Source of the DNA: Acidaminococcus timonensis
GTDB lineage: Bacteria > Bacillota > Negativicutes > Acidaminococcales > Acidaminococcaceae
DNA length: 64,000 nt
Direction: 5' to 3'
Assembly (NCBI RefSeq): GCF_900106585.1
Contig: NZ_FNWH01000004.1
Location: forward strand, 186,001 to 250,000
In this document: positions 1-64,000 of the stretch, one piece after another
Numbering within the stretch: the stretch's first letter is position 1
Layout of the letters: each line of letters starts with the position of its first letter
Notes under the pieces: model-generated
Databases searched by the model: none
Told to the model about the DNA's origin: nothing
The model's input: only the letters and a program-made list of their open reading frames with translations
Made by a program: the position numbers and the translations under genes

Positions 1-880
1 CCAGGAGCAGGAACACCAGGATCAGGAAGACTGCTCCCAAAAAGCCCCATTCCTGGCAGTAGTTGGCGAAGGCAAAATCCGTATGGGCTTCCGGCAGGTA
101 GAAGAACTTTCCCGTACCCATGCCGAAAGGCTCGCCGAAGAACCGGCCGCTGCCAATGGCGTTAAAAGACTGGATGGCCTGATAGCCCTTGCCCTGGGGA
201 TCCTGTTCCGGATGGAGCCAGAACAGGATCCGGTTCAGCCGGTAGGGGGCCTGGATGACAGCCGCAGCCGCACCCACGAACGCAACCCCCAGCAGGCTCC
301 AGAATTCCTTCATGGGCAGACCGGCCAGGATGTACAGGATGATCATCAGCGTCATGATGATGGCTGCCGTACCCATATCGGGCTGGATCAGGACCAGGAA
401 CGACAGAAAGGCCGTTTCCCAGAAGGCCATGCCCGTATCCCGGCGGAGCAGGTGGGGCCGTTTCCCCTGTTCCATGAGCTGCCCCAGGTAATGGGACCCC
501 AGCAGGATCACCGCCAGCTTCACGAATTCGGAGGGCTGAAAGGAAATGGGTCCCAGGATGACCCAGCGCTGGGCCCCCTTGGTGGCCCGGCCGAAGATGT
601 CCACGGCGATCAGGGTACCGGTGAGCAGCACGCAGAAGATCTGATCATACTTGAACAGCCAGTGATAATCCACCTTCTTTTCGATGCCGAACATGACAAG
701 GAGTCCGACCAGGCTGAAAATGCCATAGCGAAGGAGATAATGGTAGCCGTTGCCGAACATGTCGGCCGCCGCCACATAACTGGCACTGAACACGTTCACC
801 GCCCCCAGCACCAGCAGGAAGAACACCAGGCTCAGCAGCGCATCCCTGGCGTTGTCCCAGAACATGATCCGTTTTCCCAT
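1..880 (-). CDS. FtsW/RodA/SpoVE-family peptidoglycan polymerase (3' end cut by window)
   Basis: A SEDS-family integral membrane glycosyltransferase, which polymerises lipid II in the cytoplasmic membrane during elongation or division. The visible protein begins MGKRIMFWDNARDALLS and runs about 293 codons with successive hydrophobic segments; the family-like stretches GPISFQPSEFVKLA and LIQPDMGTA are clear, and the frame stays open to base 1, so the C-terminus lies outside the window. The ATG at 878-880 is 15 bases downstream of the trmB stop, so the two genes are probably co-transcribed. FtsW and RodA cannot be told apart from this part alone, so no symbol is given. Confidence 0.85.
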   Translation of the reverse strand, partial: MGKRIMFWDNARDALLSLVFFLLVLGAVNVFSASYVAAADMFGNGYHYLLRYGIFSLVGLLVMFGIEKKVDYHWLFKYDQIFCVLLTGTLIAVDIFGRATKGAQRWVILGPISFQPSEFVKLAVILLGSHYLGQLMEQGKRPHLLRRDTGMAFWETAFLSFLVLIQPDMGTAAIIMTLMIILYILAGLPMKEFWSLLGVAFVGAAAAVIQAPYRLNRILFWLHPEQDPQGKGYQAIQSFNAIGSGRFFGEPFGMGTGKFFYLPEAHTDFAFANYCQEWGFLGAVFLILVFLLL

Positions 881-895
881 AACTTGCCTCGGTCC

Positions 896-1537
896 CTAGA
901 ACTGCACTTCGCAGAAATTGATGTTCTTGCCCCGGGCGCTGAACTTCTGCTCGTATTCCGTCTGGGCCTCATTCAGGATGTCCGTGTGGTGGAGGTCCGT
1001 AGTCAGGGCCAGGATCTTCAGGCCGAACTCCTTGAATTCCTCCACGGAGAATGCAAACAGGTCATCATTATCGGTCTTGAAGCGTAAATGTCCACCCGGT
1101 TTCAGGATTTTTTTATACTCTGCCAGGAAGGTCCGGTAGGTCAGCCGCCGTTTGGCATGCCGGGCCTTGGGCCAGGGATCGCTGAAATTCAAGAAAATCT
1201 GATCCACTTCCCCGGGTTCGAACCACTCCAGCAGATGGGCCGCATCGGCGTGGATGATCCGGGCATTGGGAATTTCGGCCTCTCGCAGCTTCTTCACGGC
1301 GTAATAGCACACTTCCCGCTGGGTCTCCATGCCCAGATAGCCGATTTCAGGATGGAGCTGGCTCATGGCAGCCAGGAACTGGCCTTTGCCGCAGCCGATT
1401 TCCAGATGCACCGGCCGGCCCCCCAGCACCTGATCCGACCAGTGCCCCCTATACTGCTCCAGGTCGTCCTCCAGCAGTTCCTTTCCCCGATAGTCTTCCA
1501 GTGCCTGGGGGATCCAGGGTTTCTTTCGTAAACGCAT
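896..1537 (-). CDS. trmB: tRNA (guanine-N7-)-methyltransferase TrmB
   Basis: Forms m7G46 in the variable loop of tRNA, using S-adenosylmethionine; a cytosolic class I methyltransferase. The 213-residue length is normal for the family. The SAM-binding loop EIGCGKGQF lies around residues 47-55, followed by the substrate-site motif NFSDPWPKARHAKRRL typical of TrmB, and the C-terminal FKTDNDDLF stretch. The start has a good AGGAGA-type ribosome site just upstream. It sits between the SEDS gene and a regulator on the same strand, with a stable hairpin between it and the regulator. Confidence 0.93.
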   Translation of the reverse strand: MRLRKKPWIPQALEDYRGKELLEDDLEQYRGHWSDQVLGGRPVHLEIGCGKGQFLAAMSQLHPEIGYLGMETQREVCYYAVKKLREAEIPNARIIHADAAHLLEWFEPGEVDQIFLNFSDPWPKARHAKRRLTYRTFLAEYKKILKPGGHLRFKTDNDDLFAFSVEEFKEFGLKILALTTDLHHTDILNEAQTEYEQKFSARGKNINFCEVQF

Positions 1538-1561
1538 ATTGGTTCTCCTATTTTCACAGAT

Positions 1562-1586
1562 GGGGCTGTCGCAAGGCGACAGCCCC
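1562..1586 (-). terminator. Perfect 11-bp stem-loop between regulator and trmB
   Basis: Arms GGGGCTGTCGC and GCGACAGCCCC with a 3-base AAG loop. It follows the stop of the minus-strand regulator at 1610 and precedes trmB. The T-run is weak, so it may be a leaky terminator or a processing site. Confidence 0.55.
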
Positions 1587-1609
1587 TTTATGGTTTCCTG
1601 TTCTATGAC

Positions 1610-3526
1610 TCATTCGTCTTTCTTTGCTTTTTTCGCCCTGGCACCCTTCTTTTCCGGCCCCAGGTTGAATTTCTTCAGGTATCTGTACAGAGTCACCCGG
1701 CTCACATCCAGCATGATGGCCAGTTTGCTGATATTGCCCCCGGCCTGTTTCCAGGCGGCCACGAAGGCGTCCTTGTCATGCTTCCAGGATTTCTCGATCC
1801 GGTGTTCTCCCGGCAGTTTGATATGGCTGGCTTCGATGACGCTGCCGGATGTATGGAAGAAGGCCTGCTCGATGACGCCCTGCAGCTGTTTGATGTTGCC
1901 AGGCCACTGGCAGCTGTTCAGCATGTGCAGGGCTTCCGGCGACAGGGTCTTGCCGGGCATGTTGTGCCGGGCGGCCATTTCCGTCAGGATGTGGTTGGCG
2001 ATCACTTCCACGTCTTCCACCCGTTCCCGCAGCGGCGGAACCCGGATCACCGTACCGATGACCAGTTCGTACAGGCTCCGGGAGAACAGCCCTTTGTCCG
2101 TAAGCCGCTTCAAGTTGGAGTCACAGGCGGCGATCACCCGTACGTTGAATTTCCGGCGGGTACCGGTTTCCCGGTTCAGCACCCCGTTGCGCAGGGCATC
2201 CGCCAGCACATCTTCCAGACGGGTGGGGAATTTTTCGATTTCATCCAGGAACAGGGTCCCGCCGTTGGCCAGTTCCAGGGCCCCGGCGGTCACATGGCCG
2301 GCGCCGTCGTCGCTGCCGAAGAATTCCGCTTCCAGTTCCGCCTCCGAGCCTTCGTGGCCCCGTACGGTGATCAGAGGAGCTGCCGCCCGGGGACTGGCCT
2401 GGTGGATGCCATGGGCCAGCCGCTGTTTGCCGGTACCCGGTTCACCCTGGAGCAACAGATTGTTGTCGCCCCGGGCAACCCGGGCCGCCTTATGCTGCAG
2501 GGCCAGGAACTCGCTGGAATTCCCCACCATGCTGTACAGGCTGTACCGGGAACTGTATCCGGTGGCATGGGCGATGGTGGTCTTCAGGTCCTCGATGGAC
2601 ATGGTGATGATCACCACGCTGTCCACCTTGCCTCCGGCCTTCACCGGCAGTACGCTGGTCACATCTTCATAGGTCCGGTCCTGGGTGATCCAGGTGATTT
2701 CCTTGCGCAGGGTGCTCTTGCCGGACAAGCCTTTCTGGATGGGGATGTGCTCATAGTTCAGGAACACCTCATCCAGCCGTTGGCTGCCTTCCAGCCGTTT
2801 CCGGCCGTTGGTGTTGGCATAGCGCAGGCTGCCGTCCTGGTTCACCCAGTACACGGAAGCCGGGATTTCCTCGGAAATCAGGCCGCACACCTTCCAGTAC
2901 GCCAGCATGGTCAGGAAGTTCTCCACCGAATACTTCATGGTCATGAGCAGGCTCAGCAGGATGTCATAGGGCAGGTTCTCCTGGTCCAGGGAAAACAGGG
3001 ACAGGATGTACCGGCTCTGGCCTGCCACGTTGATGGGGGCCGAGCAGGCATCCCCGGAATGGCTGTCCCGGATCCACATTTCCGGCCCGAACATCAGGAA
3101 CGGCACATTGTGGGCCCGTGCCACACAAATGCTGGAGGTACCCACGTCCTCCTCCAGGACCCGCATGCCCTGGATATCCTCGATGCTCCGCTGGAAGAAG
3201 GGCAGGGCGTAGTTCTTCAGCACATAGCCTTCCTCATCCACCAGCAGCATGCTCAGGTTGTGGGAGTTGAAGTACTGTTTGTTCTGTTCGAACAGACCGT
3301 CCACATACTTCACCACATCCTCGTTCCGTTCCAGGGCCTTCTGCAGGTCCTGGGGGCTCAGACGCACCCCATGGGCCGGCATGGTCTCGTGGTTCAGTTT
3401 TCTCGCTTCACACCGGCGCCAGGACTCAGCCACCCACGGATGGACATTGGGATCGATGATTCCCTCATCGATGAATTTATTGTAATAGCTGGTCAGCTTT
3501 TCCTTATTGCGTCGTTCCCTAATCAT
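1610..3526 (-). CDS. AcoR/NtrC-like transcriptional regulator with degenerate AAA+ domain
   Basis: 638 residues. The N-terminal part (about 20-210) resembles the GAF sensor region of AcoR-type activators, a PAS-like segment follows (about 215-310), then an AAA+ domain (330-560) and a Fis-type helix-turn-helix (about 596-620, GGNISKLAIMLDVSRVTLYR). The AAA+ domain is odd. Walker A reads GEPGTGKQ at 361-368, with Gln for the usual Thr/Ser. The GAFTGA loop that contacts sigma-54 is missing: EFFGSDDGAGHVTAGALEL at 401-419 bridges the place where it should be. The arginine-finger segment reads FSRSLYEL (481-488), not FREDLYYRL. Walker B (TLFLDE, 424-429) is kept. It therefore probably does not activate sigma-54 polymerase and may act like TyrR, on sigma-70-type promoters. 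No target operon is obvious nearby. Confidence 0.85.
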   Translation of the reverse strand: MIRERRNKEKLTSYYNKFIDEGIIDPNVHPWVAESWRRCEARKLNHETMPAHGVRLSPQDLQKALERNEDVVKYVDGLFEQNKQYFNSHNLSMLLVDEEGYVLKNYALPFFQRSIEDIQGMRVLEEDVGTSSICVARAHNVPFLMFGPEMWIRDSHSGDACSAPINVAGQSRYILSLFSLDQENLPYDILLSLLMTMKYSVENFLTMLAYWKVCGLISEEIPASVYWVNQDGSLRYANTNGRKRLEGSQRLDEVFLNYEHIPIQKGLSGKSTLRKEITWITQDRTYEDVTSVLPVKAGGKVDSVVIITMSIEDLKTTIAHATGYSSRYSLYSMVGNSSEFLALQHKAARVARGDNNLLLQGEPGTGKQRLAHGIHQASPRAAAPLITVRGHEGSEAELEAEFFGSDDGAGHVTAGALELANGGTLFLDEIEKFPTRLEDVLADALRNGVLNRETGTRRKFNVRVIAACDSNLKRLTDKGLFSRSLYELVIGTVIRVPPLRERVEDVEVIANHILTEMAARHNMPGKTLSPEALHMLNSCQWPGNIKQLQGVIEQAFFHTSGSVIEASHIKLPGEHRIEKSWKHDKDAFVAAWKQAGGNISKLAIMLDVSRVTLYRYLKKFNLGPEKKGARAKKAKKDE

Positions 3527-3541
3527 TGGTTTCCCCCCTGC

Positions 3542-4240
3542 TTATTTATACCTTTTGTGCGCCGGGACCAGGACCCGTTTGGCACCGTAGTATCTTGTTC
3601 TCCAGTATTCGTCGGACAGGCTGCACAGCCGCACCCCTGCCGAAGAGGTGGCGTTCCAGAACAGCCCGTCGCCTGCATAGATTCCCACATGGGAAGCCCC
3701 GGGTTCGTAGGTGGAGAAGAACACCAGATCCCCCGGTTTCAGCTGCCGCTGGGTCACGAACAGTCCCTTCTCATACTGCAGGTCTGCCGTACGGGGCAGC
3801 GTTGCCTTATGCTGACGGAATACATACTGCACATACCCGGAACAGTCGAAGGCCCGGGGTGTGGTACCACCGAAGCTGTAGGGCACCCCCTTGTACCGGG
3901 AAGCCGTACGGACCACGTCCTCCCCCCGGATCCCATGGATGCCCTCCTTTTCAAAAGCGGCTTCCTGGATCCGGAAATAGGTGGTATCATCCACCTTCCC
4001 GGTGGAGGGCAGCCTGTGGCTCCGCTGGAACGCCCGCACCTGGGTCTCCAGGTCCTTCGTATATTTCCCGGTGGTAGGTGTTTTCATGCCAATGGCATTC
4101 AGTTTGATCTGTACCGTCTTCACCTTCCACCCATGATCCCCCACCTTCAGGGGTGCGGTCTTATGGGCGGCGGCCCCTGCAGAAAGGGGCAGGGCCAGCA
4201 AACTCAGGAACAGTGCCAGTACCACATTGTGCAGTTTCAT
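3542..4240 (-). CDS. Secreted NlpC/P60 peptidoglycan endopeptidase with PG-binding domain
   Basis: A cell-wall hydrolase that cleaves peptide stems of peptidoglycan. The 232-residue protein starts with a signal peptide (MKLHNVVLALFLSLLALPLSAGAAA), followed by a peptidoglycan-binding type-1 domain (about 30-95, containing VKTVQIKLNAIG and VRAFQRSHRLPSTGKVDD). The C-terminal NlpC/P60 domain (about 110-230) has the catalytic Cys in FDCSGYVQYVF, the PGDLVFF turn and the catalytic His in SHVGIYAGDG. It ends 16 bases upstream of the regulator's start, on the same strand. Confidence 0.92.
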   Translation of the reverse strand: MKLHNVVLALFLSLLALPLSAGAAAHKTAPLKVGDHGWKVKTVQIKLNAIGMKTPTTGKYTKDLETQVRAFQRSHRLPSTGKVDDTTYFRIQEAAFEKEGIHGIRGEDVVRTASRYKGVPYSFGGTTPRAFDCSGYVQYVFRQHKATLPRTADLQYEKGLFVTQRQLKPGDLVFFSTYEPGASHVGIYAGDGLFWNATSSAGVRLCSLSDEYWRTRYYGAKRVLVPAHKRYK

Positions 4241-4299
4241 TTTTTATGCCTCTTTTCTTCCACGGCAATCCTTGCGGATTTATTAAAAATGATACACTC

Positions 4300-5208
4300 T
4301 CAATACTCCATATTAGTATAAACTTCCCAATCCGTCAATTTGGAAAGTTTGCCGATGGACACCTCCAGTTCCTGGATCAGGCGTTCTTTGTCCTGGGGCA
4401 GGGTCCCCGCCAGGGGCACATAATTGGAAATGTGGTTGCTTCGGAACAGGGTATGGCGCCCGGGTTCAATGTCCACATGCTCCAGCATGCGTTTTGCTTC
4501 CTGGGCCAGGCCCGCCGGCGACAGCAGTTCGAATTCTCCTGCCTCGAACTGGCGCAGCATTTCGGTGCCTTTGTACAGCCGCAGGGTCAGCACGCTGAGC
4601 ATATTGGGCTGGATGGCCGTCACGGCTTTCCCCGTGTTGATGGCATGGCGTTCGCTGTCCGCCTTGCCGCCCAGTCCGGCAATCACCATCATGGACAGCT
4701 TCATGCCGCAGCGGACCACCTTCTGTCCGGCAGCAATGGCTTCCTGGGCGGACACTCCCTTTTTGATCCGATGCAGCAGGGCATCGTCCCCGGTCTCCAG
4801 TCCGAAATACAGCATCTTCAGACCGGCTTCCCGCAGCTGCACCATCTCCTCGTCGCTTTTGCGCAGGATATCCCGCGGACCTGCATAGGAGGTGACCCGC
4901 TGCAGGTTGGGGAACGTCTGGTAGAGTACCACCAGCAGCTTCAGCAGCTTGCTGGTGGGCAGCACCAGGGCATCCCCGTCCGCCAGGAAGATCCGCTTCA
5001 CCTGGTTCCGGGCATACCGGGCCGCCAGGGCGATCTGCCGGGAGATTTCCTCATCGGGACACACGGAGAACTGCACATCCTTATACATGGCGCAGAACGT
5101 GCAGGTATTGTGGGCACAGCCACGGGTCACCCGCAGGATGAAACTGTTGGCTTCGCTGGGCGGCCGGAACACCGGCGTATCATAATCATCAAAATACAGA
5201 CCGAACAT
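4300..5208 (-). CDS. Radical SAM protein (COG1032-like)
   Basis: 302 residues. The cluster motif RGCAHNTCTFC (about 29-39, spacing CX4CX2C) is typical of radical SAM proteins of the HemN/Elp3/COG1032 kind. FLADGDALVLPTSKL and YFGLETGDDALLHRIKKGV match the SAM- and barrel-core motifs. No B12-binding, TRAM or HemN-specific tail is seen, so the substrate is unknown. It is transcribed away from the Rnf promoter region. Reaction class is sure; specific function is not. Confidence 0.85.
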   Translation of the reverse strand: MFGLYFDDYDTPVFRPPSEANSFILRVTRGCAHNTCTFCAMYKDVQFSVCPDEEISRQIALAARYARNQVKRIFLADGDALVLPTSKLLKLLVVLYQTFPNLQRVTSYAGPRDILRKSDEEMVQLREAGLKMLYFGLETGDDALLHRIKKGVSAQEAIAAGQKVVRCGMKLSMMVIAGLGGKADSERHAINTGKAVTAIQPNMLSVLTLRLYKGTEMLRQFEAGEFELLSPAGLAQEAKRMLEHVDIEPGRHTLFRSNHISNYVPLAGTLPQDKERLIQELEVSIGKLSKLTDWEVYTNMEY

Positions 5209-5447
5209 CGTACATTCCTCCAGAAATCAACAACTGCCTTCCTTATATATACACGTGTTTAAAGACAGTATTTTCATAAGATTCTTCTAATTCATTTAGT
5301 TGAACAAAGTTCCACTGGTCACGTTCATTATTATAAACTATTTTACAATATTGTGCATGTTTTTTTGTAAACTTTTTGAGAAGAAAATTTCCAAAAAATT
5401 TTCATTTAGATTCCATGCCCTTTCCCAAACTGTATCCGTTCAACCCC
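5209..5447. other. A+T-rich upstream region between radical SAM gene and rnfC promoter
   Basis: No credible gene. The stretch is far richer in A+T than the flanking genes. It holds the short palindrome ACAATATTGT (5345-5354) and loose TTACAA/TTGTAA half sites at 5343 and 5365 that echo the palindrome in the rnfC promoter, so it may carry auxiliary operators. Confidence 0.4.
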
Positions 5448-5476
5448 TTGTTTTTTGTAATTTTACAATATATAAT
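5448..5476 (+). promoter_or_regulatory. rnfC promoter with palindromic operator in the spacer
   Basis: The -35-like TTGTTT (5448-5453), a 17-bp spacer and a consensus -10 TATAAT (5471-5476) precede rnfC by about 40 bases. The spacer holds a perfect 14-bp palindrome TTGTAATTTTACAA (5455-5468), placed where a bound repressor would block polymerase. A redox regulator such as Rex would make biological sense, but the site is shorter than the usual Rex box, so the regulator is unassigned. Confidence 0.6.
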
Positions 5477-5518
5477 TTTTACTTGAAGTTGACACATGAA
5501 AGGTTAGAGGTGAACTGA

Positions 5519-6889
5519 ATGTCTGCACAAGAAGCAAGTTTCATGGGTGGTGTTGAAGTACCGCCCAGCAAGTCCTTGACCGACAAAGTGGCTATCGAAA
5601 GATGCCCGGCCCCGGACATGGTGTACATTCCTCTCTCCCAGCACATTGGTGCTCCGGCAAAACCGGTGGTCAAACCGGGAGACAAAGTCACAATGGGACA
5701 GGTGATTGGGGAAGCCGGCGGCTTCGTCAGCACCAACATCCACTCCAGTGTGAGCGGCATGGTGATGAAGCTGGAGAGCCGTTACATGCCCAACGGCATG
5801 ATTTCCCAATGTGTGGTCATCAAAAACGATGGCCAGGACACCCCCTGCGAGGACATGCAGCCCCGCAAGGAAGAAGACATCACGCCGGATCTGATCCGTC
5901 AGGTACTGCGTGACAGAGGCATCGCCGGTATGGGTGGTGCTACGTTCCCCACGGCAGTGAAGTATGCGCCTGTAAAGGAAGGCCATCGTCCCATCGATAC
6001 CGTCCTGCTGAACGGCATCGAATGCGAACCCTTCGTTACGGCCGACCATCGCACGCTGCTGGAATACTCGGATGAGATCATCCAGGGCCTGAAGTATTTC
6101 ATGCTGGCCTCCGGTGCCTCCAAGGGGATCATCGGCATCGAGGACAACAAACCCGATGCCATCGAACTGATGCAGAAGAAAGTGGCTTCTGAAGCCAACA
6201 TCGAAGTCTGCGTCTGCAAAGAAAAATATCCTCAGGGTTCTGAAAAACACCTGATCTACGCCGCTACCGGCCGCACCGTCCCGGATCGGGGCCTGCCTGC
6301 CGATGTGGGCGTCATCGTGGACAACGTGGGTACGGCGGTTGCCGCCTGCCGCGCTGTGAAAAACAATGTTCCCCTGTATGAACGTGTCGTAACCATCAGC
6401 GGTGACGGCGTGAAGAAACCCGGGAACTACATCGTCCGTCTGGGTACCCTGTACAGCGACGCCGTGGAAAAAGCCGCCGGCGGCCTGGAAGGCGATCTCG
6501 GCAAGATCATTTCCGGCGGGATGATGATGGGCTTTGCCGTCAACTCCCTGGATTACCCCATTACCAAGGGTTCCAGCGGCCTGCTGATCTTCAACTCCAA
6601 ATCTCCTTTCGCCCAATATGTGGAACCGGATCCCTGCGTGCACTGCGCCCGCTGCGTGGATGCCTGCCCCATGAGACTGGAACCCACCGAAATCGTCCAG
6701 GCTGTCAAGAAACAGAACTGGGATGAAGCCGAACGGTTCTTCTGTCATGCCTGCATCGAATGCGGTTCCTGTGCTTTCGTATGCCCTGCCCACATTCCTC
6801 TGGTGCAGTACATCCGGATGGGCAAGCAATTTATCAAAGGGAAAGGTGACGGCGGTCATAACCCCTTCTATAAATTCGATAAGAAATAA
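5519..6889 (+). CDS. rnfC: Rnf complex subunit C (peripheral Fe-S/flavin subunit)
   Basis: First gene of the ferredoxin:NAD+ oxidoreductase (Rnf) operon; RnfC is the membrane-associated NADH-side subunit. 456 residues, close to clostridial RnfC. The N-terminus holds the biotinyl-lipoyl-like hairpin region (KPGDKVTMGQVIGEAGGF), then the Rossmann-type NADH/FMN region with GMGGATFPTAVK and LNGIECEPF. Near the C-terminus two 4Fe-4S motifs are seen, CVHCARCVDACPM and CHACIECGSCAFVCP. The start ATG follows an AGAGG site 8 bases upstream, beneath the promoter at 5448-5476. Confidence 0.96.
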   Translation: MSAQEASFMGGVEVPPSKSLTDKVAIERCPAPDMVYIPLSQHIGAPAKPVVKPGDKVTMGQVIGEAGGFVSTNIHSSVSGMVMKLESRYMPNGMISQCVVIKNDGQDTPCEDMQPRKEEDITPDLIRQVLRDRGIAGMGGATFPTAVKYAPVKEGHRPIDTVLLNGIECEPFVTADHRTLLEYSDEIIQGLKYFMLASGASKGIIGIEDNKPDAIELMQKKVASEANIEVCVCKEKYPQGSEKHLIYAATGRTVPDRGLPADVGVIVDNVGTAVAACRAVKNNVPLYERVVTISGDGVKKPGNYIVRLGTLYSDAVEKAAGGLEGDLGKIISGGMMMGFAVNSLDYPITKGSSGLLIFNSKSPFAQYVEPDPCVHCARCVDACPMRLEPTEIVQAVKKQNWDEAERFFCHACIECGSCAFVCPAHIPLVQYIRMGKQFIKGKGDGGHNPFYKFDKK

Positions 6890-6915
6890 TATCGCGAAAG
6901 GACTGGATATTGATT

Positions 6916-7950
6916 ATGGAACCTATTAAAGAACCGAAACCGCTGGTTCTCGTTTCCTCGTCTCCCCACATGCACTGTGGGCTCACCATCAGCAAGTCCA
7001 TGCGGGAAGTTATGCTGGCACTGGTACCTGCTGTCCTGGCATCTTTTTACTATTTCCGTTTTGACGCAGCCCGTGTCATCGTGTGCTGCATGGTTTCTGC
7101 CATTATCTTTGAAAAGCTGGCCAACAAGGTCATGGGCGTAAAGAAGGACACCGTAAAAGACGGTTCCGCGGCTCTGACCGGTCTGCTGCTGGCCCTGTGC
7201 CTGCCCGCCTCCCTGCCCAGCTACATGGCTGTCCTGGGCGGCATGTTTGCCGTGGTCATCGGCAAAGCCGTATTCGGCGGCCTGGGCAAGAACATCTTCA
7301 ACCCGGCCCACATCGGCCGTGCCATCCTGCTGGCTTCTTTCCCCCAGCAGATGACCACCTGGGTCATCCCGGCCACCAAGGCGGCTGCTGTAACGGCTGC
7401 CACCGCAGGGGCTGACGCCACCACCGCCGCCACTCCGCTGGCTGTGATGCGTATGACCGAAAAAGTCTGGGCAGCCGGCGGTGCCGCTGCTTCCCAGCTG
7501 CCTCCCCTGTCCGATCTGTTCATGGGGAATGTGGGCGGTTCTCTGGGTGAAACCTGCGTACCGGCCCTGGTCATCGGCGGCCTGTACCTGATCTACAAGA
7601 AACTGATCGACTGGCGCATCCCTGTGTTCTATCTGGCCACGGTAGCCGTGATCACCGGCATCTACGGGGCTGTGAACGGGTATCCCTCCACGTTCCCGCT
7701 GTACCATCTGTTCGCCGGCGGCCTGATGATCGGTGCCTTCTTCATGGCAACCGACTGGGTCACCTCTCCGATCACGAAAAAAGGCAAGATCATTTACGCC
7801 ATCGGCCTGGGCCTGCTGACCTCCCTGATCCGGCTGCGGGGCAGCTATACGGAAGGTGTCTGCTACTCCATCCTGATGATGAACATGGTCACTCCCATGA
7901 TTGACCGGTTCGTACGGAATGTATCCTTCGGAGGAGGTCAAAAGAAATGA
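6916..7950 (+). CDS. rnfD: Rnf complex subunit D (membrane flavoprotein)
   Basis: Integral membrane subunit carrying covalent FMN and part of the ion-translocating core. The protein opens MEPIKEPKPLVLVSSSPH, where the VSSSPH stretch is typical of RnfD, and has about ten hydrophobic segments. An insertion rich in Ala/Thr (around residues 155-180) probably holds the Thr that carries FMN. Start choice is open: ATG 6916 lies 13 bases after the AAAGGA site, whereas an in-frame TTG at 6910 lies 7 bases after it. The gene overlaps rnfG by 4 bases (ATGA), implying translational coupling. Confidence 0.94.
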   Translation: MEPIKEPKPLVLVSSSPHMHCGLTISKSMREVMLALVPAVLASFYYFRFDAARVIVCCMVSAIIFEKLANKVMGVKKDTVKDGSAALTGLLLALCLPASLPSYMAVLGGMFAVVIGKAVFGGLGKNIFNPAHIGRAILLASFPQQMTTWVIPATKAAAVTAATAGADATTAATPLAVMRMTEKVWAAGGAAASQLPPLSDLFMGNVGGSLGETCVPALVIGGLYLIYKKLIDWRIPVFYLATVAVITGIYGAVNGYPSTFPLYHLFAGGLMIGAFFMATDWVTSPITKKGKIIYAIGLGLLTSLIRLRGSYTEGVCYSILMMNMVTPMIDRFVRNVSFGGGQKK

Positions 7951-8507
7951 GCAACCTCTTTGTTAAGTATACCGGCATCCTGGCCGTCATCTGCGGCGTC
8001 AGCGTAGGTCTGGTGGCTGCAGCCAACGAAGGCACCAAGGATACCATCGCGAAAAAACATGAAGCGGACACTCGTGCCGCTTATAAAGTCGTCCTGCCCG
8101 ACCTGGGCAATCTGAAGAAACTGCCGGCTCCCGGCGGCCTGATCACCGATGTGCAGGAATCTTCCAAGAACGGCAAACCCAACGGGTACATTTACACCGT
8201 GACCCCCAGCGGTTACGGCGGCAAGCTCACCCTCATGGTGGGGATCTCCAAAGACGGCAACAAAATCACCGGCATCAAGGTCATGAACCACAGTGAAACT
8301 CCTGGCCTGGGCGCCAAGAGCACCGAACCTGCATGGCAGGCCCAGTTCAAGGGCAAACCTCTGAAAGATGCACTGGTAGTCACGAAGCAGGAAGCTTCCA
8401 AGCCCAATGAAATCAAGGCCATCACTGCTGCTACCATCACTTCCAGAGCTGTCGTCACCGGCGTGAACGCTGCCCGGGATGACTACATGAAGAATCATGC
8501 CAATTGA
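7947..8507 (+). CDS. rnfG: Rnf complex subunit G (covalent FMN subunit)
   Basis: 186 residues with one N-terminal membrane segment (FVKYTGILAVICGVSVGLVAA) and an extracytoplasmic FMN-binding domain. The flavinylation motif is ITAATITS near residues 161-168, where the last Thr would receive FMN from ApbE; the family usually has SGATITS, so the Ser-Gly to Thr-Ala change is a small departure. The GGAGG site lies within the end of rnfD and the start overlaps its stop. Confidence 0.94.
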   Translation: MSNLFVKYTGILAVICGVSVGLVAAANEGTKDTIAKKHEADTRAAYKVVLPDLGNLKKLPAPGGLITDVQESSKNGKPNGYIYTVTPSGYGGKLTLMVGISKDGNKITGIKVMNHSETPGLGAKSTEPAWQAQFKGKPLKDALVVTKQEASKPNEIKAITAATITSRAVVTGVNAARDDYMKNHAN

Positions 8508-8521
8508 AAGGACTGATCGAG

Positions 8522-9118
8522 ATGCTGCATGAGTTGACCAAAGGTATCATCAAGGAAAACCCGTTGTTCGTTCAGCTGCTGGGTGTATGTCCGTCGCTGG
8601 CAACGTCTACTTCCCTGACCAACGCAATCGGTATGGGCTGTGCCTTTACCTTCGTTCTGTTTTTCACCAACATGATCATTGCCGCCATCCGGAAACTGAT
8701 TCCGGATCAGATCCACATTCCCTGCTACATCGTAGTTATCGCTTCCGTGGTAACCGTGCTGGAAATGCTGATGAACGCTTTCGTACCGGCGCTGTACGCA
8801 GCCCTGGGCGTATTCGTTCCTCTGATCGTTGTTAACTGTATCGTACTGGGCCGTGCAGAAGCTTTCGCCTGCGACCACGGTATCATCGATTCTGCCCTGG
8901 ATGCCATCGGCATGGGCATCGGTTATACGTTCGCCCTGTTCTGCATCGCCTTCTTCCGTGAACTGATCGGTTCCGGCAAACTGTTCGACCACGTGGTCAT
9001 GCCTGCCGCCTATCAGCCTGTATTGATCTTCATCCTGCCGGCCGGCGCATTCCTGACCATGGGCTTTGTGTTCGCCGCTGTGAACTACTTCAAAGAAAGA
9101 GGTGCTCATAATGCATAG
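8522..9118 (+). CDS. rnfE: Rnf complex subunit E (RnfA/RnfE membrane subunit)
   Basis: 198-residue six-helix membrane protein, one of the two inverted-topology homologues that hold the membrane 2Fe-2S site and ion path. Family motifs: ENPLFVQLLGVCPSLA at the start, with the conserved Cys, and NCIVLGRAEAFA near the middle, matching the NCAILG motif of RnfA. I chose ATG 8522, 9 bases after AAAGGA; an in-frame TTG at 8504 precedes the ribosome site and is unlikely. It overlaps rnfA by 8 bases. Confidence 0.94.
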   Translation: MLHELTKGIIKENPLFVQLLGVCPSLATSTSLTNAIGMGCAFTFVLFFTNMIIAAIRKLIPDQIHIPCYIVVIASVVTVLEMLMNAFVPALYAALGVFVPLIVVNCIVLGRAEAFACDHGIIDSALDAIGMGIGYTFALFCIAFFRELIGSGKLFDHVVMPAAYQPVLIFILPAGAFLTMGFVFAAVNYFKERGAHNA

Positions 9119-9686
9119 TACTTTTGGCATTCTCTTCAGTTCCATTTTCGTCACCAACATCATTTTGTCCCGGTTCCTGGGGATGTGCTCCTTCCTGGGG
9201 GTTTCCAAGAACTTCAAGAACTCCGTCGGTATGAGCGCCGCCGTGTCCTTCGTCATGCTGCTGGCCTCCATGCTGTCCTACGCCTGCTATCATCTGCTCC
9301 TGGTGCCTTATCACCTGGAATACCTGAAGACCCTGGTCTTCATCCTGGCCATCGCCACCCTGGTACAGCTGGTTGAAATGTTCATGAAAAAGGCCATGCC
9401 CTCCCTGCACAAGGCCATGGGTATCTACCTGCCTCTGATCACCACCAACTGCGCCATCCTGGGTATCGCTCTGATCAACGTGGAAAGCAATTACAACTTC
9501 CTGGATTCCTGCGTGAACTCCATCGGTACGTCCATCGGTTATACCATGGCCATCCTGCTGTTCTCCTGCATCCGTGAACGTCTGGACGAAAACGCTCTGC
9601 CCAAATGCCTGCGGAACCTGCCGATCGCTTTGATCACTGCCAGCTGCATGTCCATTTCCATGATGGGGATGAGCGGCATCCATTGA
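9111..9686 (+). CDS. rnfA: Rnf complex subunit A (membrane subunit)
   Basis: 191-residue membrane protein paralogous to RnfE. It carries IILSRFLGMCSFLGVS with the Cys expected to ligand the intramembrane Fe-S cluster, and TTNCAILGIALINVES in the second half. The ATG at 9111 has an AAAGAGG site at the right distance and lies inside the rnfE end; an in-frame GTG at 9102 sits in that site and is rejected. The order C-D-G-E-A-B is that of clostridial Rnf operons. Confidence 0.94.
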   Translation: MHSTFGILFSSIFVTNIILSRFLGMCSFLGVSKNFKNSVGMSAAVSFVMLLASMLSYACYHLLLVPYHLEYLKTLVFILAIATLVQLVEMFMKKAMPSLHKAMGIYLPLITTNCAILGIALINVESNYNFLDSCVNSIGTSIGYTMAILLFSCIRERLDENALPKCLRNLPIALITASCMSISMMGMSGIH

Positions 9687-9704
9687 GTTAGGAGCTGAAA
9701 AACT

Positions 9705-10622
9705 ATGATTACAACTGCTGCGATCCTGGTCGCCGTACTGGGCGGTGTATTCGGCCTGGTACTGGCTACGGCCAGCAAGAAATTTGCCGTTGAAGAAGAT
9801 CCCCGTATCGGGGAAATCACCAACCTGCTGCCCGGCGCCAACTGCGGCGGGTGCGGGTATGCCGGCTGCGGCGCCCTGGCTGATGCCATCGTTTCCGGTA
9901 AGGAAAAGGATGCCACCAGATGCGTGGTCGCCAACCCCGACGCCAAGAAGGCCATTGCTGCTGTGATGGGTGTGGAAACCGATGACAACGCTGACGCTGT
10001 CCGCATCATCCCCCGCCTGCACTGCAATGGCTGCACCGCCAACCGGACCCCTGTGGCTGACCGGGAAGGCATCCACAACTGCTATGTAAAGGCTGCCACC
10101 GCCGGCGGCCCCGGCCAGTGCAACTTCGGCTGCTTTGGCGACGGTGCCTGCGTGGACGCCTGCAACTTCGGCGCCCTGAAGATCGGCAAAAACGGTCTGC
10201 CTGAATTCGACTACAACAAGTGCGTGGGCTGCGGTGCCTGCTCCAAGGCCTGCCCGCAGCTGCTGATCGAAATGCTGCCTGCCAACGAAAAAGTCCTGGT
10301 ACAGTGCAACAACCGGGAAAAAGGCAAGGCTGCCATGACCAACTGCAAGGTATCCTGCATCAGCTGCGGCATGTGCGTACGGAACTGCCCGCAGAAATGC
10401 ATCACCCTGGAAGATACCCCCAACGGCAGCATCCCCGTCATCGACTACACCAAGTGCGATGGCTGCGGCATCTGCGTACAGAAATGCCCGCGGAAGTGCC
10501 TGGTTGACATCGTTCCTGTGGAAGGGTCTCCGGACGCTCCCAAGAAGGCAGAACCCACCGGCTGCGCCTGCTGCGCCATGGCCGATCAATGTCCTTCCGC
10601 CCAGGCCCAGAAACAGGCCTGA
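9705..10622 (+). CDS. rnfB: Rnf complex subunit B (polyferredoxin)
   Basis: 305 residues. One N-terminal membrane anchor is followed by the Fe-S domain CGGCGYAGCGALADA with its fourth Cys at ATRC, which takes electrons from ferredoxin. A middle Cys-rich segment (CNGCTANR, CFGDGACVDAC) and ferredoxin-like pairs follow: CVGCGACSKACP, CISCGMCVRNCP and CDGCGICVQKCP. This suggests at least five or six clusters. The Cys-rich tail (TGCACCAMADQC) is unusual. TTAGGAG lies 10 bases before the ATG. It ends 11 bases before apbE. Confidence 0.95.
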   Translation: MITTAAILVAVLGGVFGLVLATASKKFAVEEDPRIGEITNLLPGANCGGCGYAGCGALADAIVSGKEKDATRCVVANPDAKKAIAAVMGVETDDNADAVRIIPRLHCNGCTANRTPVADREGIHNCYVKAATAGGPGQCNFGCFGDGACVDACNFGALKIGKNGLPEFDYNKCVGCGACSKACPQLLIEMLPANEKVLVQCNNREKGKAAMTNCKVSCISCGMCVRNCPQKCITLEDTPNGSIPVIDYTKCDGCGICVQKCPRKCLVDIVPVEGSPDAPKKAEPTGCACCAMADQCPSAQAQKQA

Positions 10623-10633
10623 TAAGGAGATCC

Positions 10634-11632
10634 ATGAAAAAACTATTAGCATCGCTTCTGGTTTTCAGCAGCCTGACTTGTGCAGGCTGCTTTTTTCAAC
10701 CGGAAAAACAGGAAGATACCCGGTTCATGATGGATACCATTGTGACCATCACCACCACCGGAAACAGCAAAAAAGATCTGACGGACGCCACCAACGACGC
10801 CATGAGCCTGTTCCAGACCATTGCCACCCAGACGGACCCCTATGCGGAGCAGGGACCGGAAGACCTGTACGCCATCAACCAGGCAGCAGGCCGGGGACCC
10901 CACAAGGCCTCCCCCTACCTGATGGACATCCTGAGCCAGGTGCAGCCCCTGCAGGACCGTAACCTGGACCTGACCCTGGGCCCGGTGATCCAGGTGTGGA
11001 ACCGGCATAAGGAAGACAAAACCGTGCCCGCAAAGGCAGAAATCGCCCAGGCACTGGCCAAATGCGGTCCGGAGAAGTATACTTTAGACGTAGCCGGGAA
11101 CACGGTGACCCTGGCCCCCGGTGCCCAGCTGGATCTGGGAGCCGTGGCCAAGGGCTATGCCGTGGAGCAGGCTGCTGAGCTGCTGCGCCGGGACAAACGG
11201 GTGAAAACGGCCCTCATCAACGCCGGTGGAAACATCAAAGTGCTGGGCAGCAAGGAAGACGGTTCCCCCTGGAAGATCGGCGTGCAGGATCCCCGGAACC
11301 CCCAGAAGGTGCTGGGTACCCTGGCCGTGAAAGACGGGACGGCCATTGCCACCAGCGGCGACTACCAGCGGTATTATGAGGTGGACGGAAAACGGTACCA
11401 CCACATCCTGGATCCCCGGACCGGCTGGCCGGCCTGGAATGCCCGTTCTGTCACCGTAGTGACCCATTCCGCCTTCTGGGCGGACTACTACTCCACCCTG
11501 CTGTTCGTACTGCCCTGGCAGAAAGCCATGGACCTGGTGGAGCAGAATCCCGATCTGGAAATGCTGTATGTGGAGGAAGACGGCACCGTCCACCTGTCCT
11601 CCGGCCTGAAAACCATCTATACCCCTGAATAA
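10634..11632 (+). CDS. apbE: FAD:protein FMN transferase ApbE (lipoprotein)
   Basis: Transfers FMN from FAD onto Thr/Ser of RnfG and RnfD, so its place directly behind rnfB fits. 332 residues. The N-terminus MKKLLASLLVFSSLTCAGC is a lipoprotein signal, with the lipid-bearing Cys probably the second of the pair. The domain shows the family features MDTIVTITTTG, LDLGAVAKGYAVEQAA, INAGGNIKVLG and HHILDPRTGWPA. ATG 10634 is chosen because AAGGAG lies 6-8 bases upstream; the frame extends further upstream into rnfB without a ribosome site. Confidence 0.94.
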   Translation: MKKLLASLLVFSSLTCAGCFFQPEKQEDTRFMMDTIVTITTTGNSKKDLTDATNDAMSLFQTIATQTDPYAEQGPEDLYAINQAAGRGPHKASPYLMDILSQVQPLQDRNLDLTLGPVIQVWNRHKEDKTVPAKAEIAQALAKCGPEKYTLDVAGNTVTLAPGAQLDLGAVAKGYAVEQAAELLRRDKRVKTALINAGGNIKVLGSKEDGSPWKIGVQDPRNPQKVLGTLAVKDGTAIATSGDYQRYYEVDGKRYHHILDPRTGWPAWNARSVTVVTHSAFWADYYSTLLFVLPWQKAMDLVEQNPDLEMLYVEEDGTVHLSSGLKTIYTPE

Positions 11633-11645
11633 AAGGAGATTCCGT

Positions 11646-12023
11646 ATGCGCAAGAATGATTTCTGGCTGATCCTGGTCCTTGTGATCCTGGCCCTCGGCA
11701 GCACCTTTTTCTTCCGGTCCAACACCTCCGCCAAGGATAAAGTCCTGGTGGTGAAACAGGACCAGCAGGTGATTCAGCGGATCGAACTGAAGAAGATCAC
11801 CGCCGAGACCAAGCTGATCGTCCCGGTGGCGGATGGGGAACTCACCGTCCTGTACGACAGGGACGGCGCCCGGGTCACCTCTTCACCCTGCCCGGATAAA
11901 GTCTGCATCCACCAGGGCAAGATCACCCGGAGCGGCCAGACCATTGCCTGCGTACCGGAAAAAGTCCTGGTCACCATCACCACTGCTGCAAAGGAGAATG
12001 ATCATGATGCCATCCTCCGGTAA
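11646..12023 (+). CDS. NusG domain II-containing membrane-anchored protein
   Basis: 125 residues: one N-terminal transmembrane helix (WLILVLVILALGSTFFF), then a beta-rich domain ending in SSPCPDKVCIHQGKI, typical of the NusG-II family. The two Cys of CPDKVC could form a disulfide or metal site outside the membrane. Such genes often lie beside FMN-binding proteins, ApbE and Gx-type transporters in Firmicutes, suggesting a flavoprotein or redox-related role that is not established. It overlaps the next gene by 20 bases. Confidence 0.85.
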   Translation: MRKNDFWLILVLVILALGSTFFFRSNTSAKDKVLVVKQDQQVIQRIELKKITAETKLIVPVADGELTVLYDRDGARVTSSPCPDKVCIHQGKITRSGQTIACVPEKVLVTITTAAKENDHDAILR

Positions 12024-12525
12024 CCTCACCATCCACGACCTGACCCAGCTGGGGGTGCTGCTGGCTGCCGCCATCGCCCTGCGGCTGGCGGAAACCAGTC
12101 TGGCCTGGCTGCTGCCCCTGCCCGGAGCCCATCTGGGCCTGGCCAACACCGTGACCATCATCGTGCTGTACCTGTACGGGGTGCAGAAAGGTGCGCTGTT
12201 CCTGGCGGCCCGGCTGCTGCTCACCGGGCTGCTGTTCACCGGGCTCCTGACCCCGGGCTTTCTCATCGGCCTGGGCGGCGCTGTGCTCAGTTTCATCGGC
12301 ATGGCCCTGGCTGTGAAATACCAGTGGTTCTCCACCGTTGGCGTGGGGCTTTTGGGAGCCTTCCTCCACAACTGTGGCCAGATCCTCATTGCCGTAGGGA
12401 TCATGATGACACCGGCCCTGTTCTCCTACCTGCCCGTGCTGATTGCCATCGGCATCCCCACCGGCCTGTTCACCGGCTTTCTGGCCGGATTTTTCCTGGA
12501 CAGGCTGAAAAAAGAGAAACCCTAA
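12004..12525 (+). CDS. Gx transporter family / heptaprenyl diphosphate synthase component I-like membrane protein
   Basis: 173-residue protein with about five hydrophobic segments, Leu/Gly-rich throughout. PGAHLGLANTVTIIVLYLYG and GAFLHNCGQILIAVGIM match the conserved helices of this family. It was once annotated as a heptaprenyl diphosphate synthase component; the shape is that of a small transporter, perhaps an S component, and its substrate is unknown. An AAGGAG site precedes ATG 12004, inside the NusG-II gene. Its place in the Rnf/ApbE operon suggests a flavin- or quinone-precursor link, which is inference. Confidence 0.82.
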   Translation: MMPSSGNLTIHDLTQLGVLLAAAIALRLAETSLAWLLPLPGAHLGLANTVTIIVLYLYGVQKGALFLAARLLLTGLLFTGLLTPGFLIGLGGAVLSFIGMALAVKYQWFSTVGVGLLGAFLHNCGQILIAVGIMMTPALFSYLPVLIAIGIPTGLFTGFLAGFFLDRLKKEKP

Positions 12526-12538
12526 GGAGGCCTCATCC

Positions 12539-13186
12539 GTGGAATCTGCAGATTCGTTCGATACCCTGAAAAAACAGCTGGAAGACTGCACCGCCTGCCC
12601 TCTGCGGGGCGACTGTCAGGCCCCGGTAGGCTGGTTCGGCAGCCTGGAAAGCCCTCTCATGATTGTAGGCGAAGGCCCCGGCGGCGTGGAGGATGACTAC
12701 GGCTGTCCTCTGATCGGCCCCAGCGGCCAGCTGCTGGACAAGGCCCTGTGGTCCGTAAGGATCACCCGGGATCGGGTGTATACCACCAATGTGATCAAAT
12801 GCCGACCCAAAGGCAACCGCACCCCCACGGTGGAGGAAGGTGCCTTCTGTGCCAGACGCTGGCTGGATCAGGAAATCCGGCTGCTGCAGCCCAAAGTGAT
12901 CCTGGGGCTGGGCAGCGTAGCCCTGCGGTATTTCCGGGGGCCGGATGCCCGCATCACCCGGGAACGGGGCCAGTGGTACACGACCACGGAAGGCATCCCC
13001 TTCCTGGCCACCTTCCATCCCTCCTACCTGCTGCGCCTCAGCGGCCAGGCCCAGATTGCCGCCAAATGGGAGGTATTCCACGACCTGGAGGCCGTCAAGG
13101 CCAAAGTGGAGGCCGCCGTCCCGGGCTACAACTGGAACAGCGGGGCGCCGGTGCATCTGTTTGAGCTGTTCCGGAAACGGAACTGA
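12539..13186 (+). CDS. Uracil-DNA glycosylase, family 4/5-like Fe-S type
   Basis: Removes uracil from DNA to start base-excision repair. 215 residues. The CTACPLRGDC pair near residues 14-23, with later Cys (CRPKGNRTP and FCARRW), fits the 4Fe-4S cluster of family 4. MIVGEGPGGVEDDYGCPLIGPSGQLLD matches motif I (GEGPG) and PLIGPSG. The second active-site motif is FHPSYLLR. A GTG start at 12539 follows AAGGAGG by 8 bases. It is the last gene of the Rnf transcription unit, with the terminator 39 bases on. Confidence 0.88.
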   Translation: MESADSFDTLKKQLEDCTACPLRGDCQAPVGWFGSLESPLMIVGEGPGGVEDDYGCPLIGPSGQLLDKALWSVRITRDRVYTTNVIKCRPKGNRTPTVEEGAFCARRWLDQEIRLLQPKVILGLGSVALRYFRGPDARITRERGQWYTTTEGIPFLATFHPSYLLRLSGQAQIAAKWEVFHDLEAVKAKVEAAVPGYNWNSGAPVHLFELFRKRN

Positions 13187-13224
13187 AAAAGAGCCTGCGG
13201 CAAATTTTTACCTGTAACGTATGA

Positions 13225-13256
13225 CGGGGTGTGAATGATTTCACACCCCGATTTTT
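13225..13256 (+). terminator. Terminator of the Rnf-apbE-udg unit
   Basis: Arms CGGGGTGTGAA (13225-13235) and TTCACACCCCG (13240-13250), four-base loop, followed by ATTTTT. The stem belongs to the GGGGTGTGAAA hairpin family seen at five other intergenic sites in the window. The -10-like TACAAT of the next gene starts 5 bases later, at 13261. Confidence 0.9.
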
Positions 13257-13289
13257 ATGCTACAATGGGAGAAAAGAGAGGTGTTTGCC

Positions 13290-14687
13290 ATGACCATTCT
13301 TGCATCTTTTGCCGTACCCCATCCCCCCATCATCCTGCCGGAAATCGGGCGGGGTGAAGAAAAGAAGATCCAGAAGACTATCGACGCCTACGATACAGTC
13401 ATGAAGGCGGCCGCGGATCTCAATCCCGATACCCTGGTGATTACCAGCCCCCATGCGGAGCTGTACCTGGATTATTTCCACATCGCCCCCGGCTCCCGTG
13501 GCCGGGGCAGTTTCGCCCAGTTCCGGGCACCCCAGGTGGAAATCGCCGTGGACTACGACACCACCCTGGCTTCCCTGATCGCCGATGATGCCCAAAAAGC
13601 CGGTATCCCGGCCGGGTTCGAAGGGGAACGGAATCCGGAACTGGATCATGCCACCATGATCCCCCTGTACTTTTTCCGCAAATACAAGCCCCTGGACCAG
13701 GTGAAGGTGGTCCGCATCGGCCTGTCCGGTTTTCCGGCGGACGTACACTACAAACTGGGCCAGTGCATCCGCCGGGCCGTGGACCAGCTGGGCCGCCGGG
13801 TGGTGTTCATCGCCAGCGGGGATCTCTCCCACAAACTGCTGCCGGAAGGTCCCTACGGCGCAGTGCCCGAAGGTCCGGTATTCGACAGGGCCTGTACAGA
13901 ATGCCTGGAAAAAAGCGACTTCCTGCGCCTGCTGACCCTGGATGACTCCCTGTGCACCCGGGCCGCCGAATGCGGCCTGCGTTCCTTCTGGATCATGACC
14001 GGAGCCTGGGACGAGGTGGCCCTGAAGTCCCGCCTGCTGTCCTATGAAGGCCCCTTCGGCGTGGGCTACGGGGTGGCCTCCTTCTATCCGGAAGGGCCGG
14101 ATCCCAGCCGCCAGTTCCTGCTGCCCCTGCTCCAGTACCAGAAAAAGCAGAAGGAAGAACGGATCGCCCACGAGGATCCTTATGTGAAACTGGCCCGGCT
14201 GTCCGTGGAAACCTTCGTAAAGACCGGGGAACCGGCCCGGCTTCCCGCCCAGCTGCCGGATGAAATGCGGACCACCCGGGCCGGTGCCTTCGTGTCCCTC
14301 CACCTCCACGGCCAGCTGCGGGGCTGTATCGGCACCATCAGTCCGGTGCGCTCCTGTGTGGCGGAAGAGATCCTGCAGAACGGCATCTCTGCTGCCACCC
14401 GCGATCCCCGGTTTCCCCCGGTACAGCCCTGGGAACTGTCCGACCTGGAATACAATGTGGACGTGCTGGGCAAGCCCGAGCCGGTGGCCGATGCCGGCCA
14501 GCTGGACCCAAAGAAGTACGGTGTCATCGTGAAAAGTGCCTGTGATGAACGGAAAGGCCTCCTGCTGCCCGATCTGGACGGGGTGGATACAACGGCTGAG
14601 CAGATCAGCATCGCCCGTCAGAAAGGCAATATCGGCGCCAGAGAGCCCGTTGAACTGTACCGGTTCCAGGTGGTGAGACACAAATGA
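13290..14687 (+). CDS. AmmeMemoRadiSam system protein: MEMO1-AMMECR1 fusion
   Basis: 465 residues joining two domains that are separate proteins in eukaryotes. Residues 1-270 are MEMO1-like, a relative of class III extradiol dioxygenases (AVPHPPIILPEIG, TSPHAELYLDYF, NPELDHATMIPLYF, FIASGDLSHKL, with His residues placed as metal ligands). Residues about 290-465 are AMMECR1-like, with the signature LRGCIGTI (LHLHGQLRGCIGTISP) and RDPRFPPVQPWELSDL. ATG 13290 follows an AGAGAGG site. It overlaps the radical SAM gene by 4 bases. Members of this three-part set co-occur widely; their reaction is unproven. Confidence 0.9.
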   Translation: MTILASFAVPHPPIILPEIGRGEEKKIQKTIDAYDTVMKAAADLNPDTLVITSPHAELYLDYFHIAPGSRGRGSFAQFRAPQVEIAVDYDTTLASLIADDAQKAGIPAGFEGERNPELDHATMIPLYFFRKYKPLDQVKVVRIGLSGFPADVHYKLGQCIRRAVDQLGRRVVFIASGDLSHKLLPEGPYGAVPEGPVFDRACTECLEKSDFLRLLTLDDSLCTRAAECGLRSFWIMTGAWDEVALKSRLLSYEGPFGVGYGVASFYPEGPDPSRQFLLPLLQYQKKQKEERIAHEDPYVKLARLSVETFVKTGEPARLPAQLPDEMRTTRAGAFVSLHLHGQLRGCIGTISPVRSCVAEEILQNGISAATRDPRFPPVQPWELSDLEYNVDVLGKPEPVADAGQLDPKKYGVIVKSACDERKGLLLPDLDGVDTTAEQISIARQKGNIGAREPVELYRFQVVRHK

Positions 14688-15523
14688 CCCAGGAGGCCAA
14701 ACGCACCTGTACCCTGTGTCCCCACCACTGTACCCTGGCGCCGGGGGCTGTGGGGTTCTGCCGGGCCCGGGAGAACGCGGAGGGAACAATCATAGACCGG
14801 AATTACGGTCTCCTTACCTCCCTGGCGCTGGACCCCATCGAAAAGAAACCCCTGCGCCGGTTCCATCCGGGCAGCCTGATCCTGTCCGTGGGCAGCTTCG
14901 GCTGCAACCTGCGCTGTCCGTTCTGCCAGAATGCCTCCATCTCCCAGGCAGGCCCGGAGACCGCCCGGCTGAAAGTACTGCCCCGGCAGCTGCTGCAGCT
15001 GGCCCTGGAATACAGGGAAAAAGCCGGGAACATCGGGGTGGCCTTCACCTACAACGAGCCCCTGACAGGGTACGAATATGTGCGGGACTGCTGCCGCCTG
15101 CTGAAAGAAAATGATCTTTCCACCGTCCTGGTCACCAACGGCATGATCGATTCCCGGGCCTGGCAGGAGCTGCTGCCCCTGATCGACGCCGCCAACATCG
15201 ACCTGAAGGGGTTCACACCGGCGTTCTACCACTGGCTCCAGGGAGACCTGGAAACCGTAAAAACGAACATCAAACTGGCAGTGGAAGCCGGCTGTCACGT
15301 GGAGGTGACCACCCTGGTCATCCCCGGCAAAAACGACAGTGTGGACGAAATGGAGCAGGAAGCCGCCTGGCTGGCCGGCATATCCCCGGACCTGCCCCTG
15401 CACCTGTCCCGGTACTTCCCCCGCTGGCAGCTAAGCACCCCCGCCACCCCGGTGCCCACGGTGTACCATTTGGCCAGGGTGGCCCGGAAATGGCTGAAAC
15501 ACGTGTATGAGGGAAATTGCTGA
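14684..15523 (+). CDS. amrS: AmmeMemoRadiSam system radical SAM enzyme
   Basis: 279 residues. The N-terminal Cys set CTLCPHHC...GFCRAR resembles an auxiliary Fe-S site; the radical SAM cluster is CNLRCPFCQN (CX3CX2C) around residue 70. FTYNEPLTGYEYVRD and VTNGMI are typical of pyruvate-formate-lyase-activase-like members. The start lies inside the stop of the MEMO1-AMMECR1 fusion (ATGA), so the two are translated together. A very strong bidirectional terminator follows 8 bases after the stop. Substrate unknown. Confidence 0.9.
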   Translation: MTQEAKRTCTLCPHHCTLAPGAVGFCRARENAEGTIIDRNYGLLTSLALDPIEKKPLRRFHPGSLILSVGSFGCNLRCPFCQNASISQAGPETARLKVLPRQLLQLALEYREKAGNIGVAFTYNEPLTGYEYVRDCCRLLKENDLSTVLVTNGMIDSRAWQELLPLIDAANIDLKGFTPAFYHWLQGDLETVKTNIKLAVEAGCHVEVTTLVIPGKNDSVDEMEQEAAWLAGISPDLPLHLSRYFPRWQLSTPATPVPTVYHLARVARKWLKHVYEGNC

Positions 15524-15531
15524 ACGCATAC

Positions 15532-15571
15532 AAAAACAGCGATAGAGTTGCGCTTCTCTATCGCTGTTTTT
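15532..15571 (+). terminator. Strong terminator after amrS
   Basis: 16-bp perfect stem, arms AAAAACAGCGATAGAG (15532-15547) and CTCTATCGCTGTTTTT (15556-15571) around an 8-base loop. The A-run/T-run makes it potentially bidirectional. Confidence 0.92.
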
Positions 15572-16107
15572 GCTTGAAGGTTGACAATAAAAATGGTTCG
15601 GGTTGGAGAAACCTGAGGAGTGGTGGTTCCTCCAAATGAGAGGGAGTGGAATGTCCAGGGGCACACAACCTGTCATTCCTATGACAATGATTTCAGAAGA
15701 TCCCGGAGGACCTTCCAAAAACGACAATAAGTAAGGGGAGTGGTATGGGTTAGTTTTTGCTAACCCATACCTTGAAAAAAATAAAGACAATGCGGTTAGT
15801 CTTTACTTACAGGAGTGATTCTAGCATATTGTTAGGAAATATGCAAGCTTTTTTCAAAAAAACTTGAAAAAGGTTTGAATCATTTTTTCTCTCCCCAACC
15901 AGAATTGTACCACTTATCCCCTAAAAATCAAGGTATTATGCGGATTTATCTGTTCTTTTTCCATATATAGTTTAGGCTAACTTATTTCATTAAAATTTGC
16001 CTATGACAAATTCTATATCCTGTTGTATCCGACTCTTTCACCCCCATTTCATTTTTCTCCTTTATCCTATAAAATGAAAGAAACTGGATTCACAGGAGGT
16101 TACGCAT
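15572..16107. other. 530-bp intergenic region with a 12-bp palindrome
   Basis: No credible protein gene. At 15742-15771 lies a perfect stem-loop, GGTATGGGTTAG / CTAACCCATACC with TTTTTG loop, lacking a clear T-run on either strand. The sequence around 15595-15690 has further short palindromes (GGAGAAACC...GGTGGTTCCTCC), so a structured RNA is possible but none is recognised. From about 15830 the DNA becomes strongly A+T-rich. The promoter of the response-regulator gene probably lies near its end: TATAAA at 16069-16074, with GGAGG before the ATG at 16108. Confidence 0.45.
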
Positions 16108-16782
16108 ATGAAAATCCTTGTTGCAGAAGATGAACCCACGTTAAATAAGATCATTGCCAAGCGGCTGAAAATCGAGACCTATTCGGTGGACAGTGCCTTC
16201 AACGGCAAAGAAGCCCTGGAATATCTGAATGCCGCCGAATATGACCTGCTGATCGTGGATATCATGATGCCCGAGATGGATGGCCTGACGCTGGTAAAGA
16301 CCATCCGGCAACAGGGCTCCCAGGTGCCCGTCCTGTTTTTGACCGCACTGGACAGCACCCAGGACAAAGTCACCGGTCTGGACAGCGGCGGTGACGATTA
16401 TCTGGTGAAGCCCTTTGAATTTGACGAGCTGCTGGCCCGTATCCGCAGCCTGCTCCGGCGCAGCAATCCCCAGCAGACCGCCAGCACCCAGCTTTCCCTG
16501 GCTGATCTGACCCTGGATACCCGGACCCATACTGTAACCCGGGCCGGCAAGGAAATCGCCCTGACCCCCAAAGAATTCTCCGTGCTGGATTACCTGCTGC
16601 GGAACCAGGGCACCGTCCTTTCCCGGGAACAGATCCTGGAGCATGCCTGGGATTTTTCCTATGAAGGGTATTCCAACATGGTGGATGTGTACATCAAGAC
16701 CCTGCGAAAAAAGATCGACAGGGATTTTACGCCCAAGCTGCTGCACACCGTAAGAGGAGCGGGCTATGTGCTCAAAGTGTAA
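16108..16782 (+). CDS. OmpR-family response regulator
   Basis: 224 residues. Receiver domain with the acidic pair E8/D9 and phospho-acceptor Asp51 (LLIVDIMMPEMDG), conserved Thr in LFLTALDS and Lys in DYLVKPFEF. C-terminal winged helix (about 130-224) with LTPKEFSVLDYLLRN and VDVYIKTLRKKID. It overlaps the kinase gene by 17 bases, so the pair is translationally coupled. The start is set by GGAGG 8-9 bases upstream. Likely targets are the exported PepSY-like and basic proteins just downstream. Confidence 0.93.
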   Translation: MKILVAEDEPTLNKIIAKRLKIETYSVDSAFNGKEALEYLNAAEYDLLIVDIMMPEMDGLTLVKTIRQQGSQVPVLFLTALDSTQDKVTGLDSGGDDYLVKPFEFDELLARIRSLLRRSNPQQTASTQLSLADLTLDTRTHTVTRAGKEIALTPKEFSVLDYLLRNQGTVLSREQILEHAWDFSYEGYSNMVDVYIKTLRKKIDRDFTPKLLHTVRGAGYVLKV

Positions 16783-18184
16783 AAAGGTGCCGGAATTTTT
16801 CCGGCAGCTGGGACGGAACCTGTGGCACCGGCTGAACACCCTGCCCGTATCCGCCCGGGTGACCCTGTGGTACACCCTGTTCCTGACTCTCATCCTGGTA
16901 CTGTTCACCGGGGTGCTGCTGAATATGGGTGAGGACTATGAGCGGCGAACCTCCGGACGTACCCTGATCAAAGCCGTGGAAAAAGCCTCTGACCGGTATG
17001 AAAAGAAAGAGGGGAAATTCAAAGCCTTCGACAACAATGTCTACCTGTCCCTGCGGGATCATACCGGGAAGCTGCTCAAAGGAGCAGAACCTGAGGGTGC
17101 CCCGGAACTGCCCATCAACTTCAACAAAGGTCCCCAGCAGGTGATCATCCAGGGAGAAAGCTATCATTACATCGATCATCCTCTGCCTCCCGATCAGAAG
17201 GATTTCCGACCGGAGATGGGCAAATGGCCACCCTTTGTACGGGGGTACCTGCCAGACAGGGCTTACACCCAGCATTACCGTGTGCTTCTCCTCACCGCGC
17301 TCATCACCCTGCCGCTTTTCCTGCTCCTGGTCACCCTGGGCGGCTATAAGATCATCAAACGGAGTTTTGCTCCGGTCCAGGCCATCAGCCAGGCGGCACG
17401 GGCCATTGGGGAAACAGGGGATCTGAGCCAGCGTATCCCCCTGGATGACAGCCAGGATGAAATCCATCAGATGGGCCGTACCTTCAACTGGATGCTGGAA
17501 CAGCTCGAAAACCTGCTGGAACGGGAAAAACGTTTTACCTCGGACGTATCCCATGAGCTGCGCACCCCCACGGCCGTGATCATGAGCGAAAGTGAATTCG
17601 GAAAGGACTATACGGACAACATCGACGAAGCAAAGGAGGAATTCCGGCACATCTTCCTGCAATCCCGCCGCATGAGCCGGCTGATCAACCAGCTGCTGGA
17701 GCTGTCCCGGCTGGGCAACCGGAAGCATCTGGAACTGCAGCCGGTAAAACTGTCCCGGCTGGTCCTGGAAACCCTCCAGGATTACCAGAAGCTGCCCCAG
17801 GCCCAGGAACTGCAGTGGCATGCCCAGGTGGAACCTGACCAGGTGGTCCTGGGAGACGATCAGCTGATCCATCGGATTCTGGGCAATTACCTGGACAATG
17901 CCCTGAAATTCACCCGGACCCGGATCACGGTGACCCTGGCCCGGCAAGATGGGTGCATTGCCCTGGCCGTGGAGGATGATGGACCGGGGATTCCCGAGGA
18001 GGATCAGGAAAAGATCTGGGACCGGCTGTACCAGTCAGATCCCTCCCGGAACAAAAAACAGAATATGGGACTGGGGCTGGGTCTTTCCTTTGTGGCTGCC
18101 GCGGCCAAGCTGATGCAAGCCAAAGCCACGGTGGAAAGCAAAGAAGGAAAGGGCAGCACGTTCGGGCTGGTTTTTAAGGCATGA
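16766..18184 (+). CDS. HAMP-domain sensor histidine kinase
   Basis: 472 residues. TM1 at about 34-53 and TM2 at about 172-192 enclose an extracytoplasmic sensor region of roughly 120 residues without a recognised fold. HAMP domain at about 195-247; dimerisation box SDVSHELRTP with His263; N box NYLDNALKFT; G1 box DDGPGIPEED; G2 box GLGLGLSF. The ATG at 16766 has AGAGGAG 6 bases upstream within the regulator gene. A strong terminator begins at the stop codon. The signal is unknown. Confidence 0.93.
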   Translation: MCSKCKKVPEFFRQLGRNLWHRLNTLPVSARVTLWYTLFLTLILVLFTGVLLNMGEDYERRTSGRTLIKAVEKASDRYEKKEGKFKAFDNNVYLSLRDHTGKLLKGAEPEGAPELPINFNKGPQQVIIQGESYHYIDHPLPPDQKDFRPEMGKWPPFVRGYLPDRAYTQHYRVLLLTALITLPLFLLLVTLGGYKIIKRSFAPVQAISQAARAIGETGDLSQRIPLDDSQDEIHQMGRTFNWMLEQLENLLEREKRFTSDVSHELRTPTAVIMSESEFGKDYTDNIDEAKEEFRHIFLQSRRMSRLINQLLELSRLGNRKHLELQPVKLSRLVLETLQDYQKLPQAQELQWHAQVEPDQVVLGDDQLIHRILGNYLDNALKFTRTRITVTLARQDGCIALAVEDDGPGIPEEDQEKIWDRLYQSDPSRNKKQNMGLGLGLSFVAAAAKLMQAKATVESKEGKGSTFGLVFKA

Positions 18185-18218
18185 AAAAAGGAGTTGTGAT
18201 TTCTCACAACTCCTTTTT
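18185..18218 (+). terminator. Terminator after the histidine kinase
   Basis: 15-bp perfect stem, AAAAAGGAGTTGTGA (18185-18199) and TCACAACTCCTTTTT (18204-18218), four-base loop. About 200 bases separate it from the next gene, with a TTATACT -10-like box near 18366. Confidence 0.9.
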
Positions 18219-18421
18219 GATCAGCAATCAATTGTCCTTCCCTGCGACGGCTGTGACGAATAGGAACAGCCTAGTCCTGCGGGAAAGGGAAGGGGGACAC
18301 AAATAGAAGCCCGCTTCTTTCACCAAACCCTCATTTTTAGTTCATTTCCCTTTCATCTCCCCCCGTTATACTGAAACCATCAAAACGAGTTGATCAATTC
18401 CGGTATCCAGGAGGGATGAAT

Positions 18422-19183
18422 ATGGACAAAGAAAAAATGGATGCGTGCAAACAACGGTTACAGGAGGCCGCCCACTGGGGCAAAAGCAAACTGACTCCGA
18501 AACGGCTGAAGAAAGGGGCCGGCTGCCTGCTGGTTCTGGCCATAGCGGCTGGCGGCAGCAAGATCGCCCTGCACCAGGCCAAGGCCCAGTCCCGAGCCCA
18601 GGAAGCCCAGGCTCGCACCAAACTTCTTCAGAACATGGCCGCCCAAAACAATATCCAGCTGGTTTCCACGGACCAGGTAAAAGAAAACATTGCCAGTGCT
18701 CTGGGAACAGATCCCACCAGTATCTCTTTCCAGAGTGTGACCCTGGATGATCGGAAACCCGGCGAACCGGGCAAGGACTTCAAAAAAGACAGGAAGGACA
18801 AAAAAAAGAAAGAGCAGAAGAAGGACAGCAGGAAATACAAAGAAAGCGACAAGGGACAGGACGGGAGAAATGGTTTCCCCGGTATCCAGGGTGAACAGGA
18901 TCGCCAGGGCCAGCCGCCCATGATCCCCGGACAGAATGCAAAAAATAACAGCCAGCGTCCGGACGGAATACCCGGTGAGCAGGGCCAGGAGAGCCGTCAG
19001 CCTCAGGGTTTCCCCCGGCCCCAACTGGCCAAAGAAGCCAGGGCGGATGCCTTCCCCGGTGTCTACGTAGCCCGCTGTGAAAAAGACGGCCTGCGCTACA
19101 GTTTTCTGGTGGACGCCCAAAGTGGCCAGGTCCTCCGCGGCCAGGTCCATAAAATCAACCCTCTCCAGCAGCTGTTCAGCTGA
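18422..19183 (+). CDS. Membrane-anchored protein with an apparently split PepSY domain
   Basis: 253 residues, not recognised as a characterised gene. Order: cytoplasmic basic start (1-33), one transmembrane helix (about 34-50), Ala/Gln-rich stalk, STDQVKENIASALGTDPTSISFQSVTLDD (82-110; longer than one motif but given here by position: Thr83 to Asp110), a highly charged and Gly/Pro-rich insert (111-209), and VYVARCEKDGLRYSFLVDA (214-232) ending in SGQVL. The two outer pieces look like the front and back halves of a PepSY domain. The insert begins Lys-rich and ends with collagen-like Gly-x-x turns. ATG 18422 is preferred to 18416, since the latter abuts the AGGAGGG site. Probably in the regulon of the two-component system upstream. 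Confidence 0.7.
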   Translation: MDKEKMDACKQRLQEAAHWGKSKLTPKRLKKGAGCLLVLAIAAGGSKIALHQAKAQSRAQEAQARTKLLQNMAAQNNIQLVSTDQVKENIASALGTDPTSISFQSVTLDDRKPGEPGKDFKKDRKDKKKKEQKKDSRKYKESDKGQDGRNGFPGIQGEQDRQGQPPMIPGQNAKNNSQRPDGIPGEQGQESRQPQGFPRPQLAKEARADAFPGVYVARCEKDGLRYSFLVDAQSGQVLRGQVHKINPLQQLFS

Positions 19184-19202
19184 AAAAAGAAAGAAGGAAT
19201 CC

Positions 19203-19541
19203 ATGATGAAACATGTCGATCTGAAAAACCGGTTCAAAAAGGCCACCAGCCTGTTCGTCCTGGGGGTGACCCTGATTCTGGGCGCCAGCGCCCTGTCTGC
19301 CAGCGAAGCCCAGGCCGCTGTGCCCCGGGACAACGGGAACCCGCCCAGAATGGAACGCCGGAATAGTGGAGACCAGCAGAAAGCCTTTGAGAAGCGGCAG
19401 AAGGAAATCCAGAAGAAGCGGGAAGCAGAAGCCCGGAAAAGACGGGAAGCCCAGCGAAAGAACCGCAGGAAACGTCCGCCCGTCCAGCAACGGAACCATC
19501 AGCCGGACCAGAGGCCCGAAAGCATGCCCTGGAACCGATGA
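19203..19541 (+). CDS. Small exported, highly basic protein
   Basis: 112 residues. A signal peptide (hydrophobic core LFVLGVTLILGASALSA, probable cleavage after SEAQA) is followed by a low-complexity chain of Lys, Arg, Glu and Gln (KRQKEIQKKREAEARKRREA) that is probably a single charged helix, then a Pro/Gln-rich tail. No known domain. It lies 19 bases after the PepSY-like gene with an AAGAAGGA site and is presumably co-transcribed. The pair may act at the cell surface; this is inference. Confidence 0.65.
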   Translation: MMKHVDLKNRFKKATSLFVLGVTLILGASALSASEAQAAVPRDNGNPPRMERRNSGDQQKAFEKRQKEIQKKREAEARKRREAQRKNRRKRPPVQQRNHQPDQRPESMPWNR

Positions 19542-19543
19542 CA

Positions 19544-19589
19544 AAAAAAGAGGAGGAGCTGCACTTTTACGTGCAGCCCTCCTCTTTTT
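19544..19589. terminator. Bidirectional terminator between convergent genes
   Basis: Long stem with arms beginning AAAAAGAGGAGG and ending CCTCCTCTTTTT, inner arm GCTGCAC/GTGCAGC and a single bulged A. It serves both the plus-strand small protein gene and the minus-strand CitMHS gene. Confidence 0.85.
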
Positions 19590-19613
19590 CAATCCAGAGA
19601 GCGCTGTTCCGGA

Positions 19614-20936
19614 TCACATCTGGAAAACGCCGATGGCCCCGGCCGCGAACACGGTAATGATACTCAGGACCCACAGATAGGGTGCCGAAAACTTCAGCTG
19701 GTCTTTCAGGGAAACCCCGGCCATCCCGATCAGCAGCCAGGTGGTGGCGTTGTGGGGAGTGACCATGATGCAGAAGTCCTTGCCGATCAGCATGCTCATG
19801 GCGATGTCATGGGCCGTCACACCGAATTTCTCGGCCACGCCAATGCACAGAGGCATGAAGCCAAAGAAGAAAGAGTCGGTCCCCAGCATCATGCCGAAAG
19901 GCACGGACAGGCAGCCCATGACGGTGGCCAGTTTGGGTCCCAGGGCAGTGGGCATGATGTTGATCAGGATGTTGGCCATGGATTTCATCATCCCGGTTCC
20001 GTTCAGGATCCCCAGGAAAATCCCGGTGGTCAAGAGGATCATGGGGGTGAGCAGGGCTGCAGAAGCGTGCCGTTTCACGGCGTTGGCCTGTTCTTTGGCG
20101 GAATGGAAGTTGATAATCAGGGCTGCCGCCAGGCCGATCATGAAGGCTCCGTACAGAGGGATCTTGGTGAAGCACATGAGCAGGATGACCACCAGGGTCA
20201 CACCCCAGTTCACCCACACCAGTTTGGGCCGTTTCAGGCTGGGATCTGCCGGTGCATCGGCTCCGGCCATATCCAGGTCTTCGCTGAGTTCAGCGGCTTT
20301 TCCGGTGGGGTTGAGGCCGGCGCCCCGTTTCTTTTCCAGAAGGCCCATATACACACAGAACAGGAATACGATGACCAGCCCTACACCCTGCAGGGGCAGC
20401 AGTTCATGCCACAGGATACTGGCGTCGGTCTTCAGGATGATGGCCGTACGGGCCACAGGACCGCCCCAGGGGGTCAGGTTCATGATGGAGATAGCGGCAG
20501 AAATGATGCAGCACAATACCACCGGACGGATGTGCAGTTTCTTGTACAGGGGCAGCATGGCCGGTACCGTAATCAGGCAGGTCCCGGCAGTGGTGCCGTC
20601 CAGGTGGGCAATGGTGGCAATGATGCCGGTGGCGATGGTCACCAGGACGATGTTGCTCCCGGCCTTCCTGGCCAGGAAGTTCATCAGGGGATCGAACATG
20701 CCCACATCATTCATCAGCGCAAAATACACAATGGAGAACAGGAACAAGATGGCCGTGGACATGGTGGTCCCCACCCCTTTTTTGATGAAGGCGAACACTT
20801 CAGCCGGGCCGAACCCGCAGAGCAGGGCAATGATAATGGGGAATGCCACGAAAATGGGGATGGCATTCATTTTGGAGGAGATCAGGCAGTATACCACCAG
20901 CCCGATCATAATGAAACCAGCAATACCTAACAGCAT
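19614..20936 (-). CDS. CitMHS-family citrate/organic acid transporter
   Basis: 440-residue permease with about twelve membrane segments. The start MLLGIAGFIMIGLVVYCLI and the conserved stretch LDGTTAGTCLITVPAMLPLYK, then MNLTPWGGPVARTA, match the CitMHS family, which moves citrate as a metal complex with protons. The ATG at 20936 has AAGGAAG upstream; the frame extends further upstream without a ribosome site. A divergent LysR gene begins 200 bases away, implying local control, with citrate or a relative as candidate inducer. Confidence 0.9.
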   Translation of the reverse strand: MLLGIAGFIMIGLVVYCLISSKMNAIPIFVAFPIIIALLCGFGPAEVFAFIKKGVGTTMSTAILFLFSIVYFALMNDVGMFDPLMNFLARKAGSNIVLVTIATGIIATIAHLDGTTAGTCLITVPAMLPLYKKLHIRPVVLCCIISAAISIMNLTPWGGPVARTAIILKTDASILWHELLPLQGVGLVIVFLFCVYMGLLEKKRGAGLNPTGKAAELSEDLDMAGADAPADPSLKRPKLVWVNWGVTLVVILLMCFTKIPLYGAFMIGLAAALIINFHSAKEQANAVKRHASAALLTPMILLTTGIFLGILNGTGMMKSMANILINIMPTALGPKLATVMGCLSVPFGMMLGTDSFFFGFMPLCIGVAEKFGVTAHDIAMSMLIGKDFCIMVTPHNATTWLLIGMAGVSLKDQLKFSAPYLWVLSIITVFAAGAIGVFQM

Positions 20937-21137
20937 AATAACTTCCTTTCCGCCTGGAGAGACTGCCGGCTCCTCTCCGCAGGCATCTGAAATTTCGATG
21001 GGTTCTGTGTCATTACAGGTTCCCATACCGATTATATGCTATTATAATAGAATTATCTGGGAAGTTTCACAAATATATTTTCCTTTTTGGCTGCGATAGC
21101 CCAAATCTATGGTTTTTTTGATACAAAAGGAGCAATT

Positions 21138-21995
21138 ATGGATTCCAAAGACATCCTTCTTCTCAAAACCCTGTATGAAGAAAAGAACATCACCCATACT
21201 GCCAGACGGCTCTTCATCTCCCAGCCCGCCATTACGGACCGGCTGAAACGGATGGAAGCGGAATTCGGCACCACCCTGTTCATCCGCCAGCCCCGGGGCA
21301 TCCGGTTCACCTCAGCCGGTGAACTGGTCCATCAGTACTGCCTGCGCACGGAAAAGGACTACCGGCAGGTACGGGCCGCCCTGGAGGGACTGGCGACCCA
21401 TCCCAGCGGCACCCTGTCCATCGGCTGCTCCAACGTGTTTGCCAAATACCACATGCCCCGGCTGCTTTCCCAGTTCCAGAAAACCTGTCCCCAGATCCAG
21501 ATCCACCTCCAGAGCGGATTTACCCACAACCTGTACCGGGATTTCCTCCAGGGGAAATTCCAGGTGTGCATCGTACGGGGGGACCACAACTGGACGGAGG
21601 AACGGAAATTCCTGTGGCAGGATGCCCTGTGCCTGTTCAGCCGGGATCCGGTGGATCTGGAGCGGCTGCCGGAATATCCCTACATCCACTATGTGACAGA
21701 TCCCCTGCTGCAGGATGTACTGGACGACTGGTGGTATTCCCATTACCGGGAAACACCCCGGACCCTCATTGTCACCGATGCCATGGACACGGCCATGAAG
21801 ATGGTTCAGCAGGGCCTGGGGTTCACCCTGCTTTCCCAGAGCTGCGGCCAGGATGCCCCGGACATCCGGCCCGTGCCCCTGACCCAGTCGGACGGGTCGC
21901 CCCTCATGCGCAAAACCTGGCTGTACTACCGCAAAGATTACCAGCTGGTATCCAGCATCAAAGCCTTCGTGGAATTTATGGACGAGCAGTACTAA
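21138..21995 (+). CDS. LysR-family regulator, divergent from CitMHS gene
   Basis: 285 residues. N-terminal winged helix (LLKTLYEEKNITHTARRLF, SQPAITDRLKRME) and a C-terminal type-2 periplasmic-binding-like effector domain (from about residue 90). ATG 21138 follows AAAAGGAG by 6 bases. The shared region 20937-21137 contains TATAAT boxes readable on both strands (around 21041-21048), fit for a divergent promoter. It probably controls the transporter. Confidence 0.9.
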   Translation: MDSKDILLLKTLYEEKNITHTARRLFISQPAITDRLKRMEAEFGTTLFIRQPRGIRFTSAGELVHQYCLRTEKDYRQVRAALEGLATHPSGTLSIGCSNVFAKYHMPRLLSQFQKTCPQIQIHLQSGFTHNLYRDFLQGKFQVCIVRGDHNWTEERKFLWQDALCLFSRDPVDLERLPEYPYIHYVTDPLLQDVLDDWWYSHYRETPRTLIVTDAMDTAMKMVQQGLGFTLLSQSCGQDAPDIRPVPLTQSDGSPLMRKTWLYYRKDYQLVSSIKAFVEFMDEQY

Positions 21996-22125
21996 AAAGG
22001 GGGTGTGAAAAAATGCTTTTTACCCCCGTCACTAGTCACTAGTCTCTAGTCACTAGCTGATGGAAGCCAGCTGACGCTAGCGAAATAAAGGCGCTGTGGA
22101 TGATTTTTTCACAGCGCCTTTTTTT
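21994..22125. repeat. Composite intergenic repeat, copy 1, ending in a terminator
   Basis: Order: decayed GGGGTGTGAAA hairpin (22000-22027, right arm has lost CACA), heptamers of CACTAGT type, a GATGGAAGCCAGC/GCTAGCG segment, and a terminator hairpin AAAGGCGCTGTG / CACAGCGCCTTT (22087-22121) with a T-run. A nearly identical copy lies at 50173-50304. Both lie between convergent genes. Confidence 0.85.
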
Positions 22126-22139
22126 GCCTTGTATTCTTT

Positions 22140-22685
22140 TTATTTCTGCATCCCGTCCATATTGTGCTGCATACTGCCATGCTGCATGGGCATGCCATCC
22201 ATCTGGTGCATCATGGCCGGAGCCGGCTGATACCCGGTGAGGGTGGGATCCACCATCCCGAACACCATGGCCACGTGGCTGACGATCAGGAACACCACCA
22301 GCCAGCCAAAATGGTGCAGCAGTTTCTTCTGGGGTTCCAGTCCCCGGCCGATGACACCCAGTTCCATGAGCGCCAGGGCGCCGAAGGGGACGATGCCCAG
22401 CAGATAGGCCCCAATGGCCAGTTCATCCGTCCAGCCCTTCCAGGCAAGGCCCGGTACCACACGGGTCAGCAGGTAGAGCACCACGCCTGCGAAATACACC
22501 CCGGCCAGGATGCTCAGGCCGTGGTTCCAGCTTTTCCAGCCGCCGGCCTGTTCCGGCCCCCGGTAGGCCATCATGAATTCCGTGGCCACCAGGGATTCCG
22601 CCAGCACCACCGGCACCACCATGAACAGGATCAGATTCCAGGGCTGGTTCTGGGCCAACAGGTCCATATAATTCGTCATAACCAT
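22140..22685 (-). CDS. Membrane protein with Met/His-rich C-terminal tail
   Basis: 181 residues with about five hydrophobic segments and a cytoplasmic or external tail rich in Met, His and Gln (MMHQMDGMPMQHGSMQHN). The body resembles small Firmicute membrane proteins of unknown function (DUF6803-like by memory only). The tail looks like a Cu(I)- or other soft-metal-binding string. It lies downstream of a histidine kinase with a similar Met/His-rich stretch. ATG 22685 has AAAGGAGC 10 bases upstream; a GTG at 22691 is the alternative. A lone TATAAT (minus, 22730-22735) lies upstream, so it may have its own promoter, perhaps controlled by the regulator pair. Confidence 0.65.
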   Translation of the reverse strand: MVMTNYMDLLAQNQPWNLILFMVVPVVLAESLVATEFMMAYRGPEQAGGWKSWNHGLSILAGVYFAGVVLYLLTRVVPGLAWKGWTDELAIGAYLLGIVPFGALALMELGVIGRGLEPQKKLLHHFGWLVVFLIVSHVAMVFGMVDPTLTGYQPAPAMMHQMDGMPMQHGSMQHNMDGMQK

Positions 22686-22840
22686 TTGCACATTCGCTCC
22701 TTTAGCTGTGTCATTGATTTCATAGTCGTATTATAGGAATAAAATGTGCAGATACCGGGAAAAACTTATTAAGAAAATATGAAGAATCCAGGGACAAAAG
22801 CTCCTGTTCCGTCATCCCCTGCAGGAAAGGGCAAAATTGC

Positions 22841-24013
22841 CTATCGGTCCGGGAATTCAACGATGAACGCCGCGCCTCCGTTTTTCCGGTTCTCGGCCCG
22901 GATGGAACCTCCCTGGGCCTCCACAAAGCTTTTGGCCAGAGAGAGACCGATGCCGCTGCCTCCCAGGGCCCGATTCCGGGATTTGTCCCCCCGGTAGAAC
23001 TGTTCGAATACGTGGGGCAGATCCTCCGGGGCGATCCCCGGTCCTTCATCGGCAATGAGCAGCCGCACGTTCTCTCCTGCCGCTTCCGTTTTCAGAAGGA
23101 TGGCCGTCCCGGGGGTGGTGTACCGGATGGCATTGGTGATCAGGTTGTACAGGATCTGGTTCAGCCGGTCCGGATCCAGCTGCCGCAGCGGCAGCTCCGG
23201 AGCCAGTTCTTTCACAAAATGGAGGTTTTTCTCCTCCAGCAGGGGTTCCAGCATTTCTGCGGCCCGTTCCGTCTTTTCTCCCAGATCCATTGGCTGGAGA
23301 TGGAGTTCCAGCTGATGGACCTGGGCCAGGGACAGATCCCGCAGGTCCCCCACCAGCCGGGTCAGCCGCATCACTTCTTCCTGCATGGAAAACAGTTTGT
23401 CCGGTTCCGGCTGTTCCACGCCGTCCAGCATGCTTTCCAGATGGCCCTGGAGGATGGCGAGAGGTGTCTTCAATTCATGGGCAATGTTGGCCAGCAGCTC
23501 CTGGCGGTTGTTTTCGTTCACCGCCAGCTCCGCGGACATCTGGTTGAACACCGCTGCCAGCTGTCCCACTTCATCCCGGGTTTCCACCGGGACTTCCTGT
23601 TTCAGTTCCCCCTGGCGGATTTTTTCTGCCGCCCGGGACAGCTGCCGCAGAGGACGGGTGATGTTCCCGGACAGGAAATAACTCACCACCAGTCCGATTC
23701 CGGCAAAAAGGAATCCGATCCACCACAGGGATCTGTGATAGGATTCCACAAAAGTCCGTTCCGCAGCGCCCAGCATCATCCGGTGGTGCATGCCTCCCAT
23801 GCCCATACCGCCACCCATCATGCCGTGACCCATACCATGGCCAAAGCCGCCGCCCTGCCCGTTCTGCCCTGCCAGGGCAGAGGGGTCCTGGAGATACTGG
23901 AAAAAGTGGGTTTCCATCTGCTGGTTGCAGATATAGATCACCACCAGGGCACAGACCAGGATCAGCACAAAAGTGCTCAGCATCATTTTATACCGGACAC
24001 TGTGAAAGCGCAT
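22841..24013 (-). CDS. Sensor histidine kinase with Met/His/Gly-rich sensor loop
   Basis: 390 residues. TM1 at about 10-29; a short extracytoplasmic segment that includes a Gly/Met/His-rich stretch (57-80, with GHGMGHGMMGGG and GGMHHRMM); TM2 at about 96-115; HAMP (116-168); His179 in LANIAHELKTP; N box LYNLITNAIRYT; G boxes DEGPGIAPED and GGSGIGLSLAK. The sensor loop looks suited to binding a soft or transition metal. It follows its response-regulator gene by two bases. Confidence 0.92.
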   Translation of the reverse strand: MRFHSVRYKMMLSTFVLILVCALVVIYICNQQMETHFFQYLQDPSALAGQNGQGGGFGHGMGHGMMGGGMGMGGMHHRMMLGAAERTFVESYHRSLWWIGFLFAGIGLVVSYFLSGNITRPLRQLSRAAEKIRQGELKQEVPVETRDEVGQLAAVFNQMSAELAVNENNRQELLANIAHELKTPLAILQGHLESMLDGVEQPEPDKLFSMQEEVMRLTRLVGDLRDLSLAQVHQLELHLQPMDLGEKTERAAEMLEPLLEEKNLHFVKELAPELPLRQLDPDRLNQILYNLITNAIRYTTPGTAILLKTEAAGENVRLLIADEGPGIAPEDLPHVFEQFYRGDKSRNRALGGSGIGLSLAKSFVEAQGGSIRAENRKNGGAAFIVEFPDR

Positions 24014-24015
24014 GG

Positions 24016-24729
24016 TCAGCCTCCAAATTTATACCCGATCCCGTACACCGTCAGGATGTACCGGGGATTCTTCGGTTCCGTCTCGATTTTCCGCCGCAAA
24101 TTCCGGATATGGGCGTCAATGGTCCGTTCATACCCATCGAAGGCGAAGCCATGACTGTTTTCCATTAATTGCAGCCGGTTGAACACTCTTCCAGGACTTT
24201 TCATAAGGACTTCCAGCAGGCTGAACTCGATGGGTGTCAGTTCAATGGATTCCCACCGATCTGCGGATGCGTTGAACCGCAGGACTTCGTGCCGGTCCTG
24301 GTCCAGTTTCAGGTTCCCCACCTGGAGCACGGCGGAAGGAGCCGTTTCCGCCTTCTGGCCATAGGCCCCGTAGGTACGCCGCAGCAGGGCCCGGACCCGG
24401 GCCACCAGTTCCCGCATGCTGAAGGGTTTGGTCACATAATCATCCGCCCCCAGTTCCAGCCCCATGAGCCGATCGAATTCCGCATCCCGGGCCGTGAGCA
24501 TGATGATGGGTACCGTACTTTCCTGACGGATGGTCCGGCACACATCCCGGCCATCGATCCTGGGCAGCATCAGATCCAGCACCAGCAGCTGGGGATGGTC
24601 CCTGCGGAACACCTGCAGGGCTTCTTCCCCGTCCCGGGCCGTGAGTACCCCAAACCCTTCCTTCGTAAAGTAATTTTTTAAAAGTCCCAGCAGTTTGGGA
24701 TCGTCATCCACCAGCAGAACGGAATACAT
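24016..24729 (-). CDS. OmpR-family response regulator paired with the Met/His-loop kinase
   Basis: 237 residues. Receiver with D8/D9, phospho-acceptor Asp52 (LLVLDLMLPRIDG), and the Lys of DYVTKPFSM; winged-helix domain from about residue 135 (LTPIEFSLLEVLMKS, IDAHIRNLRRKIE). ATG 24729 is preferred because AGGAGGT lies 9 bases upstream; the GTG at 24738 is inside that site. Gene order regulator-kinase, transcribed together. Confidence 0.93.
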   Translation of the reverse strand: MYSVLLVDDDPKLLGLLKNYFTKEGFGVLTARDGEEALQVFRRDHPQLLVLDLMLPRIDGRDVCRTIRQESTVPIIMLTARDAEFDRLMGLELGADDYVTKPFSMRELVARVRALLRRTYGAYGQKAETAPSAVLQVGNLKLDQDRHEVLRFNASADRWESIELTPIEFSLLEVLMKSPGRVFNRLQLMENSHGFAFDGYERTIDAHIRNLRRKIETEPKNPRYILTVYGIGYKFGG

Positions 24730-24752
24730 GCGTGGCACCTCCTGTCGGGACT

Positions 24753-24791
24753 ATTATACAAAAAGGGCTGTTGCCTGCGCAACAGCCCTTT
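24753..24791 (-). terminator. Terminator hairpin overlapping the promoter of the regulator-kinase pair
   Basis: On the minus strand, arms AAAGGGCTGTTGC / GCAACAGCCCTTT (24762-24791) and a T-run end the small exported-protein gene. Immediately behind lies TATAAT (24753-24758) with a TTGCGC -35-like box 18 bases upstream, inside the hairpin. Terminator and promoter therefore share bases. Confidence 0.7.
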
Positions 24792-24794
24792 GCC

Positions 24795-25070
24795 TTACTT
24801 CTGCCCCTGGTTCCCTTCATTGCCATCGTCCTGCCAGCAGGGCGGCTGACCGTTCCAGCAGCCACCCCGGCGGCCGCCCCGGTAATGGCGCCCGTTCTGG
24901 TCGTAATAGGGACATCCAACCTGGTTGTCCAAGGTTTGTACAACCGGCTGGTTATCGGGTTTCCCTTCCCCCGCATGGACAGCGCCCACATGGAACATCC
25001 CGGGCCCGGCCACAGCCCCGGCCGCAAAGAAGACAGCACCCATGGCCAGCATCTTGATCGATTGTTTCAT
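24795..25070 (-). CDS. Small exported Cys/Gly-rich protein
   Basis: 91 residues: signal peptide (MKQSIKMLAMGAVFFAAGAVAG), then a short hydrophilic chain with CPYYDQNGRHYRGGRRGG, CWNGQPPCW and an acidic/Gln tail. Three Cys, several His/Asp and Gly are in reach for a metal site, but no known family is recognised. ATG 25070 is chosen over 25079 because of the AAAGGA spacing. It sits between the metal-binding-protein gene and the regulator-kinase pair on the same strand, which suggests a metal or envelope-stress link. Confidence 0.6.
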   Translation of the reverse strand: MKQSIKMLAMGAVFFAAGAVAGPGMFHVGAVHAGEGKPDNQPVVQTLDNQVGCPYYDQNGRHYRGGRRGGCWNGQPPCWQDDGNEGNQGQK

Positions 25071-25208
25071 TGTGATCATCCTTTCTTCCATTCTCCAGTT
25101 CGTTTTCCTGTTCCTTTTCTCTGGTTCCATTATACAACGGCTCTGTGCAGAAGATGTTGGGGAAATATGAAGAAAATGTTAAGGTGGATACACCGCCTTA
25201 CCATTTTC

Positions 25209-25264
25209 AGTCACGAGTCTCTAGTCACTAGTCTCTAGCCGATGGAAGCCAGCTTACGCTGGCC
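25209..25264. repeat. Heptamer-type intergenic repeat, partial copy
   Basis: Carries CACGAGT-CTCTAGT-CACTAGT-CTCTAGC, then CGATGGAAGCCAGC and GCTGGC. It matches the middle of the composite repeat at 21994 and 50173 but lacks both hairpins. It lies in the 226-bp gap 25071-25296, which holds nothing else recognised. Confidence 0.75.
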
Positions 25265-25296
25265 TTGAATCATATATAGTCCTCCGGACCCATTAC

Positions 25297-26196
25297 TCAT
25301 TTTAAGCTCTCATAAATCCGTTCCAGGTTCTCTTCCATCTGCTGCAGGTAGTCCCCTTCCCCTTCACTCCCTTCCAGGGTATGGATGGGCACCACTTTCG
25401 CCCCCACTTCCCGTGCCAGGGACTGGCTGGTCTTGGGGCTCACCGCCGCTTCCGTGAAGATGGTCTTCACACCCCGTTCCCTGCAGAACTCCACCAGGGC
25501 GGCCAGCTGCCGGGCATTGGGTTCCCCGCTGGCGAACACCCCTTCCACACTGCTCTGTTCCAGGCCGAAATCCCGGCACACATAGGCAAAGGCCGCATGG
25601 CCTGTCACAAAATCTTTCCGGTGTACCTGACGGAATTTCTCTTTATACTTGCCCTCCAGGGTCTGCAGCCGGGCAATGAACTTGTCCGCATTGGCTTCAT
25701 AATAGGCCCTGTTGGCCGGATCCGCCTTGGCCAGGCCATCGGCAATGGCCCGTGCCTCCAGTTGGGCACAGGACGGACTCAGCCAGGCATGGGGATCATA
25801 CTGGCCGTGTTCCCGGATTTCCTCTTTTTCTTCATTCTGGATGGGCTGCACCTGTTGGGCCGCCACCACCTGGACCAGGTCCTTATTTTCCGCAGCCTTC
25901 ACCATTTCCTCCGCCCAGGGTTCCATACCCAGGCCCTGGATGACCAATACCCGGGCCCGGCTCAGGTCTTTCATACTGCGGGTGGTGGGCTGGAATTCGT
26001 GGGGCTCCGTTCCCTCAGGGATCAGGGTGCGCACGTCCACTTTATCGCCACCAATGGCCTGTGTGATTTCCTTCATGGCATAAAAGCTGGTCACCACCGG
26101 CAGTTTGCCTCCATCCGGTTTCTCTGCTTTCGGTGCGCCGCATCCAGCGGCCAGCAGCAGCAGGACGGAACAAAAGAGGTAGAGCAATCGTTTCAT
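25297..26196 (-). CDS. Zinc/manganese ABC transporter substrate-binding lipoprotein (ZnuA-like)
   Basis: Cluster A-I metal-binding protein on the outer face of the membrane. 299 residues; lipoprotein signal MKRLLYLFCSVLLLLAAGC. Predicted metal ligands: His in PEGTEPHEFQP, His in YDPHAWLSP, His in VTGHAAFAYVC, and an acidic residue near FTEAAVSPKTSQ. The Asp/Glu/His-rich loop seen in many ZnuA proteins is short here (EEKEEIREHGQYDPH). It is divergent from the ATPase gene and shares operators with it. Confidence 0.92.
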   Translation of the reverse strand: MKRLLYLFCSVLLLLAAGCGAPKAEKPDGGKLPVVTSFYAMKEITQAIGGDKVDVRTLIPEGTEPHEFQPTTRSMKDLSRARVLVIQGLGMEPWAEEMVKAAENKDLVQVVAAQQVQPIQNEEKEEIREHGQYDPHAWLSPSCAQLEARAIADGLAKADPANRAYYEANADKFIARLQTLEGKYKEKFRQVHRKDFVTGHAAFAYVCRDFGLEQSSVEGVFASGEPNARQLAALVEFCRERGVKTIFTEAAVSPKTSQSLAREVGAKVVPIHTLEGSEGEGDYLQQMEENLERIYESLK

Positions 26197-26272
26197 GGGT
26201 TGTTAATCCTTTCCTTTTGATCAATCGAAGCATCCATTGCAAAAGGGCCTTGGGATTTCTTACAGGTCCTAT

Positions 26273-26289
26273 ATGCAAATGATTTGCAT
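26273..26289. promoter_or_regulatory. Fur/Zur-type operator, perfect palindrome
   Basis: ATGCAAATGATTTGCAT, an 8-1-8 inverted repeat 77 bases upstream of the binding-protein gene. Sequence type and position fit a Fur-family zinc box; the likely repressor is encoded at 27852-28301. Confidence 0.8.
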
Positions 26290-26334
26290 TTTCGCGAAAA
26301 ATATCATAACATATAGAGTACGTTCCGTCAATAA

Positions 26335-26351
26335 ACGCGAATCATTTGCAT
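26335..26351. promoter_or_regulatory. Second Fur/Zur-type operator
   Basis: On the minus strand ATGCAAATGATTCGCGT, matching the first operator at 15 of 17 positions; it lies 28 bases before the ATPase gene. Two sites in one divergent region suggest joint repression of both transcripts. Confidence 0.75.
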
Positions 26352-26379
26352 TTGCTTTCTAAAAAGGAGACCTTTTCTC

Positions 26380-27054
26380 ATGCTTTCCATTTCTCATCTG
26401 ACCTTTGCCTATGAGCAGGGTCCCGCCCTTCTGAAGGATCTTTCCATGGAAATCCGCGATGGGGATTATGTGGCCATCGTAGGCGAAAACGGCAGCGGCA
26501 AAAGTACCCTGGTGAAGCTGATCCTGGGGCTGCTCTCCCCCAGCCGGGGGACCATCCGCAGCACCTTTCGGCGTCCGGCCTACGTTCCCCAGCCTACGGA
26601 CATGGTGAACAAGCAGTTCCCCATTACCGTCTATGAAGTGCTGGACTACACCCGCCAGGTCCTTCATATCAGGGACAGGGCCGCTACGAGCCGGGCCCTG
26701 GAGCGCATGCACATCACCGATCTCAGGGACCATCTGATCGGCGCCCTGTCCGGGGGCCAGTACCAGAAAGTCATGATTGCCAAAGCCTTGCTGGGCAAGC
26801 CCGACCTGATGATCTTCGATGAGCCCTCCACAGGTATGGACCTGAAGAGCCAGGATGACCTGTACCCCCTGATCCATCAGCTGAACGAAGAGCAGGGCAT
26901 CACCATCATCACCGTGGAGCACAACCTGCGCTATGCAGCCCATCAGGCCACCAGCTTTTTCCACGTGGTCCGGGGCCAGGGCCATTTCTGCTCCCCTCAT
27001 GAATACATCCGGGAATACCTGGCAGAAAACGGAGGTGACTGTGCCCATGTTTGA
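26380..27054 (+). CDS. Metal ABC transporter ATP-binding protein (ZnuC-like)
   Basis: 224 residues. Walker A GENGSGKST, Q loop near YVPQPTDM, signature LSGGQYQKV, Walker B LMIFDEPSTGMD, switch His in TVEHNL. Energises import of zinc or manganese through the permease encoded next. It overlaps that gene by 8 bases. ATG follows AAAAAGGAG. Confidence 0.93.
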   Translation: MLSISHLTFAYEQGPALLKDLSMEIRDGDYVAIVGENGSGKSTLVKLILGLLSPSRGTIRSTFRRPAYVPQPTDMVNKQFPITVYEVLDYTRQVLHIRDRAATSRALERMHITDLRDHLIGALSGGQYQKVMIAKALLGKPDLMIFDEPSTGMDLKSQDDLYPLIHQLNEEQGITIITVEHNLRYAAHQATSFFHVVRGQGHFCSPHEYIREYLAENGGDCAHV

Positions 27055-27865
27055 CTACGCATTCATGCGGAACGCCTTTATGGTGTCCGTGCTGATTTCC
27101 CTGATCTGCCCCCTGATCGGGACCTTCCTGGTGCTGCGGCGGTACTCCATGATTGGAGACGCCCTGGCCCATGCCTCCCTGGCCGGGGTGGCCACAGGGC
27201 TGCTGTTCCACACCAACCCCATCCTCAGCGCCTTCTGCCTGACCTCCTTCTTCGGACTCCTGATCGAAGCCCTGCGGGAAAAGTTCCGGCGTTATGCAGA
27301 GCTGACCCTGGTGATTGTCCTCTCCCTGTCCGTAGGGATCGCCATTACCATCATCAGCAGCGGCCTGGTCCACGCCAATGTGGATTCCTTCCTGTTCGGC
27401 AGCATCCTGACCGTAAGCCAGGGGGAAGTGACCACGGTGGCCATCCTGACTCTGGTAAGCCTGCTCACCATTTTCAGCCTGTTCCCCCAGCTGGTGCTGC
27501 TGGCCTTCGATGAGGACGGTGCCCGGATTGCCGGAGTGAAGGCCCGGGCCATCAACTACATCTTCTCCATCCTGGTGGCTGCCACCATTTCCGTTTCCAT
27601 CCGCATCGTAGGCATCCTGGTGATCAGCTCCCTGATCGCCCTGCCGGTGGCCACGGCCCTGCAGCTCCACCAGGGCTTCAAGAAGACCATGGTGCTGGCT
27701 GTGGTGTTCAGCTTCATCGACGTGATGGCCGGCCTGGTGCTTTCCTACTATGCAGGCGCAGCCCCCGGCGGCATTACCGCCATCGTGTCCGTCCTGCTGC
27801 TCCTGCTGGTGCTGTTCTACCAGCAATTCCAGGACAAACGGGAGGCACGCCATGCACAAGACTGA
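27047..27865 (+). CDS. Metal ABC transporter permease (ZnuB-like)
   Basis: 272 residues, about eight membrane segments. LVLRRYSMIGDALAHASLAGV near the N-terminus is the family hallmark that contacts the ATPase, and SSLIALPVATALQL and AAPGGITAIVSV are also typical. GGAGG lies 13 bases before the ATG at 27047. The metal (Zn versus Mn) cannot be fixed from sequence; the Fur-family regulator and operator type favour zinc. Confidence 0.93.
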   Translation: MFDYAFMRNAFMVSVLISLICPLIGTFLVLRRYSMIGDALAHASLAGVATGLLFHTNPILSAFCLTSFFGLLIEALREKFRRYAELTLVIVLSLSVGIAITIISSGLVHANVDSFLFGSILTVSQGEVTTVAILTLVSLLTIFSLFPQLVLLAFDEDGARIAGVKARAINYIFSILVAATISVSIRIVGILVISSLIALPVATALQLHQGFKKTMVLAVVFSFIDVMAGLVLSYYAGAAPGGITAIVSVLLLLLVLFYQQFQDKREARHAQD

Positions 27866-28301
27866 ATTGCCGCTGGATGCCCGGGGCCTGATCCGCCAGA
27901 CCGGCCTGAAATGTACCTCTGCCCGGATCCAGGTGCTGCAGCTGCTCCTTGCCCAGCAGGAAGTGCTCAGCGCCGATGAGGTATTCGAAAAACTGCACCA
28001 GGACGGCGCCAAATTGAACTTTTCCACAGTGTACCGGATCCTGGAAAGCTTCACAGAGAAAAAACTGACGGAAAAAGTGCTGCTGCCCCAGAGCCGGAAA
28101 TACGGTTTCCTGGTGTACACCCTGAGCCATACCCACCATCTGATCTGTCTGGGCTGCCACAAAGTGGTGAACCTGGAAGGCTGTCCTCTCCACGGTTTTG
28201 AAGAAGAACTGGCCCGGAAGACCCACTTCCAGATTGTAGGCCATGCGTTGGAACTGTACGGCTATTGTGAAGAATGCCAGAAAAAAGGACTTCCCCGATA
28301 A
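27852..28301 (+). CDS. Fur-family repressor (Zur-like)
   Basis: 149 residues. Winged helix (about 12-85: TSARIQVLQLLLAQQEVLSADEV, FSTVYRILESF) and a C-terminal metal/dimer domain with HTHHLICLGCHKVV and CEEC: two Cys pairs for a structural zinc and several His for sensing. Last gene of the znuC-znuB-fur set; its start overlaps the permease end by 14 bases, so repressor and importer are made together. Its own operators are predicted at 26273 and 26335. PerR or Fur specificity cannot be excluded. Confidence 0.9.
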   Translation: MHKTELPLDARGLIRQTGLKCTSARIQVLQLLLAQQEVLSADEVFEKLHQDGAKLNFSTVYRILESFTEKKLTEKVLLPQSRKYGFLVYTLSHTHHLICLGCHKVVNLEGCPLHGFEEELARKTHFQIVGHALELYGYCEECQKKGLPR

Positions 28302-28316
28302 GAGAAGTCCTTTTTT
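28281..28316 (+). terminator. Terminator overlapping the fur stop codon
   Basis: AAAAAAGGACTT (28281-28292) and AAGTCCTTTTTT (28305-28316); the left arm lies inside the reading frame and supplies its last codons. Confidence 0.88.
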
Positions 28317-28358
28317 AGTGGGTAGTGACTGGTGCCTCACGGCTTCTCCTGTCCGGTC

Positions 28359-29651
28359 CTAGTGCGGGTGCACCCGCGACTGCAGGTACCCCCACAGGGG
28401 CAGCAGCACCAGGTACACCCCCAGCGCCACGGCCTCATGGGGGGCTCCGGTGGTATCCAGGATGGTGGCACAGGCAATGGACCAGGGGATCAGGGGCGAA
28501 ATCACCACCGCCGTATTCTCCAGATCCAGGGCCAGCCGGGACCGGTCCTTTACAAAGGGTGCGCACAGCTGATGGGTCAGTACGATGCTCAGGGTCTGGT
28601 TGCAGGACACCATGCCCGTAAAGAGCGCCGCCAGGATGATGGACAGGTAGGTCCCCACCTTCTTCTCCAGCTTCTGGAACAGGGTCTCGATGCCGTCCAG
28701 CAGGCCCGTTCCCTTGAAGATGCCCCCGAAGGAGGCCGACAGGCACACAATGGAAGCCACCCGAAGCATGGACACGATGCCGCCCCCACTGAGCATGCCT
28801 GCATACTGGGGATCGGACAGCTGATAGCCGGTCACCATGATCCGCAGCAGGTATCGCACCGGCCAGCCCTGGACGAAATGGCTCAGGGCAAAAGCGCACA
28901 CAATGCTCACCAGCATGTTCTTCTTCACCGAGACCCGGAAGAAGCTGAGCACCAGGATGCTCACCGCCGGCAGTACCAGCCAGGGGGTGAAGTTGTACAG
29001 GTCGTACAGTCCGCTGACCATATCCCCCACCTTGCCCACGCCGGGCAGCGCCAGCCCCAGGCCCAGATAGAACACACTGGCCACGGTGAAGGGCACCACA
29101 GTGAACCGGGCCATATTGGCGATATTCTTATAGATATCCGTCCCTGTCAACACACTCACCAGCAGGGCACTGGTAGAAACCGGGCTCATCCGGTCGCCAA
29201 AATAGGCTCCTGCCAGGATGGCGCCGCCGCTGTACAGGCCGGACACCCCCAGGGTCTCCCCCAGAGACAGGGTAATGACGCCCATGGTGGCCGCTGTGCC
29301 AAAAGCCGTCCCCAGCAGGAACGACACGGCACAGTTCAGCCAGAAGGTCAGCAGAAGGAATACGCTGGGCCGGATGAACTGCACGGCCAGGGCGATGATA
29401 TACCCGATGGTCCCCGACGCCCGCCACAGTGCCGTCAGCATGCCGATCAGCAGGAATACCAGGAAAATGGTTTTCACCGACAGCACCCCCTGCCAGGCCA
29501 TACCGGCCACCTGCCGGAAGGAAAAGCCCTTGTGGAGGCCGTAGCCGAAGAACAGGCAGAAACCGATGGCCAGGGCCCCCAAAAGGGGCAGCCCGGTCAG
29601 GATGAACAGGAACAGGATGAGGCAGAACGCCCCCAGGATGAGATTTTCCAT
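28359..29651 (-). CDS. NhaC-family antiporter
   Basis: 430-residue transporter with about eleven hydrophobic segments. LNCAVSFLLGTAFGTAATMGVI, GAYFGDRMSPVSTSALL and CNQTLSIVLTHQL follow the NhaC pattern (Na+/H+ antiport, with the branch MleN exchanging malate and lactate). ATG 29651 has GGAGTC upstream; the frame extends 11 codons further without a ribosome site. It lies downstream of the galactarate-dehydratase gene across a terminator, so a role in organic-acid exchange is possible but unproven. Confidence 0.88.
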   Translation of the reverse strand: MENLILGAFCLILFLFILTGLPLLGALAIGFCLFFGYGLHKGFSFRQVAGMAWQGVLSVKTIFLVFLLIGMLTALWRASGTIGYIIALAVQFIRPSVFLLLTFWLNCAVSFLLGTAFGTAATMGVITLSLGETLGVSGLYSGGAILAGAYFGDRMSPVSTSALLVSVLTGTDIYKNIANMARFTVVPFTVASVFYLGLGLALPGVGKVGDMVSGLYDLYNFTPWLVLPAVSILVLSFFRVSVKKNMLVSIVCAFALSHFVQGWPVRYLLRIMVTGYQLSDPQYAGMLSGGGIVSMLRVASIVCLSASFGGIFKGTGLLDGIETLFQKLEKKVGTYLSIILAALFTGMVSCNQTLSIVLTHQLCAPFVKDRSRLALDLENTAVVISPLIPWSIACATILDTTGAPHEAVALGVYLVLLPLWGYLQSRVHPH

Positions 29652-29741
29652 ATACAAAGACTCCAAAATACAACGTAAAATCAATCCGGATCCAGTTGTG
29701 TTTCCCCGCCCTTTTCACAGCCGTGGCGGGAAGGACAAAAC

Positions 29742-29769
29742 AAGGGCTGCCGCACCTGCGACAGCCCTT
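29742..29769 (-). terminator. Terminator after the galactarate-dehydratase gene
   Basis: Arms AAGGGCTG / CAGCCCTT extended by CGCA / TGCG with one C-A mismatch, then a TTTT run on the minus strand. Confidence 0.75.
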
Positions 29770-29777
29770 TCATTATA

Positions 29778-31298
29778 TCACGTAATCGGTGCCGGATTGA
29801 AGATACACAGGTCATTATGGAAACCGTACTGGTCGCTGTAGGGTTTCTTCCTGCCGCTGGCCACATCCAGGATGAAGTGGAAGATCCGGGTCCCCACTTC
29901 CGGAATGGTAGCCTCCCCGGTGGCCACCCCGCCGGCAGAAATATCGATCAGGTCGAACCATTTGTCCTTCATTTCATTCCGGCTGCACACCTTGATCACC
30001 GGCGCAATGGCCAGGCCGTAGGGGGTGCCCCGTCCGGTCATGAACACCTGCAGGCCAATGCCCGAAGCCAGCTGGCTGGGTCCGCAGACGATATCGCTGG
30101 CCGGGGTAGCCGCATAGATCAGACCGTGTTTCGTGGGCTTTTCTGCCGGGGACAGGACTTCCACGATGGGACTGGTGCCGCTTTTGGCAATGGAGCCCAT
30201 GGCCTTTTCCACAATGTTGGCCAGGCCGCCCTTCTTGTTCCCCGGCGTGGGGTTGGCATCCCGGTCCACGCCGCCTTCTGCCAGGTAGTCATCGTACCAT
30301 TTCATTTCCGCAGCCAGCTTGTCCCGCACTTCCCTGTTCACACAGCGGGCGGCCAGCATGGGGACCCCGTCCCTGACTTCCGTCACTTCGCTGAACATCA
30401 CCGTGGCGCCGCCCTTGACCAGCATGTCGGCTGCATAGCCGGCACTGGGGTTGGCCGTCAGCCCGGAAAAGGCATCGGAACCACCGCACTGCAGCCCTAC
30501 CACCAGTTCACTGAGAGGCAGTTCTTCCCGGCGGCGCTGTTCCAGCTTCTGCAGCTTTTTTTCGGCCATATCCAGAATGGCCTGCATCATGGCATCATGA
30601 CCATGGTAATCCTGCAGGGTCAGGCAATTGTCCGGATTGATTTCCTCCGGTTCCAGCAGCCGGTCATAGGTCAGCTTTTCGCAGCCCAGACCGATGACCA
30701 TGATCTGGCCCCCAAAGTTGGGATGGCGGATCAGGTTCCGTACCGCCCGGATGGGGATTTTGGCCAGAGGCGCATTGATGGCCACCCCGCAGCCATAGGG
30801 ATGGTTCACGGCCACCACATCATCCACATGGGGATACTTGGGCAGAAGCTCCTTTTTGATCCGGTCCACGGCCACATTCACCACCCCGGCCGCACACTGC
30901 ACGGTGGTGACGATTCCCAGCAGGTTCCGGGTCCCGGCCGGACCCACCTGATTCCTGTATCCCATCCAGGTGGTCTCCGGTGGATCCGGCAGTTCTTCTT
31001 TGGGCACAATGTGGGTGGCATAGGGCAGATCATGGAGGGCCGGACTTTCCGGCAGATCCAGCATATGTTCGTTGATCCAGCTGCCTTTGGGAATGGCCTC
31101 CTTTGCATAGCCCAGGACCACCCCGTAACGGATGATCTCGCCCCCTTTGGGGATGTCCACCAGGGCGATCTTATGGGCCTGGGGAATGGGCTGCAGGGCA
31201 AACACTCCCGGCAGTGCTTCCGTTCCCACAGGCAGGTCGTGGACGGCAATGGCTACATTGTCCTTCTCCTTGACCTTGATGACAAGCGGTACAGTCAT
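29778..31298 (-). CDS. garD: Galactarate dehydratase (UxaA/GarD family)
   Basis: Dehydrates galactarate to 5-dehydro-4-deoxy-glucarate; an Fe-dependent cytosolic enzyme. 506 residues, close to the 523 of E. coli GarD. An N-terminal SAF domain (about 1-95) is joined to the catalytic domain, and stretches such as [29 protein letters not shown] and [11 protein letters not shown] match GarD better than altronate dehydratase. The conserved Cys of [15 protein letters not shown] and [12 protein letters not shown] are likely iron ligands. The start follows GAAAGGA. Substrate could also be another C6 aldarate. Confidence 0.85.
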
Positions 31299-31320
31299 GT
31301 TGGTATCAGTCCTTTCTGTT

Positions 31321-31374
31321 AGAACCCACCACCAGCCATTCGGCTGGTCCCCCGCCCTTGAAAAGGGCGGATAT
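31321..31374. repeat. Multi-hairpin intergenic repeat, reversed single copy
   Basis: GAACCCACC, hairpin ACCAGCC-ATTC-GGCTGGT, then CCCCCGCCCTT and AAGGGCGG. Same layout as the units at 55174-55410 but with a different, still self-complementary, hairpin tip. Confidence 0.75.
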
Positions 31375-31383
31375 AAAAGAGGG

Positions 31384-31416
31384 TTAAATTTTCGTCAGCA
31401 GGGGTCCCTCCTTCGC
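31384..31416 (-). pseudogene. 3' remnant of a second LarA-like gene
   Basis: Directly behind the LarA-like gene, the minus strand reads GCG AAG GAG GGA CCC CTG then CTG ACG AAA ATT TAA, i.e. [10 protein letters not shown]-stop. The intact gene ends EEGALITKI-stop. Shared tail with mostly silent or conservative changes indicates the end of a diverged paralogue, not a fresh duplication. No more of it is visible. Confidence 0.6.
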
Positions 31417-31431
31417 GGATAGAAAGGCGGG

Positions 31432-32745
31432 TTAAATTTTTGTGATCAGGGCCCCTTCCTCATCGAACTCCAGGGGAGCCGGCTGGTCCAGGGCTTTCAC
31501 GTTGGGATATTTCCCGGCCACCACATCCTCATAGTAACTTTCACTGAGCATGATGGTACCGATATGGGACGTGTTGGGAATCCGGACCACCCGCACCTTA
31601 TCCGGTGCCCGGTCCACCCCGTTGGTTGTGCGGATGCACAGCTGGACGGCTTCCTTGTCCGTAGGGACCACAAACGGGATCATCCCCGATTTGAACACCG
31701 TATTGGTCACGATGTTGGGATACATGGCGTCCATGTCGATTTTATCAAACAGCCGGGCCGTGATGCAATTGGCCAGTCCTATGCCCAGGGAATTCCCATG
31801 ACTGGCCTCCGACAGGTCCAGGAAACAGGTCCGCTGGACTTTCAGCCCCCCATGGGCATATTCTGTGGAGAACGTCCCTGCAATGTTGGGATCCACTCCC
31901 GTTCCGGAGTAATTCTTGCCGATCTCGTCCACCACCAGCACGTCTGCCTCCTTCACCAAAATGGAAGGCATGTTGGCAAAGGCGAATTTCAGCCATCTGG
32001 CTTCTTCCTCGATCAGATTGGGGGTATCCAGCGCCACGATCCTGCAGGTTTCATCGTAGGCATTTTCGATGCAGGGAATGGCAAACAGGATGGGCGCCTT
32101 TTCCAGGAACACCCTGGCCATGGAGGGAATGTGCTGGGCAATCCGGCCCATGCCGTCTGCGTGGACGTTTTCAGCGCCTTTCTGCTTGCCCAGCCCTACG
32201 GCCATCATCTTGCAGGGGCCGCTTTCCACCTTGCCCCGGAAGGCATTGTGGGGTTTCAGCCGGCAGGAGATGATGATGCCATCGGCTTCGTAGGCCTGTT
32301 TGTCCATGTATACCGGGCGGCCGCTTTCGGATTGTCCCAGATACACCGTTTCCATAGAGCTGATGATGGGACACCCCATGGCCTCTTCGGTGATGCCATA
32401 CCCGTTCAGGATGGCCAGCTGCCCTTCCGCTGTGGCGCCGCCGTGGCTGCCCATAGCCGGTACGATGAAGGGATGGGCACCCCGCCGCTTGCAGAAGTCC
32501 ACCACCGCCCTGGTGATGATGTCCACATTGGCCACCCCGCGGCTGCCTGCGGTAATGGCAATGCGCATGCCAGGCTGGACCTTGCTCACAAAAGGTTCCC
32601 GGCTCAGTTCTTCATTCACCACCCCCGGAATGCTTTCCGGCGGGAGGACCGGGCGGGGAAAAGTCTGGCTGGCCCGGAACATCCGGGGCAGGGGCACATC
32701 TGCCAGCAGCTGGGAGACCACACCACCCCGACTGGTGATTTTCAT
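31432..32745 (-). CDS. LarA-family (DUF2088) nickel-pincer racemase/epimerase homologue
   Basis: 437 residues. The family racemises or epimerises 2-hydroxy acids (lactate, malate, hydroxyglutarate, gluconate) with a nickel-pincer nucleotide cofactor. PAMGSHGGATAEGQ fits the site of the first conserved His; RLKPHNAFRG, GPCKMMAVGLGKQKGA and NVHADG could supply the other His and the cofactor-bearing Lys. Divergent from classical LarA, so substrate and even cofactor need proof. ATG 32745 follows AAGGAG. Neighbours (dehydratases for sugar acids, OFOR, CoA-transferase) point to a hydroxy-acid or sugar-acid substrate. No larB/C/E is in view. Confidence 0.75.
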   Translation of the reverse strand: MKITSRGGVVSQLLADVPLPRMFRASQTFPRPVLPPESIPGVVNEELSREPFVSKVQPGMRIAITAGSRGVANVDIITRAVVDFCKRRGAHPFIVPAMGSHGGATAEGQLAILNGYGITEEAMGCPIISSMETVYLGQSESGRPVYMDKQAYEADGIIISCRLKPHNAFRGKVESGPCKMMAVGLGKQKGAENVHADGMGRIAQHIPSMARVFLEKAPILFAIPCIENAYDETCRIVALDTPNLIEEEARWLKFAFANMPSILVKEADVLVVDEIGKNYSGTGVDPNIAGTFSTEYAHGGLKVQRTCFLDLSEASHGNSLGIGLANCITARLFDKIDMDAMYPNIVTNTVFKSGMIPFVVPTDKEAVQLCIRTTNGVDRAPDKVRVVRIPNTSHIGTIMLSESYYEDVVAGKYPNVKALDQPAPLEFDEEGALITKI

Positions 32746-32849
32746 GAAAGTCACTCCTTCCCTTCAGATTTTTCTGATACCTTCATTGTAGTGGCTGAAT
32801 GACTATAAATCAAATTCATTGTTTTTAGTGTTTTCCTTAAATAAATTAA

Positions 32850-32873
32850 GGGGTGTGAAATTTTTCACACCCC
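32850..32873. terminator. GGGGTGTGAAA-family hairpin
   Basis: Perfect arms GGGGTGTGAAA and TTTCACACCCC separated by two T. It follows the CoA-transferase gene on the minus strand and precedes the LarA-like gene. Confidence 0.7.
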
Positions 32874-32907
32874 ATCACGGGTCACCAACCCATGGCCCTT
32901 TGTTTCT

Positions 32908-34227
32908 TTACCCAAATACTTTGTCCGCATATTCCGTCAGTTCTGCACGGAAGTCCGGATGAGCCACCGCAATCATGGCCTGGGCCCGTTCCTTCAGGGA
33001 AAGCCCGGTCAGATGGGCCACCCCGTATTCTGTGGCCACATTCTGGATCAGGGCCCGGGGACCGGAAATGGCACTGCCTGCAGGGATGGCCGGCAGGATG
33101 TTGGAATGGCGTACGCCCTTCTTGTCCACCCGGGACGATTCGATACAGATGTACCCTGCACCGCCCCGGCTCAGGAAGGCCCCTTCCAGGAAGTCCAGCT
33201 GGCCGCCCACGCCGGACAGCTGCCGGGTGCCTACGGATTCAGCGTTCTCCTGGCCCATCAGGTCCAGCTGCACGCCGCCGTTGATGCTGATATAGTTGGA
33301 GATCTTCTCCATGACCCGGGGATTGTGCACATATTCCACATCCGCCGGATAAAACAGGTCAGGATGTTCCTGCAGCCAGTCATACAGTTCCTGGGAGCCG
33401 CTGGCCAGGTTCCAGGTGCTGCGGCCGGTCTGGACTTCCTTTCTGGCGTTGGTCAGCTTGCCGGCCTTGTACAGAGCCAGGAACGCATCGCTGATGGTCC
33501 CGGTGTGGCAGCCCAGATCTTCCTTGTCGCTTTGGGCCAGCAGCTGGGCAATGGTAAAGGGAATGGTGCCCACACCCAGGCTCAGGGTGGCTCCATTGGG
33601 GATTTCCGCCACCACATTCCGGGCAATCTGCAGGTCTGCTTCGCTGGGGGTCCGATACCCGGAGGTGCACAGGGGGCCATGTTCCCCCTCCATGATCACA
33701 TCGGCTTCGTCCAGGCTGACCCGGTGGGAGCCGTCCACCCCCTGGAGGGTGGGCATGTGTTCATTGATTTCAAAGACCACTGTGCGGGCTTTCTTCATAA
33801 TGGCTCTCCAGCCGTAGCTGGCCAGTCCCAGGCCGCAATAGCCGTTTTCGTCCGGTTTGGACACGGGGATCACGGCCACATCCACCTTCAGATACTCCCG
33901 GTACATTTCCGGCAGCAGCCGCAGCAGCATGGGCACGAAGCTCAGGCGCTTCTGGGTGAACATTTTCCGTTCGTAGGCGCCCAGATGCCAGCTGTAGTAG
34001 TGGAAATGCTTCATTTCCGGATCGCAGTCCACCGTGTGGATGAGGGGGCGATACACCAGGCCGCCCCGGATCTTCACATCCGTCAGTTCATCCCGGCGGG
34101 CTGCCAGGGCCTCATCGAACAGTTCGGGAAACCCGTTGCCGAATCCGAAATCCACCCAGTCGCCGTTTTTGACCACTTTGGCTGCTTCCGCCGGGGTCAT
34201 GATCTTGTTGCGGTATTTTTCTAACAT
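32908..34227 (-). CDS. Acetyl-CoA hydrolase/CoA-transferase family protein
   Basis: 439 residues, two-domain family I CoA-transferase fold as in acetate, 4-hydroxybutyrate and succinate CoA-transferases. ISINGGVQLDLMGQENAESV and GVGGQLDFLEGAFLSRGG are the conserved C-terminal stretches; SLGVGTIPFTIAQ and HTGTISDAF lie in the middle. ATG 34227 has GGAGGAAT upstream. It would move CoA from an acyl-CoA product (for example from the OFOR in this cluster) to acetate or another acid. Acceptor and donor are inferred only from context. Confidence 0.87.
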   Translation of the reverse strand: MLEKYRNKIMTPAEAAKVVKNGDWVDFGFGNGFPELFDEALAARRDELTDVKIRGGLVYRPLIHTVDCDPEMKHFHYYSWHLGAYERKMFTQKRLSFVPMLLRLLPEMYREYLKVDVAVIPVSKPDENGYCGLGLASYGWRAIMKKARTVVFEINEHMPTLQGVDGSHRVSLDEADVIMEGEHGPLCTSGYRTPSEADLQIARNVVAEIPNGATLSLGVGTIPFTIAQLLAQSDKEDLGCHTGTISDAFLALYKAGKLTNARKEVQTGRSTWNLASGSQELYDWLQEHPDLFYPADVEYVHNPRVMEKISNYISINGGVQLDLMGQENAESVGTRQLSGVGGQLDFLEGAFLSRGGAGYICIESSRVDKKGVRHSNILPAIPAGSAISGPRALIQNVATEYGVAHLTGLSLKERAQAMIAVAHPDFRAELTEYADKVFG

Positions 34228-34258
34228 AAATGATATTCCTCCCTGTACATTGGATAAA

Positions 34259-34312
34259 GAACCCACCATCCGCCATTCGGCAGGTCCCCCGCCCTTAAAA
34301 GGGCGGATATCC
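34259..34312. repeat. Multi-hairpin intergenic repeat, reversed single copy
   Basis: ACCCACC, GCC-ATTC-GGC hairpin core, GGTCCCCCGCCCTT and AAGGGCGGATATCC; same layout as 31321-31374 with a more decayed stem. The rest of the gap up to 34454 contains a CCGGAACCCT/AGGGTTCCGG stem-loop (around 34371-34401), probably a terminator for the VOC gene. Confidence 0.7.
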
Positions 34313-34454
34313 CTGTGATCGGTTGTTTATCGTTTCTCTCAATGAACGATGGATCTACCCATAGGATAAACGCCGGAACCCTCCTTGTCAAAAGGGTTCC
34401 GGCGTCATCATAGAGGGGTATGGTTTGTTTCTTTTCAGGAGTCGTCTTACACAA

Positions 34455-34808
34455 TCATTTGGTGAGATGGAAGGAAAAGCCTCCGATGTCCCCGTCCAGA
34501 TAGACGAAGATGACTTTTCCGTCAGCATCCCGGCGAATGGTCTCTTCCTTGAAGGAAATGCCCTTCTTCGCCAGATCCGCCATGGCCAGCTCCACATCTG
34601 GAGTCTGCAGAGCGATGTGGCCATGTTTGCCGCGGGTGCTGTCCTTCATCACTTCGAACATATTGGAAACGAAGATGTGTGTGTCATTCTCGTTTCCCGG
34701 TTCCAGGTCGAACAGGCTGCATAAGAGGGATACCAGCTGTTTGGCCTCTTTCTCGTCGGCACAATTGATGCCCACGTGTTTCAGGGTATACTTGATTTTT
34801 TCTGCCAT
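34455..34808 (-). CDS. VOC/glyoxalase-superfamily protein
   Basis: 117 residues, a single vicinal-oxygen-chelate domain of paired beta-alpha-beta-beta-beta units: YTLKHVGINCADEKEA near the start with a candidate metal His, HIFVSNMFEVMKD, GHIALQTPDVELAM with a second His, and FVYLDGDIGGFSFHL at the end. Family members include glyoxalase I, methylmalonyl-CoA epimerase and dioxygenases; none can be assigned. It lies within the OFOR/IlvD/CoA-transferase run, so an epimerase or isomerase role is a reasonable guess. Confidence 0.8.
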   Translation of the reverse strand: MAEKIKYTLKHVGINCADEKEAKQLVSLLCSLFDLEPGNENDTHIFVSNMFEVMKDSTRGKHGHIALQTPDVELAMADLAKKGISFKEETIRRDADGKVIFVYLDGDIGGFSFHLTK

Positions 34809-34868
34809 GATCCAATGCCTCCTTCAGGATGGGAAACGGCTTGCTAGGGGAACCGTTTCCCGCTATCC

Positions 34869-36554
34869 TTATTCTACATGAAGGACGGCCCCTTTGTCAG
34901 CAGAAGAAACCAGGGCTGCATATTTTTTCAGCAGCGGGGAAGTGGCTTTCACCACCGGTTTGAAATGCTTCTTCCGTTCTGCAAGCACTTCCTCAGATAC
35001 ATCCACTTTCAACACCCGGTTGGGGATGTCGATATGGATCACGTCCCCGTCTTCCACCAGTCCGATGGGACCGCCGGCAGCCGCTTCCGGAGAAACGTGG
35101 CCGATACATGGTCCACGGGTGGAGCCGGAGAAGCGCCCGTCCGTCACCAGAGCGGTGCTTTCGTCCATGCCGCGGCCTACCAGGAGCGCCGTCACCAGGT
35201 ACATTTCCCGCATGCCGGGGCCGCCCTTGGGGCCTTCATACCGCAGTACGATCACCGTACCCGGTTCGATTTCGCCGGCTTCGATGGCTTTGATGGAATC
35301 CTCCATGCTGTCGAACACCCGGGCTTTGCCGGTGAACACATGCATGCTGGGTTTCACGCCGCTGGCCTTGACCACAGCACCGTCGGGAGCCAGGTTGCCC
35401 CGCAGGATGGCAATGCCGCCTTCCTTGTTCTTGGGTTTGCTCCGAGGGAAGATCACATCGTTTTCCACCAGAGGCTGGGCTGCGATGTTCTCCTTCAGGG
35501 TATGGCCGGTGACCGTGATATGATCTTCCAGCTTGTCCTCGATGGCTTTCAGCACTGCAGGGATGCCGCCGTTCTCATGGAGCACGCCCACTGCGTATTT
35601 CCCGGAGGGACGCAGGTTGCACAGGTAGGGTACTTCCCGGCTGACCCGGTCGAAATCTTCCAGGGTCAGGTCCACATGGGCCTCATGGGCAATGGCCATC
35701 AGGTGCAGCACCGAGTTGGTGGAAGCGCCCAGGGCCATGACGGCCTTCACCGCATCCAGCAGGGCCGGACGGGTCAGGATCTGATCGGTGGTGATGCCTT
35801 CCTTGACCATGGCCACGATCCGTTTGCCGCTGGCCCGGGCCAGTCTCCGTTTTTCGGCAGAGACGGCGGGGGAAGTCCCCATCCGGGGCAGGGTCAGTCC
35901 CAGCACTTCGGCCAGGCAGCTCATGGTGTTGGCCGTCCCCATCATGGAACAGGAGCCCACGGTGGGCAGGGAAGCCATTTCCATTTTCCGCAGTTCTTCA
36001 TAGGTCATCTTGCCCACCTGATACTGGCCCACGAATTCCCGCAGGTTGCTCAGGCAGATGTTGTCGTACCCGTCACAGTGGCCGGCAATCATGGGGCCGC
36101 CGGTGACGATGATGGCCGGGATCTTCATCCGGGCTGCGGCCAGGATCATCCCGGGGACGATCTTGTCGCAGCTGGCCAGCATCACCACAGCATCCAGCTG
36201 GTTGCCCTGGACCACCGCTTCCACCGAGTCCGCAATGATTTCCCGGCTGGGCAGGGAATACCGCATGCCGCTGTGCCCCTGGCACAGGCCATCGCACAGG
36301 GCGATGGTATCAAATTCCCGGGGAATGCCCCCGGCTTCCAGGATGCCGTCGCTCACATCCCTGGCCAGTTCTCGCAGGTGGATATGGCCGGGTACCAGTT
36401 CACTGAAGGAATTGGCGATCCCGATGATGGGTTTCCGAAAATCGTCCTCTTCCAGGCCCATGCTGTACAAGAGAGCCCGGTTGCCGCTCCGGCCGACCCC
36501 ATTGACCATGATTCCACTGCGGGTATCCTTATAATGCAATTCATTTCCGCTCAT
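34869..36554 (-). CDS. IlvD/Edd-family dehydratase
   Basis: 561 residues, the usual length of dihydroxyacid dehydratase. Fe-S ligand Cys are seen in CDGLCQGHSGMRYSLPSRE, ASCDKIVPGM and GSCSMMGTANTM. The family removes water from 2,3-dihydroxy acids to yield 2-oxo acids (IlvD in branched-chain amino acid synthesis, or sugar-acid dehydratases). No other ilv gene is nearby, and it sits in a sugar/organic-acid cluster directly behind the OFOR genes, so a catabolic substrate is quite possible. The alternative is a genuine IlvD in an unrelated place. Confidence 0.88.
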   Translation of the reverse strand: MSGNELHYKDTRSGIMVNGVGRSGNRALLYSMGLEEDDFRKPIIGIANSFSELVPGHIHLRELARDVSDGILEAGGIPREFDTIALCDGLCQGHSGMRYSLPSREIIADSVEAVVQGNQLDAVVMLASCDKIVPGMILAAARMKIPAIIVTGGPMIAGHCDGYDNICLSNLREFVGQYQVGKMTYEELRKMEMASLPTVGSCSMMGTANTMSCLAEVLGLTLPRMGTSPAVSAEKRRLARASGKRIVAMVKEGITTDQILTRPALLDAVKAVMALGASTNSVLHLMAIAHEAHVDLTLEDFDRVSREVPYLCNLRPSGKYAVGVLHENGGIPAVLKAIEDKLEDHITVTGHTLKENIAAQPLVENDVIFPRSKPKNKEGGIAILRGNLAPDGAVVKASGVKPSMHVFTGKARVFDSMEDSIKAIEAGEIEPGTVIVLRYEGPKGGPGMREMYLVTALLVGRGMDESTALVTDGRFSGSTRGPCIGHVSPEAAAGGPIGLVEDGDVIHIDIPNRVLKVDVSEEVLAERKKHFKPVVKATSPLLKKYAALVSSADKGAVLHVE

Positions 36555-36583
36555 GGAGTTCTACCTCAATTCATTCTGATTTG

Positions 36584-36618
36584 GTCAGTCACCAGTCACT
36601 AACCACTACTCACTAACC
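36584..36618. repeat. Heptamer-type repeat, degenerate
   Basis: CAGT-CACCAGT-CACTAAC-CACTACT-CACTAAC in the gap between korC and the dehydratase gene, related to the CACTAGT heptamers at 21994, 25209, 40453 and 50173. Confidence 0.6.
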
Positions 36619-36620
36619 CC

Positions 36621-37151
36621 TTATTCCAGGGTCAGTCCTTTTTCAAATGCCTTCCGGTTGCTGTCAATGACTTTCTGCTTGCCGGCGAATCGTTTTTCGA
36701 TGCCCTGTTCCACGCTTTCCGGTTGCAGCAGGCCTGTTTTCTTCATCATGGCCCCCAGGGCGATGAAGTTGGCGCTCTGGATGCTGCCCAGTTCCACGGC
36801 CAGTTTCCGGAAGGGATGGCCGATCTGGATCCCTTTGGAGCCTTCTTTGGGCTTCACTTCGTCAGAATCATAGAACACCAAGGTGTCATCGGTGAATTTG
36901 TCCACATACCGGTCATAGGCAACCTGGGCCAGGCACAGAATCAGATCCGGCACTTCCACGTTGGGATAGCCCACCAGTCCATCGCTCAGGACCACATCGG
37001 TCTTGGTAAAGGTTCCCCGGGCTTCTGCCCCGTAGGATGCACTCATGGTGGCATTGATATTTTCTTCGTTCAGGGAGGCCAGTCCCATGACTTCACCTAC
37101 GGAGACTACGCCCTGGCCGCCCACACCGGACAATACGATTTCTTTTTTCAT
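36621..37151 (-). CDS. korC: 2-oxoacid:ferredoxin oxidoreductase, gamma subunit
   Basis: 176 residues; SGVGGQGVVSVGEVMGLA at the start is the typical Rossmann-like motif, followed by SASYGAEARGTFTKTDVVLSD. Together with the next three genes it forms a four-gene OFOR of the KorABCD type that oxidatively decarboxylates a 2-oxo acid to acyl-CoA with reduction of ferredoxin. Substrate (2-oxoglutarate or another) is not certain. Confidence 0.88.
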   Translation of the reverse strand: MKKEIVLSGVGGQGVVSVGEVMGLASLNEENINATMSASYGAEARGTFTKTDVVLSDGLVGYPNVEVPDLILCLAQVAYDRYVDKFTDDTLVFYDSDEVKPKEGSKGIQIGHPFRKLAVELGSIQSANFIALGAMMKKTGLLQPESVEQGIEKRFAGKQKVIDSNRKAFEKGLTLE

Positions 37152-37154
37152 AAC

Positions 37155-37973
37155 TTAACCCTCGATTCTGTTGGCATCGATGATGCGCTTGTAGCTGGTG
37201 TAGTAGTCATCCCGCGGTTCATTCTTCAGGCAGCCCACCACAATCTTGCCCTTCAGTTCTTCGTCACTCATTTTGGCAGCCTGGGCCACGGTGACGCTCT
37301 GTTCGTTCATCAGCTGCATCATATGGGAAACAGCCCCCAGTTTGTTAAACTTGCCGAAGTGGGTGGGGCAGGCACTCATGACTTCCACCAGGGAGAACCC
37401 TTTCACCTGCATGGCTTCCTTGATCAGCTTCCGCATCATGATGGGATTGTAGGCGGTGGCCCGCCCTACGTAGGAAGCACCGGCTGCCATGGCCAGCTTG
37501 CACACGTCGAAGTTCTGTTCGATATGGCCGTAGGGAGAGGTCTGGGTGATGCTGTGGGTGGGGGTGGTCCCGGAGTACTGGCCGCCGGTCTGCCCATAGT
37601 TGTAGTTGTTGGAGATGATGGCCGTCACGTTGATGTTCCGGCGGGCAGCGTGGATCAGGTGGTTGCCCCCGATGGTGGTGCCGTCGCCGTCACCCATGGT
37701 GCACAGCACATGGAGATCCGGATTGCCCAGGGCTACGCCGGTGGCTGCTGCCAGGGCACGTCCGTGGGTCACGTGCATGCAGTTGATGTCCAGATAGTCA
37801 TCCACACGGCCGAAGCAGCCGATACCGGATACCAGGGCGATGTCGTGCTTGTCCAGGCCCAGTTCTGCCAGCACCGCAGCGATGGACTGCAGCACGATAC
37901 CGTGGCTGCAGCCGGCACACCAGGTGTGGGGCAGTTTGTCGAACAGCATATAGTCTTTAAAGGATTTCATCAT
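37155..37973 (-). CDS. korB: 2-oxoacid:ferredoxin oxidoreductase, beta subunit (TPP binding)
   Basis: 272 residues. WCAGCSHGIVLQSIAA, GIGCFGRVDDYLDINCMHVTHGRALA and the TPP/Mg motif MGDGDGTTIGGNHLIHAARRN are typical. CPTHFGKFNK and the gap pattern fit the 2-oxoglutarate/2-oxoacid branch rather than pyruvate synthase. It overlaps korA by 4 bases. Two adjacent ATG codons (37973, 37970) are possible starts. Confidence 0.92.
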   Translation of the reverse strand: MMKSFKDYMLFDKLPHTWCAGCSHGIVLQSIAAVLAELGLDKHDIALVSGIGCFGRVDDYLDINCMHVTHGRALAAATGVALGNPDLHVLCTMGDGDGTTIGGNHLIHAARRNINVTAIISNNYNYGQTGGQYSGTTPTHSITQTSPYGHIEQNFDVCKLAMAAGASYVGRATAYNPIMMRKLIKEAMQVKGFSLVEVMSACPTHFGKFNKLGAVSHMMQLMNEQSVTVAQAAKMSDEELKGKIVVGCLKNEPRDDYYTSYKRIIDANRIEG

Positions 37974-39115
37974 CTTTCACTCTCCTCATAAACATCCACG
38001 ATCTGCTGCGGGGTGATCAGGATCCCGTCGGTCCGGTTGGCTTGCAGCACTTTGCAGCCGTAGTCGTTGTACTTCCGGACTTCCCCGGCCAGCTGGCCCA
38101 GGTTCAGTTCGGGTACGATCACCGTTTTGGCCTGCTGCAGGGCAGCGCGGATTTCTTTTTCCGGCATGGGCCATACAGTGACCAGCTGCAGCAACCCGGC
38201 TTTGACGCCTTTCTTCCGCAGGATTTCGATGGCGCTCAGGGAGCTCCGTACGGAGCAGCCGAAGGAGATCAGGACCACATCCGCATCCTCCATCTGGTAT
38301 TTCCGGGTGATGGTGATGTCATCCACATGTTTTTCGATCTTGTCCACCAGGTAATGGGTCACCCGGTCGATGTTTTCCGGAGAGGGGCAGAACTCCCCTT
38401 TTTCATCGTGGGTAGAGCCGGTGGTCCGCATCAGCAGGTTCCGGTCGCCTACACCCACCATGGGAGCCACTTCCGTACCGCTGTAATCATAAGGATGGAA
38501 TTCAGATTGTTTCGTGGTGGCCGGCGCTTTCCGGTTCACGATTTCGTCCGGTTCCGGTTCCCGGATGGTCAGGGTTTCCCGCAGGTGTCCTACCACTTCA
38601 TCGGCCAGGAAGATGACCGGCGTACGGTATTTTTCAGCCAGGTTGAAGGCCGTAATGGACAGGTCGTAGCAATCCTGTACGGAGGAGGGGCTGAGGGCGA
38701 TGATGCTGTGATCCCCGTGAGTCCCGTACCGGGCCTGCATCAGATCGCCCTGGGCCGGTTTCGTGGCAGCACCGGTGGACGGGCCGCTGCGCTGTACGTT
38801 ATACAGCACGCAGGGCAGTTCGCTCATGATGCCCAGGCCCAGGTTTTCCTGCATCAGAGAGAAGCCCGGGCCGCTGGTGGCGGTGAAGGCCTTCTTCCCG
38901 GCCAGGGAGGCCCCCAGCAGAGCGGCCATGGAGCTCAGTTCATCTTCCATCTGGATGTAGATGCCGCCGTGGCGGGGCAGTTCCTTGGCAGCGGCCTTGG
39001 CCACTTCAGAACTGGGAGAAATGGGGTACCCGGCGAAGAACCGGGCGCCGGCAGCGATGGCACCTGCGGTCATCGCTTCGTTGCCTTCCATGAATTTCTT
39101 TTCTACCTTAGCCAT
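37970..39115 (-). CDS. korA: 2-oxoacid:ferredoxin oxidoreductase, alpha subunit
   Basis: 381 residues. GNEAMTAGAIAAGARFFAGYPISPSSE, TATSGPGFSLMQENLGLG and NVQRSGPSTGAATKPAQGDLMQ are the hallmark KorA stretches; the Arg/Thr positions bind the 2-oxo acid carboxylate. It lies two bases after the ferredoxin gene. Confidence 0.93.
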   Translation of the reverse strand: MAKVEKKFMEGNEAMTAGAIAAGARFFAGYPISPSSEVAKAAAKELPRHGGIYIQMEDELSSMAALLGASLAGKKAFTATSGPGFSLMQENLGLGIMSELPCVLYNVQRSGPSTGAATKPAQGDLMQARYGTHGDHSIIALSPSSVQDCYDLSITAFNLAEKYRTPVIFLADEVVGHLRETLTIREPEPDEIVNRKAPATTKQSEFHPYDYSGTEVAPMVGVGDRNLLMRTTGSTHDEKGEFCPSPENIDRVTHYLVDKIEKHVDDITITRKYQMEDADVVLISFGCSVRSSLSAIEILRKKGVKAGLLQLVTVWPMPEKEIRAALQQAKTVIVPELNLGQLAGEVRKYNDYGCKVLQANRTDGILITPQQIVDVYEESER

Positions 39116-39117
39116 AT

Positions 39118-39315
39118 TTATTTGACCTCCACTTCAATTGCAAAATCAGGGCAGCGCAGGGCGCACAGCTTGCAGCCGATGCAGGCATCCGGATGGGCTA
39201 CCCGAGGATAGCTGCCATAGCTCTGTTCCAGGACCTGTTTGGGGCACAGGGCAGAGCAGATGCCGCACTGCTTGCACAGTTTGTCATTGATGTTGATGGT
39301 GATTTCTTTGCTCAT
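39118..39315 (-). CDS. korD: 2-oxoacid:ferredoxin oxidoreductase, delta (2[4Fe-4S]) subunit
   Basis: 65 residues with two Cys motifs: CKQCGICSALCPKQVL and CIGCKLCALRCPDFAI. ATG 39315 follows GGAGGAT. First gene of the korDABC order; it carries electrons from the TPP site to free ferredoxin, which Rnf (5.5-10.6 kb) can reoxidise. Confidence 0.9.
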   Translation of the reverse strand: MSKEITININDKLCKQCGICSALCPKQVLEQSYGSYPRVAHPDACIGCKLCALRCPDFAIEVEVK

Positions 39316-39375
39316 TGTCGATCCTCCCATATTCCTTTGCCAGCAAAGCCGGCTTTCTTCAGCCAGTGACTGGCG

Positions 39376-40335
39376 TCAGCCTTTTTTCGGATGGTTGATG
39401 ATGTATTTGGGTTCCCGCCCGTTCAGGAGATCGTCGATGGCGTGGGCGCAATTCATGGCCACGGCTTCGATGGCTTCTTTCGTCAGGGCTGCTGTGTGCG
39501 GGCAGCCGATGTAGTTGGGCAGGCTGAACAGCGGCATGTCGGGGCTGGGCGGTTCTGTTTCGAACACGTCGGCACCGGCAGCGGCGATCTTGTGATCTTT
39601 CAAAGCCTCATACACGGCCTTTTCATCCCAGATGGCACCCCGGGATACGTTCAGGAGCACCGCCGTGGGCTTCATGTGAGAGATGGCTTCCTCATCGATG
39701 ATATGGAAGGTACCCTTGTTCAGCGGCAGATGGGGAGAAACCACATCCGCCCGTTCCATCATCTCATCCAGGGTATCGGTGAATTCCACCCAGTCGGGGA
39801 ACTGGCTCCGGTCCACAAATTTGTCGTAGACCAGGATCTTCATCTGGAACCCGTAGTGGGCGATTTTCACGGCTTCCCATCCGATGGGTCCGATGCCGAT
39901 GCTGCCAAAGGTCTTGTACCGTGCCTCGTGGGTGGGGATGGCATCCCGGCTCTTCCAGTTCCCCTGGCAGATTTCCTGGTTGAACTGGGGAATGGCCCGC
40001 AGGCAGGCAAGCATCAGCGAAATGGCATGTTCGGCCACGGAATAGGTGTTGCACCCCCGGGCCAGGGTCACTGTCACGTTCTTCTCGTCACAGGCAGCCA
40101 GGTCGATGTTTTCATATCCGATCCCATACCGGGCGATGATTTTCAGGTTCCTGGCGGCACCGATCACATTTTTTGTGTATTTTTCCGTCCGGGCGATGAC
40201 GGCGTCCACGTCGGCAATGGCTTTCTCCAGAGAAGCCTCGTCCGTGGCTTCCGGGCTGACCAGCTGGTAGCCCCGGTCCGTCAGGAAATCCCGGGCAACC
40301 TGTTTCAGTGCCTTGGGAACCAGGATCTTATACAT
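39376..40335 (-). CDS. D-isomer-specific 2-hydroxyacid dehydrogenase
   Basis: 319 residues. NAD-binding motif GSIGIGPIGWEAV (about 148-160), catalytic Arg in NVSRGAIWDE, Glu in GADVFETEPP and His in GCPHTAALT. N-terminal substrate domain as in phosphoglycerate- and glycerate-dehydrogenase relatives. It reduces a 2-oxo acid or oxidises a D-2-hydroxy acid. Between the GntP permease and OFOR genes, it could act on 2-oxoglutarate/2-hydroxyglutarate or a sugar-acid intermediate. AGGAGGGG precedes the ATG. Confidence 0.88.
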   Translation of the reverse strand: MYKILVPKALKQVARDFLTDRGYQLVSPEATDEASLEKAIADVDAVIARTEKYTKNVIGAARNLKIIARYGIGYENIDLAACDEKNVTVTLARGCNTYSVAEHAISLMLACLRAIPQFNQEICQGNWKSRDAIPTHEARYKTFGSIGIGPIGWEAVKIAHYGFQMKILVYDKFVDRSQFPDWVEFTDTLDEMMERADVVSPHLPLNKGTFHIIDEEAISHMKPTAVLLNVSRGAIWDEKAVYEALKDHKIAAAGADVFETEPPSPDMPLFSLPNYIGCPHTAALTKEAIEAVAMNCAHAIDDLLNGREPKYIINHPKKG

Positions 40336-40379
40336 TTCATACCCCTCCTATACAAACTCCTGTGTAATGCAAATTCCGG

Positions 40380-40556
40380 GGAAAAGCCCCTGGGAAAAAC
40401 AGAGGACCGTCTCTGTCTTTCCCAGGGGTCTGTGCAGCCCACAGACCCCTGAACAGTCACTAGTCACTAGCCGAAGGAAGCCCTCCGGACGACCTGGGAA
40501 CGGACGCCCCTTATGGGTCGTCCCTACGCAGGACAGGTCACTAGCCACTACTCACT
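40380..40556. repeat. Hairpins, heptamer repeat and GGACG palindrome downstream of the GntP gene
   Basis: From left: stem CCCCTGGGAAA...TTTCCCAGGGG with inner ACAGAGGAC/GTCTCTGT, then CAGGGGTCTGTG/CACAGACCCCTG, then CAGT-CACTAGT-CACTAGC-CGAAGGAAGCC (40453-40480), then GGACGCCC-CTTAT-GGGTCGTCC leading into CCTACGC, then further heptamers CACTAGC-CACTACT. The first two hairpins are probable terminators for the minus-strand permease gene. Confidence 0.7.
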
Positions 40557-40559
40557 CCA

Positions 40560-41972
40560 TCAGATGAAATACTGTGCCACCAGCAGTTCCAGCAGGCCCG
40601 TACCGGCCATGATCATGGAAACTGCGGTCTTGCACTGCAGCTGTTCTTTCAGGTCGCTGACACCGAACATCCCATTCCAGACCCAGAACCCGGAGTCGGT
40701 GAAGTACCCGAAGGAAATGGCACCTACGCAGCAGGACAGCGCCATAAGCAGCGGGCTGATGGTCAGCTGCCCCATCAACGGCATGGTCAGGGAAGCAGAG
40801 GTTACGATGGCAACCGTTGCAGATCCCAGGCAGATCCGCATGAGAGCGGCGATGCAGAAGGGGATCAGGACCGCGGGAATCGGCCAGGAAACCACCATCT
40901 GGCCCAGTACCGTGCCGATGCCGGAAGCCCGCACCACATAGCCCAGGGATCCGCCCACGCCGGTGATCAGCATGATGATGCCCGTATCTTTGATGCCGTC
41001 ATCCATCATCTTCAGCACTTCTTTGGTATCCCGGTTGGGGACCAGGCCATAGATGGCAATCAGGCACCCGATCATCAGCGCCACGATGGGGCTGCCCAGC
41101 AGGGCCACCACAGAATAGAAGGACGTGCCCTTGTCGATGCCCACCAGATCCAGCACCGTCTTGGTCAGGATCAGGACCAGGGGCAGTACGATGGGGGCTG
41201 CGGAAATCCACAGAGGCGGCAGGTCAGTCCGGTTCAGGAACTGGTCCAGCATTTCAGTGGAAGCCAGTTTCACCTGTTCGCCTTTGGCCGGGCGGATGTA
41301 TTCGCCTTCTTCATTCACCACCTGGTAGATCTTCTTGCCGATCCATTTGCAGTAGGGAACGATCACCAGCAGCATGGGAACACTCAGGATGGCGCCGCCG
41401 GCAATCATCTGGCCCACGTCGATGCCCAGCATGCCGGCCGCGGTCAGCGGGCCGGGAGTGGGCGGCACCAGCACGTGCGTCAGCTGCAGGCCGCAGGCCA
41501 GGGACAAGCCCAGGCCGATGACGGATTTACCGGTTACCCGGGAAATTGCTTTACACAGGGGGCACAGCATGACCACTGCAGAGTCGGCGAACACGGGGAT
41601 GGAAACCACCCAGCCGGTTACGCCCAGGGCCCATTCTTCGTTGCCTTTGCCCACCAGTTTGATGAAACTCACAGCCAGCTTTTCAGCCGCCCCGGATTTT
41701 TCCAGGATGGCCCCCATCATGACGCCCAGGCCGATGATGATGCCGGTACTGGAAAGGGTGTTGCCAAAGCCCGTGCTGATGGCGTTGATGACGCCCACCG
41801 TGGTCTTGCCCCCCACTTTCACGGTCAGGATGGGCATGCCGCCGATGATGCCGGTGATCAGGGCTGCGATCAGCAGGGCAATGAAACTGTGTACTTTGGT
41901 TTTTGCTACCAATATGATCATAACCAGGATGCCCAGGCCCAGGCCCAGGACCATCCGTGTAGATTCTGCCAT
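40560..41972 (-). CDS. GntP-family gluconate/sugar acid:H+ symporter
   Basis: 470 residues, about twelve to fourteen membrane segments. STGIIIGLGVMMGAILEKSGAAEKLA, CGLQLTHVLVPPTPGPLTAAG and SLGYVVRASGIGTVLGQ are characteristic of GntP (gluconate, glycerate and related acids). Between the glucarate-dehydratase and hydroxyacid-dehydrogenase genes, it is the likely uptake system for the pathway's sugar acid. GGAGGAAT precedes the ATG. Confidence 0.9.
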   Translation of the reverse strand: MAESTRMVLGLGLGILVMIILVAKTKVHSFIALLIAALITGIIGGMPILTVKVGGKTTVGVINAISTGFGNTLSSTGIIIGLGVMMGAILEKSGAAEKLAVSFIKLVGKGNEEWALGVTGWVVSIPVFADSAVVMLCPLCKAISRVTGKSVIGLGLSLACGLQLTHVLVPPTPGPLTAAGMLGIDVGQMIAGGAILSVPMLLVIVPYCKWIGKKIYQVVNEEGEYIRPAKGEQVKLASTEMLDQFLNRTDLPPLWISAAPIVLPLVLILTKTVLDLVGIDKGTSFYSVVALLGSPIVALMIGCLIAIYGLVPNRDTKEVLKMMDDGIKDTGIIMLITGVGGSLGYVVRASGIGTVLGQMVVSWPIPAVLIPFCIAALMRICLGSATVAIVTSASLTMPLMGQLTISPLLMALSCCVGAISFGYFTDSGFWVWNGMFGVSDLKEQLQCKTAVSMIMAGTGLLELLVAQYFI

Positions 41973-42006
41973 TTCAGATTCCTCCAGTTCTCCTTACGAG
42001 TATTTC

Positions 42007-43335
42007 TTACCGTACCAGGCAGGGAGATTTTGCGTCGAATTTCCAGCCGGGGATCAGATACTGCATGGTCACAGCATCGTTCCGAACGCCCAGGCAATGT
42101 TTCTTGTACAGTTCATGGGCTTTCAGGACCTGTTCCCGATCCACTTCCACGCCCAGACCCGGTTTATCCGGCACTTTGATGCCGCCGTCTTTGATCTGCA
42201 GCGGTTCTCTGGTCAGCCGTTCCCGGCCTTCCTGCCAGATCCAGTGCGTATCCAGGGCATTGTAGAAGCCCGGTACAGCAGCCCCTACCTGGACGCACAT
42301 GGCCAGGGAGATGTCGAAGTGGTTGTTGGAATGGCTGCCCCAGGTATAGCCGAATTCGTGGCACATCTGGGCGACCCGTACGGAGCCGTTCATGGTCCAG
42401 AAGTGGGGATCGGCCAGGATGATGTCCACGGCCTGGCTTTCCAGGGAGTGACCCACCTGCCGCCAGTCGGTGGCAATCATATTGGTCGCCGTGGGGAACC
42501 CGGTGCGGCGGCGGAATTCGCTCATAATCTCGCGGCCGGAGTAGACGCCTTCCGCACCGCAGGGATCTTCGCAGTAGGTCAGGATTCCGTGCATGTCGGA
42601 AACGTACTTCACGGCGTCATCCAGCTTCCAGGCCCCGTTGGGATCCAGGTCCATGCGGGCATCCGGGAAGGCTTTCTTCATGGCCTTGATGACTTTCATT
42701 TCTTCGTCGCCGGCCAGTACGCCGCCCTTCAGTTTGAAATCCTTGAAGCCATATTTCTCTTTGGCGGCTTTGCACAGGGCCACCACGCTGTCGGCATCCA
42801 GGGCCTCCTCATTGCGCAGGCGGTACCATTCGCAATCGGAATCTTCTTCGTGGTCGTAGGGCAGATCCGTTTTCTTCCGATCACCCACAAAGAACAGATA
42901 TCCCAGGAACCGGACGAAGTCCCGCTGCTGGCCACCGCCCAGCAGGCGGCATACCGGCATGTCCAGGAATTTGCCCAGCAGATCCAGACAGGGAGCTTCG
43001 ATGGCGGTCATCACATGGACCCCGGTCCGCAGATCGAAGGTCTGGTTGCCCCGGACATCTTCTTCTCCGCTCTGGTCCAGGTGAGCCTTGACTGCCAGCA
43101 GGGTGTTCCGGTAATCCGAGATCTTGGTTCCCACCACGATTTCCTTTACATCTTCCAGGGCATTGGTGATCTTGGGGCCGCCGGGGACTTCGCCCACCCC
43201 GGTGTTTCCTTCCGAGTCCGTCAGGATGACGATATTACGGGTAAAGTAGGGAGCATGGGCGCCGCTCAGGTTCAGCAGCATGCTGTCTTTGCCGGCAACC
43301 GGGTAAACTTCCATTTTGGTGATTACGGGTGTCAT
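42007..43335 (-). CDS. gudD: Glucarate dehydratase (enolase superfamily)
   Basis: Dehydrates D-glucarate (and usually L-idarate) to 5-dehydro-4-deoxy-glucarate. 442 residues, near the 446 of E. coli Gud[15 protein letters not shown] contains the KxK-type base; [20 protein letters not shown] gives the first metal Asp, [11 protein letters not shown] the Glu, [14 protein letters not shown] the third site and [15 protein letters not shown] the catalytic His. ATG 43335 follows AGGAGGAAA; the frame opens further upstream without a ribosome site. Divergent from a LysR gene. Confidence 0.92.
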
Positions 43336-43542
43336 ATGCTTGTTTCCTCCTTGATAAACCAACCATTTCCCAACAATGTCAAGGCCTTCGACCACCTAAC
43401 GGTTTCTCTGAAATCGCGCTTTTTCAGTCTTTTACGAAAAGCGTTAGGATTCAATGTTTGACTTTATTATAATTTTCATGCTATTATAATTCAAATTGTT
43501 AATTTTTAGTAGCTGACTTAGTTTTACTTAGAGGTGTAGAAG
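43336..43542. promoter_or_regulatory. Divergent gudD/LysR promoter region
   Basis: A+T-rich; two TATAAT boxes on the plus strand (43468-43473 and 43485-43490) and two TATAAT on the minus strand (43466-43471 and 43483-43488) are interleaved. TTGACT at 43458-43463 is a possible -35. Overlapping promoters of this kind suit control by the divergent LysR protein. Confidence 0.6.
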
Positions 43543-44487
43543 ATGGATGTGAAACAGATCGAATACATTGTGAAAATTGCGGAAACAGGCAGCATCACCC
43601 GGGCAGCAGAGCAGCTGTTCATTACCCAGTCCGCCCTGAACCAGCAGCTGCTGAAGCTGGAACAGTCTCTGGGGGTGAAACTGTTCATCCGGCACAAGCA
43701 TGACATGACCCCCACCGAGGCAGGGAATGTCTATTTGAAATACGGCCGGCACATGCTCCAGGAAAAGCGGGAGGCCTATACCATCATCAACAACATGAGC
43801 CAGAACAATGTAGGGAAACTGTACTTTACCTTCGCCCGGGAGCGGGGCATCGATATGTTCTGCTCCACCTATTCCGTATTCCACCAGAAATTTCCCGGCA
43901 TCACCCTGGAGCCCCATGAAATGCTGGCCCAGCAGCAGATGGCCCGGATCGCCCAGGGCTATGTGGACCTGGGACTGGTAACCGTGTCGGAGGACGACAA
44001 GCTGCCCGGTCTGGAATATGAACTCATCCGGAAGGAGCCCATGCTCCTGGCCGTACCCCGCAGTTTCCCCCAGGCGGCCAAAGCCGCCAGGCCGGGAACC
44101 CCCCTGGAAGATCTTCCCTATGGAGACCTGAAGGATTTAAGGGATCTGCCTTTTGTGTTGATGTTCGAGAGCTCCACCATGCGCCATATCATCGACAAAC
44201 TGTTCCGCCAGCACCATTTCTCCCCCTATGTACTGTTTGAATCTGCCAGCATCCGGACCCTGGAGACCATGGTGAAGACGGACCTGGCCTGCACCATCGT
44301 CAGTGGCAATTACTACAAGTACCAGGACAGGATTGCCTATTTCCGGCTGCCGGGAGACCCGGAATGGGAGCTGGACATCGTCTACAAAAAAGGGGCTTAC
44401 CTGAGTAAGCCCATGCTGTATTACAAAGAATTGATGCAGGAATATTTCCACGAAAAAGCCCCCCTGATCACAAAAAAGAGGGTGTGA
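43543..44487 (+). CDS. LysR-family regulator of the sugar-acid cluster
   Basis: 314 residues. Helix-turn-helix VKIAETGSITRAAEQLFITQSALNQQ; effector domain from about residue 90 (GKLYFTFARERGIDMF). AGAGGTG precedes ATG 43543. It is divergent from gudD and probably activates gudD and the genes behind it in response to glucarate or an intermediate. The stop codon lies within a hairpin at 44480-44500. Confidence 0.9.
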   Translation: MDVKQIEYIVKIAETGSITRAAEQLFITQSALNQQLLKLEQSLGVKLFIRHKHDMTPTEAGNVYLKYGRHMLQEKREAYTIINNMSQNNVGKLYFTFARERGIDMFCSTYSVFHQKFPGITLEPHEMLAQQQMARIAQGYVDLGLVTVSEDDKLPGLEYELIRKEPMLLAVPRSFPQAAKAARPGTPLEDLPYGDLKDLRDLPFVLMFESSTMRHIIDKLFRQHHFSPYVLFESASIRTLETMVKTDLACTIVSGNYYKYQDRIAYFRLPGDPEWELDIVYKKGAYLSKPMLYYKELMQEYFHEKAPLITKKRV

Positions 44488-44500
44488 AAAATCCACACCC
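44480..44500 (-). terminator. GGGTGTG hairpin, terminator for the EIIC-like gene
   Basis: GGGTGTG / CACACCC with seven-base loop; on the minus strand it is followed by CTCTTTTTT. Overlaps the LysR stop codon on the other strand. Confidence 0.75.
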
Positions 44501-44585
44501 CCTGTCGTCGTACGTCACAGGTCATATGCCGATGGAGCTACCGATCCACCGTATTCCCATCGTACAACGTTTTTTTCTGTGCTCT

Positions 44586-46151
44586 TCATTCTTCACCCTT
44601 ATCCTTTGTCCACCGGTTGGCCATGACCGTGATGACGCAGGCCACCAGGGCCGATACGAACATGCACAGGGCAAAGCCCAGCATATTGTTGGACAGGGTG
44701 GGTGCCACGATACTGGGCACATAGGCCGTGCCCCGCACGTTGAAATACCCTACGCACACGCCCCCTGCCCCGGCGGCGATGATGGCTCCGGCCATCACCA
44801 CTTTATTGGAGAACATGAAGGGATACGCAGCTTCCACAAAGGTCCCGAATGCCATGTTGATGAACAGCCCTGGGATGGCCAGTGCCCGGTCATCCTTCCG
44901 CCGGGGAGCCAGGATATTGGCCACCATGATGCCGGCGGACACCATCACCAGGCCCACCATATCGATGGCCCCCAGGAAGGAGTTCCCGGTTTTTTCCATT
45001 TCCAGCAGGATGATGGGCAGAATGGCCGCATGGTACATGCCCCCCATAATGGCCGGCCAGATCAGCAACCCGGCAATGCCCCCGCAGAGCATGGGATGGA
45101 TGGCGAAAGCCCAGTCGATCACATAGCGGATACCGTTGCCCACAGCGTCAGCCAGGGGTGCGATGAACAGATAAATGAGCAGCCCGGCCGCCAGTCCTGC
45201 AATGCCTCCGGCCACAATGTTGGCCGTGGTGGCCGGGAAGTTCAGTTTCAGGCATTTCAGCAGCAGGACCTGCACCAGGATGCCGGCCAGGATCCCTCCG
45301 ATGATGCCCCCGATCAGGCCGCCCTTCACGGACAGGATCCCGGTGACCACCCCGGCCACAATGGCCACATCCCCCATGCCGGAGACCTGTTTGGCGGCCA
45401 CCGTGGCCACGATCACCGGCAGGGCGTCGATCATCACGTTGAAGATTTTCTCAAAGTATTCCAGCCCGGGCACCTTGCTCAGGATCAGGGTCAGGGCCAT
45501 GGCGATGAAACCGGGCAGGGAGGCCATCAAAATGCCCCGGACACTGATCCGGCTCAGGAGACTGGTCTTTTCCCCGGTCCCCTCTGTGGTCACACCCCCG
45601 TTCATAGCCGGCCGGTAGTCCAGATTCCAGGATTTTGCCAGAGCATACACGTTGGCAATGGCCCGGGTCCGATTGGTGGTACCGGTGGTCCCGGAAACAG
45701 CCACCACGTTCAGGCCCATGCTTTCTGCCAGGGCCATGGAGGTACCGCCGGTACCAGTGGCCGCCAGTTTTTTGTCCGCCGCGGCCTCCATGGCCCGGGC
45801 ATTGGCCCCCTTGGGATCGCAGCTGGCCAGGATCAGGCCGTCCACTTTATCCTCATCGATAAGACCGGCAATGGTTTCGTCCTGGAGCACCGCCTCCCGG
45901 TTCACTTCTTCCAGGGTGCCACGGAAGATCACCTGGGGCTTTGTGCCGTCCCAGGTCCACAGGGCTGCCCGGGTATCCGGTTTCGCCGTATCCATGGACG
46001 CCTCCGCCGCGATGAACTGGATGGCGGCGACCCGGATGCCCGCCGCCTTGACCTGACGGACCATTTCGCCCAATAGAGATTCCGGATCCTTCCCGCCCAG
46101 ATTGTACAGGTTCCCGCCACTGCTCCCCAGGATTGCCACTGCTTTTGTCAT
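44586..46151 (-). CDS. Orphan PTS EIIC-like permease with novel N-terminal soluble domain
   Basis: 521 residues. The C-terminal part (about 200-515) is a ten-segment membrane domain of PTS EIIC type: PAIMGGMYHAAILPIILLEME resembles the sugar-site His loop and FGTFVEAAYPFMF takes the place of the GITEPAIF motif. The N-terminal 190 residues are not EIIA or EIIB: MTKAVAILGSSGGNLYNLGG, VDGLILASCDPKGANARAM, TGTGGTSMALAESMG and VSGTTGTTNRTRA look like a Gly-rich nucleotide- or phosphate-binding alpha/beta fold. No EIIA, EIIB or sugar enzyme lies nearby. Transport mechanism and substrate are unknown. Confidence 0.75.
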   Translation of the reverse strand: MTKAVAILGSSGGNLYNLGGKDPESLLGEMVRQVKAAGIRVAAIQFIAAEASMDTAKPDTRAALWTWDGTKPQVIFRGTLEEVNREAVLQDETIAGLIDEDKVDGLILASCDPKGANARAMEAAADKKLAATGTGGTSMALAESMGLNVVAVSGTTGTTNRTRAIANVYALAKSWNLDYRPAMNGGVTTEGTGEKTSLLSRISVRGILMASLPGFIAMALTLILSKVPGLEYFEKIFNVMIDALPVIVATVAAKQVSGMGDVAIVAGVVTGILSVKGGLIGGIIGGILAGILVQVLLLKCLKLNFPATTANIVAGGIAGLAAGLLIYLFIAPLADAVGNGIRYVIDWAFAIHPMLCGGIAGLLIWPAIMGGMYHAAILPIILLEMEKTGNSFLGAIDMVGLVMVSAGIMVANILAPRRKDDRALAIPGLFINMAFGTFVEAAYPFMFSNKVVMAGAIIAAGAGGVCVGYFNVRGTAYVPSIVAPTLSNNMLGFALCMFVSALVACVITVMANRWTKDKGEE

Positions 46152-46260
46152 AAGCCATTCCCCCTCAGAATGTGAAACGGTCCGCCTTGCAAAAGCCGGA
46201 CCGTTCAGTTGTGATTTAATACTTTACTCCGCTAGTGTACTAAATTATCTGGAATGTGTC

Positions 46261-46292
46261 AATGGGGGTGGGAAAAATTTCCCACCCCCATT
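46261..46292. terminator. 15-bp perfect stem-loop between minus-strand genes
   Basis: AATGGGGGTGGGAAA / TTTCCCACCCCCATT, essentially no loop. A variant of the GGGGTGTGAAA hairpin family, downstream of the hydroxyacid-dehydrogenase gene. It is followed at 46303-46330 by GCGTAGGGACGCCCC, a motif shared with 40500-40530. Confidence 0.7.
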
Positions 46293-46367
46293 GTGATATG
46301 CGTAGGGACGCCCCCTCCGGGGCGGCCGTTTTCAGTTCTGCAAGCCTCTTCCATCGACGGGAGACTT

Positions 46368-47333
46368 TTACAAGGTTTCGTACACCTCCGGGTTCGCCAC
46401 ACCCTGCCATTTTTCGCCCCGGCACACGGCGTAGCACCCTTCCACTGCGCCGCAGCTCATCCTGGCCCAGGATTCCGGGGTCAGCGCCGCACTGTGGGGC
46501 GTGCAGATGATCCCGGGGGCCGTAAACACCGGATTGTCCCTCCGGGCCGGTTCCGTACTGTACACATCCACTCCGGCCCCGGCGATGACGCCCTGGTTCA
46601 CCGCATCTGCCAGGGCCTGTTCATCCACCACGGCGCCCCGGGCTGTATTGATGAGGAATGCACTTTGCTTCATCAGTCCCAGTTCCCGGGCTCCAATGCA
46701 GTGGTATGTTTCCGGCAGAAGCGGCATATGGAGGGAAACGAAGTCACTTTCCTTCAGGATTTCTTCCAGACTGTCCACATACCGGCACCCGGCTGCTTCC
46801 ACCCTGGCCCGGTTGTGGCTGTGGCTGTATCCCAGGCATTCCATGCCCAGGGCCGTGCACATGCCGGCCAGCAGGGAACCGATGCCTCCCACGCCCAGGA
46901 TGCCCACCTTCTTGCCGCACAATTCCATCTGCCGGCCATGGGCCCGCACCTGCCAGTTTCCCTTCCGGTTCTCCCCATCCATTTCCACCAGGTCCTTGGC
47001 GCAGGCAAAGATCAGGGCCAGGGCATGCTCTGCCACGCTGCGGGCATTGGCTCCGGGCGCCAGCACCACAGGGATGCCCCGGCGGGTGCAGTAGTCCACG
47101 GGGACGTTTTCAAAGCCCATGCCCGGGCGGCCCAGTACTTTCAGATTTTTGCAGCGAGCAATGAAACTTTCCGGGCATTTTTCCAGGCGGATCAATACTG
47201 CATCGGCGCTTTCCAGCACCTCATCCGGATAGGCGTCCCAGTCCGCTCCAGGACCCACGGTCCATTCGATGCCCAGTTTTTCCATCATCTCCATTCCGGC
47301 CGGAGCCAGAGGTTGTGTCATCACGAACTTCAT
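46368..47333 (-). CDS. D-isomer-specific 2-hydroxyacid dehydrogenase
   Basis: 321 residues. NAD motif GKKVGILGVGGIGSLLAG, catalytic Arg in INTARGAVVDE, acidic Glu in GVDVYSTEPA and His in CTPHSAALT. More like phosphoglycerate-dehydrogenase relatives; only moderately similar to the paralogue at 39376. ATG 47333 follows AAGGAGT. Between a gamma-glutamyltransferase and the EIIC-like gene, substrate unknown. Confidence 0.88.
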   Translation of the reverse strand: MKFVMTQPLAPAGMEMMEKLGIEWTVGPGADWDAYPDEVLESADAVLIRLEKCPESFIARCKNLKVLGRPGMGFENVPVDYCTRRGIPVVLAPGANARSVAEHALALIFACAKDLVEMDGENRKGNWQVRAHGRQMELCGKKVGILGVGGIGSLLAGMCTALGMECLGYSHSHNRARVEAAGCRYVDSLEEILKESDFVSLHMPLLPETYHCIGARELGLMKQSAFLINTARGAVVDEQALADAVNQGVIAGAGVDVYSTEPARRDNPVFTAPGIICTPHSAALTPESWARMSCGAVEGCYAVCRGEKWQGVANPEVYETL

Positions 47334-47346
47334 CAGGGACTCCTTT

Positions 47347-48960
47347 CTAGAATGCGGCCACCGTACCGTCCGTCCGGGGCTCCGTGGCGCCGGCCAGTAC
47401 GCCCTCTTCCGTCCGCCAGATGATCTGGCCCCGGCCAAAGGTGCTCCGGTCTGTTTTCACCAGGATTTCATGGCCCCGTGCCCGCAGGCCTTCCACGATT
47501 TCCGGTGCCACCTGGGCTTCCACTTCCACCTTTTTCCCTTCGATCCACTGCCACCGGGGTGCATCCAGTGCCGCCTGGGGATTCATCTGGAAGTCGATGG
47601 TGTTCAGCATCACCTGCAAATGGCCCTGGGGCTGCATGAAGCCGCCCATGACACCAAAGGGCCCCACAGCCTTTCCGTCCCTGGTCAGGAACCCGGGGAT
47701 GATGGTATGGTAAGGTTTCTTTCCCGGGGCCAGGCAGTTGTCCATGGCAGGATCCAGGCTGAAATTGTTCCCCCGGTCGTTCAGGGCGATCCCCGTACCC
47801 GGAATCACGATACCCGAACCGAATCCCCGGAAATTGCTCTGGATGAAGGAAACCATATTCCCTTCTCCATCTGCCGTACACAGGTACACGGTGCCTCCGC
47901 TGAAAGGCTTTCCGCAGGTGGGCAGGATGGCCTTTTCCCCGATCAGCTTCCGCCGCACATCTGCATAGGCATCACTGAGCATGTCTTCCACTTTGGTCTT
48001 CATATACCGGGGATCCGCCACATACTGCCGGGCATCGGAGAAAGCCAGCTTCATGGCTTCGATCTGTTTGTGATAGCTGTCCACCGTTTCCCGCCGTTCC
48101 AGCTGGAACCCCTTCATGATGTTGAGGGCCATCAGGGCCGTGATTCCATGGCCATTGGGCGGGATTTCCCACACGTCATAGCCCCGGTAATCCGTCCGGA
48201 TGGGCTGCACCCATTCTGCCCGGTAGGCTGCCATGTCTTCCTTCCGCAGGAAGCCACCGGTCTCCCGGCTGAAAGCATCCATTTTTTCTGCCAGTTCCCC
48301 CCGATAAAAGGATTCCCCATAGCTTTCTGCCAATTTTTCCAGGGTTTTTCCATGATCCGGCAGGGTCACCATGTCTCCTACCTGAGGAGCATGGCCCAGG
48401 GTCAGGAAGGTATCGAACCAGCCCTGAAAAGCGGGATTCCCCTTGAAAGGCGTGAAAATCTCCTCCCCGGCCTTCCACAGTTTCTGGATGGTGGGGGACA
48501 CCGGATACCCCTCCCGGGCATACTGGATGGCCGGTTCGAACAGTCTGGCAAAGGGCAGCCGGCCGAAGCGCCTGTGCAGCTCCGCCCAGGCCGAAACCGC
48601 CCCCGGGATGGTCACCGGGATCCAGCCCCGCTGGGGCATTTCCGTATGGCCTGCGGCCAGTACCTTTTCCCGGGTCAGGAGCGTCGGCGCATAGCCGCTG
48701 CCGTTCAGTCCGTACAGCCTGCCCCCCGCCCAGACCAGGGCAAAGGCATCACTGCCCAGCCCGTTGCAGTTGGGTTCCACTACCGTCAGGCAAATGGCCG
48801 TGGCAATGGCCGCATCCACCGCATTGCCTCCGGCAAGCAGCATCCGCAACCCCGCCTGGGCCGCCAGAGGCTGCCCTGTACACACCATCCCGTTGCGGGC
48901 ATACACCACCCGGCGCCGGGACCCATAGGGATATTCTGTTCCATTCCATTGCACTGTCAT
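47347..48960 (-). CDS. Gamma-glutamyltransferase-family Ntn hydrolase
   Basis: 537 residues without a signal peptide, so probably cytosolic, unlike many bacterial GGTs. AAQAGLRMLLAGGNAVDAAIA and VTIPGAVSAWAELHRRFG belong to the large subunit. Self-cleavage is expected at the Thr of SGGTVYLCTADGEGN; GGFMQPQGHLQVMLN and NNFSLDP are in the small subunit. Hydrolyses or transfers gamma-glutamyl groups, or a related amide. With the divergent M20 peptidase and GltS, it would help this glutamate-using organism to gain glutamate from peptides. Confidence 0.88.
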   Translation of the reverse strand: MTVQWNGTEYPYGSRRRVVYARNGMVCTGQPLAAQAGLRMLLAGGNAVDAAIATAICLTVVEPNCNGLGSDAFALVWAGGRLYGLNGSGYAPTLLTREKVLAAGHTEMPQRGWIPVTIPGAVSAWAELHRRFGRLPFARLFEPAIQYAREGYPVSPTIQKLWKAGEEIFTPFKGNPAFQGWFDTFLTLGHAPQVGDMVTLPDHGKTLEKLAESYGESFYRGELAEKMDAFSRETGGFLRKEDMAAYRAEWVQPIRTDYRGYDVWEIPPNGHGITALMALNIMKGFQLERRETVDSYHKQIEAMKLAFSDARQYVADPRYMKTKVEDMLSDAYADVRRKLIGEKAILPTCGKPFSGGTVYLCTADGEGNMVSFIQSNFRGFGSGIVIPGTGIALNDRGNNFSLDPAMDNCLAPGKKPYHTIIPGFLTRDGKAVGPFGVMGGFMQPQGHLQVMLNTIDFQMNPQAALDAPRWQWIEGKKVEVEAQVAPEIVEGLRARGHEILVKTDRSTFGRGQIIWRTEEGVLAGATEPRTDGTVAAF

Positions 48961-49003
48961 CCGATCAGCTCCTTCAGTTCAGTTGATTTCATTATATCCT
49001 TTC

Positions 49004-49033
49004 TTGACTTCCCCGTCACCACCTTCCTATAAT
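49004..49033 (+). promoter_or_regulatory. Promoter of the M20 peptidase gene
   Basis: TTGACT (49004-49009), 18-bp spacer, TATAAT (49028-49033). Transcription would start near 49040, which rules out the ATG at 49032 as translation start and supports the TTG at 49059. Confidence 0.75.
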
Positions 49034-49058
49034 GAAGAAAAAACGGGGGTGTCTTATC

Positions 49059-50156
49059 TTGGAACTCATCGATGAATTCAAACAGCTGGTGGAGATCGAC
49101 TCCGCCTCCGGCAGGGAACGGGCCATTGCCGATGTACTGAAAAAGAAACTCACCGACCTGGGCTTCGGCGTCCTGGAAGATCAGGCCGGTTCCACCTTCG
49201 GTGGAAACACCGGCAACCTGATTGCCATAAAGGAAGGGACCCGGGAAGGCTCCGTCCTGTTCTGCAGCCATATGGACCGGGTGGCCAACGGCTGCGGCAT
49301 CCAGCCCCGGGAAAAAGACGGCAAACTGGTATCCGATGGCAGCACCATCCTGGCTGCCGATGACGTCAGCGGTCTGTGTGCCATTTTGGATGGCGTGCGC
49401 CGGGTCCTGGCTTCTGAAAAGCCCCATCCCCGCCTGGAAATCGCCTTTACCGTGGGCGAAGAAGCCAACCTGTGGGGTGGCCGTGCCTTGGATCTGAGCC
49501 AGTTCCAGAGCCCCTTCTGCTTTGTCATCGACAGTCCGGGTACCATCGGCCGGCTGGTCAACGGAGCGCCCGGCCGGGCCAAGCTCCAGGTGGAAGTGGA
49601 AGGCAGGGCCGCCCATGCAGGCAATGAACCGGAAAAGGGCATCAACGCCGCCCACATCCTGTGCCACATCCTGGATACCCTCCGGGACGGCCGCCTGGAC
49701 GAAGAGACTGTTTCCAACTTTCCCCGGCTGGGCACTGACAACGATGCCACCAATGTGGTCTGCGCCAGAGCCTGGGCCAAAGGAGAAAGCCGCAGCCGGA
49801 GCAGGGAAAAGCTGCAGCGCTACATCGACTACTTCCAGGATCACTGCCGCAGAGCCGCCGAAGGCACCGGTGCCCACGTGATCACCCGGGTCGATATGTC
49901 CTTCGCCCCCTTCCTGATCGACGAAAGTGCTCCCGTACTCCAGACCGCCATCCGGGCCCTGAAGGACCTGGGTATCCAGCCCCGGATCGAGCAGGGCGGG
50001 GGCGGCATGGACGCCAACATCTACAACGCCAAAGGCCTGCCCGCCATCGGCGTTGCCACCGGCTATACCAGGAACCATACCACCGAAGAAAACCTGGATC
50101 TGGACAGCTTCCGGAAAAGCGGGATGCTGATCCAGGCCCTGATCGAGGAAGCGTAA
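49059..50156 (+). CDS. M20-family tripeptidase-like metallopeptidase (PepT-like)
   Basis: 365 residues from a TTG start that has GGGGGTG 7 bases upstream. Dinuclear zinc ligands: His/Asp of FCSHMDRV, Asp of LAADDVSGL, Glu-Glu of TVGEEANLW, Asp of FVIDSPGT and His in TRNHTTEE. The dimerisation domain lies at about 175-285 (AGRAAHAGNEPEKGINAAHI). Removes N-terminal residues from short peptides in the cytosol. The composite repeat and terminator follow. Confidence 0.88.
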   Translation: MELIDEFKQLVEIDSASGRERAIADVLKKKLTDLGFGVLEDQAGSTFGGNTGNLIAIKEGTREGSVLFCSHMDRVANGCGIQPREKDGKLVSDGSTILAADDVSGLCAILDGVRRVLASEKPHPRLEIAFTVGEEANLWGGRALDLSQFQSPFCFVIDSPGTIGRLVNGAPGRAKLQVEVEGRAAHAGNEPEKGINAAHILCHILDTLRDGRLDEETVSNFPRLGTDNDATNVVCARAWAKGESRSRSREKLQRYIDYFQDHCRRAAEGTGAHVITRVDMSFAPFLIDESAPVLQTAIRALKDLGIQPRIEQGGGGMDANIYNAKGLPAIGVATGYTRNHTTEENLDLDSFRKSGMLIQALIEEA

Positions 50157-50172
50157 GGGCTTTTCCGGCAGC

Positions 50173-50304
50173 AAAAAAGGGGGTGTGAAAAAATGCTTTT
50201 TCACACCCCGTCACTAGTCACTAGTCTCTAGTCACTAGCCGATGGAAGCCAGCTGACGCTAGCGAAATGAAGGCGCTGTGGATGATTTTTTCACAGCGCC
50301 TTTT
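50173..50304. repeat. Composite intergenic repeat, copy 2, ending in a terminator
   Basis: Intact GGGGTGTGAAAAA / TTTTTCACACCCC hairpin (50180-50209), heptamers CACTAGT-CACTAGT-CTCTAGT-CACTAGC, GATGGAAGCCAGC, GCTAGCG and terminator AAGGCGCTGTG / CACAGCGCCTT (50270-50302). Nearly identical to 21994-22125 over about 130 bp. Confidence 0.88.
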
Positions 50305-50310
50305 CTCTGT

Positions 50311-51549
50311 TTATTTCACGGCTTTTACAAAGAACTTGATGAAAGCAATGGTCTGGGGCTGGTAGATCACATCCACCAGGAACGCCCCCACAATGGGTAC
50401 GATCATGAAAGCCTTCCGGCTCATACCGTACTGGTCCTTGATGGCCGTCATATTGACGATGGCAGAAGGCGTCGCTCCCAGTCCGTGTCCGCACAGACCG
50501 GCACACATCACTGCCGCATCGTAATTGCTGCCCAGCACCCGGAACACCACAAAATAGCAGGCCAGAGCCATGAACACCACCTGGGCTGCCACAACCAGGA
50601 CCACGCCGCCCAAAAGACCCGACAGTTCCCACAACCGCAGGGTCATCAGTGCAATGGCCAGGTACAGGTTCAGCATCACATCGCCGATGGAATCCACCAG
50701 AGAGAAACTGAAATTGTAGAAATGGCCCTTTTCATTCATGTTCCGCCACAGCACGGCCAGGAACATTGCCCCTACATACGTAGGGAAACTCATGTGGATC
50801 AGTTTTCCGATCCAGCCGGAAATCACCGTTCCCAGTGCCATGCACACCAGAATGGCAGTTACGTTCCTGATGATGTCCAGCCCTGACAGTTTTTCTCCGC
50901 TGGCCGCATTCACGTTTTCCACATCCGTATCGAAGTCTTCCGAAGGATCCGGTTTCAGATGGTACTTTTCAATGAGCAGCCGGCCCAGAGGTCCACCCAG
51001 CAGCACGGCCGAAATCAGGCCAAAGGTGGCCGCAGCCGCCCCCACTTCCATGCCGGCCGGATACCCCATTTCCACAAAGGTCTTGCCATAGGCCCCGGCA
51101 GCCCCGTGGCCCCCGATCATGGAAATGGCACTGGCCAGGAGGGCATAGGGTTCCGCCAGTCCGGTGACCTTGCTGATGGCGATGCCGATCACATTCTGGA
51201 AGAAAGAAATGATCCCTGATGTCAGCCAGTAGATGATCAGCAACCCGCCGCCCTTTTTCAGCAGGGAAAGAGAAGCCCCCAGGCCTACCGTGGTAAAGAA
51301 AGCCAGCATGAACGGATTCTGATAATAGGTATCGAATTTAAACCCGAAAGCCCCGGTCTGATGTCCGATGAACGTGATGAACATGAACAGGAAGCCTCCC
51401 ACCACCGGTGCTGGGATGCAGTATTTCTGCAGGGCTCCGATCCGGTTCTTCACCCAGTACCCGATCAGCAGCATCACTGCAGCCAGCGCCGCCGTACAGA
51501 TGGCGTCCGCCTTGATGGTCAGCACATTGTTCATAAAAACGATGGACAT
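50311..51549 (-). CDS. gltS: Sodium/glutamate symporter GltS
   Basis: 412 residues, about ten to eleven membrane segments in two halves. PAPVVGGFLFMFI, ASAISMIGGHGAAGAYGKTF, and MCAGLCGHGLGATPSAIVNM contain the GGHG-type pore loops of the ESS family. Imports glutamate with Na+; fits amino acid fermentation. Convergent with the M20 peptidase gene across the composite repeat. Confidence 0.93.
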   Translation of the reverse strand: MSIVFMNNVLTIKADAICTAALAAVMLLIGYWVKNRIGALQKYCIPAPVVGGFLFMFITFIGHQTGAFGFKFDTYYQNPFMLAFFTTVGLGASLSLLKKGGGLLIIYWLTSGIISFFQNVIGIAISKVTGLAEPYALLASAISMIGGHGAAGAYGKTFVEMGYPAGMEVGAAAATFGLISAVLLGGPLGRLLIEKYHLKPDPSEDFDTDVENVNAASGEKLSGLDIIRNVTAILVCMALGTVISGWIGKLIHMSFPTYVGAMFLAVLWRNMNEKGHFYNFSFSLVDSIGDVMLNLYLAIALMTLRLWELSGLLGGVVLVVAAQVVFMALACYFVVFRVLGSNYDAAVMCAGLCGHGLGATPSAIVNMTAIKDQYGMSRKAFMIVPIVGAFLVDVIYQPQTIAFIKFFVKAVK

Positions 51550-51676
51550 GGTATCCCCCTCTTTCCCCGGTGGAGCGATGCTCCCTCAAATTTGTTTACA
51601 AGGTAGTAATATTGTACCATGAGCTCATCAGAAAATCGTCAAAAAGAAAGAGAATTCGTCCACAAATAACATTCCC

Positions 51677-51758
51677 TATATCCGCCCTTTTCAAGGGCGG
51701 ATATAGGGACCATGCGTCAATATGGTGGTGGGTTCTCCCCCAGGGGGAGCTACAGATG
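51677..51758. repeat. Multi-hairpin intergenic repeat, single complete copy
   Basis: ATCCGCCCTT-TTC-AAGGGCGGAT hairpin, then ACCATGC-GTCA-ATATGGT, GGTGGGTT and CTCCCCC-AGGGGGAGC hairpin ending TACAGAT. Same unit as the tandem array at 55174. Lies between the SLC13-like gene and gltS. Confidence 0.8.
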
Positions 51759-51771
51759 ATTCCCTTTTCCC

Positions 51772-53085
51772 TTACATTACAAAGGCAACCAGGAAATTGT
51801 ACGCTGCACAGGCCAGCACACTCACCGGTACAGCCCGAAGCAGCAGTTTGTTGAACAGGGTGGTCCGGTCTTCTTCTTTGGGCGTGGATCCCAGAATCAG
51901 AGAACCGCCGGAAGAGAACGGGCTGATGGCACTGGATTGTGCACCCAGCACCGTGCAGGCGAACAGCGCCCCGGCAGAAAGCCCTGTACTTTCCGCCAGC
52001 CCCGGAATCAGCGGGAATAACGCAGGCGCCACCACCCCGGTGGTAGAACTGAAGAAGCTCATGATGGCCGCAATGATGGAGAACGCCAGAGGGATCAGCA
52101 GCGTGGGCACATTGGCCCCCACCCAGGTGCTGAGCATCTTGATGGTCCCGGCTTTTACGGCTACGGAAATCAGCATCCCGGCCCCGGCAATCATCACAAT
52201 GGTGTTCCAGGGAATCCTGGCAATGGCTTCCTTCTGGGGAGCCAGTTTCAGCAGCAATGCAATCACCGCAAAGATGATGGCCACCAGCCCCACATCCACC
52301 TTACCGGCCAGATAGGAAATGGTGGGATTCCCCGGCACGAAAATCTTCAGCAGCGGGAAAATCAACACCACCACCATCATCACCAGCATCAGGGTCAGGG
52401 TCTGTTTCTGTACCGGCGTGAACGGTTCCGGCTGCTTGAAGGTGACACCTTTACCAATGTTCCGATTGGCTTTGATCCCATAACGGAATACGGTGATCAG
52501 CGCCAGAGAAAACACCAGGGACAGCAGGAAGATTTCCATTTCCATGGCAAAGGAATCCATGGGAGCCGTCAGTTTCAGAGACTCATAGGCCGTATCAGAA
52601 AGGCCCCGGAAAATCACTCCCAGATTGGAAGTGGGGAAGTTCCCTCCACACAGGGCCCCGCAGTTGATGGCCACAGCTCCGGTCAGTTTGTCCATCCGGG
52701 ATTCATCGCAAATCAGCAGGGTGATGGGTGCCAGGAAAGCCAGTACCGTAAAATAGGTTGCCCCCATCACAGACAGGATCACAGCTACGCCGAAGAGCGC
52801 ATAGGGCAGCATCCCCGGGAATTTCCGGCAGGAATACAGCAGGGAACCGGACATTTTTTCCAGTGTCCCGTTGATGGCTGCCACATTGTAGAACAGAGAA
52901 ACAGACAGGATCACGAACATGGTGCTGATGGGCCAGAAACCGATCACCGCTTTCGGCTTCAGACCCATGACAAGGCACCCGATCAGGTACGCAAAAACGA
53001 TACAGAACAGCCCGGTATTCAGACTGGTTTTATACCCCAGGTAAATGGCAATGGCAATGGCCAGGATAATCGCAGCGCTCAACAT
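51772..53085 (-). CDS. SLC13/MatC-like dicarboxylate permease
   Basis: 437 residues with about eleven membrane segments and no large soluble part. MGATYFTVLAFLAPITLLIC, INCGALCGGNFPTSNLGVIF and SFFSSTTGVVAPALFPLIP resemble the MatC/ion-transporter superfamily, whose members carry malonate and other dicarboxylates. It is 23 bases after a DUF6282-like hydrolase gene, so its substrate is probably that enzyme's substrate or product. Confidence 0.82.
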   Translation of the reverse strand: MLSAAIILAIAIAIYLGYKTSLNTGLFCIVFAYLIGCLVMGLKPKAVIGFWPISTMFVILSVSLFYNVAAINGTLEKMSGSLLYSCRKFPGMLPYALFGVAVILSVMGATYFTVLAFLAPITLLICDESRMDKLTGAVAINCGALCGGNFPTSNLGVIFRGLSDTAYESLKLTAPMDSFAMEMEIFLLSLVFSLALITVFRYGIKANRNIGKGVTFKQPEPFTPVQKQTLTLMLVMMVVVLIFPLLKIFVPGNPTISYLAGKVDVGLVAIIFAVIALLLKLAPQKEAIARIPWNTIVMIAGAGMLISVAVKAGTIKMLSTWVGANVPTLLIPLAFSIIAAIMSFFSSTTGVVAPALFPLIPGLAESTGLSAGALFACTVLGAQSSAISPFSSGGSLILGSTPKEEDRTTLFNKLLLRAVPVSVLACAAYNFLVAFVM

Positions 53086-53108
53086 TTTCGTTTCCTCCCC
53101 CTGATTCT

Positions 53109-53999
53109 TTATGCGTTACAGGCGCCCACCGGTTCATCTGGAATATCCAGCAGCCGATAAGGGATGGTTTTGGTCATGTAATAGACCTGTTCTTCCGGAA
53201 TGCCGTATTCCACCAGGTAGTGCATGTATTCATAGATTTCCGTTTCCCAGTCGGGATTTTCCGTCTGGCCCCCGTCCGTATCCACCATCACATGCTGGTA
53301 GCCCACAGCCTGGATCAGTTCCGCATTTTCCCGCAGGTTCATGTGGTACTTCTTGCCCTTCCCCATATTCTGGGCGTAGCACCGTTCCAGGATCACGTCA
53401 TAATCCTTCACCAGTCGCATCTGGTCTTCCAGGGTATAGCCGCACACCCACCATTCCGGATGGGTGATCACGATTTTTTCCACGCCGGCCTTCCGGGCCG
53501 CTTCCACCACCACAAACGCTTCCTCCGGAGAAACATGGGCCGTGGCCAGGACCGCGTGATGGTCCCGGATCAGCCGGAACACACTTTCCAGTTCCGGGAT
53601 TACCTTCCCGTCCCGTACCAGCTGGATCCCGTCATCCGGGTCCTTGCCCATCTTCTCCAGATGCCGCCGGGCAGACTGGGTGGGCAGCCAGATGACCTTG
53701 GCTCCCAGTTTCAGGCCTTTTTCCACGGCTTCCGGATTCACCCCGCCGATGACTTTGTTCATGACCACCCCACCGTACATGGTGAAGTTGGTCTTATCCC
53801 CATAGACCTTTTTCACATAGGCATTGGCGATATTCGCCCGGTTCACCGTAAAGCCCAGGTGGGATTTGATCACAATGGCCCGGGCCCCCACCCGTACCGC
53901 CGCATCTGCCAGTTCCAGATCGTTGTAGGCCCGCAGCCGCAGATCCGGATTGGTGTGTACATGCATATCACAAATACCCTTCAGGGAAACTCTGCTCAT
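53109..53999 (-). CDS. DUF6282-family predicted metal-dependent hydrolase
   Basis: 296 residues. Amidohydrolase/PHP-like barrel: ICDMHVHTNPDLRLRAYND gives the first metal His pair, VIKSHLGFTVNRANIA another His, ATAHVSPEEAF and VITHPEW further His, and MVDTDGGQ a C-terminal Asp. ATG 53999 follows AAGGAGGAG. The substrate is unknown; the permease downstream and the divergent LysR gene suggest a small regulated uptake and breakdown unit. Confidence 0.8.
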   Translation of the reverse strand: MSRVSLKGICDMHVHTNPDLRLRAYNDLELADAAVRVGARAIVIKSHLGFTVNRANIANAYVKKVYGDKTNFTMYGGVVMNKVIGGVNPEAVEKGLKLGAKVIWLPTQSARRHLEKMGKDPDDGIQLVRDGKVIPELESVFRLIRDHHAVLATAHVSPEEAFVVVEAARKAGVEKIVITHPEWWVCGYTLEDQMRLVKDYDVILERCYAQNMGKGKKYHMNLRENAELIQAVGYQHVMVDTDGGQTENPDWETEIYEYMHYLVEYGIPEEQVYYMTKTIPYRLLDIPDEPVGACNA

Positions 54000-54129
54000 A
54001 GTGCTCCTCCTTGTTATGAAAGTATTCTGAATAAATTTGCTTTTAGTGTACCGCTCCATTTCCTATTGCAGAAGACGATAAAATGCGATATGTTATATCG
54101 GATAAACCGATGGCAAAGGAGAAAGCACA

Positions 54130-55050
54130 ATGGATCTTCGAGAACTTCAATATTTACTGGCCCTGGCCGAAGAAAAAAGCATTTCCCGGGCTGCCGAAAG
54201 GCTGTTCATGGCCCAGTCCAGCCTGTCCCAATTCCTCAGCAACACGGAATCCCAGCTGGGATACAAACTGTTCATCCGCACCTCCAGCGGCATCCGTCCC
54301 ACCGAACCGGGAAAACGGATGATCCGCTTCGCCCAGGATACCCTTTCCGAATTTCACCGGGCCAAAGATGAGATCCAGGATATCGGCAATTTGAAAGGTG
54401 GCCACGTGATCCTGGGCATCAGCTCCTTCCGGGGCTCCTTCCTGCTGCCTCCAGTGCTCCAGGCTTTCCAGAAAAAATACCCGGGGATCCGGGTCCAGAT
54501 TGTGGAAGAGAACTCCCTGGCCCTGGAACAGCTGCTGCTCACGGGAAAGATTGACCTGGCCCTGCTGGTCATGCCGGAAAAACGCAGCCGCATCCAGGCC
54601 CGCTTTTTGATGAATGACGAAATCTGCCTGATCACCAGCCCCAATCATCCTGTGATGGAGTGCGTCCATCAGGGACAGGCCGGGGTGCATCCCTCCCAGC
54701 TGTCCCAGTACATCAACATCCAGGATGCAGCCTGCTACGAATTCCTGCTCAGCGGCTACGATACCATCCTGGGCCGGGAAGCCAGAAGGATCTTCCTGCG
54801 CCACGGCATGAACCCCACCTATTACAACGAAAACCTGACCGCATTTTTTGCCGCCTCCCTGGGGGCCAGCGGCCTGGGCCTGGCCTTTACCTACGCCAGC
54901 AGCCGCCAGTACTTCCATCGGGCCCAGTTGCTGTCCTTGGGCAAAGACGGCACCTCCATCGCCCTGGGCACGGCCATGGCACCGGGACGGTACCATTCCA
55001 AAGCTACGAAGGCCCTGGAACAGGTGATTTTTGAAGTGCTGGGGAAATAG
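54130..55050 (+). CDS. LysR-family regulator, divergent from hydrolase-permease pair
   Basis: 306 residues: helix-turn-helix ALAEEKSISRAAERLFMAQSSLSQFL; effector domain from about residue 92. The start has AAAGGAG upstream, 130 bases from the start of the divergent hydrolase gene. Likely regulator of that unit. Confidence 0.9.
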   Translation: MDLRELQYLLALAEEKSISRAAERLFMAQSSLSQFLSNTESQLGYKLFIRTSSGIRPTEPGKRMIRFAQDTLSEFHRAKDEIQDIGNLKGGHVILGISSFRGSFLLPPVLQAFQKKYPGIRVQIVEENSLALEQLLLTGKIDLALLVMPEKRSRIQARFLMNDEICLITSPNHPVMECVHQGQAGVHPSQLSQYINIQDAACYEFLLSGYDTILGREARRIFLRHGMNPTYYNENLTAFFAASLGASGLGLAFTYASSRQYFHRAQLLSLGKDGTSIALGTAMAPGRYHSKATKALEQVIFEVLGK

Positions 55051-55086
55051 ACACCAAACCGACCCTTCCGACTGCACCATAACAAA

Positions 55087-55122
55087 AAAGGACTTTCCAT
55101 TCGCAAGAATCGAAAGTCCTTT
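55087..55122 (+). terminator. Terminator after the LysR gene
   Basis: AAAGGACTTTC / GAAAGTCCTTT with an inner ATTC/GAAT pair and a GCAA loop, followed by TTTCTCGTTTT. Confidence 0.85.
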
Positions 55123-55173
55123 CTCGTTTTCATGAACCTATGATTTTATATTTTCCCAATATCCGCCCTTTTT

Positions 55174-55410
55174 AAGGGCGGGGGACCATGCGCAGCATGG
55201 TGGTGGGTTCTCCCACGCAGGGGGAGCTACAGATTTCAAGGGCGGGGGACCATGCGTCAGCATGGTGGTGGGTTCTCCCCCGCAGGGGGAGCTACAGATT
55301 TCAAGGGCGGGGGACCATGCGTCAGCATGGTGGTGGGTTCTCCCCGCAGGGGGAGCTACAGATTTCAAGGGCGGGGGACCATGCGCAGCATGGTGGTAGC
55401 TACAGACGCA
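55174..55410. repeat. Tandem array of 64-65 bp multi-hairpin units
   Basis: Units start at 55174, 55238, 55303 and 55367; three are complete (64, 65 and 64 bases) and the fourth has an internal deletion of about 26 bases. Each unit holds AAGGGCGGGGG, hairpin ACCATGC-GTCA-GCATGGT, GGTGGGTT, hairpin CTCCCCC-GCA-GGGGGAG and CTACAGATTTC. CCGCCCTTTTT at 55163-55173 can pair with the first AAGGGCGG. The array fills the gap between the LysR and nitroreductase genes. Confidence 0.9.
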
Positions 55411-55416
55411 GCCCCT

Positions 55417-55956
55417 TCAAAACTTTCCCCAGTGGACCCGTTCCGGACGAGCTTCCTCCAGCGTCCGGGGGCGCTGTTTTTTGACCCCATGGCCCAGGGC
55501 CAGGATGGCTTCCACTTCCACCCCTTCCGGCAGTTCCAGCAGTTCCGCCAGATACTGATGGGACGAGAGGCACTGCCCGTCGGCTCCCTTTTTTTCCGCT
55601 GTCATGTGCCGCACCTGGACCCAGCAGCTTCCCAGCCCCAGTTCCGTTGCCTGGAGCATCATCGCCATGAGCGTTGCCGAAGCATCTTCCACCCAGGCAT
55701 GGGAATCCAGCCGCCCCATGACCACAATGGCGGCCGGGGCCTGCTCCAGCATCTGGGCAAAATGGGGCTTGCACCGGGCCATGGCCTTTACCACAGACCG
55801 GTCCTCCACCACCAGCAGTTCCGTACTGTGCAGGTTTTTGCTGCTGGGTGCCATCAGCCCTGCCGCCACGATTTTTTCCAACGCCTTCCGGCTGACCGGT
55901 TCTTCCGTATACTGCCGTACACTCCGACGAGCCGCCAGCAACTCGAAAAGTTCCAT
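55417..55956 (-). CDS. Nitroreductase-family flavoprotein
   Basis: 179 residues. LFELLAARRSVRQYTEEPVS is the FMN-phosphate-binding start; APSSKNLHSTELLVVED and GLGSCWVQVRHM are also typical. The short length fits the small NADH/NADPH-dependent FMN reductases of anaerobes. The ATG at 55956 is preferred to 55962, which abuts the AAGGAGGT site. Physiological substrate unknown. Confidence 0.88.
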   Translation of the reverse strand: MELFELLAARRSVRQYTEEPVSRKALEKIVAAGLMAPSSKNLHSTELLVVEDRSVVKAMARCKPHFAQMLEQAPAAIVVMGRLDSHAWVEDASATLMAMMLQATELGLGSCWVQVRHMTAEKKGADGQCLSSHQYLAELLELPEGVEVEAILALGHGVKKQRPRTLEEARPERVHWGKF

Positions 55957-56383
55957 ACCCATACCTCCTTACTCTTTTCTTTATTATCCACTTCTCCAGC
56001 AAAAGGAACAAGGGGCTGTTCCTGTCCGGGTGTAGTACGTACGTCCTTAATTTTTTTACTATGGATAAAAATCCATAATGATTGCTCCTTTATTGATGGT
56101 GTCTCGCAAAGCCATTTTAACATGAAACTTCACTATGGATTTTTGATGACAGTGTTTTTTCCAATACTGCGGGTGCCTTCCGGCAATACTGCCGAAGAAC
56201 CAAATGCCTTTTTCCAGTACAGGAATTTTTCATAAACCTCTCTCCGAAACAGCAACTTTATCCCCTCTTTTGTTGCGCTTACACAAACTGAAAAATGTTT
56301 TTGGCTGTTTTTGCACGAAAACGATAAATGTTTGATGCTTTTTTGCTATATTTTAGCTTCTGCCTTCCCGTATCCAATGAAAA
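55957..56383. other. Intergenic region left of the IS21 element
   Basis: No convincing gene. A short inverted repeat around ACTATGGAT...ATCCATAATG lies at about 56060-56085, and a second ACTATGGAT at 56131. The 6 bases next to the element (TGAAAA, 56378-56383) are its target duplication. Removing IS21 joins this DNA to 58792-58905, also without an evident gene. Confidence 0.4.
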
Positions 56384-56506
56384 TGTGAATGCTAATATAA
56401 AAGTGAGCCATTTAAGATCTAAATGCTCATGAAAAAGTGAGCCACTCTGAAACAAGTTCCCCTATACTAGAGTCAGTAATTTGATTCTAAGGGGATTGAT
56501 GTTAGG

Positions 56507-57949
56507 ATGGTCATCACTATGAAAGATTATGGTCAAATTCGCCAGATGTACATTCGCGATGGAAAATCTATCCGCCAGATTGCCAGAGAAATGCATATCT
56601 CCCGTAATACTGTGGCCAAGTATTGCAAAGGAAATGCACTCCCGGGCATCCGCTGCGAATATCATCGGACATCTGCAGTGATTACAGAGGAGGTGACTCG
56701 ATTCATCCAGAGCTGTCTGGATGAAGATGCGAAAGAACCCAATAAGAAGCAGCACCACACAGCCAAGCGGATTTATGACCGCCTGGTAGAAGAAACTGGA
56801 TTTACAGGAGGTGCAAGCACAGTCCGGCGCTGCGTTCATCTGTTACGTGGCAATCTTCAGGAAGCCTTCGTCCCTTTGGCTCACCTTCCAGGTGATGCGA
56901 TGCAGATTGATTGGGGTGAAGCTGTGGTTTACCTCAAAGGAGTGCGTACTAAAGTCAATTTCTTTTGTGCCCGCCTTTGCTACAGCTGTGCTCCTTTCGT
57001 GGTCTGTTTCCGCAGGAAGAATACGGAAGCTTTACTTGAAGCATTGAGAAAAGCTCTGGAATTCTTTGGGGGCGTCCCTGCTAAGGTCATTTTTGACAAT
57101 GACCGGGTAGCCGTTAAGGAAAAAGGTGGCAAAGAAGCCATTGCCCAGGAAAAGTATGAAGCATTTGCAGCCCATTATTGCTTCCATACCGTTTTCTGCA
57201 ATGTCCGGAGTGGAAATGAAAAAGGACTGGTGGAGAATCTCGTAGGCTGGGTCCGCCGGAATGTCTTTGTCCCTGTACCCAGAGTAGATGCGCTGGACGA
57301 ATTGAACAGACTCCTGCTGGATAAATGCAAGGTGTATGCGAATACGCATAAAATCCCTGGACGGGAGAACCCTGTAAAGGATCTGCTCCTGGAAGACCAG
57401 AAACGTCTCTGCCCACTGCCGGGCAGCCCTTTTGATGCAAGCAGAGCAGCAGTCTGCCGAGTAACACCCTTTTCTGTTGTCCGATTCGTCGCTAACGATT
57501 ATTCTGTGCCCGTGAAATATGTGGGACAGGAGGTCACGGTGCGAGCCTATGCTGAACAGATTCGGATCTTTGCCAAGGGGGAACTGATTGCTGAACACGC
57601 CAGAAACTATGGGCAAAACCAGCAGATTCTGAAACTTGCGCATTATCTGCCGTTGCTGGAATACAAGCCGCGCAGCATCCTGGAAGCAAAACCGGTACGG
57701 CAGAACCTCAGTGCTGCCCTGCTACAGTTCCTGGAGACCAATGCATTCAGCAGCGAACAGCTGGTTGAGATTCTGCGGCTATGTGCTGCCGACGGAGAGA
57801 ACGCTTTTTGGGAGCACAAAGAGCAATTTATGGTTTCCGACAGGAAAGCGCATATCCTTACCGACCCGGTAAAAGTGCAGCAGACAGATCTTTCAATGTA
57901 TGACCAGCTTTTACAGGAAGGAGGCACTATGTGCAGGACGCAGGTGTAA
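56507..57949 (+). CDS. istA: IS21 transposase IstA
   Basis: 480 residues. N-terminal helix-turn-helix (DGKSIRQIAREMHISRNTVAKYC) that binds the repeated ends; DDE/RNase-H-like core with Asp in MQIDWGEAVVY, Asp in IFDNDRVAVKEKG and Glu in GLVENLVGWVRRN; C-terminal beta-barrel-like region (VRFVANDYSVPVKYVGQ). It catalyses element excision or joining. The end overlaps istB by 19 bases. Confidence 0.95.
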   Translation: MVITMKDYGQIRQMYIRDGKSIRQIAREMHISRNTVAKYCKGNALPGIRCEYHRTSAVITEEVTRFIQSCLDEDAKEPNKKQHHTAKRIYDRLVEETGFTGGASTVRRCVHLLRGNLQEAFVPLAHLPGDAMQIDWGEAVVYLKGVRTKVNFFCARLCYSCAPFVVCFRRKNTEALLEALRKALEFFGGVPAKVIFDNDRVAVKEKGGKEAIAQEKYEAFAAHYCFHTVFCNVRSGNEKGLVENLVGWVRRNVFVPVPRVDALDELNRLLLDKCKVYANTHKIPGRENPVKDLLLEDQKRLCPLPGSPFDASRAAVCRVTPFSVVRFVANDYSVPVKYVGQEVTVRAYAEQIRIFAKGELIAEHARNYGQNQQILKLAHYLPLLEYKPRSILEAKPVRQNLSAALLQFLETNAFSSEQLVEILRLCAADGENAFWEHKEQFMVSDRKAHILTDPVKVQQTDLSMYDQLLQEGGTMCRTQV

Positions 57950-58686
57950 AGGAAGCACTCCGTTTCTATGCGAAACAGCTTAAACTTCCCACTTTCAAAG
58001 ACGTCGGTGAACCAGCGGAAAAATTCCGCCCCGGACAAAGCCTGGAAGAATTCGTGCTCGGGTTGATGAAGCGGGAATATGCATCCCGTCAGGAAAAACA
58101 GCAGCAACGCAGGCTGAAGAGAGCGCACTTTCCCATGCTCAAGACCCTGGAAGAGTTTGATCTCACAAGGCTGGAACATGTTCGGCCTGAATATGTGAAG
58201 CAGCTGGCAAGCTGCGATTTCATAAAGAGGCATGAGAACCTGGTGATGATCGGTAATCCGGGGACGGGGAAAACACATCTGATGACAGCCCTTGGAGTGA
58301 AAGCCTGTCTGCTGGGCTGGAAGGTCATTTTCTGCAATGCCACAACGCTGGCAACTGAGCTATGTGAAGCCCATGATGATTACCAGTTGCGCAAGATGGA
58401 AAAAACTTTGAGCGGAGCAGACCTGCTGCTCATAGATGAATTAAGTTATGCAAGATTCAACCAGGAAGAATCTGAAATGTTGTTCAAAGTGATTGCCGAA
58501 AGGAGTGAAAGAGCCAGTACAGTGATTACGACAAACCTGGAGTTTTCCAAATGGACGGAGATGTTTGCCAGCGAGACGCTGGTTGCCGCATTGGTCGACC
58601 GGCTCACCTACCACTCCAGTGTTTTAAATATGAATGGACAGTCTTACCGTTTGCACAGCAGCAAACAGAAGATGACGAATGCTTAA
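57931..58686 (+). CDS. istB: IS21 helper ATPase IstB
   Basis: 251 residues. DnaA/DnaC-like AAA+ protein: Walker A GNPGTGKTHL, Walker B LLLIDELSY, sensor stretch TVITTNLEF. Helps IstA select and remodel target DNA. The GTG at 57931 follows AAGGAGG by 7 bases and lies within the last codons of istA. Confidence 0.94.
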   Translation: MQDAGVKEALRFYAKQLKLPTFKDVGEPAEKFRPGQSLEEFVLGLMKREYASRQEKQQQRRLKRAHFPMLKTLEEFDLTRLEHVRPEYVKQLASCDFIKRHENLVMIGNPGTGKTHLMTALGVKACLLGWKVIFCNATTLATELCEAHDDYQLRKMEKTLSGADLLLIDELSYARFNQEESEMLFKVIAERSERASTVITTNLEFSKWTEMFASETLVAALVDRLTYHSSVLNMNGQSYRLHSSKQKMTNA

Positions 58687-58962
58687 GTGGCTCAAAAATT
58701 CGTGAGCAGGTGGCTCACTTTTTCATGAGCATGAGTGGCTCAAAAATTCGTGAGCAAGTGGCTCACTTTTTGGTTGACATTCACATGAAAATCCAGATCA
58801 TTTGCGAAAGCTGGGGAAATCGACGTCGGACCGGCCTTTCCTATACTCCCAGCTCTTTTCATTTGCAATATAACAAAAAAAATAAAGGCAAGGCTCTTTT
58901 TGATGTGACCCCAAAAAGTTAGACCTTAGTAACGAGATGGTTTTTACTGTCTCGTTACTTTT

Positions 58963-59808
58963 TTATGCTGCCTGCAAGGAAAGCCTATATTGAACAGGAC
59001 TTTTCCAGCATAGTTTTTCCTTGATCCTTTGCTCGTTATAGTATTTAATGTATCGTTCGATAGCGTTTTTTAGTTCTTCGTAGCTGTAGTAGATTACTCC
59101 ATAATACATTTCCTGCTTCATTAAGCCGAAGAAATTCTCCATTACAGCGTTATCATGACAGTTGCCCTTTCGAGACATGCTTTGAAAAATTCGTCCTTTT
59201 TTTAGATTCCTGGCATAGGCCTTCATTTGGTATGCCCAACCCTGATCGGAGTGAAACGTTCTTCGATACGGACAATCAGCAGTAATTTCGATTGCTTCAG
59301 CTTGAGCTTCCAGTATGCTTTCAGCCGAAGGACGTTTTGCTATTCCATAGCTGATGATTTCATCATTGAACATGTCCAGGAAAGGATCCAGATAAAGCTT
59401 GTGCAGGGTCAGATGTCCCTGTGGATCTACTTCATAGTATTTGAATTCTGAAGTGTCGGTTGTAATCTTCTGATGTGGGATATTCGTCTCAAAACGACGA
59501 TGTATTCTATTGGGAGCAATGGTTCCTACCTTACCCTTATAGGAGCTGTATTTACGGCTTTTCCGGGTAAAGGATGTTACCTGAAGGCTCAGTTCCTGCA
59601 TGATACGTTGAACTTTCTTCTTGTTCACGCAAAGCCCTTGATTCTTCAGCTCACCGGTCATGCGCCGATATCCATAATCTTTATGCTGGCTGCGGATTTC
59701 CTGTATTTTGTCCTCTACTTCCTGGTCTGGATTCACGCGGTCAAACCGTTTCTGCCAGTACATATAGGTCGCTTTAGGCATTTGAGTATAGGAGAGAAGG
59801 TCTTTCAA
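58963..59808 (-). CDS. IS3-family OrfB transposase (DDE)
   Basis: 281 residues. Integrase core with Asp in TTDTSEFKYYE, Asp in FHSDQGWAYQ and Glu in NAVMENFFGLMKQE, the D-D-35-E arrangement of IS3. HTH_21-like domain at 30-85 (HKDYGYRRMTGELKN). The TTG at 59808 is the formal start, but expression is probably by frameshift from OrfA. No stop breaks the frame. Confidence 0.92.
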   Translation of the reverse strand: MKDLLSYTQMPKATYMYWQKRFDRVNPDQEVEDKIQEIRSQHKDYGYRRMTGELKNQGLCVNKKKVQRIMQELSLQVTSFTRKSRKYSSYKGKVGTIAPNRIHRRFETNIPHQKITTDTSEFKYYEVDPQGHLTLHKLYLDPFLDMFNDEIISYGIAKRPSAESILEAQAEAIEITADCPYRRTFHSDQGWAYQMKAYARNLKKGRIFQSMSRKGNCHDNAVMENFFGLMKQEMYYGVIYYSYEELKNAIERYIKYYNEQRIKEKLCWKSPVQYRLSLQAA

Positions 59809-60383
59809 TTTGAATGATCTTCGGAGACTGGAGATGATTTTCGCAACTCTCTCATTTTTGCTTCGTCCTCTAAACGCAGTCTCCTCAGTTCTTTTAAAAA
59901 AGCATTCTCTATACGGAGTTTAAGGAGTTCATCCTCTAACTCCTGGACATGTTCCACACTGATGTCGACCATCGGCTGCTGAACCTGGGGATCTGTTTTT
60001 TTGGTTTGAGATTTGTTCAAAGTTCTCTTCCTGCCTTTTTTATGTGGCCGTAACGCTTCCGGCCCCGCAATTTTAAATTCATTGACCCATCTGGAAATCA
60101 TGGATGGATTATTGATTCCTACTTGAATTGCCAATTCCTGATACGAGATTTCGTTTGTTAAGTAAGACTCTACCACAGAAAGTTTTTCTTTGAAAGAGTA
60201 TATTTTTTGAGAGCGGGATCTCTTCAGTCCATTATCACCAAATGCCTTGTAAGCAGCAACCCACTTTAGCAGCTGGCTGCTACTTGCCATCCCATATTTA
60301 CGTGAAATAGAAATACACCCTTCGTCACTGTTCAAGTATTCCAGTACTATTTTTTTCTTAAATTCATAGTTGTGTTTTGCCAT
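59805..60383 (-). CDS. IS3-family OrfA (DNA-binding protein)
   Basis: 192 residues: two helix-turn-helix segments (about 7-50 and 65-110, e.g. SYQELAIQVGINNPSMISRW), a basic linker and a C-terminal leucine-heptad coiled coil (ELEDELLKLRIENAFLKEL). Its stop overlaps the OrfB start in the -1 frame, the layout in which IS3 elements make an OrfAB fusion by programmed frameshift. The typical A6G slippery heptamer was not found. Confidence 0.9.
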   Translation of the reverse strand: MAKHNYEFKKKIVLEYLNSDEGCISISRKYGMASSSQLLKWVAAYKAFGDNGLKRSRSQKIYSFKEKLSVVESYLTNEISYQELAIQVGINNPSMISRWVNEFKIAGPEALRPHKKGRKRTLNKSQTKKTDPQVQQPMVDISVEHVQELEDELLKLRIENAFLKELRRLRLEDEAKMRELRKSSPVSEDHSN

Positions 60384-60435
60384 AAAAAACTGACCCCCAA
60401 TTGTTAGATTTTTGGTCTAACAATTGGGGGTCAGC

Positions 60436-60927
60436 TCAAAGATATTCTCCTGCCATTCCAACAGCCTTCAAACCGAAATAAACAACCAACATACCAGGAA
60501 TCAGGAACATCATGGTCCCGACCCAATCCGGAACACCCAGCAGCTTGTTCAGGATACTTCCACTGCCGTTAAAGTAAGCGATCAAGCAACTGAAAGAGTT
60601 TAAAGTTACAGCCAGAAAAATTAAGATCTTTCCTATCGGTCCTACATATCTCTCTGCCAGCCCAGGTAATTGCATCATTCGTTTTGTCCGTAAGGCCGTT
60701 TCTGCAACATAGTACATCGAAAACAAAGTCGTAATCCCAGAAACAATCAGCCAAAATGCAATCACAGGAAATCCGGCATACCTTGCCCCATAAGCTGTTC
60801 CCAAACAACCTGATCCAACGCCACATCCAACAACTGTAAAAATAACTTGCAACGGAGTTAATTTTCTTACTTTAAGAGCGCCCTCTTCATAAAGAGAACC
60901 TGTATCTTTTTTTACGTCTGCATCCAT
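60436..60927 (-). pseudogene. Truncated amino acid permease (SdaC/TyrP-like)
   Basis: 163 residues, about 40 percent of the usual 400. Hydrophobic segments start with VIFTVVGCGVGSGCLGTAYGARYAGFP, like the Gly-rich first helix of the HAAAP/APC amino acid permeases. It stops at TGA 60438-60436, three bases from the right end of the IS3-type element, after only four or five helices. A normal start with GAGGAGG is kept. The missing C-terminal half is not on the other side of the element, so it was deleted. Probably inactive. Confidence 0.85.
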
Positions 60928-60971
60928 ATCTAGTTCCCTCCTCTCGTACTGCTTTTGTGAATTTATTGTCT

Positions 60972-61787
60972 TCAGTATTTATTTATCGCGTCCATCGAAA
61001 AAGTGGATTCTTTAAAATCATTCATATAAGGAATCCGACTCCGAATTTCAATGATTTCGTTCAGATTAATTTCATGGATCAGCAATTCTTCTTCTGTCCG
61101 AGATGCTACTACTCTTTCTTCCCCATCAGGTCCAACGATCATGGAACTGCCACATACATTATCTCCTACCGTGTTACAGCCAACAGTAAACAGGAGATTG
61201 AACAACGCGTTTGCTTGTAAATCTACATGCCATCTATGTTCTGCAGGGTCGATACTCCAAACGCTGCAATCCACAATGATTTCAGCACCTTTCAATGCTT
61301 CGATTCTTGCAGGTTCGGGATATTCTACATCATAACAAATAAGCATCCCGACTTTGCCAAATTTTGTGTTAACAACCGGATACCGATTTCCCTCACGGAA
61401 CTTTAATTTTTCAGTTCCCCAGGCATAAACCTTACGCATATTTTCAATGACCTTCCCACCATCATCAATAAAGATTGCAGAATTATAAATTCTCCCAGGG
61501 ATTCCGCAGGATTCCGGATAACCAGCAATAATATGGATTTTCTTTTCCTTTGCTTTTTTACATAAAGTCTGCACAAAAGGACCATCTTGGGGTTCTGCCA
61601 ATTCTTGCATCTGCAGAGAGTTGCAGAAGTATCCGGAATAAGCCAATTCAGGGAATACAATCAAATCTGCATTTTGAGCAGCTGCCTTGTCTGTCATATC
61701 TAGAATTTTCTGTAAATTTTTGGTAGTATCTCCTTGTACTGAAGTGAACTGACCCAATGCAATTTTTACTAATCTATCCTTTTCCAT
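60972..61787 (-). CDS. Carbon-nitrogen hydrolase (nitrilase superfamily)
   Basis: 271 residues. The catalytic triad is visible: Glu in VFPELAYSGYF, Lys in MRKVYAWGTEKLKF and Cys in MLICYDVEYPEPAR. The protein hydrolyses an amide or nitrile, as in omega-amidase or N-carbamoyl amidohydrolases. Together with a peptidase-like gene and two amino acid/dicarboxylate transporters, it may deaminate an imported amide. AGGAGGA precedes the ATG. Confidence 0.88.
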   Translation of the reverse strand: MEKDRLVKIALGQFTSVQGDTTKNLQKILDMTDKAAAQNADLIVFPELAYSGYFCNSLQMQELAEPQDGPFVQTLCKKAKEKKIHIIAGYPESCGIPGRIYNSAIFIDDGGKVIENMRKVYAWGTEKLKFREGNRYPVVNTKFGKVGMLICYDVEYPEPARIEALKGAEIIVDCSVWSIDPAEHRWHVDLQANALFNLLFTVGCNTVGDNVCGSSMIVGPDGEERVVASRTEEELLIHEINLNEIIEIRSRIPYMNDFKESTFSMDAINKY

Positions 61788-61819
61788 GGTTTAATCCTCC
61801 TTTATTGATCCTGTAAGGA

Positions 61820-61897
61820 AAGGGTTCATCTATCGATATCAATAAAAGCCGTTACCATCAAACACTGGGCATTTATTTTATCTATAGACGAACCCTT
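61820..61897 (-). other. Long-range stem-loop between two genes of the A+T-rich operon
   Basis: Arms AAGGGTTC-TCTAT (61820-61833, one bulged A) and ATAGA-GAACCCTT (61884-61897, one bulged C) around a 50-base loop in the M29-nitrilase gap. Lacks a clear T-run; may be a processing or attenuation site. Confidence 0.45.
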
Positions 61898-61913
61898 GGA
61901 CACTGATTACTCT

Positions 61914-62930
61914 TTATTTATCGCCCAGGCAAACAACTTTCCCATCTTTTACAATCAGGGTTTCAGTAGGTTCACCTTCATCAAAGATTACCGTCGGATT
62001 GTATTGCACCATGTCGATGTGAACAGTGCTTCTAGCCGGTTGGCCATAATAGAAGCCATTGCCCATTGCAATATGGCAGGTCCCACGTGCTTTCTTTTCT
62101 TCTTCAAAGTCACCGTTGAACATGCATGCCGGGTTCAGGCCCAGCCCGATTTCTGCAATGTTGTCACTGTCTTTGACTTCAGCAATCTGCCGTCTGATTT
62201 CTTTGCAAATCTTGGGATCACCGCCAACTACTTCTACGATACGGCCACCTTCGATACGCAGCTCAACCGGCGTATTGGGGCATCCATAGTAGCAGATAGG
62301 CCCATCGATGACCAATTTACCATGAGTCGTACCGATAACAGGTCCCAGGGAAACTTCGCCATCGGACCAGGCCATGGCATCACCCGGGTTCCGTGCAATA
62401 CCGCATTCAATGATCGGTTCCATCTGATTCATTTCCATATACAGGTCCGTACCGGCAGGAGTCGTTACATGAGCGGTCTTCTTACCTCTCCAGATTGCCT
62501 GCAGCCGTTCGCCATCCCGATATACTTCTTCATAGTCGGCCAAAGCACCGCCGCGAGTAAAGTTATCGATGCTCCGCAGGCAAATGGAAACTTCACGCAG
62601 CTTCTTTTGGGTGATCAATTCTTTCAGGTGGTTGTTATAAATTGCTGCCCCGGAGGCCGTGGTCATACCTACAAATACATCGCAGGCATCCATACCCAGT
62701 TCAAGAGATTTCGGGAAAATCGTAGCCTTGTCTTTACCACGGATCGGCATCATGTATACACCATATTCTGCTCCGCAGTTCAAGGCAGCAGCAGCCATAG
62801 CCTGGGTCATCCGTTCATCAGTCTGAGGATCCACAACAATCAGGACTTCTTCACCCGGTTTAACCGCCATCAGGTTGCCCAGGATATATTGTGCTCTTTC
62901 CATACATTCGATAACTCTGTTGTCTGCCAT
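61914..62930 (-). CDS. M29 aminopeptidase/NicX-like metalloprotein
   Basis: 338 residues. The fold family covers M29 aminopeptidases (AmpS, AmpT) and 2,5-dihydroxypyridine dioxygenase NicX. Conserved stretches: MAVKPGEEVLIVVDPQTD, TPAGTDLYMEMN, DGEVSLGPV, EIGLGLNPACMF, GTCHIAMGNGFYYGQ and RSTVHIDMVQYNP, with His/Glu residues fit for the metal centre. An O2-using dioxygenase is unlikely in an anaerobe, so a peptidase or other hydrolase is preferred. AGGAGAG precedes the ATG. Confidence 0.78.
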   Translation of the reverse strand: MADNRVIECMERAQYILGNLMAVKPGEEVLIVVDPQTDERMTQAMAAAALNCGAEYGVYMMPIRGKDKATIFPKSLELGMDACDVFVGMTTASGAAIYNNHLKELITQKKLREVSICLRSIDNFTRGGALADYEEVYRDGERLQAIWRGKKTAHVTTPAGTDLYMEMNQMEPIIECGIARNPGDAMAWSDGEVSLGPVIGTTHGKLVIDGPICYYGCPNTPVELRIEGGRIVEVVGGDPKICKEIRRQIAEVKDSDNIAEIGLGLNPACMFNGDFEEEKKARGTCHIAMGNGFYYGQPARSTVHIDMVQYNPTVIFDEGEPTETLIVKDGKVVCLGDK

Positions 62931-63050
62931 AATTCATCTCTCCTTTTTTCTTGAATCATTCAAAACCAAAAGTACATGCCGCTGAATCGTACAACAGTAT
63001 TTTTTCACATATCACCTGCCCTCGACATCTTCTATGGTTAAAAGATAGAA

Positions 63051-64000
63051 TCAAACTACTTCATCGTCTTGTGGAGCACTCTGTCCAATCAATGACAAGT
63101 CATCAAATTTCTGATGATCAAGTTCATGTTGCATATTGGAAATACATAAGGTTGCCACAAGATCCCCCACCGAGTTGGTTGCGGTATGGATTTGATCAAC
63201 AATTCGATAAATCCCTGCTACCAAAGAGTAGCCATCTAATGGAAGCCCCATCTGCGTCATGAGCGTTAAGCTGATGACCAGGCCAATTTGCGGAGTTGCT
63301 GCACAACCTACACTCAAAAAGGTTGCCTGTACACAGAGTAAAACTTGCTGGGTGAGGCTCAAATCAACCCCGTACAGCTGTGCCGCGAACAAAATGACGA
63401 CTGCAAAATAAGCGCAAGTTCCGTTCATCTGGGCTGTACAACCCAAGGGTAAGATGAAACTGGAAATATCTTTGGGAGCCCCCATTTTGTTAGGTGCGAT
63501 ATCCATCGATACCGGTAATGCAGCGCTGGAGGTACAAGTACTGAATGCAACCAACCAGCTGGAAAAGGCTTTCTTCCAGAACGTAATCACATTCACCCGT
63601 GCCACAAAAGCCAGCAGTAATGTGTAGACGCCGAACGTAGTCGTCAGACAGGCCAGATAGTCAGTTAAAATGAACTTCAATACCGGTCCAAAGATAGCTG
63701 TCCCATATTTGGTCATCGTAGTCGCCATCAGACCAAATACCCCTACCGGAATAATCGCAATGACGTAATCTACGATTTTGAACATTGCCATCGACAACAT
63801 ATTGAAGATTTTCCCCAGAGGTTCTGCTTTTTTGCCCAGTGAAATGATTGCAAAACCGATGAACAAGGAAAATACTATAATCTGCATCATAGATCCAGTT
63901 GACAACGAAGCAAATGGATTGTCTGGAATGAAATCCAAAATCGTCTGATACATACCAGGCAATTCTTTAGCCTTCACACCACCTGTTACGGTTCCCAGTT
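63051..64000 (-). CDS. Dicarboxylate/amino acid:cation symporter (SLC1/DAACS), start outside window
   Basis: At least 316 residues; the frame is open to the last base (LGTVTGGVKAKELPG upstream of any internal GTG), so the N-terminus is missing. IPDNPFASLSTGSMMQIIVFSLF, SLGKKAEPLG, TCTSSAALPVSMD and LPLGCTAQMNGTC match the hairpin loops of the GltP/DctA family. The SSAALP motif is a variant of SSSTLP. Imports a dicarboxylate or amino acid with Na+ or H+. First visible gene of the A+T-rich operon. Confidence 0.9.
   Translation of the reverse strand, partial: LGTVTGGVKAKELPGMYQTILDFIPDNPFASLSTGSMMQIIVFSLFIGFAIISLGKKAEPLGKIFNMLSMAMFKIVDYVIAIIPVGVFGLMATTMTKYGTAIFGPVLKFILTDYLACLTTTFGVYTLLLAFVARVNVITFWKKAFSSWLVAFSTCTSSAALPVSMDIAPNKMGAPKDISSFILPLGCTAQMNGTCAYFAVVILFAAQLYGVDLSLTQQVLLCVQATFLSVGCAATPQIGLVISLTLMTQMGLPLDGYSLVAGIYRIVDQIHTATNSVGDLVATLCISNMQHELDHQKFDDLSLIGQSAPQDDEVV

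Follow-up and report, generated by a model that had tools for sequence, protein, structure and literature searches.

What is the short tandem array of hairpin-forming units that lies at 55.2 kb in the 64,000-nucleotide stretch of the Acidaminococcus timonensis genome analysed here (hereafter, the window)? The initial annotation described it as about three and a half direct units of 64-65 bp, related to single copies elsewhere on both strands, and offered REP/BIME elements or a structured RNA as its possible nature. Our analysis identifies the array as a member of a dispersed intergenic repeat family in Acidaminococcus and related bacteria, and below we examine how its copies are built, how they change, how they are arranged and what might have spread them.

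The array and the single copies in the window

Half-units of the family are built in this order: hairpin H1 (CCGCCC/GGGCGG), the segment GGGGGACC, a variable and compensating hairpin H2, and the tail GGTGGTGGGTT, followed in A. fermentans by two further hairpins, H3 and H4. The core measures 46-57 bases in the reference sequences, and more when H3 and H4 are counted. The copies in the window, and the parts of the array, are as follows.

55160-55410 (+): array, 3.6 copies of units of ~64-65 bp, from TRF, motif matches and gene models
55163-55181 (+): unit 1 H1, CCGCCC...GGGCGG, in the sole array unit with both H1 arms
55185-55201 (+): unit 1 H2, ACCATGC-GCA-GCATGGT, ATGC subtype, the compensating hairpin, its pairing found family-wide
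55199-55209 (+): unit 1 tail, GGTGGTGGGTT, overlapping the end of H2
55210-55226 (+): unit 1 possible H3, CTCCC...GGGAG, on the basis of H3 stems in other copies
55238-55302 (+): unit 2, with the H1 3' arm only, H2, tail and H3
55303-55366 (+): unit 3
55367-55406 (+): partial unit 4, with H2 present and GGGTT plus H3 missing
51674-51758 (+): single copy with extended H1, partly decayed H2, tail and an H3-like CTCCCC/GGGGAG
31321-31376 (-): lone copy of the AGCC subtype; garD (29778-31298, -) follows ~24 nt downstream in the same sense
34259-34314 (-): lone copy whose H2 has decayed (TGCC/GGCGGA); a CoA-transferase-like gene (32908-34227, -) follows ~32 nt downstream in the same sense

TRF placed the tandem array at 55170-55397 (period 65, 3.6 copies, 96% matches, score 413), bearing out the direct units first described; their location also stood, but the true start lies a few bases earlier than had been given, at ~55160, and a whole H1 occurs in unit 1 only, units 2-4 beginning within the H1 3' arm and lacking the 5' arm. 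AAGGGCGG starts at 55174, 55238, 55303 and 55367 in the array; the window has 19 matches to it where 3.41 would be expected, a count that none of 100 shuffles reached, though some fall inside genes and are not element copies. The possible H3 of unit 1 is absent from the minimum-energy DNA fold, its bases pairing with the tail instead. Flanking genes, assigned by Pfam and NCBIfam matches and a codon model, are convergent around the array, with a LysR-type regulator ending at 55050 and a nitroreductase-like gene ending at 55417.

The single copies that had been annotated at 51677-51758 (+), 31321-31374 (-) and 34259-34312 (-) were all found at those places. The first lies between gltS (50311-51549, -) and a MatC-type carrier gene (51772-53085, -), antisense to both, and its H1 is extended to an inverted repeat (51674-51708) with 16-bp perfect arms and a 3-nt loop, which takes in bases beyond the usual element. 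At the 31321 copy, the reported change from ACCATGC/GCATGGT to ACCAGCC/GGCTGGT retains all seven pairs. Maintenance of pairing thus holds for this copy and for the array, in both of which H2 is intact, but it does not extend to the 34259 copy, whose H2 contains one C.A mismatch and one T.G and whose fold is weak (z -2.40 versus -4.4 to -5.3 in the other four foldings), or to the 51677 copy, where one G.T and one C.A leave 5 pairs.

Other repeats were seen nearby. Heptamer repeats often border hairpin elements, with GTCACTA at 22028-22056 and 50210-50238 in the window and TAGTGAC-, ATTGACC-, GAAGAGT- and ACGATGA-like runs at loci L017, L028 and L083. A 23-bp tandem repeat (58687-58765, 3.3 copies, consensus GTGGCTCAAAAATTCGTGAGCAG) begins a segment, 58687-61913, in which the codon model calls no gene, though ORFs of >100 aa are present.

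Spread of the family and changes in its hairpins

The A. timonensis genome (G000) holds 35 exact copies of GGGGGACC-N6-22-GGTGGTGGGTT and 42 matches to AAGGGCGGGGGACCA with up to one mismatch, the reversed pattern giving 0 in each case; one of the 42 (L026) adjoins neither H2 nor tail. A 24-base core pattern, allowing up to two mismatches, was found in 4 of 61 genomes scanned, the four all belonging to this genus; A. timonensis has 37 matches and A. fermentans WCA-389-WT-5B (G006) the most, 89. Scanning of named genomes located the family in the latter strain, A. massiliensis, a Selenomonadaceae MAG and a Schwartzia MAG, plus one copy in an SR1 MAG. Using a covariance model derived from 98 distinct cores, we found relatives in at least 31 of 250 genomes of the class and at least 13 of 91 genera, lower bounds since up to 23 candidates were scored per genome. 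Eight more distant loci (L194-L201) share the arrangement GGGACC-hairpin-GGTGGTGGG or one much like it, their H1 stems often differing, and viral, plasmid and phage collections gave no match to one core pattern or to one 271-bp A. fermentans unit.

Across the 98 cores, H2 is 96.5% paired and all four of its inner pairs vary on both sides; H1 is nearly invariant, as are GGGGGACC and the tail, in part by construction, the cores having been gathered with patterns that fix these three elements. With an H1-free pattern, 30 matches were examined as loci: 28 have a complete CCGCCC/GGGCGG H1, and the remaining two are array units 2 and 3. One match outside those 30 has a swapped H1, CCTTCCC/GGGAAGG. 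Taken over the complete structure, three measures lie above anything reached in 500 shuffles: the paired share of cells (98.0%, shuffled 89.1%), the number of doubly changed cells (138, shuffled 55, slid controls giving 3-17) and the covariation score (0.240, shuffled 0.085). No excess was seen in the same cores for pairs with change on both sides (4 versus a shuffle mean of 4.0) or for further pair types (11 versus 10.6).

A matched double change could also be followed at one orthologous site, where H2 is ATGC/GCAT in G006 and genome G003 but AGCC/GGCT in genome G007, with the same H1 and GGGGGACC; the 3' flank there is well conserved, and the bases just 5' of H1 differ, G006 having an extra partial repeat at that point. 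The covariation test over genomic copies for which the initial annotation had called gave an excess over shuffles in three measures, and the H2 pairing, the doubly changed cells and this orthologous change support its claim of a conserved shape with changed sequence. The selection on structure that it took this to imply agrees with a fold kept through change, but two measures stand at shuffle level, and hairpin-templated mutation or exchange between copies could give the same pattern.

Stems beyond the tail also come in many sequences. Of 93 A. fermentans copies, 90 have a stem of at least 5 bp (H3) in the 28 bases that follow the tail, compared with 26.8% of dinucleotide shuffles, in 10 distinct versions. 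The next stretch has one of at least 8 bp (H4) in 59 of 93, compared with 8.4%; with the H4 threshold lowered to 5 bp, 87 of 93 is barely above the 74.4% of shuffles. The outer H4 stems as a whole number 66 distinct versions. Post-tail stems in A. timonensis differ by copy, being CTCCC/GGGAG, CATACTG/CAGTATG or CCATACGG/CCGTATGG.

Paired layout, genomic position and the search for a mobilising enzyme

Neighbouring copies within 400 bp of each other in Acidaminococcus (loci L001-L063 and L076-L128) comprise 46 head-inward, 0 tail-inward and 8 same-orientation cases, so that 46 of 54 are inverted; the spacer between head-inward partners is 30-320 bp in the loci read. When copies were sorted into H2 classes by length (short, ≤49; middle, 50; long, ≥51; subtypes within the short class pooled), the two members belonged to different classes in all 46 head-inward pairs (36 short/long, 6 long/middle and 4 short/middle), whereas same-orientation neighbours were alike in 7 of 8. 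From the 75 short, 55 long and 14 middle copies (13 of the last TATCCATGC-like and one ATCTCC), ~43% alike pairs would be expected, and the chance of such a heterotypic rule, hand-calculated from these counts under assumed independence, is ~8e-12. Tail-inward neighbours of a sibling family stand outside this count. In 7 of the 8 loci listed for the Selenomonad/Schwartzia group, the core is followed, tail-inward, by an opposite-strand sibling whose tail is of the GGAGGGTT type, L089 being without one; opposite tail-inward siblings with H1 CCTCCC/GGGAGG and tail GGTGGAGGGTT or close to it were seen at L081, L086, L104, L106, L112, L115, L125 and L194.

By codon-model gene calls, 38 of the 40 copies mapped in A. 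timonensis are intergenic. They show no consistent sense orientation relative to genes, 10 being sense to both neighbours, 16 antisense to both, 6 between convergent and 6 between divergent genes (the two copies inside genes left out, and copies in one intergenic region counted separately). This intergenic position together with the absence of an orientation rule favours a DNA-level, REP/BIME-like repeat over an RNA of fixed sense, which the gene-context count disfavours.

Turnover is visible at several sites. Orthologous sites in G006 and G007, with both flanks orthologous, showed no element corresponding to those at 31.3 and 34.3 kb, and when three A. fermentans pair sites were compared with G007, two had no copy and the third an H2-plus-tail remnant. 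Comparison of the flanks of 149 copies (97 in G006, 38 in G000 and 7 each in G003 and G007), covering stretches that hold copies and so not a census, revealed six shared sites by both-flank match, accounting for 3 of 38 copies in G000, 4 of 97 in G006 and 4 of 7 in both G003 and G007; one further G006 copy, L085, aligns at one of the six. Judging from such copies at the same place in other genomes, above all in G003 and G007, part of the family is evidently old and static. One shared site has two copies in G000 versus one in G003, a parallel to the array at 55.2 kb. At the few sites compared, we found no target duplication and no clean empty site with exact borders, the orthologous intergenic regions in G003, G006 and G007 being too diverged or occupied by other repeats. 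Nested repeats in L021/L022 likewise gave no insertion border, only the H1-swapped copy; at L022:1000-1800 larger repeats cluster, with stretches resembling GTTCGCACACCTCTCT and ACGGTGTTACTCG, and one of these repeats includes the core with the CCTTCCC/GGGAAGG H1.

A link to a RAYT-type transposase, proposed at the outset as a thing to look for, was not found. The Y1 transposase model PF01797, which covers RAYT and IS200-type enzymes without distinguishing them, was searched in the A. timonensis genome, its genus, five genomes behind the named loci and 12 chosen from the 31 with relatives. It is present in 7 of 9 genus genomes and absent in G006; across 17 element-bearing genomes it is absent in 8 (G006, G022, G034, G131, G198, G208, G214 and G250) and present in 9 (G000, G003, G004, G007, G156, G212, G216, G062 and G063). 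The family motif occurs in 0 of 19 distinct Y1 loci, 13 of them from element-bearing genomes (flanks of at most 1.5 kb, cut off earlier where a contig ended, around those Y1 genes given a locus; L069 and L131 are identical). Three Y1 genes in A. timonensis (L031, L032 and L033) have the same score and the same 164-aa open frame, with no motif in 3.4 kb. At L131:1000-2060 and L132:500-1890, divergent Y1 genes sit amid other palindromic repeats (GGGCTTGCCTGCGGCAAGCCCCTACA; GTAGGGGTCGCCCGCAGGCGACCC) that end in CCCTACA/GTAGGGG, and on this evidence a RAYT-type system seems to coexist with the family but does not visibly serve it. With no PF01797 match in eight of the 17 genomes and no motif in the 19 Y1 loci, we reject RAYT/Y1 as a demonstrated mobiliser, although a lost or undetected enzyme may have acted.

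Possible origin of the repeats and comparison with known systems

We consider it probable that these are extragenic palindromic repeats of the REP/BIME type, with neither a GTAG nor a CGTC tag, which spread in trans as heterotypic head-inward pairs. The pair would be the spreading unit, moved by an enzyme that acts on folded single strands, for instance at the replication fork, and single copies and tandem arrays like that at 55.2 kb would be remnants and local duplications. The rule that partners differ would keep a pair from forming one long and perfect inverted repeat, a structure liable to removal by replication and SbcCD-type nucleases; alternatively, two different ends may be required. 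If the fold is what is recognised, stems could alter in sequence because only their pairing must be kept, with the matched arm changes supplied by exchange between copies or by hairpin-templated repair. In favour of this reading stand the dispersed copies, their intergenic position in every orientation, the unlike head-inward partners, the H2 pairing retained as sequence changes, the excess of H3 stems and of long H4 stems over shuffles, the missing copies at the orthologues of two window sites, and the site with two copies in G000 and one in G003. Against it stand the old and static part of the family, the sites that gave neither exact borders nor a target duplication, the short H4 stems and two covariation measures close to shuffle level, and the + strand preference of the core fold, expected of a single-stranded RNA as well. 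Going further, one might tentatively, and with considerable doubt, see in them a third broad kind of bacterial palindromic repeat, untagged, independent of RAYT/Y1, spreading as strictly heterotypic head-inward pairs and recognised by fold and not by sequence, its stems free to change provided that they pair and that partners differ.

Of the other explanations, the likeliest is that the repeats are passive, both arms being rewritten by template-switch (quasipalindrome) repair or gene conversion with no selection on the fold. This would suit the 51677 copy, in which bases of one flank are repeated in the opposite H1 arm, a similar 39-base inverted repeat in L023, and the orthologous site, where ATGC/GCAT and AGCC/GGCT are both common subtypes and H1 and GGGGGACC are unchanged; we nevertheless regard it as rather unlikely, since it does not predict the heterotypic rule, the H3 and H4 stems have many sequences, and the G.T pair of the L class persists uncorrected in 48 of 55 copies. 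That same pair bears on the structured RNA initially proposed, which would be a cis-regulatory or small RNA with many paralogous loci folded from the + strand. When folded as RNA, the core is indeed more stable on its + strand than on the complementary strand in 138 of 139 copies (89 of 90 in A. fermentans, 38 of 38 in A. timonensis and 11 of 11 in the Selenomonad group), H2 mismatches are mostly of the wobble kind (53 G.T and 2 T.G versus 1 C.A, plus 4 other mismatches, among the copies left once 17 unparsed ones were set aside), and two of the window copies closely precede start codons in sense orientation. But most G.T cells are the one inherited L-class pair, the 75 nt 3' of the core show the opposite strand preference (63 of 90, 27 of 38 and 9 of 11 in the same three groups), half-units often form opposite-strand pairs, and the gene-context count has no sense bias. 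The window has no gathering-level Rfam match, and a lax search (E up to 5) of 55050-55450 gave six matches, all far below gathering scores. The strand comparisons hint weakly that one strand is the folding one, in a form that RNA and single-stranded DNA would explain alike. Of the two natures first suggested, then, the REP/BIME-like one fits the intergenic, dispersed and inverted-pair layout, and the RNA, lacking Rfam match and sense bias, appears improbable.

We likewise give little credence, less than to an RNA, to the head-inward pair being a MITE, a non-autonomous DNA transposon with terminal inverted repeats mobilised by a DDE transposase. The outer ends of some A. fermentans pairs are indeed alike and inverted (GGCCGAAGGAA ... 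TTCCTTCGGCC), but the outer H4 stems are widely different, many copies are single half-units, no target duplication was seen at the few sites compared, none of which was cleanly empty, and no transposase was noticed between copies in reading the loci. A role as intrinsic terminators or mRNA 3'-end stabilisers, which the position of the array between convergent gene ends might suggest, is very improbable: a terminator scan of 54900-55600 marked only 55454-55476 and not the array, and divergent sites are as common as convergent ones. The untagged REP/BIME-type repeat spreading as a heterotypic pair is thus the reading that we carry into the comparison below.

The family is real, dispersed, paired and fold-conserving, with a REP/BIME-like layout, outside the tagged REP families and with no RAYT link found. 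BIME/REP elements of Enterobacteriaceae include Y and Z types, and REPINs are inverted pairs of REP-like units. As broadly expected of REP/BIME elements, the copies are dispersed and mostly extragenic, form foldable palindromes (one of the four window loci folding weakly) and occur in inverted pairs; the core, however, exceeds the 20-40 bp that Di Nocera 2013 (PMC3733652) gives for REP units. The likeness to enterobacterial elements, in short intergenic palindromes and inverted pairs of unlike partners, recalls the GTAG-3 REP dimers described there, formed exclusively by elements with different loop lengths (PMC3733652). The Acidaminococcus repeats differ in having two to four hairpins per half-unit, in opposite-strand neighbours that are head-inward only in the loci read, in a core without GTAG (none at either core end in the 98-sequence alignment) and in that, of 17 genomes bearing the element, 8 gave no match to a Y1 transposase. 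CGTC REPs, which in the same account apparently have no dedicated transposase and in some families form predominantly heterodimers (PMC3733652), are similar in both respects; but they belong to alpha-Proteobacteria, whereas our family is found mainly in the class of Acidaminococcus, with another stem sequence and no conserved CGTC tag (none at core ends; CGTT or CGTC follows H3 in A. fermentans but is not constant). REPINs, the subject of PMC3116915, share the inverted REP-like pairs dispersed between genes, unlike the present family in that here no RAYT association was found and partners are of unlike class. The repeats at L131 and L132 are also palindromic and coexist with the family in A. 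massiliensis and Selenomonadaceae S28M, but there GGGCTTGCCTGCGGCAAGCCCCTACA-type repeats flank the Y1 gene, and no match to the motif of the Acidaminococcus family turned up at either locus.

Among the titles listed by searches of open-licence PMC papers, we found no name for this Acidaminococcus family; the main text of Di Nocera 2013 (PMC3733652) has no Acidaminococcus, Negativicutes or Firmicutes, and that of RepRanger (PMC12306157) makes no mention of Acidaminococcus, Selenomonas or RAYT. Its copies could serve as natural data for telling hairpin-templated mutation apart from selection on a fold. The strictness of its pairing, together with A. fermentans WCA-389-WT-5B, which combines the most matches with no detectable Y1 transposase, makes both the heterotypic rule and the mobilising enzyme testable. 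Frequent heterotypy in REPs 'has no obvious explanation' according to the main text of Di Nocera 2013 (PMC3733652), and the Acidaminococcus pairs, heterotypic without exception and drawn from three interchangeable classes, provide a strict case of that rule.
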